Source: an uncultured Gallionellaceae bacterium (GTDB lineage Bacteria; Pseudomonadota; Gammaproteobacteria; Burkholderiales; Gallionellaceae). Taken from it: a stretch of 59,059 nucleotides of DNA. The translations under genes were made by a program, and so were the position numbers. This document shows, piece after piece, positions 1 to 59,059 of this stretch; the stretch's first letter is position 1; every line of letters starts with the position of its first letter. The stretch is taken from NCBI GenBank assembly GCA_903876625.1, contig CAIRAO010000035.1, forward strand, positions 1 to 59,059, read 5' to 3'. Below the pieces are notes generated by a model. It had not been told where the DNA came from. It searched no databases and saw only the letters and a program-made list of their open reading frames with translations.

Positions 1-158
1 AGAAAAACCGGAATATTCCTGAAATCTGTAGCCAGTTTTTTCACTTTTGCGCTATCCACTATTTCCGGGCCTTTTATTACCGCACCTAGCAAAAGCGCAA
101 TAATAGAAAGGGCAATGGATGTATCAACCAAATTATTACCGCTTTGCTTATTTTTCAT
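1..158 (-). CDS. Truncated (window edge) type IV pilin-like protein with atypical N-terminus MKNKQSGNNLVDTSIALSIIALLLGAVIKGPEIVDSAKVKKLATDFRNIPVFL
   Basis: Manual reverse-strand translation; co-linear with the N-terminus of the downstream pilin (MKSKQSGFTLIEIAIVLVIIGLLLGGVLKGQELINSAKVKNLATDFKNIPVYI); 3' end outside the window. Confidence 0.75.
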   Translation of the reverse strand, partial: MKNKQSGNNLVDTSIALSIIALLLGAVIKGPEIVDSAKVKKLATDFRNIPVF

Positions 159-196
159 CGTGCCCCCCGGCCCCTTGAAAGTGTTCTGTACAATGC

Positions 197-224
197 AAAA
201 CGCCCCTCACGAACAGGGGCGTTT
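197..224 (-). terminator. Hairpin terminator downstream of pilin gene
   Basis: aaaacgcccctcacgaacaggggcgttt inverted repeat just past the pilin stop codon. Confidence 0.6.
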
Positions 225-257
225 CAGTTAGATTGTTGTTTAAAATGTTACTACAAA

Positions 258-941
258 TTATATTCCCATGCAAACGGTGTATGCGGTAGCGTCATCTGGT
301 GTAGCAACAGCAGTCATTGGACCAGTTGCATTCGGAACGCCAGCCATCATAGATCCACTTGCAGTGTTGCCATCATCCATCTGAATATCTAATTGTTTAG
401 CAAATTTACCTAGAATTCCAGCCGAACAAACGATGTAGGAACCACGTATTGCAGCACCGGTACTGTCCTTAATTGGAGTTTTAGTAGCGTCGTTTGTTCC
501 ACTTTGAATACCCACAATTCCACCAGTTGCGTTTGTTGGCAAATATGCAACACCTTGAGTTACGTCTGTGGAGCCAGGTGCTAAACCTGCAATACGCACA
601 TTCTGCCAAAACACAAAACTTTCGCTAGCAGAGGTCACATCATTCCAGTTCCCATCAATCATGCCATTGCCTAGTGTACAACTTGACGTGGCTGTTGGTG
701 TGCAAGTTACGCCACCTGTAACATGACTGGCAGCTTGAGAATCATCCCCCGGCAACGCCCTAAACTTATCCTGATAGCCGTAGATATACACCGGAATATT
801 CTTAAAGTCAGTCGCCAAGTTTTTCACTTTAGCGCTGTTAATCAATTCCTGGCCTTTAAGCACACCACCTAAAAGCAGACCGATAATTACCAGCACGATG
901 GCAATTTCGATTAGAGTAAAGCCTGATTGTTTGCTTTTCAT
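258..941 (-). CDS. Type IV pilin / prepilin-type N-terminal cleavage protein
   Basis: Class III signal QSGFTLIEIAIVLVIIGLLLGG; start at 941 with GGAG-type RBS upstream. Confidence 0.85.
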   Translation of the reverse strand: MKSKQSGFTLIEIAIVLVIIGLLLGGVLKGQELINSAKVKNLATDFKNIPVYIYGYQDKFRALPGDDSQAASHVTGGVTCTPTATSSCTLGNGMIDGNWNDVTSASESFVFWQNVRIAGLAPGSTDVTQGVAYLPTNATGGIVGIQSGTNDATKTPIKDSTGAAIRGSYIVCSAGILGKFAKQLDIQMDDGNTASGSMMAGVPNATGPMTAVATPDDATAYTVCMGI

Positions 942-995
942 TTTAACTTTGTCTCCTGTGTAATCATTATTATATAAACTACCCGCTATTACTAT

Positions 996-1014
996 AAGCA
1001 CTATTTGTGCCAAT
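996..1014 (-). promoter_or_regulatory. Putative sigma-54 (-24/-12) promoter upstream of pilin
   Basis: Reverse strand aattGGcacaaatagtGCtt: GG-N10-GC, matches TTGGCAC-N5-TTGC except one T. Confidence 0.65.
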
Positions 1015-1191
1015 TAATTTTACATTCAAAGAGACCACTTTAGATACGCCTCATAATTTATAATAAAACAGTAGGTTATAACTTATAAATTAATATTTTT
1101 ACTTTAAGGGCAAAAAAAATCATGGGCATTCAGATTTTCAAAACCTCGCTAAGCTCTCCACAAGTGACGAATTTCTGACGCCCGCGCCGAT

Positions 1192-2877
1192 ATGCCGACA
1201 TTCTTTACCCGTAATTTGAGTCGCTCCACCCCCTGGCTGGCCGTCGCTTTGCTGACTACTTTGCATTTGGCAATATGGTTGGGCATGGAAAGCCTATGGA
1301 TGCGTCCTTTGTTGATTACTCATATTGGATTATTTCTGCTCTGGCAACCCTTGTGGCGCGGCGAAAGCAAATTGCGGCCTGGCAGCATCTTGTTTATCGG
1401 TGGTGCCAGTCTGGTGGCTTTGCTATGGTTGAATTGGTGGGTGCTTGCTTTCTGGGTAGCCGGCTTGTTTTCACTGGTCGGGGGCAGAGTCTTTGCCTTT
1501 CACGCACGCTGGCAGAGATTGCGCTATCTGGTGACAATGGCTTATCTGCTGGCGGTCCTGTTGCTGTGGATCGCACCTCATCAATTTAATCTCCCGTTGA
1601 TACAAGGCACGGCAGGGAATTTGATCGATTTCTCTTTGCCGGTCATGTTGGTCTTGATCGCGCTTATACCCGACAGGAAAGAGCCTGCAGAAGTCGCGCA
1701 AATCGTCGATTTCATTTACAGCCTGTTGCTTTTTCTGCTTGTCACCTTGGTATTGCTCGGCAGCCTGGCATTTATGACGTTGGCTCATGAAGAATATTTC
1801 AACGCACTCCTGGGAACGTTGTTCATTCTCGCCGCCATGTTGTTGATACTGAGTTGGCTGTGGAATCCCCGTTTGGGCTTCAGCGGATTGCAACCCTTGT
1901 TTTCGCGCTATCTGCTCAACATCGGTACTCCCTTCGAGCTATGGCTCAAACACTTGACCGAAACCTCACAGCAGGAAACTAATCCGGCCATTTTTCTTGA
2001 AAGTGCAATTAAACATTTCTCACAGTTTCCCTGGCTATCTGGCCTGGCTTGGAATTCAGATGAGGGGCATGGCAATCTGGGTACCGCCAGTAAAAATCGG
2101 GTTGAGGTGACTGATCTGGATTTGCATCTGACTTTTTTTAGCCATATGCGTATTTCGCCCTCAACCTTGTTGCACATCCAATTGCTCACCCGAATACTCG
2201 GCAATTTTTATCAAGCCAAACGGCGTGAACAGCAATTACGCGAAATCGCACGCTTGCAGGCCATTTATGAAACCGGCTCTCGCCTCACGCATGATTTGAA
2301 AAATATGTTGCAATCACTCCTCTCACTCAGCTCGGTAGCACAACTGCACTCCGATAAGTCGCAGTCAATATTGCAACAACAATTACCCGTTTTAAGCCAG
2401 CGCATCGAGTTGATCATGGCAAAACTCAAAGCCCCCCAACCGGACAGCGATGCGGCCACACTCCCTTTTGTAATCTGGTGGGACGGATTGCGGCAACGTT
2501 ACCAACACGACGGCTTGCTATGGCCTGACGATTTGAATGTATTTGCCTCTTTTAACGATATGAAGATTCCCGTCGCGATGTTTGATTCTGTGGCGGACAA
2601 TTTAATCGATAATGCCTGTAACAAACGTCTGCGTGAACCCGGTATCCGTATTTCAATTTCGCTGGGAGCGAAGCCTTTTACCCTGCGCATCACAGACTCC
2701 GGCAGTGCCATCCCTGACGGCGTTGCACAGCAGTTGTTAAATACTGTGATGGTTTCGGAAGACGGCTTGGGTGTGGGGCTTTATCAGGCAGCACGATGGG
2801 CGGTGCAAATGGAATACAGTTTAAAACTGGTGGAAAATACGGCCGGGCAAGTTGCATTTGAGTTGAGGAAGGTTTAA
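1192..2877 (+). CDS. Membrane-bound sensor histidine kinase (HDLKN-type H-box)
   Basis: Multiple N-terminal TM helices, RLTHDLKNMLQSLLSL H-box, DNLIDNAC N-box, GVGLYQA G-box. Confidence 0.75.
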   Translation: MPTFFTRNLSRSTPWLAVALLTTLHLAIWLGMESLWMRPLLITHIGLFLLWQPLWRGESKLRPGSILFIGGASLVALLWLNWWVLAFWVAGLFSLVGGRVFAFHARWQRLRYLVTMAYLLAVLLLWIAPHQFNLPLIQGTAGNLIDFSLPVMLVLIALIPDRKEPAEVAQIVDFIYSLLLFLLVTLVLLGSLAFMTLAHEEYFNALLGTLFILAAMLLILSWLWNPRLGFSGLQPLFSRYLLNIGTPFELWLKHLTETSQQETNPAIFLESAIKHFSQFPWLSGLAWNSDEGHGNLGTASKNRVEVTDLDLHLTFFSHMRISPSTLLHIQLLTRILGNFYQAKRREQQLREIARLQAIYETGSRLTHDLKNMLQSLLSLSSVAQLHSDKSQSILQQQLPVLSQRIELIMAKLKAPQPDSDAATLPFVIWWDGLRQRYQHDGLLWPDDLNVFASFNDMKIPVAMFDSVADNLIDNACNKRLREPGIRISISLGAKPFTLRITDSGSAIPDGVAQQLLNTVMVSEDGLGVGLYQAARWAVQMEYSLKLVENTAGQVAFELRKV

Positions 2878-2904
2878 GTTGAGATGATATATTTAGGGGA
2901 ACAA

Positions 2905-3011
2905 CCCCCTCCCTAGCCCCCCCCGGCGGGAGAGAGAGCAAATTAATCACTCCGAAACAGAAGTAGGCATTTCTACTCCCTCTCCCACCGGGGGAGGGCT
3001 GGGGAGGGGGT
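2905..3011. repeat. C/G-rich palindromic REP-like pair (two inverted copies)
   Basis: ccccctccctagccccccccggcgggagagagagcaaa ... tactccctctcccaccgggggagggctggggagggggt. Confidence 0.85.
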
Positions 3012-3125
3012 ATTTGAGTTACCTAAGAAACCAATAACCATCCCTGAAATTCGAGAACGTCAATTACATTTTGCCGCCCATACAAAAACGCTGGTTTCAT
3101 TCCAGCCTTAGGTATAATCAACCTC

Positions 3126-4112
3126 ATGAGTAAACAGTTATCCTCAGCCCCGCACGCACTCGATCTTGCGCGCAAAGTGTTGAGCATCGAAGCCGATGCT
3201 GTAAAAGCGTTGGTGTCGCGCATCGATGATTCATTTTTGAATGCACTAAACATCATACTTTCATGCGAAGGTCGGGTGATCGTCAGCGGTATGGGCAAAT
3301 CAGGGCACATTGCACGCAAGATTGCCTCGACCATGTCCAGTACCGGAACCCCGGCATATTTCGTGCATCCCGGCGAAGCGAGTCATGGTGACTTGGGCAT
3401 GATTACTGCTGAGGATGTGTTCATCGCGCTGTCTTATTCCGGCGAGAGCGAGGAATTACTTACCATTGTGCCTGTCATCAAACGCCAGGGAGCTAAACTG
3501 ATCAGCCTGACCGGCAATGCAAAATCCAGCCTTGCCCTGGTTGCAGACGCACACCTCAATGGCTTCGTAGCGCAGGAAGCCTGCCCGATGGGGTTGGCAC
3601 CCACTGCAAGCACGACTGCTGCCTTAGCGCTGGGTGATGCGCTTGCTGTAGCACTGCTTGACGCAAAGGGTTTTGGTGAGGAAGATTTCGCCCGCTCTCA
3701 TCCCGGCGGCAGTCTGGGAAGGCGTTTGCTCACGCATGTGCGCGATGTGATGCATACTGGCACGGGTATCCCTGCTGTCGCGCAAGATGCGATGCTGGCG
3801 GACGCGGTGCTGGAAATTTCCCGCAAAGGATTGGGTATGACTGCGATTGTGGATACAGCGCAAAAAGTGATCGGTATTTATACTGATGGCGATTTGCGGC
3901 GCACGCTGGAAAAGCGTTTGGATTTCAGCACGACTCCGGTCGCGGCAGTCATGTCGCGCAATCCGCGCTGTATCAAAGAAGAAGCGCTTGCAGTTGAAGC
4001 CGTGCAAACAATGGAACAATATCGCATTAGCCAGATGCTCGTGGTGGACGCCGATAATCGGCTAGTGGGGGCTCTTAATATGTTTGATTTGCTGCGTGCG
4101 AAAGTAATTTAA
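3126..4112 (+). CDS. kdsD: Arabinose-5-phosphate isomerase (SIS + 2 CBS)
   Basis: SIS motif VSGMGKSGHIARKIASTMSSTGTPAYFVHPGEASHGDLGM; C-terminal CBS pair; adjacent to kdsC. Confidence 0.93.
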   Translation: MSKQLSSAPHALDLARKVLSIEADAVKALVSRIDDSFLNALNIILSCEGRVIVSGMGKSGHIARKIASTMSSTGTPAYFVHPGEASHGDLGMITAEDVFIALSYSGESEELLTIVPVIKRQGAKLISLTGNAKSSLALVADAHLNGFVAQEACPMGLAPTASTTAALALGDALAVALLDAKGFGEEDFARSHPGGSLGRRLLTHVRDVMHTGTGIPAVAQDAMLADAVLEISRKGLGMTAIVDTAQKVIGIYTDGDLRRTLEKRLDFSTTPVAAVMSRNPRCIKEEALAVEAVQTMEQYRISQMLVVDADNRLVGALNMFDLLRAKVI

Positions 4113-4125
4113 CAGGAAATTTGAT

Positions 4126-4644
4126 ATGACCATCGAAAAAATAAAACCTATCCGATTGATCGCGTTCGATGTGGACGGTATTTTCACCGACGGCGGTCTG
4201 TATCTTTCAGACTCCGGAGAAGAATTTAAACGTTTCAATTCTCTGGACGGACATGGCTTGAAGATGCTTAAAGCATCTGGAATAGAACTTGCCATCATAA
4301 CCGGACGCACGTCGCGTTGTGTCGAGTTGAGAGCCAAGAATCTCGGCATCACTCATGTGTATCAGGGAGTCGAAAAAAAATGGGAAGCCATGCAAAACTT
4401 GCTTGGCAAGCTGCAATTGGCGCAGGAACTCGCGGCTTTCATGGGTGACGATGTAGTCGACTTGCCCGTCATGCGCAGAGTAGGGTTGGCAATAACTGTC
4501 CCGAAAGCACCTCCCGTTGTGCATGACCATGCTCACTACACGACCAAACATGAAGGCGGACATGGTGCGGTGCGTGAGGTGTGCGAATTGATCATGTCCG
4601 CCCAGGGTACGCTGAACGCACAATTGGCACCTTATCTAGAATGA
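4126..4644 (+). CDS. kdsC: 3-deoxy-D-manno-octulosonate 8-phosphate phosphatase
   Basis: FDVDGIFTDGGLY HAD motif, synteny. Confidence 0.93.
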   Translation: MTIEKIKPIRLIAFDVDGIFTDGGLYLSDSGEEFKRFNSLDGHGLKMLKASGIELAIITGRTSRCVELRAKNLGITHVYQGVEKKWEAMQNLLGKLQLAQELAAFMGDDVVDLPVMRRVGLAITVPKAPPVVHDHAHYTTKHEGGHGAVREVCELIMSAQGTLNAQLAPYLE

Positions 4645-5234
4645 ATCGACTGAATGATCTTGGCGGGCGGCTGCTTGCATGGTTGCCAATACTGCCCCTG
4701 TTACTTTTGCTGGCAGGCACTTATTGGCTCAATCAGCAGGTTCAACCGTTTTCACCCAAGTCTGATGACCGCTTGCGCCACGATGTCGATTTTTCAGTTG
4801 AAAATCTTTCGTCTGTCACACTTGATGAAAACGGACACGCACGCTATCTGATGACGACAGAAAAAATGTGGCACTATCCGGACGATGACTCAACTTATAT
4901 GGATCGTCCGCATTTTGTCAGTCTGCATACCAATAGCCCGCCTATTATGATTTCTTCACTTGCGGGCAAGGTTTCCAGCCATGGTGACGAGGTGTTTCTG
5001 TATGATGATGTTACCGTTAACCGTCTTCCTGATCTCGAGAAGGACAAATTGAATTTCAACACTGAATATCTGCACGTCATTCCCGACAAAGATAAAGCGG
5101 ACACTGATCATCCGGTTACACTCGTAACGGCACGAGATACAATAACAGCAATTGGAATGACGCTAGACAACAGATTGCAAACCGTCCATCTTTTATCCAA
5201 TGTTCAAGCTACGCATGTACCGGTTACCAATTAA
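4641..5234 (+). CDS. lptC: LPS export ABC transporter periplasmic protein LptC
   Basis: N-terminal TM helix, LptC-like beta protein, synteny kdsC-lptC-lptA-lptB. Confidence 0.88.
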   Translation: MNRLNDLGGRLLAWLPILPLLLLLAGTYWLNQQVQPFSPKSDDRLRHDVDFSVENLSSVTLDENGHARYLMTTEKMWHYPDDDSTYMDRPHFVSLHTNSPPIMISSLAGKVSSHGDEVFLYDDVTVNRLPDLEKDKLNFNTEYLHVIPDKDKADTDHPVTLVTARDTITAIGMTLDNRLQTVHLLSNVQATHVPVTN

Positions 5235-5886
5235 ACTTTTCTTGCTGCCGGGGATTTTGCTATTCGGCTGGATCTGCTCAGCGCAGGCCGAAAAAACAGA
5301 CAGAGAGAAACCAATCCATATCGAATCGGATAGGATGAGTTTGGACAACGCAAATAAGGTAAGCGTGTTTGAGGGGAAAGTTGAACTTACCCAGGGTACG
5401 CTGCGCCTGATTGCCGAAAAGGTGGTCGTTACCGAAGACGCTACAGGACATAAATTTTGCATTGCAACAGGACACTTGGCGAGTTTCCGCCAGAAGCGCG
5501 CCGAAGCGAATGAATATGTGGAAGGATACGGGGAGCGCATTGAATACAACACACTCTCCGAAAAGATCGATTTGTTTATTCACGCAAGGGTAAAAAGAGA
5601 TCAGGACGATGTGAGCGGAGACCACATTACCTACAGTACCGTTACCGAAATCTTTCGCGTCAACAGTCCCGAAAATACCGGTCGCGTTCGTGCTACTTTG
5701 CAACCGAAAAACAAGGATGAAAATAATTCTTCTCCTAAAGCTACCGCACCGAAAGCACCCGAGACCAAAACCATTCAATCTGTCACTGATGAACCCAAGG
5801 CCTCTGAACCGGCAGCAGTTCAACCGATTAAAGTTGAACCTGCAATATCCAGCCCGGAGCAAGCTCCTGCACAGTCGGTAAAATAA
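5215..5886 (+). CDS. lptA: LPS transport periplasmic protein LptA
   Basis: [40 protein letters not shown] OstA-like motif; synteny. Confidence 0.9.
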
Positions 5887-5893
5887 ATTAATT

Positions 5894-6616
5894 ATGAGTG
5901 AACTTCGCGCTGTTAACTTAAAAAAACGTTATCGTTCCCGCACTGTGGTTCAGGATGTATCTTTGTCGGTCACAAGCGGCGAAGTTGTCGGGCTGCTCGG
6001 TCCCAACGGTGCGGGCAAAACCACCAGCTTTTACATGATTGTGGGATTGGTTGCTGCCGATGGCGGTGACATTTTCATCGACAATCAGAACATCACCCAC
6101 TTGCCCATTCATCGTCGTGCCAGACTCGGTTTGGGCTATTTGCCGCAGGAGGCGTCAATTTTTCGCCGCTTGACTGTTGCGGAAAATATTCAAGCTGTGC
6201 TTGAACTTCATGACTATGACAAGGAGCAGATGGAAACTCGTCTTGAGGAGTTGTTGAACGATCTGCATATTTCACATATTCGGAATAACCAGGCGCTTAG
6301 CCTTTCCGGAGGAGAGCGCAGAAGAGTGGAAATTTGTCGGGCACTGGCAACCAGCCCCCGCTTTATTTTGCTCGACGAACCATTCGCCGGCGTTGACCCC
6401 ATAGCTGTACTGGATATTCAAAAAATCATTTCTTTTCTCAAAGAACGCGACATTGGAGTGCTGATCACTGACCATAACGTGAGAGAAACATTGGGTATTT
6501 GTGATCGTGCCTATATTATTAACGCCGGCTCGGTAATGGCCGAGGGCAAACCTGAAGAAATCATCTATAATGAAGGCGTCAGAAAAGTCTATCTCGGCGA
6601 AAACTTCAAGCTCTAA
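5894..6616 (+). CDS. lptB: LPS export ABC transporter ATP-binding protein
   Basis: Walker [29 protein letters not shown] signature. Confidence 0.95.
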
Positions 6617-6639
6617 AGTCCGAACTATTCCACCGTAAA

Positions 6640-8067
6640 ATGAAAGCAGCTTTACAACTCAGGCAGTCGCAACAACTGACACTTACACCGCAGTTGCAGC
6701 AGGCTATAAAATTGTTGCAACTCTCGACGCTGGATATCAACCAGGAAGCGGCGCGTTTGCTTGATGAAAATCCGTTTCTGGAACGCGAGGACGACAGCAC
6801 CAATCAAACTTACAGTGGCAACAGCAGCACCGAGACGGTTGCAATCACTTCAAGCACCCCGGAAACTCCGGCTCCGGAAAGTCAAACCCGTAGCGATTCC
6901 AGCGATTGGACTGAGCCCTCTTTTTCATCGTCTGCTGCAAGTCCTGACGACGAAGATGATGGTTACAGCGAAGTCGCTGCCGAAAGACCCAGTTTACGCG
7001 AGCACTTGCTGTGGGAACTGAACATGAGTCAGTTGGATGTTCGCGACAAGAAGATCATCGGACTGCTGGTTGACGCGCTGGACGATAATGCCTATCTGTC
7101 ACAACCGCTGGAAGAAATTGTCGAATTTTTACCGCCTGAACTGGATATCACGCTTGACGATCTGGAAACGGCACTGGTTCAGCTGCAACATCTGGACGCG
7201 CCCGGTATCGGAGCCCGCTCACTGAGCGAATGTCTCGCGTTACAAATTCAAGCGATGCCGGAAGATATTCCCGGACATTCACTTGCTTTGCTTATCGTGA
7301 CAAATCACCTGGACCTGCTTGCAGCGCGTGATTTTAATAAACTAAAAAAAGCCTTGCGCTGCGACGATGATGCGATACGTGTCGCGCAAGATTTGATCGT
7401 TCATCTGCAGCCCAAACCCGGCAACGCCTTTGAACACCGTGCAGCCGATTACGTTGTGCCGGATGTTCTGGTAGAACGCCACGGAGGTATTTGGAAGGCA
7501 CGTCTCAATCCCGAAGCGATGCCGCGACTGCGTATCAATCAGATCTATGCGAATATCTTGCAGCGCCGCGACGATCAGGGTTCACAGCAAATGGCAGGGC
7601 AATTGCAAGAGGCGCGCTGGTTCATCAAAAATTTACAACAGCGCTTTGAAACGATTTTGCGCGTTTCGCAAGCGATTGTTGAGCGCCAACGACAATTTTT
7701 TGAGCATGGTGATATCGGCATGCGCCCGCTAGTATTGCGCGAGATTGCTGACCAGCTGGAGTTGCACGAATCCACCATTTCGCGCGTGACCACACAAAAA
7801 TTCATGCTTACTCCGCGCGGTATCTACGAACTGAAATATTTCTTTGGTAGCGGCTTGGCTACCGAAGCCGGTGGTGCCTGTTCTTCCACAGCTATTCGCG
7901 CACTCATCAAGCAACTAGTCAGTGAGGAGGATCCCAAACGGCCTCTCACAGACAGTCGCATGTCCGAAATCCTGGCACAGCAGGGCATTTTAGTCGCCCG
8001 CCGTACCGTGGCAAAATACCGCGAGGGAATGAACATCCTTCCGGTAAATCTTCGTAAATCCCTCTAA
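6640..8067 (+). CDS. rpoN: RNA polymerase sigma-54 factor
   Basis: N-terminal Q-rich LRQSQQLTLTPQLQQAIKLLQLS; RpoN box RRTVAKYREGMNI. Confidence 0.97.
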   Translation: MKAALQLRQSQQLTLTPQLQQAIKLLQLSTLDINQEAARLLDENPFLEREDDSTNQTYSGNSSTETVAITSSTPETPAPESQTRSDSSDWTEPSFSSSAASPDDEDDGYSEVAAERPSLREHLLWELNMSQLDVRDKKIIGLLVDALDDNAYLSQPLEEIVEFLPPELDITLDDLETALVQLQHLDAPGIGARSLSECLALQIQAMPEDIPGHSLALLIVTNHLDLLAARDFNKLKKALRCDDDAIRVAQDLIVHLQPKPGNAFEHRAADYVVPDVLVERHGGIWKARLNPEAMPRLRINQIYANILQRRDDQGSQQMAGQLQEARWFIKNLQQRFETILRVSQAIVERQRQFFEHGDIGMRPLVLREIADQLELHESTISRVTTQKFMLTPRGIYELKYFFGSGLATEAGGACSSTAIRALIKQLVSEEDPKRPLTDSRMSEILAQQGILVARRTVAKYREGMNILPVNLRKSL

Positions 8068-8084
8068 CCATAAAGGAGCAGGCC

Positions 8085-8408
8085 ATGAACCTCAACCTCA
8101 CAGGACGTCACCTCGAAATCACTCCCGCAATCCGCGAACATGTGCTCAGCAAACTCAATAAAGTCAAACGCCATTTCGACAATGTGATCGATATCAACGT
8201 GATCCTGTCCGTTGATAAGCTGGTGCAAAAAGCCGAGGCCAATGTACACGTTTCCGGCAAAGCCATATTCGCGGAAGCCGAAGACAGTAACTTGTATGTC
8301 GCCATAGACTTGCTGGTTGATTCGCTGGATCGCCAAGTGTTGAAGCATAAAGAAAAACACACCGCTCGTCGTCATGATGAATCCGGGAAATTTGAAGCTA
8401 AAGAGTAA
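8085..8408 (+). CDS. hpf: Ribosome hibernation promoting factor
   Basis: MNLNLTGRHLEITPAIREHVLSKLNKVKRHFD; follows rpoN. Confidence 0.93.
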   Translation: MNLNLTGRHLEITPAIREHVLSKLNKVKRHFDNVIDINVILSVDKLVQKAEANVHVSGKAIFAEAEDSNLYVAIDLLVDSLDRQVLKHKEKHTARRHDESGKFEAKE

Positions 8409-8415
8409 CATTCAA

Positions 8416-8437
8416 AGGGCAATCGAAAGATTGCCCT
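8416..8437 (+). terminator. Perfect 9-bp hairpin with GAAA tetraloop between hpf and ptsN
   Basis: agggcaatc gaaa gattgccct. Confidence 0.5.
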
Positions 8438-8456
8438 GGTTTAGGTGCCAAAAAAG

Positions 8457-8912
8457 ATGAGCCTAATTAGCAAAATCCTGCCATTGGAAAATGTCTTGTT
8501 GGACGCGGAGTCAACTAGCAAAAAACGCGTTTTTGAGCGCGTTGGGCTGCTCTTTGAAAACTCTCAAAAACTAGCGCGCAGTCAAGTGTTCGACAGTTTG
8601 TTTGCCCGGGAGAAACTGGGTTCAACCGGGCTTGGACAAGGAGTCGCGATCCCGCATGGACGTATCAAAAATTTACGCGAAGCAGTAGCCGCGTTTATAA
8701 AAACAGATAATCCCATCCCTTTTGACGCGCCGGACGGGTTACCCGTCAACTTGATTTTTGTGCTACTTGTACCCGAAAGGGCAACCGATTTGCATTTGCA
8801 GCTTTTGGGGGAACTCGCGCAGATGTTCAGCAATGATTCCTTCCGCGAGAGTTTGCTGGCAAATAACGATCCTGCTGTTATTCATCAAATTTTTGCAGAT
8901 TGGCAAGGATAG
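8457..8912 (+). CDS. ptsN: PTS IIA-like nitrogen regulatory protein
   Basis: GLGQGVAIPHGRIKNL active His motif; synteny. Confidence 0.93.
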   Translation: MSLISKILPLENVLLDAESTSKKRVFERVGLLFENSQKLARSQVFDSLFAREKLGSTGLGQGVAIPHGRIKNLREAVAAFIKTDNPIPFDAPDGLPVNLIFVLLVPERATDLHLQLLGELAQMFSNDSFRESLLANNDPAVIHQIFADWQG

Positions 8913-8919
8913 AATCACC

Positions 8920-9858
8920 GTGGCTCAAGTCAATATTCTTAAACTTTTTCAGGACAAACAAGAGCGCCTTGCGCTGACTTGGGTAGCCGGTAGCGACGGA
9001 GCCGACAGAGTGTTGGAGAGTGAGATCGTCAATTCATCCGATAAGGGAATCATCGGCCACCTCAATTTTATACATCCCAACTGGGTTCAAGTCATCAGTA
9101 ACACAGAGTTGGAGTATCTGCGTAATCTCGCGCCGGCAGCTTTAGGGGAAACGTTTGCAAACTTGCAATCATCAGGTTCCTTCTGCCTGATTCTTGCGGG
9201 CGTGGCAGAAGTTCCTCCCGAACTGATTGCTTTTGCAAATAACTCGCGAACACCTCTTTTTAAGTCACCGCAAAATAGCGTGCAATTGATGTGGATGGTG
9301 CGCCACTACATCATCAAGGAACTGGCTGAATCAACCACCCGACATGGCGTATTTTTGGATGTGCTCGGCGTGGGGGTGATGATCACCGGAGATAGCGGTG
9401 TAGGCAAAAGCGAATTGGCACTGGAACTCATCACACGCGGCAATGGTCTGGTTGCAGACGACATTACCGAATTCTATCGAGTTTCACCTGAAACCGTGGA
9501 AGGCCGTTGCCCGGAATTGTTGCGTGATTTTCTTGAGGTACGCGGCTTGGGTATACTTAATATCCGAACAATGTTTGGCGAAACTGCTGTGCGACGCAAG
9601 AAAAGTTTAAAACTCATTGTGCATCTGCATCGCCCGTCCGGAAGTGATCTTTCCAAAATGGAGCGCCTGCCGCTGCATGCCAGCTTTCAGGATATTCTTG
9701 GCATTAGTGTCAGCACCGTTAGCATACCGGTGATGGCAGGTCGCAACCTTGCGGTTCTGGTTGAAGCCGCATCACGCAATTTTGTGTTGCAGCAACGCGG
9801 CATCGACACCATGCAGGAATTCATTGCCCGTCACGAAAAGCATATGCTGGAGGAATAG
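8920..9858 (+). CDS. hprK: HPr kinase/phosphorylase
   Basis: [30 protein letters not shown] Walker A; GTG start. Confidence 0.94.
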
Positions 9859-9862
9859 AACC

Positions 9863-10699
9863 ATGCAGCTATTTTTGATCAGTGGTTTATCAGGTTCCGG
9901 CAAGAGCGTTGCGCTAAAAATGTTGGAAGACAGCGGTTACTATTGTGTAGACAATCTTCCTGCCGAATTGTTGAATGTTTTGATGAACACTCTAAAACTG
10001 TCGGGAGTCAATAAAGTTGCCGTCAGCATCGACGTACGCAGCGGCAACGGAATCCTGCTTATGCCGCAATACATCGATAATATCAGGAAGCAAGGAACCG
10101 ATGTGCATGTGCTGTTCCTCGATGCGAAAACCGAAACACTGGTAAAACGATTTTCCGAAACCCGACGTCTGCATCCTCTTAGTGATGGAGTGCTTACCCT
10201 AACTGAATGCGTGGCCCATGAACGCGAATTACTGGCTGAAATTAGCAACATCGGCCACCATATTGATACCAGTGAACTCAATGCGAATGCACTGCGCGCC
10301 TGGATCAAGCAATTCATCATGCTGGATCGTGCACGTCTTACCTTGTTGTTCGAATCCTTTGGTTTTAAAAACGGCCTGCCTTTGGATGCTGATCTGGTCT
10401 ACGATGTAAGATGTCTGCCAAACCCCCATTATGACGCCACGTTACGCCCGCTGACCGGACGCGATGCGCCTGTTATACAATTCCTGGACGAACTTCCTCT
10501 GGTGCAAAAAATGTATGCGGACATTCGCACCTTCGTAGAAGAATGGTTACCTTGTTTCGTCGCAGACAATCGCAGCTATATCACGGTGGGAATTGGTTGT
10601 ACCGGCGGACAACACCGTTCAGTTTATCTTGCCGAAAAGCTAACACAACATTTTAAAACCCGGCAACAAGTTTTGTTGCGCCATCGCGAACTCCCATAG
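9863..10699 (+). CDS. rapZ: RNase adapter protein RapZ
   Basis: [43 protein letters not shown]. Confidence 0.96.
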
Positions 10700-10710
10700 C
10701 GATTCTGAAA

Positions 10711-11085
10711 GTGTTTTCCATTCACCTCATCAAACCCGGTGATTACCTCACCCTTTTAGTCGGGGTGCTTTGTACCGTTTGGCTCACTTTGATGCTTTGG
10801 TCTGGCGGTGTTGCCAACAAAGCAATTATTCGTGCAGGTGGAAAAATATTTCGCGAAGTTGCGCTATCTAATGATCAAACCATCGAAGTTCCCGGCCCTC
10901 TCGGTGTGAGCATTATCACCATCGAAGAACATAAAGCCCGGATCACTTCAGACCCTAGCCCGAGACAATATTGTGTTCATCAAGGTTGGCTGCAACAATC
11001 CGGAGAAATTGCAATCTGTTTGCCCAACCAGGTAAGCGTTGAACTCACCGGTGGCGATAAGAAATATGACAGCCTCAATTATTAA
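10711..11085 (+). CDS. NusG domain II-containing protein
   Basis: Short N-terminal TM then NusG_II-like sequence (ISPSPRQYCVHQGW-type SPGRYCVNQGW); GTG start. Confidence 0.75.
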   Translation: MFSIHLIKPGDYLTLLVGVLCTVWLTLMLWSGGVANKAIIRAGGKIFREVALSNDQTIEVPGPLGVSIITIEEHKARITSDPSPRQYCVHQGWLQQSGEIAICLPNQVSVELTGGDKKYDSLNY

Positions 11086-11614
11086 GCTCGACACCACCGC
11101 TGAAGACCGCCACATTGCGAGGATGGCCGCAGTGGCACTCGGTCTTAGCGTGCTTGAAAATGCCATCCCTTCGCCACTACCCGGTGTCAAACCAGGACTA
11201 GCAAATATCGTTACTCTCATCGTTCTTGAGCGTTTTGGTTGGCGAGCGGCGGCTTGGGTTTCCTTGCTACGCGTGGTTGCCGGTAGTTTGTTATTTGGTA
11301 ATTTTCTTGCTCCAGGATTTTTTCTTAGTTTATCCGGAGCAACTTGTAGCCTCGCGGTGCTTGCTCTGAGCCGGCACTTGCCTCAACGCTGGTTTGGCGC
11401 GGTTACCCACAGCATCATTGCCGCATTCGCACACATCGCAGGGCAAATGAGCGTGGTTTATCTGTGGCTCATTCCACACAGCGGCATTGCCTACCTTATC
11501 CCCATTTTCGCGACTGCGGCTTTGATATTTGGTACAGTGAACGGATTGATCGTCGCAAGTTTCAGGGATGAAGTGGAACCAGTTCCCTTTCGCCCCGAAG
11601 GTGGATTAACTTGA
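11066..11614 (+). CDS. Gx transporter family protein (heptaprenyl diphosphate synthase component I-like)
   Basis: ENAIPSPLPGVKPGLANIVTLIVL signature; hydrophobic. Confidence 0.8.
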   Translation: MTASIIKLDTTAEDRHIARMAAVALGLSVLENAIPSPLPGVKPGLANIVTLIVLERFGWRAAAWVSLLRVVAGSLLFGNFLAPGFFLSLSGATCSLAVLALSRHLPQRWFGAVTHSIIAAFAHIAGQMSVVYLWLIPHSGIAYLIPIFATAALIFGTVNGLIVASFRDEVEPVPFRPEGGLT

Positions 11615-11689
11615 AACAAAAACAAATCCCCCTCCGCTTCGCTCCACCCACTTTGTAAAAGGGGGGCTAGGGGGGATTTATTTTTGTTA
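11615..11689. repeat. Palindromic repeat of a second C/G-rich family (aaatccccct...aggggggattt)
   Basis: Inverted aacaaaaacaaatcccccT / aggggggatttatttttgtt. Confidence 0.75.
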
Positions 11690-11733
11690 CATCATTCAGC
11701 GTGAACAAACTCTCCTTCAACAAGGATGAAACC

Positions 11734-12339
11734 ATGAAAACCATTACCCTAGCCTTTACCGGCGCTTCCGGCCTGCCTTACGGCATGCGCCTGCTTGAAT
11801 GCCTTTTGCAAAGTGGTCAACGTGTGCATCTGGTCTATTCACAAGCCGCGCAAATCGTTGCCAAACAGGAACTGCATTTCGTATTGCCGAATCGTCCGCA
11901 AGACGCGGAACTAATGTTCGCGGAACATTTTGGAAAATTTAGCGGCGAGTTAAAAATATTCGGCATTCAAGACTGGTACGCGCCGATGGCCTCCGGCTCC
12001 AATCCGGGTGATGCAATGGTGGTGTGCCCCTGCACAATGGGCACGCTCGGCAAGATCGCCGGCGGCATCAGCGATGACCTGATTGCCCGCGCTGCAGATG
12101 TGATGCTAAAAGAAAAGCGTACTCTGATATTGGTACCGCGCGAAATGCCCTTCTCCTCGATTCATCTGGAGAACATGCTCAAACTCTCCCACGCAGGCGC
12201 GGTGATCATGCCACCCAATCCCGGTTTTTATCATCATCCGCAAAGTGTGCAGGATATTGTAGACTTTGTGGTCGCTCGGATATTGGATCACCTGGGTGTT
12301 GAGCAAAAATTGATGAAGCCTTGGGGAGAAAACACTTAA
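11734..12339 (+). CDS. ubiX: Flavin prenyltransferase UbiX
   Basis: LAFTGASGLPYGMRLLECLL; MPPNPGFYHHPQSVQDIVDFVVARILDHLGV. Confidence 0.93.
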   Translation: MKTITLAFTGASGLPYGMRLLECLLQSGQRVHLVYSQAAQIVAKQELHFVLPNRPQDAELMFAEHFGKFSGELKIFGIQDWYAPMASGSNPGDAMVVCPCTMGTLGKIAGGISDDLIARAADVMLKEKRTLILVPREMPFSSIHLENMLKLSHAGAVIMPPNPGFYHHPQSVQDIVDFVVARILDHLGVEQKLMKPWGENT

Positions 12340-12415
12340 GTATTTGGTTTACCCCTGACACACCCTAAAAAGCGTAATATTCCAAACCGGCAATACGTAA
12401 CAAGGAGGAATGCAA

Positions 12416-12997
12416 ATGTTCCAAATACGAGTTCATGGTCGCGGTGGTCAGGGTGTTGTAACAGCCACTGAAATGTTGTCGGTTGCTGCATTTGAAGAAG
12501 GCCGGCACGCGCAGGCTTTCCCCAGTTTCGGGTCGGAGCGCACGGGTGCGCCCGTGGTCGCTTTCTGCCGCATCGACAATAAAGAAATTCGCTTGCGCGA
12601 ACCCATCATGGAACCGGATGCGCTCATCATTCAAGATTCCACACTGTTGCATCAGATTGATGTATTTGCCGGATTGAAACAAGACGGCTATGTATTACTC
12701 AATTCACATCACAGCTTTGAGACACTCGGCTTGGGCGACATCTTGAAAGGACGAAAATCAGAACGTTTCAGTACGTTGCACGCCACTGAGCTGGGACTCA
12801 AACATATCGGCCGTCCTATACCGAACGTACCTCTTATCGCCGGATTCGCCGCGTTATCCGGCATGTTCAAATTGGAATCGGTGATCATGGCAATTAACGA
12901 AAAATTTTCCGGTAAAGTAGCCGAAGGGAATATCGCTGCAGCCACAGAAGCCTATACTCTGGTCAAAGAACAAATGAAGGAGCATGCGAATGCTTAA
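12416..12997 (+). CDS. 2-oxoacid:ferredoxin oxidoreductase gamma subunit
   Basis: IRVHGRGGQGVVTATEMLSVAAFEEG; FGSERTGAPV. Confidence 0.88.
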   Translation: MFQIRVHGRGGQGVVTATEMLSVAAFEEGRHAQAFPSFGSERTGAPVVAFCRIDNKEIRLREPIMEPDALIIQDSTLLHQIDVFAGLKQDGYVLLNSHHSFETLGLGDILKGRKSERFSTLHATELGLKHIGRPIPNVPLIAGFAALSGMFKLESVIMAINEKFSGKVAEGNIAAATEAYTLVKEQMKEHANA

Positions 12998-14243
12998 ACA
13001 AACCGAAGGAAGTAAAGCTGTCGCTGAAGCCGTTGCGCTGTGCCGTCCGGAAGTGATTTGTGCCTACCCTATTTCCCCACAGACTCATATCGTCGAGGCG
13101 TTGGGAGAAATGGTGAAGTCCGGTGATCTGCCCAATTGCGAATTTATCAATGTGGAAAGCGAATTCGCCGCGATGTCGGTAGCGATTGGTTCGTCTGCTG
13201 CGGGTGCGCGCTCATACACAGCAACAGCATCGCAAGGTCTGTTGTTTATGGTCGAGGCTGTTTACAATGCATCAGGCTTGGGCTTGCCCATTGTGATGAC
13301 GGTAGCAAACCGCGCTATCGGCGCGCCAATTAATATCTGGAACGACCATTCAGACTCCCTCTCGCAACGTGATTCCGGCTGGATGCAATTGTTCGCCGAA
13401 ACCAATCAGGAAGCGCTTGATCTGCATATCCAGGCTTTTCGCTTGGCCGAAGAATTATCCATGCCCATTATGGTGTGCATGGATGGTTTCATTCTCACTC
13501 ACGCTTTTGAGCGTGTGGACATTCCTACTCAAGCGCAAGTTGATGCCTATTTGCCGCCATTTGATCCGCGACAATCGCTAGACCCGAGCGAACCTGTATC
13601 CATTGGCGCAATGGTCGGCCCCGAAGCATTTATGGAAGTAAAATATTTGGCACACGCCAAACAGATGCAGGCATTGGAATTAATTCCGCAACTGGCTGCA
13701 GAATTCAAGCAAATTTTCGGGCGAGAGAGCGGAGGGCTAGTGCGCACTTATTGTATTGAAGATGCAGATACAATCATCATCGCAATGGGTTCGATACTCG
13801 GCACTATTAAAGACACAGTGGATGAAATGCGCGAGAAAGGTCACAAGATCGGGGTGCTTGGCATCATCAGCTATCGCCCTTTCCCACTCGCTCAAGTACG
13901 TGCCGCACTGGTCAATTGCAAACGTTTCCTGGTGCTGGAAAAAAGCCTTGCAGTCGGTATGGGAGGTATCGTGGCCACTGATGTGCGGATGGCGGTGACT
14001 GGCACTGGGATCAAAGGATTTACTGCCATCGCGGGTTTAGGTGGTCGCTCAATACCCAAAGCATCTTTGCACAAGCTTTTTAGACTAGCGGAGAAAGAAG
14101 ATCTGCAGCCCGTTACTTTCGTCGATCTCGATTGGGATGCAGTCAACAAACAATTGGAACGCGAGCGGCAAACACGCCACTCCGGACCTATCGCCGAAAA
14201 TATTCTGCACGATAAAGGCATCGTGTCAGCGAAATTCGGTTAA
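12990..14243 (+). CDS. 2-oxoacid (pyruvate-type):ferredoxin oxidoreductase alpha subunit
   Basis: AYPISPQTHIVEAL; NVESEFAAMSVAIGSSAAGARSYTATASQGLLFM. Confidence 0.9.
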   Translation: MLKQTEGSKAVAEAVALCRPEVICAYPISPQTHIVEALGEMVKSGDLPNCEFINVESEFAAMSVAIGSSAAGARSYTATASQGLLFMVEAVYNASGLGLPIVMTVANRAIGAPINIWNDHSDSLSQRDSGWMQLFAETNQEALDLHIQAFRLAEELSMPIMVCMDGFILTHAFERVDIPTQAQVDAYLPPFDPRQSLDPSEPVSIGAMVGPEAFMEVKYLAHAKQMQALELIPQLAAEFKQIFGRESGGLVRTYCIEDADTIIIAMGSILGTIKDTVDEMREKGHKIGVLGIISYRPFPLAQVRAALVNCKRFLVLEKSLAVGMGGIVATDVRMAVTGTGIKGFTAIAGLGGRSIPKASLHKLFRLAEKEDLQPVTFVDLDWDAVNKQLERERQTRHSGPIAENILHDKGIVSAKFG

Positions 14244-14255
14244 GGAGAGATCACC

Positions 14256-15266
14256 ATGGGATTTCAAACTGTCAAATTCTACCAAACCGGAACTTTCACT
14301 GTCGGCAATCGTTTACTTGAGCCAGATGAGCGCAGTGTGCAAGCAAACGAACACCGCAGCAATTCTATCAACTCCGGTCATCGAGCCTGTCAAGGCTGTG
14401 GAGAAGCGCTCGGGGCGCGTTACGCCATTGATGCAGCGATGGCCGAAAGTAATGGGCAATTGATCGCTGCGAATGCCACAGGATGCCTTGAGGTTTTTTC
14501 CACACCCTATCCGGAATCATCATGGCAGTTGCCGTGGATTCACTCTCTTTTTGGCAACGCTCCCGCTGTTGCCACCGGCATCGCGGCGGCGATGAAAGTC
14601 AAAAAACGTCACGATGTGCGTGTTGTTGCACAAGGTGGCGACGGTGGCACAACGGATATCGGCTTTGGGTGTTTGTCCGGTATGTTCGAACGCAACGATG
14701 ATGTGTTGTACATCTGCTACGACAACGAAGCCTACATGAACACCGGTGTGCAGCGCTCCAGTGCGACCCCACCTGCAGCTCGTACTGCAACGACGATGCC
14801 TGTAGGCAAAGAACCGGGTAATGTCTTCGGCCAAGGCAAGAACGTGCCGGAGATCGCCATGGCGCACAATATTCCCTATGTCGCCACGGCGACAGTTGCC
14901 GATCTGCGCGACCTTGAATACAAAGTGCGCAAGGCAATGAATATACGCGGAGCGCGTTACATTCAGTTATTCGTACCCTGCCCTCTTGGCTGGGGAACAG
15001 CCTCGCACGACACTATAAGGATGGCGCGACTCGCCAAAGAAACCGGTATGTTTCCTGTGTTTGAAGCAGAACACGGCGAAGTTACTGGTGTGCTGAAAAT
15101 TCGGCGCAAAGTGCCGATTGAGGATTATCTTAAACCACAAAAACGCTTTGCACATTTGTTCGGAAAAAACGCACATCCGGAAATGGTCATTAAGTTACAA
15201 GCCATCGCAGACCGTAATATTCGCAAATACGGTTTGCTGGAAGAAGGAGTCAACCAAGATGCCTAA
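14256..15266 (+). CDS. 2-oxoacid (pyruvate-type):ferredoxin oxidoreductase beta subunit, TPP-binding
   Basis: HRACQGCGEALGARYAID; GGDGGTTDIGFGCLSG TPP motif; NEAYMNTGVQRSS. Confidence 0.9.
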   Translation: MGFQTVKFYQTGTFTVGNRLLEPDERSVQANEHRSNSINSGHRACQGCGEALGARYAIDAAMAESNGQLIAANATGCLEVFSTPYPESSWQLPWIHSLFGNAPAVATGIAAAMKVKKRHDVRVVAQGGDGGTTDIGFGCLSGMFERNDDVLYICYDNEAYMNTGVQRSSATPPAARTATTMPVGKEPGNVFGQGKNVPEIAMAHNIPYVATATVADLRDLEYKVRKAMNIRGARYIQLFVPCPLGWGTASHDTIRMARLAKETGMFPVFEAEHGEVTGVLKIRRKVPIEDYLKPQKRFAHLFGKNAHPEMVIKLQAIADRNIRKYGLLEEGVNQDA

Positions 15267-16884
15267 ACCATTTGCCATCACTCTCAAACCGGGAACTTCG
15301 CTGGCCAACCTCACCGGGACATGGCGTTCGGAACGTCCGGTTTATCTGGATCGATTGCCTCCGTGCAACAACGCTTGCCCTGCCGGTGAAAATATTCAAG
15401 GCTGGCTGTTCCATGCCGAATCGGGTGAATATGAACAGGCATGGCGTGTGCTAGTGGGGGACAATCCACTGCCTGCAGTAATGGGGCGGGTGTGTTATCA
15501 CCCATGTGAAGGAGCGTGCAATCGTGGACAACTGGACAGTTCAGTCGGAATCAACTCAGTAGAAAGATTTCTCGGTGACGAAGCGATCAAACGCGGCTGG
15601 AAACTACCCGCCCCTGAGACCTCTTCCGGCAAGAAAGTTCTTGTTGTCGGCGCGGGACCATCCGGCTTGTCTGCCGCTTATCACCTGGCGCGCATGGGGC
15701 ATAAAGTCGAGATACAGGAAGCGGGACCACTGGCAGGCGGAATGATGCGTTTCGGCATTCCCAAATATCGCTTGCCACGCGAAGTACTGGATGCCGAAGT
15801 GCAACGCATCCTTGATCTCGGCGTGACACTCAAATTCAATTGTAAAGTAGCGCACATCGAACAGAGCATGAAAGAGGGCAAGTTCGATGCGGCATTTCTT
15901 GCCGTCGGTGCGCACATCGGCAAGCGCACTTTTATCCCTGCCGGTGATGCTACAAAGATCGTAGATGCTGTTTCAGTGTTGCGTTCCATGGAAGGCGAAG
16001 ACAAACCGATGCTGGGCAGGCGTGTGGTAATCTATGGTGGCGGCAACACGGCTATTGATGTCGCACGCACCGCCAAACGCCTAGGCGCAACGGAAGCCAT
16101 TATCGTTTATCGCCGCACCCGCGACAAAATGCCGGCACACGATTTCGAAGTGGAAGAAGCTTTGCAGGAAGGCGTGATGATCAAATGGCTCTCCACCATC
16201 AAACAAGCCGGTGAAGGTGAAATCACCGTTGAAAAAATGCAGCTTGACGATAAAGGCTACCCGCAGCCAACAGGAGAATATGAAACTCTTGCCGCAGACT
16301 CGGTGGTATTGGCACTCGGTCAGGATGTTGATCTCTCACTGCTCGAAGGTGTGCCGGGTCTGGAAGTGAAGGACGGCACGGTGCAAGTTTCGCCAAACAT
16401 GATGACCGGACACCCCGGCATATTCGCGGGTGGCGATATGGTACCTTCGGAGCGAACTGTTACCGTAGCTGTTGGACACGGCAAAAAGGCCGCGCGCAAC
16501 ATCGACGCCTGGTTGCGCGGAAAGACGTATCAACCTGAAGCAAAACATGAGCTGGCAGAATTCAAAAATCTCAATACCTGGTATTACTCCGATGCGCATA
16601 AAACAGTGCGACCGATGCTGGATATCATTCGTCGCCAAACCAGTTTCGATGAAGTTCAAGGAGGACTCAACGAAACGAATGCACTATTCGAAGCGCGCCG
16701 TTGCCTGTCTTGCGGCAATTGTTTTGAGTGCGATAATTGCTACGGCGTTTGTCCCGACAACGCAGTGATCAAGCTCGGCCCCGGCAAACGCTTCGATTTC
16801 AAATATGACTATTGCAAAGGATGCGGGCTGTGCGTGACGGAGTGTCCGTGTGGCGCAATTAAAATGGTGGCAGAGGAGACCTAG
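15260..16884 (+). CDS. GltD-like NAD(P)-binding FAD oxidoreductase fused to C-terminal 2x[4Fe-4S] ferredoxin domain
   Basis: NNACPAGENIQGWL; VVGAGPSGLSAAYHLARMG; CLSCGNCFECDNCYGVCP and CKGCGLCVTECPCGAI. Confidence 0.9.
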
Positions 16885-16894
16885 CCAATGCTAA

Positions 16895-17974
16895 TCACCC
16901 AGAATATATTCTCTTAAGTAACTTCCTTACAGGTGTCGGTATTGCAGCGCCTAATGCCTCTTCCACATCCAGCCATACGTTGCCAGCTTGATGTGCTTGA
17001 AATGGCTTACTTGCCACACGTAAAATAATTGGCGTTATGTGCAATTTAAAATGTGTGAAGGTGTGAGTAAATTCGTCCATAACGGTTCGTTCATTTACTT
17101 TCAGACCATTGTGTTGAATATATTCCTCCTCCTTACTCTCACTCTCCACTTGCGGTGGACACCAAAGCCCTCCCCATATTCCACTTCCGGGACGCTTTTC
17201 CAGCAGAATATCGTTGTCTTGCATGACCATTAAAAAAATTGAGTTTTTTTCCGGAACAACTTTGCGCGGACGTGAAGTCGGAAGTTCGGCAATGCGGTCT
17301 TTCAGCAGCGCAAAGCAATCTGCTTGTATGGGACAGATTGCACATTTGGGGCGAGTACGTATGCAGACGGTAGCTCCCATGTCCATCAGCGCTTGAGTAT
17401 AGATGGCGATGTCTGAAGGCGCTTCGACGGCATTCCCCCCTCCCCAGCCCCCCACCGGAGGGAGAGGAAGCAGAAGCTCGGCTTGTTGCCAGAGTTGTGC
17501 TTCGACTTTCTTATTTCCTGCCCATCCTTCGATACCGCAATATCGTGCTAATAGTCTCTTGACGTTTCCATCCAAAATTGCATGGCGTTCGTGAAATGCA
17601 AGTGCGCAGACCGCAGAAGCAGTTGAACGTCCAATACCTGGCAATTCAATAATTTGCCTGAAATCTCGTGGAAAATCACCGTGATATTTTTCAGCGATAA
17701 TTTGCGCTGCACGGTGCAGATTGCGACCTCGCGCGTAGTAGCCGAGACCGCTCCAGTGTGATAGCACTTGTTCTTCAGTCGCAGTAGCAAGAGTCGCAAT
17801 ATTTGGGAATGAAGTGACAAAGCGCTGGTAATAAGGAATGACAGTGGCGACTTGCGTCTGCTGCAGCATGATCTCGGACAGCCATATGCGATAGGCATCA
17901 GCACCCTGCCATGGCAGGTCGTGGCGTCCGTTAGTGCGCTGCCATTCTATAAGTCGTGTAGCGAAATCATTCAT
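16895..17974 (-). CDS. mutY: A/G-specific adenine glycosylase
   Basis: LPWQGADAYRIWLSEIMLQQTQVATVIPYYQRF; 4Fe-4S CIRTRPKCAICPIQADC; contains an in-frame repeat-derived insert LPLPPVGGWGGG. Confidence 0.95.
   Translation of the reverse strand: MNDFATRLIEWQRTNGRHDLPWQGADAYRIWLSEIMLQQTQVATVIPYYQRFVTSFPNIATLATATEEQVLSHWSGLGYYARGRNLHRAAQIIAEKYHGDFPRDFRQIIELPGIGRSTASAVCALAFHERHAILDGNVKRLLARYCGIEGWAGNKKVEAQLWQQAELLLPLPPVGGWGGGNAVEAPSDIAIYTQALMDMGATVCIRTRPKCAICPIQADCFALLKDRIAELPTSRPRKVVPEKNSIFLMVMQDNDILLEKRPGSGIWGGLWCPPQVESESKEEEYIQHNGLKVNERTVMDEFTHTFTHFKLHITPIILRVASKPFQAHQAGNVWLDVEEALGAAIPTPVRKLLKRIYSG
17435..17471. repeat. REP-like repeat copy embedded in mutY coding sequence
   Basis: cccccctccccagccccccaccggagggagaggaagc. 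Confidence 0.85.
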
Positions 17975-18013
17975 TGTAATTTCTGTCTAAACATATCCGG
18001 ATTAGAACAGTAG

Positions 18014-18039
18014 AAATAAAACGAGGCCAAAGCGGCCTC
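18014..18039 (-). terminator. Intrinsic terminator after nitronate monooxygenase-like gene
   Basis: Reverse strand gaggccgctttggcctcgttttattt. Confidence 0.75.
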
Positions 18040-18065
18040 AATATTACTTCCCCACCAGTAACAAT

Positions 18066-19310
18066 TTATTCCGGCAGCGCAACTTTGTTGTCGGTGCTGA
18101 ATTGATAATCCTTGAACACATGCTCAGCTGACAGGAGTTGATAATTGCCGTCGGCCAGTTTGCGCGTGGTGTCTTTCAATCGATAAGTGTAATGCCCGCA
18201 GGTCCACATCTTGAAATTACGCATATGCGTACAGAGGCAAGTTTTGTCGAACACTTGAATCTTTTTTTCATCCGGGTGCAGCGCCACTTCACGATTGTAG
18301 GCTTCGATGTATGAACACTTGCCCTCGGAGTCTAAAAGATAACCGTAGGATTCACAGCCGGGACGTATGCCCGAACCGATTGCTGGACTGCTTTTCAACA
18401 TGCGCATCGGATACCCTGTAGGCGATACGCCATTGACCACGATATCAGATTCACTCGCTTTGAAATATTCCTGCTGCACATCGCCGGGGAGACCACATTC
18501 TTTAGCCACAGTGAAACGTGTCGCCACTTGTACTGCGGCGGCACCCATTTCCAGAAACGCAGTAGCATCACTTCCGGTGAAAATACCACCTGCTGGAACA
18601 ATCGGAATATCAAGCTTTTCCGCTTTCAAATATTCGATGATCTCTTGAGTAATGGTAAGCAAATCATACTTTGCCCAATCCATGCCAAATCCCAAGTGAC
18701 CACCGGCAAGCGGCCCTTCGACCACAATATAATCAGGCAGACGATTGGTGCGTGAATTCTTGCGCAGGAAAAGTTGCAATGCGCGTAATGACGACACGAT
18801 GATGCCCAGTTTGGCATCGCGAAAACGCGGATGGTCTTCCATCATGGCGAAAGAGCCAAGATGCAAACCGGCAGCCAATGTGATACCGTCGATGCCTGCC
18901 GAAAGCGCCGCGTGCAAACGCACTTTTAGCGTTTCTTTCGGCGCATTCATGGTGAGTTTTTCCATCACATTGACGAAGATCATGCCGGAACCGCGTTTGG
19001 CTTCCATCGTATTGCCCACATGAAGACGTGTAGATTCGGCAACTTGTCCAAGATCGAATTTAATGTCAGTCTTGTCGGAGTTGGTGAGGTTGTATTTGTA
19101 TTGTGTTAACTTAACCTTAACAAAATCAGTGTCATAACGACGATCCGATACAGTTGGTAGCATGGCATCGGAGATATGCCCTACTCCGCCAAGTCGCGCA
19201 GCTTCCAATGCCAGTTCGGCCGAGGAAATATCCACGCCCATGCCACCTATTATGATGGGAACCAGCTCTTGCTTGCCAAAGCGCAAGCGGAAATCATCCA
19301 CGCGTTTCAT
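18066..19310 (-). CDS. Nitronate monooxygenase family flavoprotein
   Basis: IIGGMGVDISSAELALEAARLGGVGHISDAML; VPAGGIFTGSDATAFLEMGAAAVQVATRF. Confidence 0.8.
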   Translation of the reverse strand: MKRVDDFRLRFGKQELVPIIIGGMGVDISSAELALEAARLGGVGHISDAMLPTVSDRRYDTDFVKVKLTQYKYNLTNSDKTDIKFDLGQVAESTRLHVGNTMEAKRGSGMIFVNVMEKLTMNAPKETLKVRLHAALSAGIDGITLAAGLHLGSFAMMEDHPRFRDAKLGIIVSSLRALQLFLRKNSRTNRLPDYIVVEGPLAGGHLGFGMDWAKYDLLTITQEIIEYLKAEKLDIPIVPAGGIFTGSDATAFLEMGAAAVQVATRFTVAKECGLPGDVQQEYFKASESDIVVNGVSPTGYPMRMLKSSPAIGSGIRPGCESYGYLLDSEGKCSYIEAYNREVALHPDEKKIQVFDKTCLCTHMRNFKMWTCGHYTYRLKDTTRKLADGNYQLLSAEHVFKDYQFSTDNKVALPE

Positions 19311-19336
19311 TCTGTTCCTTAAAAACCTTCAGTACG

Positions 19337-20743
19337 CTATATTACCTTGGAATAGCGAGCGTGTTCTTGTTTGGTGCGCAGATATTTGTCAAAGACCATG
19401 CAAATGTTGCGTATTAGCATGCGCCCTTTTGGAGTGACGCTGATCGACTGGGGCAAGATTTTTAGCAAACCCTCCCTTTCATATTCGGCAAGTTCTTTCA
19501 GTTCAACAGCAAAATACTGATCAAAGTCGATGAGATAAGCGATGTTAAAAGATTCTTTCGATAATTCGAAATGACACATCAAAGCTTGTATGATCGCACG
19601 TCGCACAAGATCGTCTGCATTCAATTCCATTCCACGCATGATAGGCAACGTGTTGCGATCCAGGGCATCGTAATAATCTTCCAACTCGCGGAAATTCTGA
19701 CTATACGTCGGGCCTATTTTTCCGATAGAGCTGAGACCGATCGCAACCAGATCACAATCCGAGTGTGTTGAATAACCCTGAAAGTTTCGATGCAAGCGCC
19801 CTTGTCTCTGCGCCACGGCAAGCTCATCATCCGGTTTCGCAAAGTGATCCATGCCAATATACACATAACCTGCATCGGTTAGAGTTTTAACGGCAAGACT
19901 TAGAATATCCAGTTTGAGTTGTGGTGCCGGTAAATCTTCTTCATGAATACGACGCTGCGGCTTGAACAATGCAGGCATATGCGCGTAGTTATAAATCGAC
20001 AAACGATCTGCACCCGCCGCGATCACTTTATCCAAAGTGGCTTTGAAACCTTGCAAATTTTGTTTGGGCAGGCCGTAGATCAGATCAATACTGACAGACT
20101 TGAATCCGTTTGCCCTGGACGCGCGAATGACTTGCAATGTTTCTTCTTCGCTTTGAATGCGATTGACCGCTTTTTGCACATCAGGGTCAAAATCCTGTAC
20201 ACCGATACTGATACGGTTAAAGCCCATTTCGCCCAGCAGCGCAACAGTTTCATCGCTGACTTTGCGTGGATCGATCTCGATAGAATATTCGCCATTGTCG
20301 ATTAATGTAAAATTTTTGCGTATCGCGCCCATTAGTTCGCGAATTTCATCGTTACTCAAAAATGTAGGCGTACCTCCGCCGAAATGCAATTGCTCGACAC
20401 GGCGGCCATCTCCCAGAAGCTTAGCTTGCATTTCCAATTCTTTAATGAGGTAACGGACATATTCACCCGCTTTGCTGAAATCCTTGGTGATGACCTTGTT
20501 ACAGGCACAATAAAAACACAGCGTATTGCAGAACGGGATATGGAAATATAACGACAAGGGTCGGCTGATGCCGCCAATGTCTCTCTTGCCCAACCATGTT
20601 GAATAGGTTTCTGCGTTAAAGGCTTCGACAAAGCGGTCTGCCGTCGGATAGGAGGTATAGCGGGGACCATTTTTGTCCAGGCGACGGATCAGTTCCAGAT
20701 CGACTTCCAAATGTCCTGCTGCATATTCAGTGTTTTGGTTCAT
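19337..20743 (-). CDS. hemN: Oxygen-independent coproporphyrinogen III oxidase
   Basis: GPRYTSYPTADRF; SLYFHIPFCNTLCFYCACNKVITKD radical SAM motif. Confidence 0.96.
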   Translation of the reverse strand: MNQNTEYAAGHLEVDLELIRRLDKNGPRYTSYPTADRFVEAFNAETYSTWLGKRDIGGISRPLSLYFHIPFCNTLCFYCACNKVITKDFSKAGEYVRYLIKELEMQAKLLGDGRRVEQLHFGGGTPTFLSNDEIRELMGAIRKNFTLIDNGEYSIEIDPRKVSDETVALLGEMGFNRISIGVQDFDPDVQKAVNRIQSEEETLQVIRASRANGFKSVSIDLIYGLPKQNLQGFKATLDKVIAAGADRLSIYNYAHMPALFKPQRRIHEEDLPAPQLKLDILSLAVKTLTDAGYVYIGMDHFAKPDDELAVAQRQGRLHRNFQGYSTHSDCDLVAIGLSSIGKIGPTYSQNFRELEDYYDALDRNTLPIMRGMELNADDLVRRAIIQALMCHFELSKESFNIAYLIDFDQYFAVELKELAEYEREGLLKILPQSISVTPKGRMLIRNICMVFDKYLRTKQEHARYSKVI

Positions 20744-20798
20744 GGTAGTTTTGTCAGTTTCAATGTCGACAGTATGCCAGAATGTGCTTAAATTGCGT

Positions 20799-20812
20799 TT
20801 GATATAGGTCAA
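20799..20812. promoter_or_regulatory. Putative FNR box in hemN-fnr intergenic region
   Basis: TTGATATAGGTCAA vs consensus TTGATNNNNATCAA (one mismatch). Confidence 0.6.
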
Positions 20813-20874
20813 ATTCCATGTCATATTCTAGCATTGACAAAACAAATAACCCCATTCAAATAGGTTGAGTTTAA

Positions 20875-21612
20875 GTGCAAAAAGCTTTTACCGTCGCACC
20901 CAAACAAATCGCCTGCTCCAACTGCAGCTTGCGCGAGTTCTGCTTATCCGCAGATTTCACCCAAGCGGAACTGCTTCAATTGGAAACCGTTACCAGTATC
21001 AAACGTGCCTACCGTCGCGGAGATTATCTTTACCACAGTGGTGCCAAGTTCACCTCACTGTATGCCATCCGTTCCGGTTTTTTTAAAACGCAAGTACTGC
21101 ACGAAAATGGGCGCGAGCAGGTCACAGGCTTTCAAATGGCAGGCGAGATCATCGGCCTCGATGCGATCAGCACCGACACCCATACTTGTGATGCCGTGGC
21201 ACTGGAAGACAGCGAGGTTTGCGAGCTGCCATTTGATCAACTGGAAGAACTCAGCCGCAAATTGCCCGCGTTGCAACGCCATCTGCACAAAATCATGAGT
21301 AGCGAAATTGTGCGCGATCAAGGCATCATGCTTTTGCTTGGGTCGATGCGCGCTGAAGAACGCCTTGCCGCTTTTCTGTTAAACCTTTCACAGCGTTTTG
21401 CAGCGCGCGGATATTCCGCTATTGCTTTCAAATTACGCATGACACGGCAAGAGATTGGCAGTTATTTGGGCTTAAAGCTGGAAACCGTGAGTCGTACCCT
21501 GTCGTATTTCCAAGAAAGCGATTTGGTTGAAGTACATGGAAAATCAATAGAGCTACTCGATATGTCGCGCTTGCTCGGGCTGGTGGGGCAACAACGCTCG
21601 ACACAATTTTGA
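20875..21612 (+). CDS. fnr: FNR-type Crp family transcriptional regulator
   Basis: N-terminal CSNCSLREFCLS cysteines; HTH TRQEIGSYLGLKLETVSRTLSYFQ; GTG start. Confidence 0.93.
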   Translation: MQKAFTVAPKQIACSNCSLREFCLSADFTQAELLQLETVTSIKRAYRRGDYLYHSGAKFTSLYAIRSGFFKTQVLHENGREQVTGFQMAGEIIGLDAISTDTHTCDAVALEDSEVCELPFDQLEELSRKLPALQRHLHKIMSSEIVRDQGIMLLLGSMRAEERLAAFLLNLSQRFAARGYSAIAFKLRMTRQEIGSYLGLKLETVSRTLSYFQESDLVEVHGKSIELLDMSRLLGLVGQQRSTQF

Positions 21613-21613
21613 C

Positions 21614-21687
21614 TGGAGCGGGTGAACGGGATCGAACCGTCGTATGCAGCTTGGGAAGCTGCCGTTCTACCATTGAACTACACCCGC
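21614..21687 (-). tRNA. tRNA-Gly(CCC) with encoded CCA
   Basis: Reverse strand GCGGGTGTAGTTCAATGGTAGAACGGCAGCTTCCCAAGCTGCATACGACGGTTCGATCCCGTTCACCCGCTCCA; anticodon loop TTCCCAA. Confidence 0.96.
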
Positions 21688-21763
21688 GAAGACTTAGATT
21701 TTACGCAGGTTACAGCGAATATTCAAATCACAGCATCCTTACAGTGACGAACATTACGGATTC

Positions 21764-21801
21764 CACCATGGTGAATGCTGTTTGAATTGTTGATTGTGTT
21801 T
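21764..21801 (+). repeat. Left arm of 38-bp inverted repeat flanking methyltransferase gene
   Basis: caccatggtgaatgctgtttgaattgttgattgtgttt; 35/38 match to reverse complement of 22772-22809. Confidence 0.93.
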
Positions 21802-21927
21802 CACCGCTATTACGAGTTTCGGGGTGACTGTGGAGACAATGATTGATAGTAGACGATACAATCAGACAAATATCGGATAAGAAGACGGTTGCTTAAAAGC
21901 TTAACGAAAAAGTTTCGTATTCAAAAA

Positions 21928-22752
21928 ATGAATACGCATGAATCCATAGAGTACAAAAAATCTGTTGCCGAACTCTATTCAAGACGAAGCCGTAGTTATG
22001 ATAGAAGTGAATGGCATGATCGAATGGCTCGAAATATCGTCGACTATGCTGAGATAAAGTCTGGTTCTAAAGTTTTGGATATTGCCACAGGAACAGGCAT
22101 GGTGGCATTTTATGCAGCTTCCAAAACAGGATCGGATGGCGCTGTTATTGGAATTGATATATCTGAAGGAATGATTCAAATATCTAATACAAAATTGAAA
22201 TCATCTGAATTTTCGAATATCAAATTTGAAATCGGTGATGGAGAAACTCTTGCCTATGAGGACAAAAGTTTTGATTACATTTTTTGTGGCTCTGTGTTGA
22301 TATGGATGACAGACCTTCAATCAGCTTTGGTTCATTGGCGTTCAAAGCTAAAAGATACAGGAAAAGTTGGATTTCATGCGTTCTCTGAAAATGCATTTGT
22401 GTCTGGCGTAGTAGCCCAATCTGTTCTCGAAAAGTTTGGCGTTTCATATTTGATGAACAAACCAACAGGGTCAGTGGAAAAATGCGAGAAACTATTAACG
22501 CAAGCAGGTTACAGAAATATCGATATAAAAATTGATGCCGATGGCAATTATATTAGCAAAGAAGATGCGCTGAATTCATGGGTTACTGCTACGCACCCAG
22601 CACCGGGACAATTTCCGCACCCAATGTCAACAATGACTGAAAAACAAATATCCGAGGCGCAGTCTGATTTTGAGCGTGAGATTGAAATGTTAAATACCAA
22701 CAGAGGCATTTGGAATGATATGACTACCTATTACGTATTTGGAAAAAAATAG
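21928..22752 (+). CDS. Class I SAM-dependent methyltransferase (UbiE/COQ5-like)
   Basis: VLDIATGTGMVAFYAASKTGSDGAVIGIDISEGMIQ motif I; AT-rich compared with neighbours. Confidence 0.85.
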   Translation: MNTHESIEYKKSVAELYSRRSRSYDRSEWHDRMARNIVDYAEIKSGSKVLDIATGTGMVAFYAASKTGSDGAVIGIDISEGMIQISNTKLKSSEFSNIKFEIGDGETLAYEDKSFDYIFCGSVLIWMTDLQSALVHWRSKLKDTGKVGFHAFSENAFVSGVVAQSVLEKFGVSYLMNKPTGSVEKCEKLLTQAGYRNIDIKIDADGNYISKEDALNSWVTATHPAPGQFPHPMSTMTEKQISEAQSDFEREIEMLNTNRGIWNDMTTYYVFGKK

Positions 22753-22771
22753 GGATTCGTTTGTTGCTCAA

Positions 22772-22809
22772 AAACACAATCAACAATTCAAACAGAATTC
22801 ACCGCGGTG
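22772..22809 (-). repeat. Right arm of 38-bp inverted repeat flanking methyltransferase gene
   Basis: aaacacaatcaacaattcaaacagaattcaccgcggtg. Confidence 0.93.
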
Positions 22810-22947
22810 AAATTCGCTATATCACTGATTCTGTTCCTAGCCCACATCGATATATGAAATATAGATAAGCAATCGAAAAATAATTGGTTCACGCGCACAA
22901 AGCAAATTCCTAAGATGCATCCAGTCGTGATGTTCAAAGGAATACAT

Positions 22948-23337
22948 ATGCAACTTGATTCAGGTCATAACAAGATCTCAAACCTAAGTTATTGGGGTAA
23001 ACCTCGCGTTAACCAACCAATCACACTAGACAGGTTGCAGATTTTGCCAAATTCAAATCACGTTCTTGTTGACGGATTCAATATTTTTTTGAGGCCTGTG
23101 GAGTTTCGTCTATTGCATTTCTTTATGACGCATCCCGACGAAGTTCACACTCGCGAACAATTACTCGAAGATGTTTGGGGCGACTGGTCCGTCGTTGGTT
23201 CGCGCACCATTGATGTTCACATCCGTCGGCTAAGAGTCCTGCTGCAGCCGTTCAGTCTCGACAGATGGATACAGACAGTGCATTGCAGAGGCTATTTATT
23301 TTCACCCGATTTAACTAAAGATTCATCTATTAACTAA
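22948..23337 (+). CDS. Stand-alone OmpR/PhoB-type winged-helix DNA-binding protein (no receiver domain)
   Basis: RPVEFRLLHFFMTHPDEVHTREQLLEDVWGDWSVVGSRTIDVHIRRLRVLL...VHCRGYLF; too short to hold a receiver domain. Confidence 0.8.
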   Translation: MQLDSGHNKISNLSYWGKPRVNQPITLDRLQILPNSNHVLVDGFNIFLRPVEFRLLHFFMTHPDEVHTREQLLEDVWGDWSVVGSRTIDVHIRRLRVLLQPFSLDRWIQTVHCRGYLFSPDLTKDSSIN

Positions 23338-23349
23338 AGGAGCAATAAC

Positions 23350-24363
23350 ATGAAGCTTTCCCCATTCACTGCAACATTGATTTCCGGTGCGCTGGCATTG
23401 GCTTTGGCAGGAACCAGCTACGCAGCTGAGATCAGTCTGCTGAATGTTTCCTACGATCCGACCCGCGAACTTTATCAAGAATATAACGTGGCTTTTGCCA
23501 AATATTGGAAAGCCAAAACGGGTGACGATGTCACAATCAAAGCATCGCATGGGGGATCAGGCAAGCAAGCTCGTTCCATCATCGATGGATTGGAAGCAGA
23601 TGTAGCGACATTGGCGCTTGCAGCCGATATTGACGCTTTGAATAAGAATGGCGAACTGGTTCCTGCAAACTGGCAGACACGTTTTAAAAATAACAGCACT
23701 CCCTACACTTCCACTATCGTTTTGATCGTGCGCAAAGGCAATCCTAAAAATATTAAAGAATGGAGCGATTTGATCAAGCCGGGTGTTGCCGTGATTGTTG
23801 CCAATCCAAAAACTTCAGGCGGCGCACGTTGGGCTTATTTGGCAGCGTATGGTGATGCATTGAAGCGAAACAACAATGACCAAGCTGCCGCCAAGGACTA
23901 CATTACCAAGCTTTATGCAAACGTACCTGTATTGGATTCGGGCGCACGCGGAGCAACTGTTTCATTTGCCGAGCGCGGCTTGGGCGATGTGTTGCTCTCC
24001 TGGGAAAACGAAGCAGGTCTGGTTGCCAAAGAATTTGGCGTAGACAAATTTGAAGTTGTTATCCCTAAACAAAGCATTTTGGCTGAGCCTCCTGTAAGCG
24101 TTGTCGACAAGTTTGTTGATAAGCATGGCACTCGAAAAGTGGCAGAAGCTTATCTCGACTATCTCTATTCAGCAGAAGGCCAGGAGATCGCGGCGAAGAA
24201 TTTCTATCGCCCGAGCGATGCCAAGGTGGCTGCCAAATATGCCAAACAGTTCCCGAAAATAAAACTGTTTACCATTGATGAAGTTTTCGGTGGTTGGACC
24301 AAAGCACAGAAAGAACATTTTGCAGATGGCGGTATATTCGATCAAATTTACACCAAGAAATAA
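23350..24363 (+). CDS. sbp: Sulfate ABC transporter substrate-binding protein (copy 1)
   Basis: Signal peptide; [43 protein letters not shown]. Confidence 0.9.
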
Positions 24364-24378
24364 TCAATCAGTTTGACT

Positions 24379-24416
24379 GATATAAAATGGGGCAGGCAAC
24401 TGCCCCATTTTATATC
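24379..24416. terminator. Perfect 17-bp stem bidirectional terminator between the two sbp genes
   Basis: gatataaaatggggcag gcaa ctgccccattttatatc. Confidence 0.85.
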
Positions 24417-24449
24417 TGAATATGCCCGCACATACGTTAAGGAGCTACG

Positions 24450-25451
24450 ATGAAAAAGAAATATATCCAAATAGTCATTTTGGCATTGCTACTCACCGCG
24501 ACACAATCAGTCATCGCGGCAGAAGTTAAGTTGCTCAATGCTTCTTACGATGTGTCGCGAGAGTTCTACAAAAACTACAATTCTCTTTTTATTAAATATT
24601 GGAAACAGAAGACCGGTGATGATGTGACCGTCAATCAATCCCACGGAGGATCAAGCAAACAGGCTCGCGCGATTGTGGATGGACTCGAAGCTGATGTGGT
24701 CACCATGAACCAATCTACCGATGTGGATATTCTTGCAGAAAACCAGCTGATCGCGGCCGATTGGGCTAAGCGCTTACCCAATAATAGTGCGCCGTTTACT
24801 TCAACGACGGTGTTGCTAGTGCGCAAGGGCAATCCAAAAAACATCAAGGACTGGAATGATCTTGCGAAAACAGGTGTGTCGGTCATTATTGCCAACCCCA
24901 AGACATCGGGGAACGGGCGTTACGCTTATCTCGCTGCATGGGGTTCTGTAATCAAGCAGGGTGGCAAACCTGCTCAAGCTAAAGAATTGCTAGCCAAGAT
25001 ATTCGCGAATGTACCGTTACTGGAGACAGGCGGACGAGGGGCAACTACCACTTTTGTTCAGCGCGACATTGGCGATGTGCTGGTTACATTTGAAAATGAA
25101 GTGGAGTTGATAAAACAGGAATATGGAGCAGATAAATTTGATCTGGTATACCCTCCTATCAGCATCGTGGCCGATTTGCCTGTAAGTGTCGTCGATAAAA
25201 TAGCGGATAAACACGGAACACGCAAAGTGGCTGAAGCCTACCTGAATTATCTTTATTCCCCAGAAGCGCAGGAACTTGCCGCAAAATTCGAGTTGCGCCC
25301 CCGAGATGTCAAGATCGCCAAGAAATACTCCTCTTCCCTGCCCTCTCTTAATTTGTTCACTGTAGAAGAAATATTTGGCAGTCTCAAACTTGCCCAAGCG
25401 GAACATTTCAAAGATGGTGGATTTTTCGATCAGATCTATACCAAAAAGTAA
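24450..25451 (+). CDS. Sulfate ABC transporter substrate-binding protein (diverged copy 2)
   Basis: LLNASYDVSREFYKNYN; QSHGGSSKQARAIVDGLEADVVTMNQSTDVDIL. Confidence 0.9.
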   Translation: MKKKYIQIVILALLLTATQSVIAAEVKLLNASYDVSREFYKNYNSLFIKYWKQKTGDDVTVNQSHGGSSKQARAIVDGLEADVVTMNQSTDVDILAENQLIAADWAKRLPNNSAPFTSTTVLLVRKGNPKNIKDWNDLAKTGVSVIIANPKTSGNGRYAYLAAWGSVIKQGGKPAQAKELLAKIFANVPLLETGGRGATTTFVQRDIGDVLVTFENEVELIKQEYGADKFDLVYPPISIVADLPVSVVDKIADKHGTRKVAEAYLNYLYSPEAQELAAKFELRPRDVKIAKKYSSSLPSLNLFTVEEIFGSLKLAQAEHFKDGGFFDQIYTKK

Positions 25452-25458
25452 TTTCTGC

Positions 25459-26298
25459 ATGTCTACTCTTCATCGATTAAACGCGTTGCAGAATGAGTTG
25501 CGCGACACACTGAGTCTAAACGAAGACTATAAACTCGATGTGCGTAGCGGTGACGTACAGGCTAGATTTATTCGCCTGCAGTTAAGCAGCGTATTTCAAC
25601 CTATCGTTGACCTTAACCAAAATGCTCCACTCGGGTATGAAGCATTGCTGCGTGCGTTTGATCAGAAAGGCAATTCAATCTCTCCGTCTGCGGCATTTCG
25701 GCAGGCAGAGGTTGCCGAACGTCTGGTCAAATTCGACCGACTATGCCGTACCTTGCATACGCTCAATTTTTTGAACATGGGCAAGGGTAATGGATTGCTT
25801 TTTCTCGATGTTCATCCCGATCTATTGGTGGCAGTGAACTCTCACGGCAAAGTATTCGAGCAAGTCTTGCATCAACATGATGTCAATACCGATGAAGTGG
25901 TGATCGAGATCGAAGAAAGTGCAGTGGGTGATGAAAAATTGCTCGCCGCTGCCATCGCCAACTACCGTGAGCGTGGTTACAAGATTGCAATCGATGATTT
26001 CGGCAAAGCCCATTCCAATCTGGAGAGACTGTGGACTCTTGCGCCGGAATACGTAAAGCTGGATGGCAGCTTTATTCGACAAGCAACATTCAATCCGAAA
26101 CTGCAACGCATACTGCCCAAGTTGGTGGAAATTATTCGCGAACTAGACGCCGAAGTCATCATTGTAGGTGTCGAAAGCAGAGCAGAGCTAAGCATCGCAC
26201 AGGAAGCCGGAGTTCATCTGGTGCAAGGCTATTTACTTGGCTTGCCCACGAGCGCGATGACCTGGAATGAACAATTGAAAACTGGCAGCACTTCTTAA
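25459..26298 (+). CDS. EAL domain protein (c-di-GMP phosphodiesterase-like), no GGDEF
   Basis: FQPIVDLNQNAPLGYEALLRAF; KIAIDDFGKAHSNLERLWTLAPEYVKLDGSFIRQ. Confidence 0.82.
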   Translation: MSTLHRLNALQNELRDTLSLNEDYKLDVRSGDVQARFIRLQLSSVFQPIVDLNQNAPLGYEALLRAFDQKGNSISPSAAFRQAEVAERLVKFDRLCRTLHTLNFLNMGKGNGLLFLDVHPDLLVAVNSHGKVFEQVLHQHDVNTDEVVIEIEESAVGDEKLLAAAIANYRERGYKIAIDDFGKAHSNLERLWTLAPEYVKLDGSFIRQATFNPKLQRILPKLVEIIRELDAEVIIVGVESRAELSIAQEAGVHLVQGYLLGLPTSAMTWNEQLKTGSTS

Positions 26299-26481
26299 TT
26301 ACTTATCTGAAATTCTCCTGACTAATCTTTTTTTCTGCTAAGAAAAGAAAAAATTATTGGTTTGTTTTCACTTACCCTCATAGCATGATTATCTATCAAT
26401 TTTTGAGCAACCTTGAAATTGTCTTTTGTTTTGCCGTTGCAATTGATTCACTATCTAAAATTAAATTTAAGGGAAAGATTT

Positions 26482-27723
26482 ATGAGCAGGAATAAAATAC
26501 TGGTATCGATTCTTCTTGTAGGCGGGCTTGTCTCGCCGATGGCGCATGCCACCAACGGAGATGAAATGTTGGCTGTTGGTGCCCAAAACACTGCATTAGG
26601 CGGAACGGGTGTAGCCAACTTTGTGGGGGCTGATAGCGCATGGTCAAACCCGGCGATTCTGGGCAAGGCAAAAGGCTCGGAAGTGACCGGTGGCGTTAAT
26701 CTGTTCAAACCTAAAGTGACCAATACTGGTGTGGCTGGTGGTGCGGCTGGAAGCAGTTCCGCGGACACCAGCTACATTCCCGATGTATCTTACTCCAGCA
26801 GAATCAATGACAGCTTGACCTACGGCGTTGCGGTGGCCGGTGTCGCCGGTATGGGCGTTGATTACACAGGTGCCAGCCCAACACTAGGCTTGATCAAAGC
26901 AAAATCGACTCTCAACATTCTGAGAGTGGTGGCCGATGTCGCTTATAACGGGGACAATTACGGCGTGGGATTCTCTCCCATTTTTCAGTCCGGCTCACTA
27001 TCGCTTAGTTATAACAATTTCGACGGCACCAATGGCGGACCATACAATGCAGGACAAAGCAGTGATTCCAGTACAGGTTTAGGCTATGCTCTCGGTGGAT
27101 ATTACAACGCTACAACTGCTGTAATCATTGCAGCAGCATATCAATCTCAAATTGCGGCGAAGTATGGTAAGCAAATATCTGGTGCAGGCGTTGGTTTCGG
27201 TTTGGCCACTGGCAGTCCTTACGGCGCTGCTTTTGGCGACAATCTTGATCAACCCGCTCAAATCAAATTAGGTTTAGCCTATTCAGCGTCACAGAGCGTG
27301 ACCCTGACAGCAGATTACAAGCAGATTCAATGGGGAAGTGCTGCGGGTTACAAGGATTTCGGTTGGCAAGACCAGAACATCATAGCGCTCGGTGCAAAAT
27401 ATGCGCCCAGCGGATATTGGCTCGGCTTGGGCTACAACCATGCTAACGATCCCATTGGCGTGTTATCAGACACCACTTATCGCAATGCTGCCATTAATAT
27501 ATTTAACAACCTGCTCTTCCCTGCCATCGTGACCAATTCTTATACCTTTGGTGGCGGCTATGACCTTTCCACGTCATTTGCCATCGAAGGTGCGGCTGTG
27601 ATCACGCCTGAGGTTACGAAATCCGTTCCAATTTCTTCCTTGAGTGGTGGTCTTGGTGCTTCACAAAATACCACGACGCACTCTCAGCAGGCCTTCGAAA
27701 TTTCTTTGCGTTACAAGTTATAA
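26482..27723 (+). CDS. OmpP1/FadL family outer membrane transporter
   Basis: Signal peptide; NGDEMLAVGAQNTALGGTGVANFVGADSAWSNPA; beta-rich; C-terminal Phe/aromatic-type strand. Confidence 0.8.
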   Translation: MSRNKILVSILLVGGLVSPMAHATNGDEMLAVGAQNTALGGTGVANFVGADSAWSNPAILGKAKGSEVTGGVNLFKPKVTNTGVAGGAAGSSSADTSYIPDVSYSSRINDSLTYGVAVAGVAGMGVDYTGASPTLGLIKAKSTLNILRVVADVAYNGDNYGVGFSPIFQSGSLSLSYNNFDGTNGGPYNAGQSSDSSTGLGYALGGYYNATTAVIIAAAYQSQIAAKYGKQISGAGVGFGLATGSPYGAAFGDNLDQPAQIKLGLAYSASQSVTLTADYKQIQWGSAAGYKDFGWQDQNIIALGAKYAPSGYWLGLGYNHANDPIGVLSDTTYRNAAINIFNNLLFPAIVTNSYTFGGGYDLSTSFAIEGAAVITPEVTKSVPISSLSGGLGASQNTTTHSQQAFEISLRYKL

Positions 27724-27757
27724 TTCCGCCAGCTCACTGATAAAAGGCAGTAATAAA

Positions 27758-28165
27758 ATGGTAAATGCATTGTTTGGCGGATTGCTCATAGGCAGCGCAG
27801 CAACATTGTTGCTGTGGCTGAATGGGCGCGTCGCCGGCGTGAGCAGTGTGATCATCAATGTCATCTTTTCCAAAGAGCGTTTGTGGCCAGCACTTTTCGT
27901 GGCTGGAATAGTTGGCGGAGCATTGCTTGTCTATGCCTTGGGTGGATCCGCACCGGTTCCGCGCAGCACTTTTCCTGCATGGCTGCTCGTTGTTGCCGGA
28001 ATCATCGTCGGGTTTGGTACAGCTCTGGCGAAGGGCTGTACGAGCGGGCATGGTGTGTGCGGCCTTGGAAGATTGTCTTTGCGTTCACTGGTTGCGACGC
28101 TTACATTTTTGATCGTGGCCATTGTGACAACGTTTATCGTGCGCCACATTTTCGGAGTGAGCTGA
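27758..28165 (+). CDS. YeeE/YedE family membrane protein (half 1)
   Basis: GFGTALAKGCTSGHGVCGLGRLSLRSLVATLTFL. Confidence 0.87.
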   Translation: MVNALFGGLLIGSAATLLLWLNGRVAGVSSVIINVIFSKERLWPALFVAGIVGGALLVYALGGSAPVPRSTFPAWLLVVAGIIVGFGTALAKGCTSGHGVCGLGRLSLRSLVATLTFLIVAIVTTFIVRHIFGVS

Positions 28166-28653
28166 TGTCAAATTTTATTTCTCTCATCAGTGGACTTGTT
28201 TTTGGAATTGGGCTCGCGCTTTCAGGTATGACCGATCCTAAAATCGTACTGAATTTTCTCGATGTCACCGGATCATGGAACCACAGCTTGCTGTTCGTGC
28301 TGGGTGGCGCCGTCACCGTGTCAGCGGCAAGCTATTACTATATTCGCAAACTATCCAAGCCGGTTTTTGCGGAGAAATTTTTCTTGACCGAGGCAAAAAG
28401 TATTGATCGTCCATTGGTGATAGGCTCCGCTCTCTTCGGCATTGGATGGGGTATCAGCGGCTATTGCCCGGGGCCCGCCATTGCATTGCTGGCATCACCG
28501 AATTGGGAGTTGCTTGCATTCCTTCCAGCCTTGTTTGCAGGCTATGCTTTGCATCACTTTGTGTTTAGCAAACCCGCTCCGGCAATCGGAACTGTAACTG
28601 TCGAAAACAAAGTGGCTGACCAACAAGTATCTGATCAAGCGATCTGCGGCTGA
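28165..28653 (+). CDS. YeeE/YedE-related (DUF6691-like) membrane protein (half 2)
   Basis: FGIGLALSGMTDPKIVLNFLDVTGSWN; GIGWGISGYCPGPAIALL. Confidence 0.87.
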   Translation: MSNFISLISGLVFGIGLALSGMTDPKIVLNFLDVTGSWNHSLLFVLGGAVTVSAASYYYIRKLSKPVFAEKFFLTEAKSIDRPLVIGSALFGIGWGISGYCPGPAIALLASPNWELLAFLPALFAGYALHHFVFSKPAPAIGTVTVENKVADQQVSDQAICG

Positions 28654-28703
28654 AATCCGTAAATAAAGTTGGTCAATTAGTTTTCAAGAAAATTTGGGGG
28701 TCA

Positions 28704-28863
28704 CCCCCTCCCCAACCCTCCCCCGGTGGGAGAGGGAGCAAACTCGCAACCACGAAAATAATTAAATATTTTTCCTTTCTTCCGTGAACCACGTAAAAAT
28801 ATTTCTGACCGAGCGCCCTGAAGTTATACTCCCTCTCCCACCGGGGGAGGGTTGGGGAGGGGG
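28704..28863. repeat. C/G-rich palindromic REP-like pair
   Basis: ccccctccccaaccctcccccggtgggagagggagcaaa ... ctccctctcccaccgggggagggttggggagggggtt. Confidence 0.87.
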
Positions 28864-28941
28864 TTGAACTTCGCAGCTATTCAAGAAAATATTTTCAAAA
28901 AAATGGGCACCTAAAGAGGCGCCCAAAAGGGAGGAGAAAAT

Positions 28942-29025
28942 ATGAAAGTAGTTAGCTTTCACACTTCTAATTCTAAATCTGGCGAATCATTTTCTGAACC
29001 AATAAATTCTGCGAACGATATTTAA
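28942..29025 (+). CDS. Candidate 27-aa small protein MKVVSFHTSNSKSGESFSEPINSANDI
   Basis: ATG preceded by gggaggagaaaat (strong SD), terminated by TAA; below the ORF-track size cut-off. Confidence 0.35.
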   Translation: MKVVSFHTSNSKSGESFSEPINSANDI

Positions 29026-29085
29026 TTCGCATATATCGCAGCAACATCCTGTTATCAAAAAACTTGCAAAGGTTAGACAAATAAT

Positions 29086-29102
29086 TTGGTTCGCTATTTG
29101 CC
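29086..29102 (+). promoter_or_regulatory. Putative sigma-54 promoter upstream of DUF2325-metY
   Basis: ttGGttcgctatttGCc: GG-N10-GC, TTGG..CG....TTGC. Confidence 0.55.
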
Positions 29103-29170
29103 GACACTCTCATAGACTTCACTACGCCGCAAATTCATCTATGCATGCGGATTTGTATGACGGAGGTTTT

Positions 29171-29437
29171 ATGGCGACATTGATTATCGGTGGTGACAAA
29201 ATTGATTCGATCAAGGAAGAGTTGATTGCACGGGGTGTGACAGACATCGCACATTGGGTCGGACGCAAACATGGAGACAAGAACAACACCATTCCGAAGA
29301 ATACGCAACGAATTGTCGTGTTGACCAACTACGTCAATCACAGCTTGGTTGGCAAGATCAAAAAAGATGCCAAGCGCCTCAATATTCCAATCGAATACAC
29401 AAAAAACTCACGGCGCTATATGTCCTATGCCGCTTAA
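29171..29437 (+). CDS. DUF2325 domain-containing protein
   Basis: ATLIIGGDKIDSIKEELIARGVTDIAHWVGRKHGDKNNTIPKNTQRIVVLTNYVNHSL. Confidence 0.85.
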   Translation: MATLIIGGDKIDSIKEELIARGVTDIAHWVGRKHGDKNNTIPKNTQRIVVLTNYVNHSLVGKIKKDAKRLNIPIEYTKNSRRYMSYAA

Positions 29438-29533
29438 TTAAGAAAATATACAGCAAAGGAAAACTAAAAGATGTCTTCATTCATTAATCGCTTATTGAAT
29501 TTTATTAACCAAACCAAACCGAAGGAGAAAATT

Positions 29534-30826
29534 GTGACTGAAACAAAGAAAAATTTTGGATTTAATACACGCCAGCTGCATGCTGGTTATAAACCAGACC
29601 CAACTACCGGATCGCGTGCGGTACCGATCTATCAAACCACCAGCTATCAGTTCCGCAACACGGAACATGCGGCGAATCTTTTCGCATTGAAAGAACTGGG
29701 CAACATTTATACGCGCTTGAACAACCCGACCAACGATGTTTTGGAACAGCGAGTCGCTGATTTGGAAGGAGGCGCTGCAGGGCTGGCAACAAGTTCTGGA
29801 CATTCAGCGCAGGCACAAGCAATCTTTACGCTGGCGAATTCTGGTGACCATATCATATCTTCCAGCCGTTTGTATGGCGGCACCTATAATCAGTTTGCCT
29901 ACACCTTGCCAAAACTGGGTATTCAAGTCACCTTCGTTGATCCGACAGACCCGTCTTCTTTTGAAAAAGCAATTCGTCCAAATACAAAAATCATTTACGG
30001 TGAAACACTGGGCAATCCGGACATCGCGGTATTCCCGATCGAAGAAGTTGCTGCCATAGCCAAAAAACATGGTATTCCATTGGTGATCGACAATACCCTT
30101 GCAACACCGTATCTGTTCCGTCCGCTGGAATGGGGTGCAAACATTGTTGTGGAAAGTACCACCAAATTTATTGGCGGTCATGGCACCAGCATCGGCGGCG
30201 TGATCGTTGACGGTAATAATTTCGATTGGACTAGCACCCGTTTCCCGAATTTTAACGAGCCTGATCCTTCTTATCACGGTTTGGTTTATTCCAGCCTGAA
30301 AGGCGCCGGCCTACCGCCATTTATCATCAAGGCACGTGTGCATGTCTTGCGCGACATCGGTGCATCACAATCACCGTTTAACAGCTGGCAAACGCTGCAA
30401 GGTCTGGAAACCTTGTCGATACGAATTGATCGTCATGTGCAAAACACCCAAGCCGTGGCCGAATATCTTGAGAAGCACCCCAAAGTAACTTGGGTCAAAT
30501 ATCCGGGTTTGAAGAGCCATCCCGATTATGAACGCGCCAAGAAATATTTGCCCAAAGGTACAGGAGCGATCCTTGGATTCGGTGTTAAAGGTGGTGCAGA
30601 AGCCGGTAGAAAATTCATTGATAACCTGCAATTATTCAGCCATGTCGCCAACGTGGGTGATGCCAAGAGTTTGGCGATTCATCCTGCCAGCACCACCCAC
30701 AGCCAACTTACACCTGAACAGCAAGCAACTGCGGGAGTAAGTCCGGACTTTGTTCGGCTGAGTGTGGGCCTTGAAGATATCGAAGATATCTTGTGGGATT
30801 TGAATCAGGCATTAAACTCTGCTTGA
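29534..30826 (+). CDS. metY: O-acetylhomoserine aminocarboxypropyltransferase/sulfhydrylase
   Basis: [47 protein letters not shown] Lys [17 protein letters not shown]; aaggagaaaattGTG start. Confidence 0.94.
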
Positions 30827-30833
30827 GGTAGAC

Positions 30834-30862
30834 AACCCCGCATTCATTAATGGATGCGGGGT
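30834..30862 (+). terminator. Hairpin between metY and metA
   Basis: accccgcattcattaatggatgcggggt. Confidence 0.6.
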
Positions 30863-30869
30863 AATTGAC

Positions 30870-31790
30870 ATGCCAATCAAGATACCACTCTCTCTACCAG
30901 CAACTTCTATCCTGAAAAGCGAGAACGTATTCGTCATTGATGACGAAAGAGCTTTGCATCAGGACATTCGTACGTTGCGAGTGGCCATCTTGAATTTGAT
31001 GCCCACTAAAATTGCGACCGAGACGCAATTGTTGCGCCTGCTCGGCAATACACCGTTGCAAGTGGAAGTGGTGCTGCTGCGTACTGCGAGTCATGAAGCC
31101 AAGAACACAGATGCAGATCATCTGTTGGTGCATTACCTCACTTTTAACGAAATTCGCGAACAGTACTTTGATGGTCTTATTATCACCGGCGCTCCGGTTG
31201 AGCATCTTGAATTTAGGGAAGTAGATTATTGGAAAGAGCTGACGGAAATATTAGATTGGGCACAGACAAACGTAACTTCAAGTCTGAACATCTGCTGGGG
31301 TGCGCAGGCAGCATTACAACATTATTACGGAATTCCGAAGTACAAGTTACCACACAAGATGTTCGGCATATTCAAGCATCATATTTTGGCAAAGAACGAA
31401 CCTTTGCTGCGAGGTTTTGATGATGTGTTTCATGCACCCCATTCCAGGCATACCGAAATACGTCGCGCCGATATTGAACCGGTAGAGAATTTGCGGATTC
31501 TTGCTGAATCTGAAGAAGCCGGCGTGCATATGCTTGCCACTCTGGATGGTCGTCATCACTTTGTTACAGGACATCCTGAATACGATCCGCTGACTTTAAA
31601 AAGCGAATACGAGCGGGATTATCTGCTTGCGTTGCCGATATCCATCCCGAAGAATTATTTTCTAGACGACAACCCAAATCAGTTGCCTCTTGTGCAGTGG
31701 CGGAGTCATGCCAATCTGCTGTTTTCGAACTGGCTTAACTACTACGTTTATCAGGTGACCGCATTCGAACTTAAGGATACCAGGAAATGA
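30870..31790 (+). CDS. metA: MetA-family homoserine O-acyltransferase (predicted acetyl-CoA specific)
   Basis: [60 protein letters not shown]. Confidence 0.93.
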
Positions 31791-32341
31791 GCGATTACTG
31801 CACAAGACTGATCATTCCCGGATTACAAGGAAGTGGCAAAGGTCACTGGCAAACTTGGTGGCAAGCGAAAGACCGCAATGCAATTCGAGTCGAACAAGAT
31901 GATTGGCAAACGCCTGATCTCATCGCATGGAGTAAAAAGGTACGCCAAGCGGTAGATGAATCGCATGGTGGCGTTTGGCTTGTGGCACACAGCTTCGGTT
32001 GCCTTGCCAGCTTGCAAGTTGCTCCTCAACGCCCTGAACGTATCCGGGGTTTGTTTCTTGTCGCGCCTGCCGATCCGGATAAATTTTCTTCCTCTCATCT
32101 GTGGCAACAAACTGACTTGCCATTTCCCACAGTTTTAGTCGCCAGCCGCACGGATCCTTGGTTAAGTTTTGAAAAAGCAAAATCTTGGGCAAGTTCACTC
32201 GGTAGTCAGTTTGTCGATTTGGGAGATGCCGGACATATCAATGTTGAATCAGGATATGGAGAGTGGCAACAAGGTTTCGATCTGTTCGGTCGATTTAAAC
32301 GTGAAGTAACTACATCGATCATTTGCGGATCACTTATCTGA
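31787..32341 (+). CDS. RBBP9/YdeN family serine alpha/beta hydrolase
   Basis: [30 protein letters not shown] nucleophile elbow; [15 protein letters not shown]. Confidence 0.85.
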
Positions 32342-32429
32342 TATCTCTCCAAGTATATGAAAATTGATTACTTCGTCGAAGTATGAGCCACATATAGAAT
32401 GATATTTACTAATTAAAGGTACTTACCAA

Positions 32430-33488
32430 GTGACAGGTACATTATTAACATTTCCGGATCCGCAGCAAATCAGTTTGTCCATACGGGCAAGTGCGTTAAT
32501 TTTTGCCGATCCAGAATCACAAAAACTTTTGTCATTGATCGAGCGTGTCGCACCGAGCGAAGCCACTGCCTACATTAAAGGCGAGACAGGAACAGGTAAA
32601 GAATTAGTTGCGAGACATATTCATTCGTTAAGCCCTCGCCGCAAAGGTCCGTTTGCAGCCATCAATTGCGGAGCTTTTTCAGAAACACTGGTCGAGAGCG
32701 AATTGTTTGGTTATGAGCGAGGCGCTTTTACGGGTGCAGTTGGTTCAAAGACAGGCTGGTTTGAAAGCGCAAACGGTGGCACCCTGTTTTTAGATGAGAT
32801 CGGAGACCTGCCGCTTTCCACACAAGTGAAGCTTCTTCGAGTGTTGCAGGAGCGTGAAATTGTGCGCATCGGTTCGCGCAAACCAACTCCTATAGACGTA
32901 AGATTAATTGCTGCGACCAACGTAAATCTGGAAGAAGCAGTTAAAGCAGGCCGCTTTCGCGAAGACTTATATTACCGGATCAATGTTGTGCCCATTCCCC
33001 TTGCGCCACTCCGCGAACGTCCCGGTGATATCTTGCCATTGGTTGAGCACTTCATTTCAATTTACAAGGGGCGCTTGCATACCAAGGAACCTGAACTACA
33101 TTCGGATACAATTCGTTTGTTGCTCGAATATCCTTGGCCGGGCAATATTCGTGAATTGGAAAATACAATTCATAGAGCGTTACTGGTTTGCGATGGCAAT
33201 ATTTTGCGGCCAACTAATTTGAATCTGCCAATTACGTTGCCCAAAAATACTTTTCAGGACTGCTTGGGCTCCAACGATCAAGCCAGTGAAGACTTGTGCA
33301 TGTTGGAAAAACTTTTCGAGCAATTTTTTGAGCAAGGTCACGACGAATTGCACGAATTGGTACAGAAAAAATTGGTTCTGCAGGCATACGATCATTCGCG
33401 CCAGAATCAAGTGCAAGCCGCCAAGTTACTCGGAATTAGCCGAAATGTATTGAGAACACAACTTAAGCATTTTGGTGTCATCGATTAG
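32430..33488 (+). CDS. Sigma-54 interacting transcriptional activator (AAA+ and Fis HTH, no receiver domain; SfnR-like)
   Basis: GETGTGKELVARHIH Walker A; ELFGYERGAFTGAV; C-terminal NQVQAAKLLGISRNVLRTQLKHFGVI. Confidence 0.9.
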   Translation: MTGTLLTFPDPQQISLSIRASALIFADPESQKLLSLIERVAPSEATAYIKGETGTGKELVARHIHSLSPRRKGPFAAINCGAFSETLVESELFGYERGAFTGAVGSKTGWFESANGGTLFLDEIGDLPLSTQVKLLRVLQEREIVRIGSRKPTPIDVRLIAATNVNLEEAVKAGRFREDLYYRINVVPIPLAPLRERPGDILPLVEHFISIYKGRLHTKEPELHSDTIRLLLEYPWPGNIRELENTIHRALLVCDGNILRPTNLNLPITLPKNTFQDCLGSNDQASEDLCMLEKLFEQFFEQGHDELHELVQKKLVLQAYDHSRQNQVQAAKLLGISRNVLRTQLKHFGVID

Positions 33489-33580
33489 CGAGGGATTATT
33501 CAACAAGTACGTTTCTCTTGAAGAATTTGAAAAGTTGCTATAGATTCTAGCGCCTCAGCCTGCCAGTAATAATAGTTGAC

Positions 33581-34411
33581 ATGAATCCCCTTATCACCGC
33601 TAACCAGCTTGAAAAATTACTTGCAGTTGAAGACAATGCTTTAATTTGCGATTGCCGTTATGATTTAAATCAGCCAGCGGCAGGACGCGAGTCTTATAAT
33701 AGTGGGCATATTCCCGGTGCGATTTATATTGATCTGGAAAAAGATTTATCAGATCCAAAAACCGGGACGAATGGACGTCACCCTCTTCCAAAACCCGAGC
33801 ATTGGGCAAAAACAAGACAACGTCTGGGGATTGCTCCTCAACTTCATATTGTCGCTTATGATAATCAGGGCGCTATGTTCGCGAGTCGCTTATGGTGGAT
33901 GCTGCGCGCAATCGGCCATAAAAAAATGCAAGTGCTCGATGGCGGTCTCGATTCATGGAAATGTCAACTCAGTACTGCAATCCAAAACCCGATTCCGCTT
34001 GAGCAGCAACCAATACCATTGGAATATCAAGGTTTGGTATTGGGCGATGAGGTTTTAAATAATATTACTTCACAGCGTAGAAAAGTGATTGATGCGCGCT
34101 CGTCAGATCGATTTCACGGACAAAATGAAACACTTGATCCGGTTGGCGGGCACATTCCAGGCGCATTGAATCGTTTTTTTAAAGATAATTTAGACGCAGG
34201 TCAATTCAAGTCGCCAGAAATACTTCGGCAAGAACTTTCAACTTTGCTCGGAAATACTCTGGCGTCAGATGTCATACATCAATGCGGTTCTGGTGTAACC
34301 GCATGCCATAATTTACTGGCGATGGAATACGCCGGGCTTAGTGGTTCAAAATTATATGCGGGCAGTTGGAGCGAGTGGTGTGCTGATCCAAAACGCCCAG
34401 TTAAGATTTAG
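33581..34411 (+). CDS. sseA: Thiosulfate/3-mercaptopyruvate sulfurtransferase
   Basis: Two rhodanese domains; active site CGSGVTACHNLLAM. Confidence 0.88.
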   Translation: MNPLITANQLEKLLAVEDNALICDCRYDLNQPAAGRESYNSGHIPGAIYIDLEKDLSDPKTGTNGRHPLPKPEHWAKTRQRLGIAPQLHIVAYDNQGAMFASRLWWMLRAIGHKKMQVLDGGLDSWKCQLSTAIQNPIPLEQQPIPLEYQGLVLGDEVLNNITSQRRKVIDARSSDRFHGQNETLDPVGGHIPGALNRFFKDNLDAGQFKSPEILRQELSTLLGNTLASDVIHQCGSGVTACHNLLAMEYAGLSGSKLYAGSWSEWCADPKRPVKI

Positions 34412-34463
34412 ATTTAATCTTTCAAAGAATCACAACTCAATTAATATTTAGGAAGTTCACGTT

Positions 34464-35042
34464 ATGAGCATTGAAAAACTGCTGACCTTTACCAAAGAGA
34501 TTACCCGCTTGCTGGAAACTCATCCGAGCGAAGAAAAGATTCTGACGGATGGCAGCAAGTTTCTATCAACACTGGTCGCGAACGATGACTGGCTGCCCGA
34601 TACTTTTGCCCAACCCCATCCAACGTATTACCAACAATACCTTCTATATGCTGACCCGTTGGAGCGTCTTTCAGTCGTCAGCTTTGTCTGGGGACCGGGA
34701 CAAAAAACACCCGTTCATGATCACCTGACATGGGGTTTGGTCGGTGTGCTGCGAGGTCGAGAGCGCGCCACCAATTATCAAAAACAATTAGACGGCAGCT
34801 ACAAGGCAATCGGTAGCGGCGTTCTGTTGCCCGGACAAACTACCAGCGTGTCTCCTACCATTGGTGACGTGCACGAAGTGGCGAACGATCTGAATGATCA
34901 GGTTTCTATCAGCATCCATGTTTATGGTGCCAATATTGGTCGTGTAAATAGGCATGTGTTCGATCCGTCGACGGGAGCAGAAAAATCATTCGTATCCGGT
35001 TATGCCAACAGCACAGTGCCGAATCTCTGGAAATGTATTTAG
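34464..35042 (+). CDS. Cysteine dioxygenase family protein
   Basis: TPVHDHLTWGLVGVLRGRERATNYQ cupin motif; GDVHEVANDLNDQVSISIHVYGANIG. Confidence 0.82.
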   Translation: MSIEKLLTFTKEITRLLETHPSEEKILTDGSKFLSTLVANDDWLPDTFAQPHPTYYQQYLLYADPLERLSVVSFVWGPGQKTPVHDHLTWGLVGVLRGRERATNYQKQLDGSYKAIGSGVLLPGQTTSVSPTIGDVHEVANDLNDQVSISIHVYGANIGRVNRHVFDPSTGAEKSFVSGYANSTVPNLWKCI

Positions 35043-35043
35043 C

Positions 35044-36645
35044 ATGTGTGCAGCAAAGTTGACGATTCCTTTTAAAAGATTTGCCGACATACGTGCTGCC
35101 CTACTGGATCGGCAAGAGATCGCTCTGCTTGATGTTAGAGAAGAACATCCGCACGCGCAAGCTCATCCGTTGTTTGCGGCAAATCTGCCTTTGTCTCATA
35201 TCGAGCTTGATGCCTATACAAAATTGCCTCGCCGAGACGTTCCAATTGTCACGCTTGACGATGGAGAAGGTTTTGCAGAACTTGCCGCGAAAAAATTATT
35301 GAGTCTCGGCTACACCAACGTTGCAATACTCGCCGGCGGTGTGAGCGGCTGGCAGCGGGATGGCGGTGAGATTTTTCGCGACGTGAATGTCCCCAGTAAG
35401 GCATTTGGTGAACTGGTCGAAGCCGAACGACACACACCTTCACTTTCCGCCGAAGAAGTTCAAGCTTTGATCGACGCGAAAGCTGATATGGTCATCGTCG
35501 ATGCCCGTCGTTTTGACGAATATCAGACCATGAGCATACCCACAGCCACGAGTGTGCCCGGCGCTGAACTTGTTCTCAGAATTCGTGAATTGATACCCCA
35601 TCCGGAAACGCTGGTGATCGTGAATTGTGCGGGCCGTACTCGAAGTATTATTGGCACGCAGTCGCTAATCAATGCAGGATTGCCAAATCCTATTGCAGCG
35701 TTACGCAACGGTACTATCGGCTGGAAACTTGCGGGCCAAGAACTCGATCAATGTCAAGATCGCCGTTGCAACGACATCTCTGAGTTTAACCGTGGAAAAG
35801 CTGCGGTTGCTGCTAGAAAAGTGGCTGACAAAGCGGGTGTTAAGCGAGTTTCACTTGCTGACATTCAAGAATGGAGTAAACAGAAAACTCGAACGACCTA
35901 TTTCTTTGACGTGCGCACGCCTGAAGAATTCGTTGCTGGTCATATACCAGGATTCCTTTCTGCACCCGGTGGTCAGTTGGTGCAAGAAACTGAAATGGTC
36001 GCACCAGTACGTGGTGCACGTATCGTGATGGCAGACAATGATGGTGTACGTGCCAATATGAGCGGCTCCTGGTTGGCACAAATGGGGTGGGAAATTTATG
36101 TGGTAGATGAAATTCAACCAAGTGATTTTAGTGAAGCGGGTCAATCCTTAAGACCTCTTCCTCACTTGCCTGACGTGCACAAAATTACCCCGGTTACTTT
36201 AGTGGGCTGGCTCAACTCATCCGAACTAACAATTGTGCTGGATGTTGCTTCGAGTCAAAACTATATTCGGCAACATATACCCGGTGCCTGGTATGTACTG
36301 CGTTCAAATTTAGCCAACGATTGTCAACATCTCCCCAAAGCAAGTCGATATGTTGTTACCAGCGAAAATGGTCTTCTTGCAATATTTGCAGCAGCCGAAA
36401 TCGAAACATTAGTTTCAGGTGCTGAAGTTGTAGTACTTGATGGAGGCACACAAGCTTGGCGTGATTCAGGATTCGCTATCGAAAATGGTCAAACTCACCT
36501 TGCTTCAAAACCCATCGATCGGTATAGGCGTCCTTATGAAGGGACGGACAATCCACGTGAAGCTATGCAAGGTTATCTTGATTGGGAATATGGCTTAGTC
36601 GAACAGTTGTCGAGAGATGGAACCCATCACTTCAAAGTTATATGA
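35044..36645 (+). CDS. Protein with four tandem rhodanese domains, only domain 2 with catalytic Cys
   Basis: Four rhodanese-like repeats; loops TLDDGEG, NCAGRTRS, MADNDGVRA, TSENGLLA. Confidence 0.87.
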   Translation: MCAAKLTIPFKRFADIRAALLDRQEIALLDVREEHPHAQAHPLFAANLPLSHIELDAYTKLPRRDVPIVTLDDGEGFAELAAKKLLSLGYTNVAILAGGVSGWQRDGGEIFRDVNVPSKAFGELVEAERHTPSLSAEEVQALIDAKADMVIVDARRFDEYQTMSIPTATSVPGAELVLRIRELIPHPETLVIVNCAGRTRSIIGTQSLINAGLPNPIAALRNGTIGWKLAGQELDQCQDRRCNDISEFNRGKAAVAARKVADKAGVKRVSLADIQEWSKQKTRTTYFFDVRTPEEFVAGHIPGFLSAPGGQLVQETEMVAPVRGARIVMADNDGVRANMSGSWLAQMGWEIYVVDEIQPSDFSEAGQSLRPLPHLPDVHKITPVTLVGWLNSSELTIVLDVASSQNYIRQHIPGAWYVLRSNLANDCQHLPKASRYVVTSENGLLAIFAAAEIETLVSGAEVVVLDGGTQAWRDSGFAIENGQTHLASKPIDRYRRPYEGTDNPREAMQGYLDWEYGLVEQLSRDGTHHFKVI

Positions 36646-36659
36646 ACTACCATCGCCTG

Positions 36660-36715
36660 AAGTCAGGGGATTTTAATCCCGAAAGGCGACTCTACACCCA
36701 CAAGAAGTTCCGCCT
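36660..36715. other. Nested stem-loop element of unknown nature
   Basis: tcgcct gaagtcag gggatt tt aatccc gaa aggcga; outer gaact/agttc. Confidence 0.45.
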
Positions 36716-36917
36716 GGGCAATTGAACAAATCCAAACGTCCTAGTTATTTTGACGATCCAGGAATGTCACCACATTTTCATCTGGCTTGGGGCGTATCGA
36801 TTCTGAAATATTATTGGTATTGAGTGCGCGAATGCATGCAAGTTATTCGCAATCGATTCATCAATGTTGTGAATGGTGAGATTAGCCATGTTCAGTTCCT
36901 TCATAAGGGGCGGTGTG

Positions 36918-39713
36918 TTAATGAGCATCATCCCAATTCGCGCCCTCGCCCAACCCGACTTCCAGAGGTACTTTCAATTCGGCAACGTTGCACATCAGTT
37001 CGCGCACTTTTTCTTTTACAAGGGCTAATTCGGTCTGCAGCACCTCGAGTACCAGTTCATCGTGTACTTGCATGATTAGCATGCTTTGTAGCTTTTCTTG
37101 CTCCAACCAGTTTTGTACTTTAACCATCGCCAGTTTGATCAAGTCTGCCGCCGTGCCTTGCATAGGGGCATTGATGGCGGCACGTTCGGCGGCTTGACGG
37201 CGCATGCCGTTTGCGCCATTGATCTCGGGCAACCATAATCTGCGCCCGAACCACGTCTCGACATAACCTTTATTCTTTGCCAGTTCACGGGTGCGATCCA
37301 TATAATTTTTCACGCCGGGGTAACGTGCGAAATAGAGATCGATATATTGCTGCGCGGCACTGCGTTCGATGTTGAGTTGGCTTGCGAGCCCGAAGGCGGA
37401 CATGCCATAGATCAGGCCGAAGTTGATGACCTTGGCATAACGGCGTTGCTCGCTGCTCACGGCATCCAGGGTTGCACCGAAAACCTCAGCCGCAGTGGCG
37501 CGATGAATGTCTTCGCCGTTTGCGAATGCTTTGAGCAGGCCTTCATCTCCAGATAGGTGCGCCATGATGCGCAATTCGATCTGAGAGTAGTCGGCAGAAA
37601 CAATACTTGAACCCGCTGGTGCGATAAACGCTTCTCGGATGCGCCGACCTTCGGCAGAACGTATCGGAATATTTTGCAGGTTGGGATCGTTGGAAGCGAG
37701 GCGCCCAGTTACTGCAACAGCTTGTGAATAGCTTGTATGAACACGCCCGGTGTTTCGGTTCACCATCTTTGGTAATTTATCGGTGTAGGTAGATTTAAGT
37801 TTTGCCATACTGCGATATTCCAGCAGCAATTTTGGCAACGGATAATCCAAAGCCAACTCTTGCAACACATCTTCGTCTGTGGAACGTGCTCCATTGGGTG
37901 TTTTTTTCTTCGAGGGAATTCCAAGTTTATCGAATAGAATTTCCTGCAACTGTTTGGGTGAACTTAAATTGAACGGTTGTCCTGCATGCTCAAATGCCTG
38001 TGCTTCAATCAGCAATAATTTTTCGCCCAATTCCCGACTTTGGATATTGAGCAACTGCGTATCCAGCAGTACACCGTTGCGCTCCATCACGTACAGCGCT
38101 TGTCGCGCGGGCAACTCAATGTCGCGGTAAACCGAGTCCAAACGGCCCATTAGCTGCGGTGATAAGTTTTGATGCAATTGCAAAGTAATGTCGGCATCTT
38201 CCGCCGAGTAGCGTGTCGCCGTGTAGAGGTCAACTTGATCAAAGCCGATTTGCTTGGCACCTTTACCCACCACATCTGCGTAACTGATCGTGCTCAGACC
38301 CAAATGTCGCAAAGCGAGATTGCCCATGTCGTGCGGTTTGTGGCTTTCCAGCACGTAGGATTGTAACAAGGTATCTTCGGCGACACCTGCCAAGGCAATG
38401 CCATGATTGGCAAATATGTGCTGATCGTAATTGAGATTTTGTCCCAGCTTTTTGTGTTCTGCACTTTCCAGCCAGTACTTGAGTTTTTGCAACGCATATT
38501 CACGATTCAACTGACCCGGCGCACCCGGGTAGTGATGCGCCAAAGGCAGATAAGCAGCGTGATGGACTTCGATAGAAAAGGAAATACCGACCAGTTGCTC
38601 GTTCATGACGTCGAGCCCGGTGGTCTCGGTATCAATGCTTACTAGCGGCGCTTGCATGATCTTGGCTATCCACTCATCGAGTTGGGCTTCGGTGAGGATG
38701 GATTCGTAGTGCGAGGTATCGTTGCGGAACAGTTCGCCGGTTGAGGGTTCTAGTTCCCTCTCCCACCGGGGGAGGGTTAGGGACGGGGTGCTTTTGCTTG
38801 CGGAGGAATGTTCGCCAGATTCTCCCCCTCCCCAGCCCTCCCCCGGTGGGAGAGGGAGCAAATTCGCTGGGTGGGATATTTCTCTTAGCCAGCTCTTGAA
38901 GCCAAAGGTCTCAAACAGTCCGCGCAATTTCTCCGTATCCTGCTGCGGCGCCACAAGCTGATCAAACCTTACCGGCAATTCAACATCACACTTTACGGTC
39001 ACCAGCCTGCGCCCTTGCGGCAACCAATCCAGTGCCACGCGTAGATTTTCGCCGACCACTCCGCTAATTTTATCCGCATTAGTTACCAAATTATCCAGCG
39101 TGCCATATTCAGTCAACCACTTAACCGCCGTTTTCGGACCGCATTTGGTGACGCCCGGCACGTTATCCACGGTGTCGCCCACCAAGGTAAGATAATCCAC
39201 AATACGCTCAGGCGGCACGCCAAACTTGACCATTACGCCCGCTTCATCCAAGGTTTCGTTGCTCATGGTGTTGATGAGTTGTACTTGAGCATTGACTAGC
39301 TGAGTCAAGTCTTTGTCACCGGTAGAAATAATGCAGCGTGCACCGCCTTCTGCAGCTTGTTTTGCCAAAGTGCCGATCACATCGTCCGCCTCAACTCCGT
39401 CAATCATCAAAATATTCCAGCCGTAAGCCGCGACGGCCTCATGCAGCGGTTCAATTTGCGCGCGCAAGTCCTCTGGCATGGATGGACGATTGGCCTTGTA
39501 CTCTGAATACCAGTCGTCGCGGAAAGTTTTGCCTTTGGCGTCAAATACGCAGGCGCTATAATCCGCCGGGTAATCTTTTTGCAAACGGCGCAGCATATTG
39601 AGCACGCCCTGTATGGCTCCCGTGGGTAAGCCGCCCGGGCTGCGTAAATCAGGCATCGCATGGAATGCGCGATACAGGTAAGATGAGCCGTCGACTAATA
39701 ACAATGTTTTCAT
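36918..39713 (-). CDS. polA: DNA polymerase I
   Basis: LLVDGSSYLYRAFHAMPDLRSPGGLPTGAIQGVLNML; SIDTETTGLD exo motif; SADYSQIELRIMAHLSGD; contains repeat-derived interdomain insert. Confidence 0.97.
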   Translation of the reverse strand: MKTLLLVDGSSYLYRAFHAMPDLRSPGGLPTGAIQGVLNMLRRLQKDYPADYSACVFDAKGKTFRDDWYSEYKANRPSMPEDLRAQIEPLHEAVAAYGWNILMIDGVEADDVIGTLAKQAAEGGARCIISTGDKDLTQLVNAQVQLINTMSNETLDEAGVMVKFGVPPERIVDYLTLVGDTVDNVPGVTKCGPKTAVKWLTEYGTLDNLVTNADKISGVVGENLRVALDWLPQGRRLVTVKCDVELPVRFDQLVAPQQDTEKLRGLFETFGFKSWLREISHPANLLPLPPGEGWGGGESGEHSSASKSTPSLTLPRWERELEPSTGELFRNDTSHYESILTEAQLDEWIAKIMQAPLVSIDTETTGLDVMNEQLVGISFSIEVHHAAYLPLAHHYPGAPGQLNREYALQKLKYWLESAEHKKLGQNLNYDQHIFANHGIALAGVAEDTLLQSYVLESHKPHDMGNLALRHLGLSTISYADVVGKGAKQIGFDQVDLYTATRYSAEDADITLQLHQNLSPQLMGRLDSVYRDIELPARQALYVMERNGVLLDTQLLNIQSRELGEKLLLIEAQAFEHAGQPFNLSSPKQLQEILFDKLGIPSKKKTPNGARSTDEDVLQELALDYPLPKLLLEYRSMAKLKSTYTDKLPKMVNRNTGRVHTSYSQAVAVTGRLASNDPNLQNIPIRSAEGRRIREAFIAPAGSSIVSADYSQIELRIMAHLSGDEGLLKAFANGEDIHRATAAEVFGATLDAVSSEQRRYAKVINFGLIYGMSAFGLASQLNIERSAAQQYIDLYFARYPGVKNYMDRTRELAKNKGYVETWFGRRLWLPEINGANGMRRQAAERAAINAPMQGTAADLIKLAMVKVQNWLEQEKLQSMLIMQVHDELVLEVLQTELALVKEKVRELMCNVAELKVPLEVGLGEGANWDDAH
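38754..38861. repeat. REP-like inverted pair embedded in frame in polA
   Basis: ccctctcccaccgggggagggttagggacgggg ... ccccctccccagccctcccccggtgggagagggagcaaa. Confidence 0.9.
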
Positions 39714-39731
39714 TTTCGTTGAGAATTTAAG

Positions 39732-40448
39732 ATGAATAACCAGACCAAAATACCCCAATCACATTTACCCGAGTTGACTCAGTCGAAAGAAGCCTGGCGC
39801 GTTTTCGGCATTATGTCAGAATTCGTCTCTGCCACCGAACGCTTGCAAGATATTCAACCGGCAGTCAGCATCTTTGGCAGTGCCCGCATCGCGCATGACC
39901 ATCCCTATTACAAGCTCACCGAAGAAATTTCTCGACTGCTTTCAGATGCGGGTTTTTCGGTCATTTCAGGCGGCGGCCCCGGCGTAATGGAGGCCGCTAA
40001 CAAAGGTGCGTTTTATGGCAAATCGCCCAGTGTGGGCCTCAATATTCAGCTTCCTCACGAGCAGCATACCAATCCATACCAAAATATCAGCCAGACTTTC
40101 CAGCATTTTTTCACTCGCAAAGTCATGTTTGTCAAATTCGCCAACGCCTATGTAGTGATGCCCGGCGGCTTTGGCACGCTGGACGAACTGATGGAAGCCC
40201 TGACACTGGTACAGACCGGCAAAACGCGTCGTATGCCGATTATCCTGGTTGGGAGCAAATTCTGGGGTGGCATGGTGGAATGGTTCAAAACAAGCTTGCT
40301 GGATGAAAAAATGATTGGCCCTGAAGATATGAACTTGATTCAAGTTATCGACGAGCCGGAACAGATTGTCAGCGCGATTTTCAAACATTATGAAACACGC
40401 GGGTTTGAGCCTTCGGCATCGGAACGTGAAATGCAATTGAATCTATAA
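39732..40448 (+). CDS. LOG family protein (TIGR00730-like nucleotide 5'-monophosphate phosphoribohydrolase family)
   Basis: ISGGGPGVMEAANKGAF; MPGGFGTLDELMEALTLVQTGK. Confidence 0.92.
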   Translation: MNNQTKIPQSHLPELTQSKEAWRVFGIMSEFVSATERLQDIQPAVSIFGSARIAHDHPYYKLTEEISRLLSDAGFSVISGGGPGVMEAANKGAFYGKSPSVGLNIQLPHEQHTNPYQNISQTFQHFFTRKVMFVKFANAYVVMPGGFGTLDELMEALTLVQTGKTRRMPIILVGSKFWGGMVEWFKTSLLDEKMIGPEDMNLIQVIDEPEQIVSAIFKHYETRGFEPSASEREMQLNL

Positions 40449-40490
40449 GTAGCCTGTTAAAATAACCATACAATTTTTGGAATATACCCC

Positions 40491-40820
40491 ATGCGCCTTA
40501 TTGCTATATTGTTACTTGCTTGTCTAAGCACGGTTGTTTGCGCCGAAGACTCAAAATCTACAGATCCAAAACCACTTCCTACAATACCTTCTCTTGACCC
40601 GAATGAATCACCGGATGAACCTGGAATTACAATCACCAAGCAGACTGAGCAGACCGTTGAAGAATTCCGTTCTCATGGCAAACTGTACATGATCAAGATC
40701 ACCCCAAAACACGGCAAACCTTATTATTTGATTGATGATCATGGAGATGGAAAATTTGCACGTCAAGAAAGTTTGGATTCCGGTCTGAGAGTACCACAGT
40801 GGGTTATTCTAAAATTCTGA
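40491..40820 (+). CDS. DUF2782 domain-containing protein
   Basis: Signal peptide; EFRSHGKLYMIKITPKHGKPYYLIDDHGDGKF. Confidence 0.8.
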   Translation: MRLIAILLLACLSTVVCAEDSKSTDPKPLPTIPSLDPNESPDEPGITITKQTEQTVEEFRSHGKLYMIKITPKHGKPYYLIDDHGDGKFARQESLDSGLRVPQWVILKF

Positions 40821-40836
40821 TATAGGTCTTAACAGC

Positions 40837-41778
40837 ATGGCAGTTTTCACTCGCGTTACCGAAGCGGATATAACCGCATGGTTGAATAATTACTCACTCG
40901 GAACTTTACTTGAATTACAAGGCATTCCTGCCGGCATAGAAAATACCAATTACTTTGTTACTACCAGCAATGGACGCTTTGTCTTAACCTTGTTTGAAAA
41001 ACTCACTGCAGACGAACTTCCTTTTTATCTCAACTTGATGGCACATCTCGCAAGGCATGGCATTCCATGCCCTTGCCCGGTCGCGGATAAAAATAATTTT
41101 TTCCTGAGCACCTTGAATGGCAAACCTGCCTGCATCGTAAGCCGACTGCATGGCAAGTCTGTTACCCAACCAACCGCAACTCAATGTGCTTCAGTGGGTG
41201 CGATGCTCGGACAATTACACAGCGCGGGATTAAGCTTTGGGGATGTCATGCCCAATCCACGTGGCGCAAATTGGCGCGGCAATGCGGCTCTATTAGTCCG
41301 CAAATTTTTAGCCGTGCATGATGCATCACAACTTGATTCCGAAGTGGCATATCACGCACAAAACACCCTGAACAATCTTCCACGCGGCGTGGTTCATGCC
41401 GATTTATTTCGTGACAATGTATTGATGGATGGCGACCGTGTAGGCGGATTGATTGACTTCTATTTCGCCTGCAATGATTGCCTGCTCTACGATGTAGCCA
41501 TCACCGTAAATGACTGGTGCATGACGCCTGCAAATAAATTGGATGAGGAACGGACTCGTGCTTTTCTAAATGCTTATCATGCCGTCCGTCCTTTCACCTC
41601 ACAAGAATCTGAAAGTTGGCCAACAGCCCTACGGGTAGCCGCTCTGCGTTTTTGGGTCTCACGATTATTTGATTTAAATCTGCCGAGAGACGGAGAAATA
41701 GTCAACGCTCACAATCCGGATCAATTCAAGCAAATCCTGCAAAATCACATTGCCAACAAACAACCAATTTGGTTATAA
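40837..41778 (+). CDS. thrB: Homoserine kinase (ThrB2/aminoglycoside phosphotransferase-like)
   Basis: MAVFTRVTEADITAWLNNYSLGTLLELQGIPAGIENTNYFV; GVVHADLFRDNVLMDG. Confidence 0.93.
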   Translation: MAVFTRVTEADITAWLNNYSLGTLLELQGIPAGIENTNYFVTTSNGRFVLTLFEKLTADELPFYLNLMAHLARHGIPCPCPVADKNNFFLSTLNGKPACIVSRLHGKSVTQPTATQCASVGAMLGQLHSAGLSFGDVMPNPRGANWRGNAALLVRKFLAVHDASQLDSEVAYHAQNTLNNLPRGVVHADLFRDNVLMDGDRVGGLIDFYFACNDCLLYDVAITVNDWCMTPANKLDEERTRAFLNAYHAVRPFTSQESESWPTALRVAALRFWVSRLFDLNLPRDGEIVNAHNPDQFKQILQNHIANKQPIWL

Positions 41779-41786
41779 ATCTAAAT

Positions 41787-42587
41787 ATGGAAATTCGTAA
41801 ACTAAATGCTGCACGCGGATGGATATGGGTGACGCACGGTTACACGCTTATTATGCGCAACCCGATGTTAAGTCTTGTCGCCGCGGCCATCTCGGCGACT
41901 GTCATTCTTTTAACATTGATGATACCGATGATCGGACCATTACTGGCTGTATTGCTCATGCCGGTTTTGATTGCGGGTTACACGCGCATTTGCAGAACCC
42001 TGGAAGAAGACGAAAAAGTTGAACTTCCGCTTATTTTTGCCGATTTCCAAAAACATACACCGCGTCTAATTGCGCTTGGCGGACTTTTGCTCATCGGCTT
42101 ATTGCTTGCTTCGATCATAACCATCACGATCGGTGGTGATTCACTCGCTACTTTTATGGATGGCGTCAAATCCGCCAATGATCCGGATATGCTGTTTGAG
42201 GCAATGTTGACCGCTGGATCCAGTATTGCCTTTAGTTTAGCCGTTGGCTTCACTTTGACCTTCACATTGATGATGGCATTTCAATTTGCCCCGATGCTGG
42301 TTTATTTCAGCGATATCACTCCTTTGTCAGCAATGCGCGCCAGCTTGACCGGATCAATACGCAATTTCATTCCATACACTATTTACAGTATCATCATGCA
42401 ATTGATTGCATTGATGCTGAGCGTTTTACCTTTCAATCTTGGCTTGGTTGTGTTGGTTCCGCTTGGATTCAGTTCGCTCTATGTCAGTTACCGAAATATC
42501 TTCCCGTTTCCGGATGAACTTGCATCAAGCCAACCTGCCGCTAATGATTCAGAAATCAGACCGGACGACACACACCCGTCCGTTTGA
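41787..42587 (+). CDS. BPSS1780 family membrane protein
   Basis: RGWIWVTHGYTLIMRNPMLSLVAAAI; multi-TM. Confidence 0.75.
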   Translation: MEIRKLNAARGWIWVTHGYTLIMRNPMLSLVAAAISATVILLTLMIPMIGPLLAVLLMPVLIAGYTRICRTLEEDEKVELPLIFADFQKHTPRLIALGGLLLIGLLLASIITITIGGDSLATFMDGVKSANDPDMLFEAMLTAGSSIAFSLAVGFTLTFTLMMAFQFAPMLVYFSDITPLSAMRASLTGSIRNFIPYTIYSIIMQLIALMLSVLPFNLGLVVLVPLGFSSLYVSYRNIFPFPDELASSQPAANDSEIRPDDTHPSV

Positions 42588-42670
42588 GTTATCACCCTGA
42601 CCCCCACCTATGTTGCCACAGAGAACACCGATAGCAATCTGTGGTTGATTTTGGTCAGTACACGTTTTGC

Positions 42671-42800
42671 ATAAAAATTCAATTAGCTATGCCAGACAAG
42701 GCGCGAGTAAAAAATTGTTCCGATGCATAGGTATGATATGTTAGCGGTTATTTTTATGAGTAACGCAGTATGGCGACGATAAATGGATTTTTAGAAGCCC
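42671..42800 (+). repeat. Degenerate copy of the MITE-like repeat at 47870-48010, upstream of tupB
   Basis: gccagacaaggcgcgagtaaaaaattg...atgagtaacgcagtatggcgacga aligns with reverse complement of 47870-48010. Confidence 0.75.
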
Positions 42801-42803
42801 CAG

Positions 42804-43499
42804 ATGCTGACCACACTTGAGGAAGCTATCGCGCTACTCGCACATCTAGATGCAGGTGTGCTGGCTATCGTTTGGCTTTCACTTAGAGTCAGTTTGTCGG
42901 CAGTTCTTCTGGGTTCGTTGTTGGGTTTACCGCTGGGAGCATGGGTGGCTGTTTCTCGTTTTCCGGGGCGCGCCACATTTACGGTTTTTCTCAACGGTAT
43001 GATGGGTATGCCAACCGTGGTATTGGGAGTGATCGTTTATCTCATTCTGTCGCGTTCCGGTCCTCTGGGTAGTTTTGGCCTATTATTCTCACCCACAGCG
43101 ATGATCATTGCACAAACGCTGCTGGTTGCTCCGCTAATCGCAGCGCTTACACGCCAAGTGATCGAAGATGTATGGCGCGACTACGAAATGGAGCTGACCG
43201 CCTTTCGTTATACACGCTGGCAAAGCATGCTCACGTTGCTCTACGATTGCCGTTTCAGTTTGGTTGTCTCGGTGCTTGCCGGTCTGGGGCGCGCGATTTC
43301 CGAGGTTGGGGCGGTCATGATTGTCGGTGGTAACATTGAAGGTTTCACACGCGTTATGTCTACCGCAATTGCACTCGAAACTGCTAAAGGTGACTTGGCC
43401 CTATCGATTGCTTTGGGATTTGTCCTGATTGCGCTGGTGCTTGGTCTAAATGCAGTCGCCTATGGCTTGCGCCAATGGGCGATGAGAAAATACGGTTAG
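42804..43499 (+). CDS. tupB: Tungstate/molybdate ABC transporter permease
   Basis: SLRVSLSAVLLGSLLGLPLGAWVAV; LTAFRYTRWQSMLTLLYDCRFSLVVSVLAGLGRAISEVGAVMIVGGN EAA loop. Confidence 0.85.
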   Translation: MLTTLEEAIALLAHLDAGVLAIVWLSLRVSLSAVLLGSLLGLPLGAWVAVSRFPGRATFTVFLNGMMGMPTVVLGVIVYLILSRSGPLGSFGLLFSPTAMIIAQTLLVAPLIAALTRQVIEDVWRDYEMELTAFRYTRWQSMLTLLYDCRFSLVVSVLAGLGRAISEVGAVMIVGGNIEGFTRVMSTAIALETAKGDLALSIALGFVLIALVLGLNAVAYGLRQWAMRKYG

Positions 43500-43503
43500 C
43501 GGC

Positions 43504-44223
43504 ATGTTCCCCATTCACATTGAGCAATTACGTTTTACGCCTAATGGTCGAACTGTGTTGGCGGGTGTCGATCTCGATTTGAATGGCGAAGGTATTTCAG
43601 TGATTCTAGGTCCCAACGGCTCAGGAAAGAGCGTGCTGATCAGGATGATAGCCGGATTGGCAAGGCCGGATGGAGGTAGCATTACTTGGAAAGGAAATGG
43701 CGTACCGGCAGGACAAATTGCAATTGTCTTCCAGCATCCCATGTTACTTCGTTCTTCAGTGGCAGATAACGTCGCATTAGGACTTAAACCAATGGGTTTG
43801 ACTCGAAATGATATTAATATTAGGGTCGGTGAAATGCTTAAGCGGGTCGGATTAACACATCGTGCAGAAGACAGCGCACGTCTATTGTCTGGTGGCGAAC
43901 GCCAGAGACTGACTCTGGCACGTGCGTGGGCGGTACGTCCGCGATTATTATTGTTGGACGAACCTACAGCAGCTCTGGATCCAACTGCCACCGAGACCGT
44001 GGAGCAAATCGTGCGTGAGATACGCACCGATGGTACGAAGATTGTGATGACTACGCAAAATTTGGGGCAGGCAATGCGTCTGTCTGATGATGTTGTTTTT
44101 ATTGAAGCAGGGTGTATTCGCGAGCACACCATTTCAGCTCGCTTTTTTTCAAGGCCTCAATCACATGAGGCAAGGCTTTTTATTAAAGGAGAACTACCAT
44201 GGCGAATTTCATTCGACGATTGA
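43504..44223 (+). CDS. tupC: Tungstate/molybdate ABC transporter ATP-binding protein
   Basis: GPNGSGKSVLIRMIAGL; LLSGGERQRLTLARAWAVRPRLLLLDEPTAALD. Confidence 0.87.
   Translation: MFPIHIEQLRFTPNGRTVLAGVDLDLNGEGISVILGPNGSGKSVLIRMIAGLARPDGGSITWKGNGVPAGQIAIVFQHPMLLRSSVADNVALGLKPMGLTRNDINIRVGEMLKRVGLTHRAEDSARLLSGGERQRLTLARAWAVRPRLLLLDEPTAALDPTATETVEQIVREIRTDGTKIVMTTQNLGQAMRLSDDVVFIEAGCIREHTISARFFSRPQSHEARLFIKGELPWRISFDD
44154..44181 (+). terminator. Terminator-like hairpin in the 3' end of tupC, ahead of tupA
   Basis: gcctca atcaca tgaggc aaggcttttt. Confidence 0.4.
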
Positions 44224-45011
44224 TACTTACTCTCGGCAGTATTGCACTGATTGCCAGTGCGCATGCCGACGAGGTTTTCGTATTGGCTTCAACTACGTCC
44301 ACAGAGCAGTCTGGATTGTTCGGATATATTCTTCCGATGTTTACCGCAAAGACCGGGATTCAGATCAAGTTGGTGGCACTGGGCACTGGTCAAGCATTGG
44401 ATACGGGTCGGCGCGGTGATGCCGATGTGTTACTGGTGCATGACCGCCCAGCCGAAGACAAGTTTATTGCTGAAGGCTGGGGAGTAGAGCGGCGTGACGT
44501 CATGCATAATGATTTTATTTTATTAGGCCCCAAGAATGATCCTGCAAAAATCAAGGGCGCCAAAGATGCGTCAGAAGCTTTCAAACGTTTGGCGGCGGCT
44601 AATGCTCCTTTCGTTTCGCGGGGAGACAAGAGTGGCACCAACGCTGCAGAATTGCGATTTTGGCAGTCAGCTGGAATTGATCCGAAATCAAACACCGGCT
44701 ACAAGGAGGCGGGAACCGGAATGGGCCCTACGCTTAATATGGCCGCCGCTATGAACGGATATACATTATCTGATCGCGGAACATGGCTGGCTTTCAAAAA
44801 TCGTCAGGAACTGGAAATACTTTTTTCAGGTGATAACCGTATGTTCAATCCCTATGGCGTTATGCTGGTGAACCCGGCGAAGTACCCAACCGTCAAGAAA
44901 GAAATAGGAATGAAATTCATTGACTGGCTAACCGGTAAAGAAGGTCAATCTGCCATCGCTGGTTACAAAATCAACGGCGAACAATTGTTTTTTCCCGACG
45001 CTAAAAATTAA
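44199..45011 (+). CDS. tupA: Tungstate/molybdate ABC transporter substrate-binding protein
   Basis: Signal peptide; STTSTEQSGLFGYILPMFTAKTGIQIKLVALGTGQALDTGRRGDADVLLVHD. Confidence 0.88.
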   Translation: MANFIRRLILTLGSIALIASAHADEVFVLASTTSTEQSGLFGYILPMFTAKTGIQIKLVALGTGQALDTGRRGDADVLLVHDRPAEDKFIAEGWGVERRDVMHNDFILLGPKNDPAKIKGAKDASEAFKRLAAANAPFVSRGDKSGTNAAELRFWQSAGIDPKSNTGYKEAGTGMGPTLNMAAAMNGYTLSDRGTWLAFKNRQELEILFSGDNRMFNPYGVMLVNPAKYPTVKKEIGMKFIDWLTGKEGQSAIAGYKINGEQLFFPDAKN

Positions 45012-45031
45012 TTCATCTACGAGGCAATATC

Positions 45032-46276
45032 ATGACCAATACCAATAACTGGGGAAGCACCGAAACTTCTTTGAGTGTCGCCAAAGCACGAGAAATCATG
45101 CTTGAGGCAGTGACCCCTGTTGAAGGTTGGGAAAGTGTGCAAATTCGTTCCGCACTAGGACGTGTATTGAGTCGAGACGTGGTCGCTCCTTTCGACGTTC
45201 CGGCTCACGACAACTCGGCCATGGACGGCTTTGCTGTGCGAGCTGCAGACCTTTCCGGTAATGAGACCCGCTTAACAATAGTGGGCACTGCATTCGCCGG
45301 AGCCGCATTTTCTGGCGTGGTCGGTGCAGGTCAGGCAGTGCGTGTGATGACCGGCGCGGTCTTGCCGCGCGGAGCTGATTCCATCGTGGTTCAGGAAGAA
45401 GCAAGAGTGGAAGGTGACACTGTGATCCTGCCTGCAATAAAGCGTGTTGGTCAGCATGTTCGTCGCGCCGGAGAAGATCTGGCTGCCGGAAAATCGGCCT
45501 TGCTAGCCGGAAAACGAATTGGTCCTGCCGAGCTAGGGTTAATGGCGTCGTTGGGTTATGCCGAGGTAGCAGTGCGCCGCCGGCCTCGCATCGCCTTTTT
45601 TTCCACCGGAGACGAACTAGCTTCCATTGGTCGCACGCTGGCGCCAGGGGAAGTGTATGACAGTAACCGCTACACGCTTTACGGAGTGCTAACACGTTTA
45701 GGTGTTGAAGTTTTGGATATGGGCGTGGTGCGAGACGATCCAGTGATCATGGAGCAAGCTTTCACCGAAGCGGCTAAACAAGCCGATGCGATCATCACTA
45801 CCGGCGGTGTGTCCGTGGGCGAGGCAGATTTCGTCAAGGACATCATGTCGCGCATGGGTGAGGTGCGCTTTTGGAAAATCGACATCAAACCCGGTCGTCC
45901 CATGGCATTCGGGCGCTTGGGTAATGCATGGTTATTCGGTTTGCCGGGTAATCCGGTCGCAGTGATGGTGAATTACTACCAGATCGTGCTCGATACTTTG
46001 ATCAAACTTCAAGGTGAGACTCCAATCCCGCCGCGTCCAAGTTTTCGCGTGACTTGTACCGAACCTATCCGCAAACTGACCGGCAGGCGCGAGTTCCCGC
46101 GTGGTGTGCTGTTTCAGGCAGAGGGCCAGTGGAAAGTGAAGCTTTCCGGCAATCAGGGTTCGGGCGTATTGCGTTCGATGGTGGAAGCGAACTGTTTCAT
46201 CATTTTGCCCGAGGACGGAAACAGTGTTGAGATGGGTGATTTGGTAGACGTGCAACCTTTTGAAGGATTGATCTGA
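45032..46276 (+). CDS. moeA: Molybdopterin molybdenumtransferase MoeA (paralogue 1)
   Basis: VPAHDNSAMDGFAVRAADL; MTGAVLPRGADSIVVQEE; GLPGNPVAVMVNYYQ. Confidence 0.94.
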   Translation: MTNTNNWGSTETSLSVAKAREIMLEAVTPVEGWESVQIRSALGRVLSRDVVAPFDVPAHDNSAMDGFAVRAADLSGNETRLTIVGTAFAGAAFSGVVGAGQAVRVMTGAVLPRGADSIVVQEEARVEGDTVILPAIKRVGQHVRRAGEDLAAGKSALLAGKRIGPAELGLMASLGYAEVAVRRRPRIAFFSTGDELASIGRTLAPGEVYDSNRYTLYGVLTRLGVEVLDMGVVRDDPVIMEQAFTEAAKQADAIITTGGVSVGEADFVKDIMSRMGEVRFWKIDIKPGRPMAFGRLGNAWLFGLPGNPVAVMVNYYQIVLDTLIKLQGETPIPPRPSFRVTCTEPIRKLTGRREFPRGVLFQAEGQWKVKLSGNQGSGVLRSMVEANCFIILPEDGNSVEMGDLVDVQPFEGLI

Positions 46277-47025
46277 TGGATGATAGACAACTCATCCGCT
46301 ATAGTCGTCACATCATGTTGCCGCAGATCGACCTGGAAGGTCAGGAAAAACTGTTGGCCGGACATGTGCTACTGATCGGTGCCGGTGGGTTAGGCTCTCC
46401 TGCCAGTCTCTATCTGGCATCCGCAGGAGTTGGCAGGCTGACTATTTGCGATGGTGATGTTGTCGATCTGACTAACTTGCAACGCCAAATTGTGCATCGT
46501 GAAAGCACCATCGGTGTCAACAAGGCCGAATCAGCTCTCCGCGCGTTGGCCGAGATAAATTCTGATTGTAAAGTAACCGCGATACAACAGCGGGTGGACG
46601 AAGCGCAGCTGATGGAGTTGGTTAAGAACGCGGATGTGGTTGTGGATGCTTGCGATAATTTCACCACGCGCTATGCAGTCAATCGCGCGTGCGTTGCATT
46701 GCACAAACCCTTGGTGAGTGGAGCTGCAATTCGTTTCTCAGGCCAACTTGCTGTATTCGATATGCGGCAAGATGATTCTCCCTGCTACCACTGTCTTTTT
46801 CCCGAATCAGGTTCAGAAGAAGCAGAGAGCTGTGCGCTCATGGGCGTATTTGCACCGCTAACCGGAATGATCGGCAGTTTGCAAGCAGGCGAGGCAATTC
46901 GCCTGTTGACTAAAAAAACTAGCCCCTTGGCTGGTTCATTGGTATTGTTTGATGCGGATGGAATGGATTGGCAGAAGGTGAAGTTAACCAAAGACCCAAA
47001 CTGCAAAGTTTGTTCAACTACCTAA
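46276..47025 (+). CDS. moeB: Molybdopterin-synthase adenylyltransferase (MoeB/ThiF family, no rhodanese domain)
   Basis: RYSRHIMLPQIDLEGQEKLLAGHVLLIGAGGLGSPASLYLASAGVG. Confidence 0.92.
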   Translation: MDDRQLIRYSRHIMLPQIDLEGQEKLLAGHVLLIGAGGLGSPASLYLASAGVGRLTICDGDVVDLTNLQRQIVHRESTIGVNKAESALRALAEINSDCKVTAIQQRVDEAQLMELVKNADVVVDACDNFTTRYAVNRACVALHKPLVSGAAIRFSGQLAVFDMRQDDSPCYHCLFPESGSEEAESCALMGVFAPLTGMIGSLQAGEAIRLLTKKTSPLAGSLVLFDADGMDWQKVKLTKDPNCKVCSTT

Positions 47026-47117
47026 TGGATATTATGCACAATTCTCGATTATGTGAAGTGAATGTTGAAATCAGCAGCAATCGCTGATTGCCATTTTCGT
47101 GAGTAAATTAATGGGAT

Positions 47118-47621
47118 TTACTTGGTTTGATTCAACATGGGAAGATTGTTGTATCGAGTAAAGGTATTTCTTGTTTGTGGATCATAAACTCCAATCCGCC
47201 AAATACACCCTTTAGAAAGCTGAACACTAATGCGGAGATTTAACTTTTCTTCGCTTAAATCCCAGTAAAGCTGGGTAGAGTCACTGAGTACCGAGACTTT
47301 CAGTGTAGGTTTTCCCTCAAATAATTCCAACAGATTACTTTCATTTACAGCAATTGGTAAATCGTTTAGGCGCTTGATAAAACGCTTCTTATCCTCTGTT
47401 TTGAACTCATTGACGATATCTATCACATCATATCTTGCCAACATTCCAATCTGCCACTGCTCATGCGTGGCATTATTGTTGCAGACTTTACTGTCAATTG
47501 GTGACGAAAATGCAGGAGTTTGGTTCGCAATTAGCGCAAATAAAATAGCAAACCCTCGCAATATATTGCGCGACCTTCCAATTTTATGTTTCGATAATTT
47601 GCTGGTCAGCGAAATAGTCAT
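47118..47621 (-). CDS. Uncharacterised secreted protein
   Basis: N-terminal hydrophobic segment ILRGFAILFALIANQTPAFS; no family recognised. Confidence 0.5.
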   Translation of the reverse strand: MTISLTSKLSKHKIGRSRNILRGFAILFALIANQTPAFSSPIDSKVCNNNATHEQWQIGMLARYDVIDIVNEFKTEDKKRFIKRLNDLPIAVNESNLLELFEGKPTLKVSVLSDSTQLYWDLSEEKLNLRISVQLSKGCIWRIGVYDPQTRNTFTRYNNLPMLNQTK

Positions 47622-47869
47622 TAAGTTAGATATTTAATATTTCAGGTCCGGTGTAAAGTAACGCGATTACATTGTAATGGCAAACAATATAACAGTGGAT
47701 ATTTATGCCGCCGGTAGTTATTCAGATAAGCCAATACATACGTCCGCTTCACTCAGTTATCCTCCTGATTATTATTCACTTGCCCCGTCTGCACTTGGCC
47801 GACTTTGATGGTTCAGCATTTTACTCATTTTAGGTCTCTTGATGAAACAGAAGCAGGCATTCAACTTTA

Positions 47870-48010
47870 GGGAGCCTCTCTTAATTCAAATTTCGTTGCC
47901 ATACTGCGTTGCTCATAAACAAATACTCCTCACATATTAGTTATATGCGTCGTCTCAATTTCTTACTCGCGCCTTATCTGGCTTAGAAATTTGAATTACT
48001 AGAGGCTCCC
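47870..48010. mobile_element. 141-bp MITE-like element with about 24-bp terminal inverted repeats
   Basis: gggagcctctcttaattcaaattt ... aaatttgaattactagaggctccc; internal sequence shared with 42671-42800. Confidence 0.75.
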
Positions 48011-48144
48011 TTTAAGCATTAGGTTACCCCTTTTTTCATAATTCTAAGTGCAATTTAAGGAGGTACGAAAAAAAGCTTTTCAACATTACAATCTGATGTG
48101 GATCGGTCATTGAATTCATCTATATTGATAGTTTCATAGAAAGC

Positions 48145-48501
48145 TCAGTGCCGCCAAACCTTGTGTCTGAATGAAGCGGGTGCGTGCGAAAAAATTGCCG
48201 ACCACATCACAATCCCCCAAAACAGCGGTAGCCTTAGTTCAGCGTTCAAAGCCATCACCGCAACTAAGCATAGCTTGAACAATAACGAGGCTCCAGACCA
48301 TTCAAATAGCATGTTTGGTTTGTTCCACAGGTCAAGGGCAAACATGGCAAAGCCTGTTAATAGGACGGCGATTGATAGTTGATGCGACGAAACGGGCGCG
48401 CCCATTATTGCCGCACCCAGACTGATCACCGCAACTAGGTGCAAGCCGCGCAGAACGACGCTAAGCCAACGTAAAACAGGGTGATGAACGAAGTGTCTCA
48501 A
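48145..48501 (-). CDS. Small multi-TM membrane protein overlapping moeA2
   Basis: 118 aa, several hydrophobic segments; start overlaps moeA2 stop by 4 nt. Confidence 0.6.
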   Translation of the reverse strand: MRHFVHHPVLRWLSVVLRGLHLVAVISLGAAIMGAPVSSHQLSIAVLLTGFAMFALDLWNKPNMLFEWSGASLLFKLCLVAVMALNAELRLPLFWGIVMWSAIFSHAPASFRHKVWRH

Positions 48502-49709
48502 GGATGCCAGCCCGGCCCCGGCAGGAAGGTAATCATGTCGCCATTGGCTACTGAGGTACCTGCCGGAATCATCGAGACACCATCTGACCAGACCGCCGAC
48601 GAAATAATGGAAGAATCCTGATTAGGATAAATGTCGAGACCGCCTCTTTCGTTGCGGCGTACGCGCACGATTTCCATACGGTTGCCTTTAACCGTATAAC
48701 TAAAATCAGCACGCAGGGTGAAGGGTTTAGGTTCTATAAGAGCCAACCCTTGGCAACGTCGCAAAAAGGGCGCGACGAGCGTGAGCAAACCACACCAGAC
48801 TGAGACAGGATTGCCAGGTAAGCCAATGAATGCCGCCTCTTTGCCTTCGGTTTTCACACTTCCAAATGCCAGCGGTTTGCCTGGCTTTGAAGCGATCTTC
48901 CAGACATCGATATTTCCTTCTGCTTTGACTGCGGCAGTGACGTGATCCTCTTCTCCTTCTGACATGCCGCCACTGGTGACAATGAGATCTGCTTCACTGG
49001 CCGCGCGACGCAAAGCATCACGGGTGGCAAGTCGGTCATCGCGTATGATTCCCAAATCGATTACATCAACTCCCAAGCCATGCAGGAACCCCCGCATGAC
49101 ATATCGGTTAGAGTTATAAATGTGTCCAGGTGGCAGAGGTTGGCCTGGCATGATTAATTCGCTGCCGGTAAAAAAAATAGCAACTTTAAGTCGGCGGAAT
49201 ACTTTGACTTCAACAATCCCTACGGAAGCGGCGAACCCCATTGCAGCAGCAGAAAAATTACTTCCGGCAGGAAGAATTACATTGCCTGCGGTAATGTCAG
49301 AACCCTTAAGACGCACATGCTGTCCCAAAACAGGAGTTTGATTGACGATCACGAAATCTCCATCAACTTGGCAATCTTCCTGCATCACCACGGTATCTGC
49401 ACCATCCGGAATTTGAGCACCGGTAAAGATTCGTGCCGCACTAGCCGAAGCCAGCGGTTTTGCCACTTCACCCGCCGCTAATCTCTGGCTGACGGGTAGG
49501 CGCTTACTTATTTTAGTGAGGTCGTCGAGGCGAATTGCATAGCCATCCATAGCCGCATTGGAGAAAGGCGGTACAGTCATAGGGGAAATTAGTTCTTCAG
49601 CCAACACCCGACCATAAGAGTCAGCCAAGTCAACGACTTCTGTTTCTGAAACTGGATGCGCGGAGGCGAGCAATCTTGTCTTGGCTTCGCTAAAAGAAAG
49701 TATAGCCAT
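48498..49709 (-). CDS. Molybdopterin molybdenumtransferase MoeA (paralogue 2)
   Basis: VPPFSNAAMDGYAIRLDDL; FTGAQIPDGADTVVMQED; GLPGNPVSVWCGLLT. Confidence 0.94.
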   Translation of the reverse strand: MAILSFSEAKTRLLASAHPVSETEVVDLADSYGRVLAEELISPMTVPPFSNAAMDGYAIRLDDLTKISKRLPVSQRLAAGEVAKPLASASAARIFTGAQIPDGADTVVMQEDCQVDGDFVIVNQTPVLGQHVRLKGSDITAGNVILPAGSNFSAAAMGFAASVGIVEVKVFRRLKVAIFFTGSELIMPGQPLPPGHIYNSNRYVMRGFLHGLGVDVIDLGIIRDDRLATRDALRRAASEADLIVTSGGMSEGEEDHVTAAVKAEGNIDVWKIASKPGKPLAFGSVKTEGKEAAFIGLPGNPVSVWCGLLTLVAPFLRRCQGLALIEPKPFTLRADFSYTVKGNRMEIVRVRRNERGGLDIYPNQDSSIISSAVWSDGVSMIPAGTSVANGDMITFLPGPGWHP

Positions 49710-49848
49710 GAGCGGTTTGATTCCAACAATTAGATGATGATCGAATGTTACAGTAATTTTTTGACTTACTCGATAGTTCAACGGCAACCATGGTGCTACA
49801 ATACTTTCTTGCGGATTTTAATTCTGCTTGGCTAGGCGCCGATCTATC

Positions 49849-50850
49849 ATGGAAACACGCAATGACACCGCTGGTCTTATCGACCGATTTAATCGGAGAG
49901 TTGATTACCTGCGCGTTTCCGTCACCGACCGCTGCGACATGCGTTGCAGTTACTGTATTCCAAAACACTTTAAAGACTATGAAGATCCCATCGACTGGCT
50001 CACATTCGACGAACTGACGCAAGTCATACGGGTGTTCTCAACTCTCGGCGTACGTCGAGTGCGCTTGACCGGCGGCGAACCATTGTTGCGCCGCAACCTG
50101 CCAGACTTAGTGGGGCGAATCGCAGCACTACCTGGTATTTCCGACATTTCACTTTCGACAAACGGTGCGCGTCTGGATCGACAGGCAGAACCTTTGGTCA
50201 AGGCGGGCCTTAAGCGGGTCAACATCAGTCTGGATTCACTTGATCAAGGCTGCATTGAAAAGATCACCGGACGAGATGCATTGGATAGTGTGCTTAATGG
50301 CATTAAGGCAGCCGAGGTTGCCGGGCTCTCGCCAATCAAGATAAATATGGTCGTCATGGCGGGGGTAAATGATCACGAAATTGACCGCATGGCGGATTTT
50401 GCTTTCTCAGGTGGTTATATTCTGCGCCTGATCGAGTTGATGCCAATGGGTGATACTGCGCGTGGTCAGGTTGGGCTTGATTTAAGCACTGAGGTACGCG
50501 AAAAGCTGGTTAGTCGGTACGACCTTGTTCCCTCCGCAAGCGAACTCGGAGGAGGGCCTGCCGTGTATTGGGAGACTCGTGATGGTTCCGGCGCGGTCGG
50601 ATTCATCACGCCCATGTCGCAACATTTCTGCGCCACCTGTAATAGGGTTAGACTGACGGTGGAAGGCACATTACTGCTATGTCTTGGACAGGAACATAGC
50701 ATGGAGCTGCGACCATTACTTCGAGCCGGAATATCGGATCTTGAACTGGCCGACCAAATCAGACTGGCCATCGAACTGAAACCTGAACGCCACGAATTTC
50801 GCGAAGCGCCTCAAAAACTGGTGCGGGTGATGTCTCGAACAGGTGGGTAA
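49849..50850 (+). CDS. moaA: GTP 3',8-cyclase
   Basis: YLRVSVTDRCDMRCSYCIPK radical SAM; CATCNRVRLTVEGTLLLCLG; C-terminal GG. Confidence 0.96.
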   Translation: METRNDTAGLIDRFNRRVDYLRVSVTDRCDMRCSYCIPKHFKDYEDPIDWLTFDELTQVIRVFSTLGVRRVRLTGGEPLLRRNLPDLVGRIAALPGISDISLSTNGARLDRQAEPLVKAGLKRVNISLDSLDQGCIEKITGRDALDSVLNGIKAAEVAGLSPIKINMVVMAGVNDHEIDRMADFAFSGGYILRLIELMPMGDTARGQVGLDLSTEVREKLVSRYDLVPSASELGGGPAVYWETRDGSGAVGFITPMSQHFCATCNRVRLTVEGTLLLCLGQEHSMELRPLLRAGISDLELADQIRLAIELKPERHEFREAPQKLVRVMSRTGG

Positions 50851-50929
50851 GAGCTAACTAAAAGTGCAGTAACGTTAGACATTCATTCGCCAAGCCTTTA
50901 GACTTGCGCACTTTTTTACGGCTAGCTCC

Positions 50930-52570
50930 ATGTCCGACGACCTCGAATCAACAATAAAAGAACCCTTAGCTGTTCCGCGCGATCTGATTTCGCGAGAGGT
51001 GGCGCGCCGCCGCACCTTTGGCATCATTTCCCACCCAGATGCGGGTAAGACTACGCTCACTGAAAAACTCCTTTTGTTCTCGGGTGCTATCCAGATGGCG
51101 GGGACAGTGAAGGCCCGCAAAAGCGGGCGCCATGCCACCTCCGATTTTCTTGAGATTGAAAAGCAGCGCGGCATCTCGGTCGCCAGTTCGGTGATGCAGT
51201 TTGAGTACCGCGACCATGTGGTGAATCTTCTTGATACGCCGGGTCACCAGGATTTTTCCGAAGATACTTATCGCGTGCTCACCGCAGTTGACTCGGCGCT
51301 GATGGTGATCGACGCAGCAAAAGGTGTGGAAACGCAGACTATCAAACTGCTCAATGTGTGCCGCATGCGCAACACGCCTATCATTACCTTCATGAACAAG
51401 ATGGACCGCGAAGTTCGCAATTCACTGGATTTGCTGGACGAAGTGGAGTCGGTGCTTAACATACAATGTGCGCCGGTGACTTGGCCAATTGGCATGGGCA
51501 AAAGTTTTCGTGGCGTATATCACTTGTTGCGCGACGAGATCATGCTGTTTGCAGCGGGCGAGGAACGTGACACGCAGGAATTTGAGATCATCAAGGGTAT
51601 CGACAATCCACGCCTCGCAGAAATGTTTCCGCTGGAGATCGAGCAACTGAAAATGGAAGTTGAATTGGTGAAGGGCGCATCGCACCCTTTCGATCTGCAA
51701 CGTTTTCTTGATGGCAAGCAGACACCCGTGTTCTTCGGCTCGGCCATCAATAACTTCGGTGTGCGCGAGATTTTGAATGCACTACTGGACTGGGCACCTG
51801 CGCCGATCGAGCGCGATGCCACTGCGCGCAATGTGACTCCCACTGAGCAAGCATTCTCAGGATTTGTATTTAAGATCCAAGCCAACATGGATGCCAATCA
51901 CCGTGACCGCATCGCTTTTCTGCGCGTGTGTTCCGGGCATTTTGAACGCGGCATGAAGATAAAACATCTGCGCATCAATCGCGAGATACGCGTGTCAAAT
52001 GTCGTTACCTTTATGGCCGCATCGCGCGAGCAAGTTGAAGAAGCATACGCGGGTGACATCATCGGTTTGCCCAATCACGGCAATATGCAAATCGGTGATA
52101 GCTTTTCCGAAGGAGAGATCCTGCAATTTACCGGTATCCCGTATTTTGCACCGGACTTTTTCCGCTCAGTGCGTATAAGAAATCCAATCAAGGTAAAGCA
52201 GTTGCACAAAGGTTTGCAGCAACTTGGAGAAGAAGGCGCAGTACAAGTATTCAAGCCGCTGGATGGCGGTGATCTGATTCTGGGCGCGGTCGGTATGCTG
52301 CAGTTCGATGTGGTGGCCAGCCGTTTGCAAGGCGAGTACGGTGTGGATGCAATGTTCGAAGGCACCAGTACGACCAGCGCTCGCTGGGTTACTTGCGAAG
52401 ATAAAAAGATTCTCGCGGATTTCGAAAAAGCGTTATCACATAATCTCGCTATCGATGCTGCAGGTAACCTGGCATATCTCGCGCCGAACAACGTCAACCT
52501 TAAACTCACACAAGAGCGCTGGCCGAAAGTCGTTTTTCATACCACACGCGAACACGCGGTCAAGCTGTAA
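50930..52570 (+). CDS. prfC: Peptide chain release factor 3
   Basis: [45 protein letters not shown]. Confidence 0.97.
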
Positions 52571-52785
52571 TGCAACAACTTAAATTCAAGTTGCGTGGAG
52601 AGTTCGTTGAATTAAACCAACTGCTCAAACTGTCTGGAGTTTGCGACAGTGGCGGTGCAGGCAAGATGCTCGTTGCGGAAGGCGTTGTTTCTGTCGATGG
52701 AAATAAAGAGCTACGTAAAACTGCCAAAATTCGAGCCGGACAAGTCGTTACTTTGGGCGATGTGCAGATTGATGTGGTGCTTTGA
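52570..52785 (+). CDS. YbcJ-like S4 RNA-binding protein
   Basis: FVELNQLLKLSGVCDSGGAGKMLVAEGVVSVDGNKELRKTAKIRAGQVV. Confidence 0.85.
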   Translation: MQQLKFKLRGEFVELNQLLKLSGVCDSGGAGKMLVAEGVVSVDGNKELRKTAKIRAGQVVTLGDVQIDVVL

Positions 52786-52809
52786 ATCTGAAAAGTAAAT
52801 TCAAGAGTT

Positions 52810-52880
52810 CGTCACACCGACGCAAGCCGGTTTCCAGTTTGATTAAAACACTGGATTCCGGGTCAAGCCCGGAATGACGG
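52810..52880. repeat. Palindromic repeat (ctggattccgggtcaagcccggaatgacgg type)
   Basis: cgtcacaccgacgcaagccggtttccag ... ctggattccgggtcaagcccggaatgacgg. Confidence 0.7.
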
Positions 52881-52890
52881 TGATTTAAAG

Positions 52891-53304
52891 ATGTTATACA
52901 TTGCCCACAACGTCACCATCCCGGAGCGCGAGATTGATTTGACCGCAGTGCGCGCACAAGGTGCGGGCGGGCAAAACGTTAACAAGGTTTCCAGTGCCGT
53001 GCATTTGCGTTTTGATGTGAATACATCGTCATTGCCGCCAGAGTTTAAGCAGCGTTTGTTTCAACTCAATGATCAGCGCATCACCAAAGACGGTGTGGTT
53101 ATCATCAAGGCGCAGGAGTTTCGCAGCCAGGATAAAAATCGAGGAGAAGCCTTGCGACGCCTTAAAGAATTGGTGCAGAGCATTGCGGTATTGCCGACGA
53201 TTCGACGCTCGACAAAGCCGACGCGCAGTTCGCAAAAGAAGCGCGTGGAGAGCAAGGTAAAGCGTGGCGCAACGAAGTTGTTGCGTGGCAGAGTCATTGA
53301 ATGA
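52891..53304 (+). CDS. arfB: Alternative ribosome-rescue factor ArfB (YaeJ)
   Basis: VRAQGAGGQNVNKVSSAVHLRFD GGQ motif; basic C-terminal tail. Confidence 0.95.
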   Translation: MLYIAHNVTIPEREIDLTAVRAQGAGGQNVNKVSSAVHLRFDVNTSSLPPEFKQRLFQLNDQRITKDGVVIIKAQEFRSQDKNRGEALRRLKELVQSIAVLPTIRRSTKPTRSSQKKRVESKVKRGATKLLRGRVIE

Positions 53305-53336
53305 CTGAATAAATGATCAATTTGGAATAAATACTC

Positions 53337-53891
53337 ATGGCAATCAAGGCAACTATCTTTAAAGCCAATCTGCAAATTGCGGATATGGAACGTCACTATT
53401 ATCAGGATCACGTGTTGACACTTGCCAGACATCCGTCCGAAACGGATGAGCGCATGATGGTGCGCCTGCTTGCGTTTGCGTTGCATGCACACGAGTATCT
53501 GGAATTCGGTCAGGGCATGACCAACGACGACGAGGCGGATCTATGGAAGAAAGATTTAACCGGTTCGATTGAGCTATGGATCGATGTCGGTATCCCAGAT
53601 GAGAAATTGATTCGCAAAGCCTGTGGACGTTCCAATCAGGTGGTGGTGTACTGCTATGGCGGTCGGGTGGCTGATATGTGGTTTGCGAAAGACAGTGCCC
53701 AGTTCACACGGCAGAAGAATCTCACCATTATTAATCTCCCTTCAGTGAGTTCGCAGGCGCTGGCAAAATTATCTCAACGTAATATGAATTTGCAATGCAC
53801 AATTCAGGACGGGCAGGTTTGGTTAAGTGATGGTGCAATAAGTGTACAAGTGGAGCGAGTGACTTTGAAAGCGGCTGAAGTTAAAGTATAA
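53337..53891 (+). CDS. yaeQ: YaeQ family protein
   Basis: MAIKATIFKANLQIADMERHYYQDHVLTLARHPSETDERMMVRLLAFAL. Confidence 0.95.
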   Translation: MAIKATIFKANLQIADMERHYYQDHVLTLARHPSETDERMMVRLLAFALHAHEYLEFGQGMTNDDEADLWKKDLTGSIELWIDVGIPDEKLIRKACGRSNQVVVYCYGGRVADMWFAKDSAQFTRQKNLTIINLPSVSSQALAKLSQRNMNLQCTIQDGQVWLSDGAISVQVERVTLKAAEVKV

Positions 53892-53973
53892 GTGTAAGCT
53901 ACCGATGGTGGTGACCTCAGTGTATAAATTCCACACTTATGCTTGAGAGACAAATGAATCATGTAGAAAGCCA

Positions 53974-54402
53974 ATGATGCAATCTATTGATGCTTGGGAT
54001 AGTATCCCTGATTCTAAAAGAAAAGACAGGCGCTACCGGGCTCGCTGGAAAGTGATGCTCGTGTTTGGTGGCGCATCAAAGATACCAAACTTCCAAACCC
54101 TGATTCATGACCTTTCTTCGACTGGGATGTCAGTCCAGTACCATTCAGAGGTAAAAGCTCATACAGTCCTGACTATTCTATTGGCACTTCCACCCAAAGA
54201 TGGAGTTCCTCGAAAGGTCATCAAGTTGAAGGCGGAAGTAAAGTCATCGATTCCTTTTCGAGGCGGTTTTCGTCTTGGAATGATCTTCGTTCCGGATGCA
54301 GAACTAGACAACTTGAGGCAACGCCTTAAAACTTATATTGTTTCCGATGACATGCTTTGCACTGACCCTGAAGCAGAAGAGTTACCGAAATTGAATTTTT
54401 AA
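53974..54402 (+). CDS. PilZ-like domain protein
   Basis: KRKDRRYRARWKVML...LIHDLSSTGMSVQYHSEV. Confidence 0.7.
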   Translation: MMQSIDAWDSIPDSKRKDRRYRARWKVMLVFGGASKIPNFQTLIHDLSSTGMSVQYHSEVKAHTVLTILLALPPKDGVPRKVIKLKAEVKSSIPFRGGFRLGMIFVPDAELDNLRQRLKTYIVSDDMLCTDPEAEELPKLNF

Positions 54403-54434
54403 ACTTACTCGTTAATTCTGAATAGTTCTGAAAC

Positions 54435-55142
54435 TTAAGCTAATCCTGCTAGATATTGCTTGCGCCGAGTTTCGGGAAAACGTTCGATAGCATACCTTAA
54501 CATTGTGCGCGGCATAGAATGGTAGTGCGCTCGCAAAAATTCTTCTTCCGTAGCTTGGTCGCGTTTTCCCACCTCACGTAACATCCATCCCACTGCTTTG
54601 TGAATGAGATCGTGGCTGTCGCTTAATAATTGTTTGGAAATTAACAGCGTATCAGTAAATTCGTTGCGTCGAATAAAACAGAATGTGGAAATAATAGCGA
54701 TGCGCCGTTCCCATAGGGAGTCAGAAGCGACTAGTTGATAGAGCGGTTGACGGGAACGCGTGGAAAGAAAATCGCCGACAATATTCGGCGCGCTTACATC
54801 CACCAAGTCCCAGTTGTTGATAAAGAGTGTATGAGTTAGATAAAGATCGTAGGCTCCTTCTTTCGAACTATCGTCGCCATGTTGATAAAAATCGATCAGT
54901 AGTAACAGGGCAAATAAACGCTCTTCATGAAATTTGGATTTTAATAATTTGGCAATCACTTCCAACGGAGTGTTACGAAATATTTTGACCAAGCCACGCA
55001 AAATCGGTACTTTAATACCAAGGAAAATATCGCCTTCGCCATATTGTCCCGGTGCAGTTTTGAAGAAGCCCTGTGATATGCGCGCAGTTGCAGGGTCAGC
55101 AATAGCACGCAGTTGATTTTGAATGGTCTTTAGCGTGGCCAT
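54435..55142 (-). CDS. AlkD-like DNA alkylation repair protein
   Basis: GIKVPILRGLVKIFRNTPLEVIAKLLKSKFHEERLFALLLLIDFY; NNWDLVDVSAPNIVGDFL. Confidence 0.9.
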   Translation of the reverse strand: MATLKTIQNQLRAIADPATARISQGFFKTAPGQYGEGDIFLGIKVPILRGLVKIFRNTPLEVIAKLLKSKFHEERLFALLLLIDFYQHGDDSSKEGAYDLYLTHTLFINNWDLVDVSAPNIVGDFLSTRSRQPLYQLVASDSLWERRIAIISTFCFIRRNEFTDTLLISKQLLSDSHDLIHKAVGWMLREVGKRDQATEEEFLRAHYHSMPRTMLRYAIERFPETRRKQYLAGLA

Positions 55143-55160
55143 ATTGCAATTGCCGAGTTA

Positions 55161-55979
55161 CTATCCGAATTGATAGGCTGAAACTGCTTTGCCCATTAAC
55201 AGCTCTTGGTAACAAATGTACCCTGCATCCTTGTTTGCCGCGGCTGCTACAACCATTAAGGGCAAAAGGTGTTCGCTTCGCGGATGGCAAGAACGCGCTC
55301 CCGGGGCTGTCTCCCAGTTTGTTAACTGATGTTCGCGTTCGGTGGAGTCAGCGCTGATGGCATTACCAAGCCATTTATCGAAATCTACAGAAGCCTTGTT
55401 GGCAGAAGCATCGGGAACAAAGAACTCACGCAGGTTGTGATAACTTAAGCCGCTACCGATGATGAGCACTCCCTCGTTACGTAACGGTGATAAAGCGTGA
55501 CCGATGGCAATATGAGCCGCCGGATCAGGGTCGTGCCTCAGTGAAAGTTGCACAATGGGTATATCAGCGTCCGGGTAGATGAGTTTAAACGGGATGAATA
55601 CGCCGTGATCAAGACCGCGCTCGTGTTCTTGGAGAGATGAAATTCCAGCCTGCTTAAGTAATGCCTGTATGCGAGTACCTAACTCTGGAGATCCGGAGGC
55701 GGGGTAAGTCAAACGATAGGTGTGTTCCGGAAATCCGTAATAGTCATAAAGAAGTGAATATTTTTCCGAAGCCAATACTGTTGGTTCGGCGCATTCCCAG
55801 TGTGCGGAAATGACAAGAACGGCTTTCGGACGCGAACCTATCATTTTCGGAATGCCGCGCAAAAAAGCTTCCATACCATTCCACATTGTTGCTGGAAAAC
55901 CCGGCATCGGATCCATAAAGAAACAAGGCCCGCCCCCGTGAGGGATGTAGAGAGTTGGTAAACTCGCAGATGAGTTCAT
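55161..55979 (-). CDS. DODA-type extradiol aromatic ring-opening dioxygenase (YgiD-like)
   Basis: TLYIPHGGGPCFFMDP; VISAHWECAEPTVL; LDHGVFIPFKLIYPDADIPIVQLSL. Confidence 0.9.
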   Translation of the reverse strand: MNSSASLPTLYIPHGGGPCFFMDPMPGFPATMWNGMEAFLRGIPKMIGSRPKAVLVISAHWECAEPTVLASEKYSLLYDYYGFPEHTYRLTYPASGSPELGTRIQALLKQAGISSLQEHERGLDHGVFIPFKLIYPDADIPIVQLSLRHDPDPAAHIAIGHALSPLRNEGVLIIGSGLSYHNLREFFVPDASANKASVDFDKWLGNAISADSTEREHQLTNWETAPGARSCHPRSEHLLPLMVVAAAANKDAGYICYQELLMGKAVSAYQFG

Positions 55980-56005
55980 ATTGACTTTATCTCACATTAG
56001 TATTT

Positions 56006-56962
56006 TTAGATTCCTGCTTTTTCTGCCTGCTCATCTGCAAAATAACTGCTACGTACCATCGGTCCGCATGCGGCATGCGAAAATCCCATCTCAAGTGCAG
56101 CTTCTTCAAACATTTTGAAAATGGCAGGTTCAACATACCGCAAGACGGGCAAGTGTCCATCGGAAGGTTGCAGGTATTGCCCCAAGGTGAGCATCTCAAC
56201 CTGATGCTCGCGCAAATCGCGTAACACTTGCAGTACTTCATCATCTGTCTCGCCCAAGCCGAGCATGAGTCCAGATTTGGTCATGACTTGAGGGAAGCGT
56301 ACTTTAAATTCCGAAAGGAGTTTGAGTGAATGATTGTAGTCGGCTCCCGGACGGGCCAATGAATATAAGCGCGGTACTGTTTCCAGATTATGGTTGAGCA
56401 CGTCAGGCAGGCTTTCTGCCATTGCATCGAGAGCAACATCGAGACGGCCTCGAAAATCCGGCACCAGAGTTTCCAATTTTGTGCCGGGTGAGGCGGTACG
56501 GATAGCCGTCAGGCAATCTGAGAAATGCTTTGCGCCACCATCGCGCAGATCATCTCGATCAACACTGGTGATGACAACATATCGCAATTTGAGCAGCCCG
56601 ATAGATTTTGCCAATTGATCTGGCTCATTCGCATCCGGAGGGAGTGGTTTGCCATGAGCCACATCACAGAAAGGGCAGCGGCGCGTGCATACATCGCCGA
56701 GGATCATGAAGCTGGCGGTACCTTTGCCGAAACATTCGCCAATATTCGGACACGAGGCCTCCTCGCAGACTGTGTGCAGATTATGTTCACGCAGCATACG
56801 TTTAACATCGTGATAACCCTGACTGTTGCCAGACTTCACTCGTATCCATTGGGGTTTGCGCAGGCGTTCCTGCAACGGGATGATCTTGATGGGATTACGG
56901 GCGGTTTTGGCTTTTCCGGTTTGTTTTTCTAAAGAAGCAGTGTTTTTTTCAGCGATATTCAT
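56006..56962 (-). CDS. lipA: Lipoyl synthase
   Basis: [42 protein letters not shown]. Confidence 0.97.
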
Positions 56963-57093
56963 AGTCAGGGTAGGGTCAAGCTAAATATTTTTTGAGAATA
57001 TACCAATCAAAGTCATTCGTTTGAGGTAAATTTACGGTAATTTCAGTGATAGTCCAAATGGTTGTGTATTCAATTTGCTAGTTTAACGAATTA

Positions 57094-57970
57094 TATGGCT
57101 GATACCTCTGTAGAGCTTACAAAAAAATTATCTTCGGCGGTTGAAAAAATGCCGGCTTTTCCTAAGAGCGTGCAGCGCATTTTAGAGTTGACCCGTGACG
57201 TAAACTGCTCTCCCAAGGAATTGGTCATGGTCATCGAAAAAGATCCGGTGATGACAATGAAATTATTACGCATTCTGAATTCAGCCTATTACAGCTTTCC
57301 CAAACAAATTACTTCAGTCAACCAATCGGTAGTCTATCTTGGATTAAACACAGTAAAAAATATGGCCCTTTCATTTGCGGCGATGGGTTCGTTACCCAAG
57401 CATAATTCAGCCGGATTCGATGTTCAGCGCTATTTGATGCACTCACTCACCACGGCCAGTCTTTCCAGGGCCTTGTGCCAGAAATTCAGTCACGATGATA
57501 CCGATCCGGCAGATTGTTATATAACAGGACTATTGCACGATTTCGGCAAAGTTGTGTTTGCCCTTTTTTTGCCGGAAGAGTTCAAGCGGGCGCTCGAATA
57601 CAGCAAAGATCATTCAATTGCATTAAATGTAGCAGAACAAAAAATAATTGGTACCGATCATACTGTAGTTGGCGGAATGTTGGTTGAAAAATGGCAATTT
57701 CCCCAACAACTGACAGAGAATATCCGCAATCATCACAGTGATATTTCAACAGAAAATACAGTGCATAGTTGCTTATTTGTCGCTAATCAAATAAGCAAGT
57801 ATCTGATTTTGGGTGATAGCGGAAATCCGGTAGTGGAAGAATTGTATCCGGCTTTGGTGGAAAAATTTGGCGGAGGTCTGGAAGACGTCATTGCCAGTTT
57901 GGGTGATTTGTCCAAACTGGAAAATGAGGCACAAGTTTTTGCTCAAGTTAGCAGGGAGATCAGTATATGA
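57094..57970 (+). CDS. HDOD domain protein
   Basis: KMPAFPKSVQRILELTRDVNCSPKELVMVIEKDPVMTMKLLRILNSAYYSFPKQITSVNQSVVYLG. Confidence 0.9.
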
Positions 57971-58854
57971 AATTGAAATTCTGGGGGGTGCGCGGTTCGA
58001 TTCCGTCGCCCGGAGAAAAGACGGTGCGCTACGGCGGCAACACAACGTGTCTCGAAGTGCGCACGGATACAAACGAGCTTATTATTTTGGATGGCGGCAC
58101 AGGAATCTTTCCATTGGCACAATCCCTGCTAAAAGAATTGCCCGTCACCGCGAATATTTTAAACACTCATAGTCACTGGGATCACATTCAAGGGCTGCCG
58201 TTTTTTATACCCATTTTCATCCCCGGAAATCTGATTAAATTATACGGTGCATTTGATCCGATCTCGGGTGCGGGGCCTGAACGGATCATGAATGTACAAC
58301 TTCAATATAGTTATTTTCCTGTACGTGAAGCAGAGATGAAATCCCGCTTCGAGTATGTGGCCGTTATGCCAAACGAAAAATTCGAAATTGGTGGTGCGAC
58401 GATCACGCCAATATTGCTCAGTCATCCGGTGGTCAATCTCGGCTATCGTATCGACTGTAACGGCAAGTCGATTTTTTTTACCGGTGACCACGAACCGCAC
58501 TACAACATCTACGAACCAAGCGACGATGGTTATGTTGAATATCAATCATTAATTGAGGAACAACGGCAAACCATTATCGATGCCATTCGTGGCGTTGACG
58601 TACTTGTTGCAGATTCTGCCTACACACAGAAAGAGTATCTTACAAAAAAAGGTTGGGGACACGGTACGTTTGATAGTTGTATCGAACTGGCTAGCGCCGC
58701 AGAGGCTAAAGTGCTGTATTGCACCCATCACGAACCAACACGTAGCGATGATGAATTGGAAAATGTGTTCGCCGAAACTCTTGGGCGGTATTCAAACAAA
58801 GTTGGAAACCTGGACATCCGGCTTGCACAAGAAGGCATCGAGATTACAATTTAG
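57967..58854 (+). CDS. MBL-fold metallohydrolase
   Basis: FWGVRGSIPSPGEKTVRYGGNTTCLEV; THSHWDHIQGLPFF; overlaps HDOD gene by ATGA. Confidence 0.9.
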   Translation: MKLKFWGVRGSIPSPGEKTVRYGGNTTCLEVRTDTNELIILDGGTGIFPLAQSLLKELPVTANILNTHSHWDHIQGLPFFIPIFIPGNLIKLYGAFDPISGAGPERIMNVQLQYSYFPVREAEMKSRFEYVAVMPNEKFEIGGATITPILLSHPVVNLGYRIDCNGKSIFFTGDHEPHYNIYEPSDDGYVEYQSLIEEQRQTIIDAIRGVDVLVADSAYTQKEYLTKKGWGHGTFDSCIELASAAEAKVLYCTHHEPTRSDDELENVFAETLGRYSNKVGNLDIRLAQEGIEITI

Positions 58855-58865
58855 ACGGGCAAAAA

Positions 58866-59059
58866 ATGGATAGCATTGTTGAATTTCTAATACATTGGGC
58901 AATTACTGCTTTATCGCTTTGGATAGCCGGTTTCATATTTCACGGAATTTCGTTTTCGAACAAACAATCACTGTTTATTTCTGCGCTCTTGCTGGGATTG
59001 GCCAATGCAATCATAAGACCTGTCGTCATCTGGCTGACTATCCCGCTGACGATCTTTAC
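58866..59059 (+). CDS. Phage holin family (superfamily IV-like) membrane protein, truncated at window edge
   Basis: MDSIVEFLIHWAITALSLWIAGFIFHGISFSNKQSLFISALLLGLANAIIRPVVIWLTIPLTIFY. Confidence 0.7.
   Translation, partial: MDSIVEFLIHWAITALSLWIAGFIFHGISFSNKQSLFISALLLGLANAIIRPVVIWLTIPLTIF

Follow-up and report, generated by a model that had tools for sequence, protein, structure and literature searches.

The window analysed here, a 59,059-nt stretch of DNA from an uncultured Gallionellaceae bacterium, contains a pair of long inverted repeats that bracket a single methyltransferase gene close to a tRNA-Gly gene, and the question that this locus raises is whether the repeats are the ends of a transposon-like or invertible cassette, as the first-pass annotation proposed, or have some other origin. 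The 38 nt cores of the two arms (21764–21801 and 22772–22809) are reverse-complementary at 35 of 38 positions on recomputation, in agreement with the near-perfect repeats claimed earlier, and the palindrome described at the outer end of each arm is present on both. The core was thus correctly placed, but the repeat runs past the CACC palindrome, and the inverted match extends outward to 45 nt (21757–21801 and 22772–22816; 40 of 45 positions, 89%). Among inverted pairs lying within 3 kb of each other this is the longest in the window; the cross-arm BLAST match has an E value of 4e-9 against the whole of its own genome, and for the near-identical pattern zero matches are expected in shuffled sequence. 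The sequence TTYCACCNNGGTGAA occurs only at these two sites across eight genomes of the genus, and the idea that the palindrome is a genome-wide operator was rejected because of this restriction. The tRNA-Gly(CCC) gene is separated from the 38-mer by 76 bp (about 75 bp had been claimed), and an Rfam search returned nothing besides the tRNA. The features are as follows.

21614–21687, minus strand: functional tRNA-Gly(CCC) gene (ARAGORN; Rfam RF00005, 69.2 bits)
21688–21756, minus strand: tRNA-Gly upstream/promoter region (TTGAAT-17-TAAAAT), collinear in relative G120, with a related module facing thiS in three genomes
21757–21801, plus strand: left repeat arm of 45 nt, which in G120 runs on into both the tRNA upstream region and the interior block
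21802–21843, plus strand: interior block that follows the left arm (CACCGCTATTACGAGTTTCGGGGTGACTGTGG...) and whose conserved G120 counterpart adjoins the right arm
21931–22752, plus strand: lone gene for a class I SAM-dependent methyltransferase, 273 aa counted from ATG (Pfam PF13847, 4e-24)
22772–22816, minus strand: right arm, the inverted copy of 21757–21801 (40/45)
22817–22916, no strand assigned: expected place of a decayed inverted copy of tRNA-Gly should the right arm be ancestral, with a weak match to the G120 copy and none to the tRNA side of the window

The gene between the arms is accompanied by no transposase or recombinase gene, and the earlier description of a lone AT-rich SAM methyltransferase gene is borne out by the class I domain and by a GC content of 0.384, lower than that of its 400-bp flanks (0.416) and of the surrounding region (mostly 0.45–0.50). 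The longest open reading frame starts with TTG at 21889, and ATG at 21931 is the likely start because similarity to relatives begins near there. On its sequence the product is assignable to the class I fold only: it falls below the NCBIfam cut-off for each of the best 25 models, its PADLOC match to mad2 takes in about 148 of the profile's 492 positions, and the best PDB matches, by domain, are phosphoethanolamine methyltransferases. Homologues 54–84% identical are present in five genomes of the family, with nucleotide similarity to the window confined to the gene, and related methyltransferase genes occur in 18 of 158 family genomes (its own included), in unrelated surroundings where these were examined. 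No inverted repeats were found around ten of the homologues (four close ones with both flanks available and six more distant). The gene is probably acquired cargo.

Relative G120 puts the arms in a different light. It has the same fnr–tRNA-Gly pair, followed by a 137-nt inverted repeat with 87% identity (L105 3009–3144 and 4433–4569) that is composed of the 5′ half of tRNA-Gly as its outer part, the tRNA promoter and the arm; within it lie a gene for a TumE-family toxin and its HVO_A0114-type partner (L105 3471–4096), and thiS–thiG come next. Positions 21647–21843 of the window align with the right copy of the G120 repeat over 198 bp at 80%, unbroken at 21757 and 21764, and the collinear stretch spans the interior of tRNA-Gly, the promoter, the arm and the supposed interior of the cassette. 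G120 has no methyltransferase gene here; its own lies on another contig. The junction with host DNA at the left arm is accordingly not abrupt, and since G120 lacks the gene here yet has continuous sequence on both sides of the supposed left boundary, that boundary is not the end of an element. The first-pass annotation had itself named, as a pattern that would tell against its cassette, arms kept as syntenic intergenic DNA in relatives lacking the gene, and G120 comes close to this; it is the one comparison genome in which the arms are present, and the assemblies are fragmented MAGs. There are also differences between the two genomes. First, the interior block adjoins the tRNA-side arm in the window, whereas in G120 it adjoins the arm nearer thiS. 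Second, the inner end of the repeat is not the same. Third, the two arms of the window resemble each other more than either resembles the arm of G120, and they have in common a CACCNNGGTG palindrome that G120 lacks, which calls either for conversion or for a separate copy made later.

The wider neighbourhood of tRNA-Gly and thiS varies across relatives. In the outgroups G115, G116, G117 and G133, tRNA-Gly is directly beside thiS with a short gap and without promoter-like modules. The fnr gene adjoins tRNA-Gly in the genome of the window, G114 and G120, and is about 11 kb away in G116 and G117, where the intervening block (L121, L120) contains open reading frames that read by eye as a cbb3-oxidase operon; this block is absent from the window (20875–21687), from G114 and from G120. 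Modules of the form TTGAGTATT...ACGTAAAATC face thiS in G120, in G114 and on contig C138 of the genome of the window, like the tRNA promoter, and in these three genomes the tRNA and thiS are each preceded by TTGA[A/G]TATT...ACGTAAAATC or a close variant, oriented towards the gene. The thiS gene of this genome is on C138 rather than in the window, together with its module, and upstream of it, after cysA–cysB-like genes, there is a degenerate copy of tRNA-Gly, first found by BLAST (the nhmmer value of 9.5e-19 is not independent, because the C138 copy was in the profile). An open reading frame between this degenerate copy and the module preceding thiS (L118 4560–5400) reads like an outer-membrane protein. 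A weak tRNA-like profile match near position 49822 of the window was judged to be due to chance. Partial copies of the tRNA region are thus present beyond the variable DNA both in G120 and at C138, and the content of the slot differs: the methyltransferase in the window, the TumE pair in G120 and other sequence in G114.

Just outside the right arm, an eroded inverted copy of tRNA-Gly would be expected at 22817–22916 if that arm is ancestral. Scored against the G120 copy, this flank is equalled by 52 of 3887 random windows (13 of 223 when GC-matched), and against the window's own copy by 1586 of 3904 (98 of 215 when GC-matched). It does not reach significance as a tRNA pseudogene, the resemblance to G120 being weak and the match to its own copy no better than chance. 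Immediately beyond, 22915–23337 encodes a 140-aa protein with a PhoB-type regulator DNA-binding domain alone, without a receiver domain, and this gene precedes two that read as encoding sulfate-binding proteins.

We consider it probable that the arms are not transposon ends, and that an old inverted duplication of the 5′ part of tRNA-Gly turned the gap between tRNA-Gly and thiS into a variable slot in which the methyltransferase gene is cargo. On this reading, a lineage ancestral to this genome and those nearest to it would have gained, between tRNA-Gly and thiS, an inverted second copy of the tRNA-Gly 5′ half together with the promoter and sequence further upstream, with the result that a promoter-like module faces thiS as well as the tRNA. 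The space between the copies may then have become a variable slot, filled differently in each lineage, with the methyltransferase gene in the window and a TumE-type toxin–antitoxin pair in G120. The 45-nt right arm of the window would most likely be the surviving inner end of the inverted copy, whose outer part either eroded or was cut off when the sulfate-binding-protein genes came to adjoin it, and the likeness of the arms was probably kept by gene conversion or by inversion between them. That the duplication was a single ancestral event, that the right arm descends from it, that conversion occurred, and that the events took this order is what we infer from the comparisons.

The right arm could instead be a later inverted copy of the left arm, made, for instance, through template switching during insertion of the methyltransferase gene, and unrelated to the duplication in G120. 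Several features are consistent with such a local event: the 89% identity of the arms within this genome and their common palindrome, the different extents of the repeats in the two genomes, and a right outer flank that is not clearly tRNA-like. It would, however, require that two sister genomes each made an inverted copy of the same upstream region, independently and at the same locus, which is less economical, and tRNA-derived copies facing thiS are found in the genome of the window too. We regard it as unlikely.

A non-autonomous transposon-like cassette, with the arms as terminal inverted repeats used in trans by a transposase and the methyltransferase gene as passenger, is suggested by the long near-perfect repeats, by the single AT-rich cargo gene with no transposase between them, and by the occurrence of related genes in unrelated surroundings in the family. 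We nonetheless find it decidedly improbable, for four reasons. First, the arm is a single-locus sequence: no further copies were found in the 3.93-Mb draft genome, and among the 158 family genomes it is present only in that of the window and in the congener G120, at the same fnr/tRNA-Gly locus, so that the genome-wide and family-wide search for the 38-mer, which had been proposed as a check on the cassette, speaks against it. An exact-pattern scan of 84,980 species genomes, in which diverged ends could be missed, recovered G120 (a Gallionellaceae MAG) and one unrelated Glaciecola contig. Viral contigs gave no match to the long arm pattern and two to the short one, which is short enough for a chance match in such a collection, and a distant blastn search of plasmids with the cassette gave none. 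As a positive control, the same kind of search with a dispersed palindromic repeat from the same window yielded 122 matches in its genome. Second, no matching direct repeat of 2–10 bp lies immediately outside the arms under any of three definitions of the ends. Third, the homologues elsewhere are not bracketed by inverted repeats. Fourth, in G120, which has no such gene here, the left "end" runs on into the sequence upstream of the tRNA. A look for a transposase or recombinase with matching ends had also been proposed as a check, and no recombinase is apparent by reading the ORF lists around the arms and the window ORFs of at least 200 aa. What survives of the proposed cassette is its cargo, since acquisition is probable and the G120 slot beside the same tRNA, also bracketed by repeats, holds a different cargo; a self-bounded transposon-like unit is not supported, given the single locus, the lack of a target duplication, the repeat-free homologues and the collinearity with G120.

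The palindromic repeats used as the control (CTCCCTCTCCCACCGGGGGAGGG-type) are at 28703–28864, 38755–38857 and 2902–3011 of the window, and the 122 matches count both strands and arms. The copy at 38755–38857 falls within the polA ORF, which reads through it in frame, and a mutY-like ORF (16895–17974) has a stretch similar to this repeat, also in frame.

The other half of the earlier proposal was an invertible segment; here recombination between the arms would flip the cargo and might switch its expression. This reading draws on the inverted arms about 1 kb apart, on the interior block being on opposite sides in the window and G120, as inversion would give, and on arms that are more alike within a genome than between genomes. 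However, the ORF lists contain no recombinase gene near the arms, and since the cargo differs between the genomes the position of the block is equally explained by unequal keeping or loss at the inner ends. A promoter-like site at 21833–21862, itself at chance level, is inside the segment, so that flipping would not obviously switch the gene. We give this reading little credence. A further elaboration, in which the paired inverted tRNA-Gly-derived repeats let related bacteria repeatedly swap or flip single-gene cargo by homology, with a promoter-like module directed outward to both the tRNA and thiS, strikes us as quite improbable.

The preferred history, an inverted tRNA-Gly duplication that made a variable slot, can be set beside three known kinds of locus. 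Mobile insertion cassettes (MIC231, mic-qnrD; defined here following PMC3913671) and Tn3-derived TIMEs carry cargo between inverted repeats but no transposase gene (PMC3913671, PMC4133298). The window resembles mobile insertion cassettes in that two inverted repeats bracket cargo and no transposase gene is present, but differs in that no target duplication, second copy or autonomous partner was found for its arms, and in that a relative has the arm running on from the chromosomal sequence upstream of the tRNA. Genomic islands adjacent to tRNA genes have variable cargo beside the tRNA gene, direct repeats of the tRNA 3′ end and an integrase. Here too cargo varies beside a tRNA gene and, in G120 and at C138, partial tRNA copies lie beyond the variable DNA; in contrast, the copies are inverted and cover the 5′ half and promoter rather than repeating the 3′ end directly, and no integrase is apparent in the listed ORFs. 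Phase-variable invertible DNA segments are flanked by inverted repeats, as is the roughly 1 kb here, where two relatives carry a conserved block at opposite ends; unlike in those segments, no invertase was seen and no second orientation of the same cargo was demonstrated. The description that finds support is of an acquired gene occupying a variable slot next to tRNA-Gly, a locus ordinary in kind.

The locus is a cautionary case, in that aligning a single relative was enough to show that convincing terminal inverted repeats on either side of one gene include continuous tRNA-upstream sequence. If the history proposed here is true, an inverted second copy of a tRNA promoter can make room for foreign genes and at the same time give the displaced neighbouring gene a promoter-like module.
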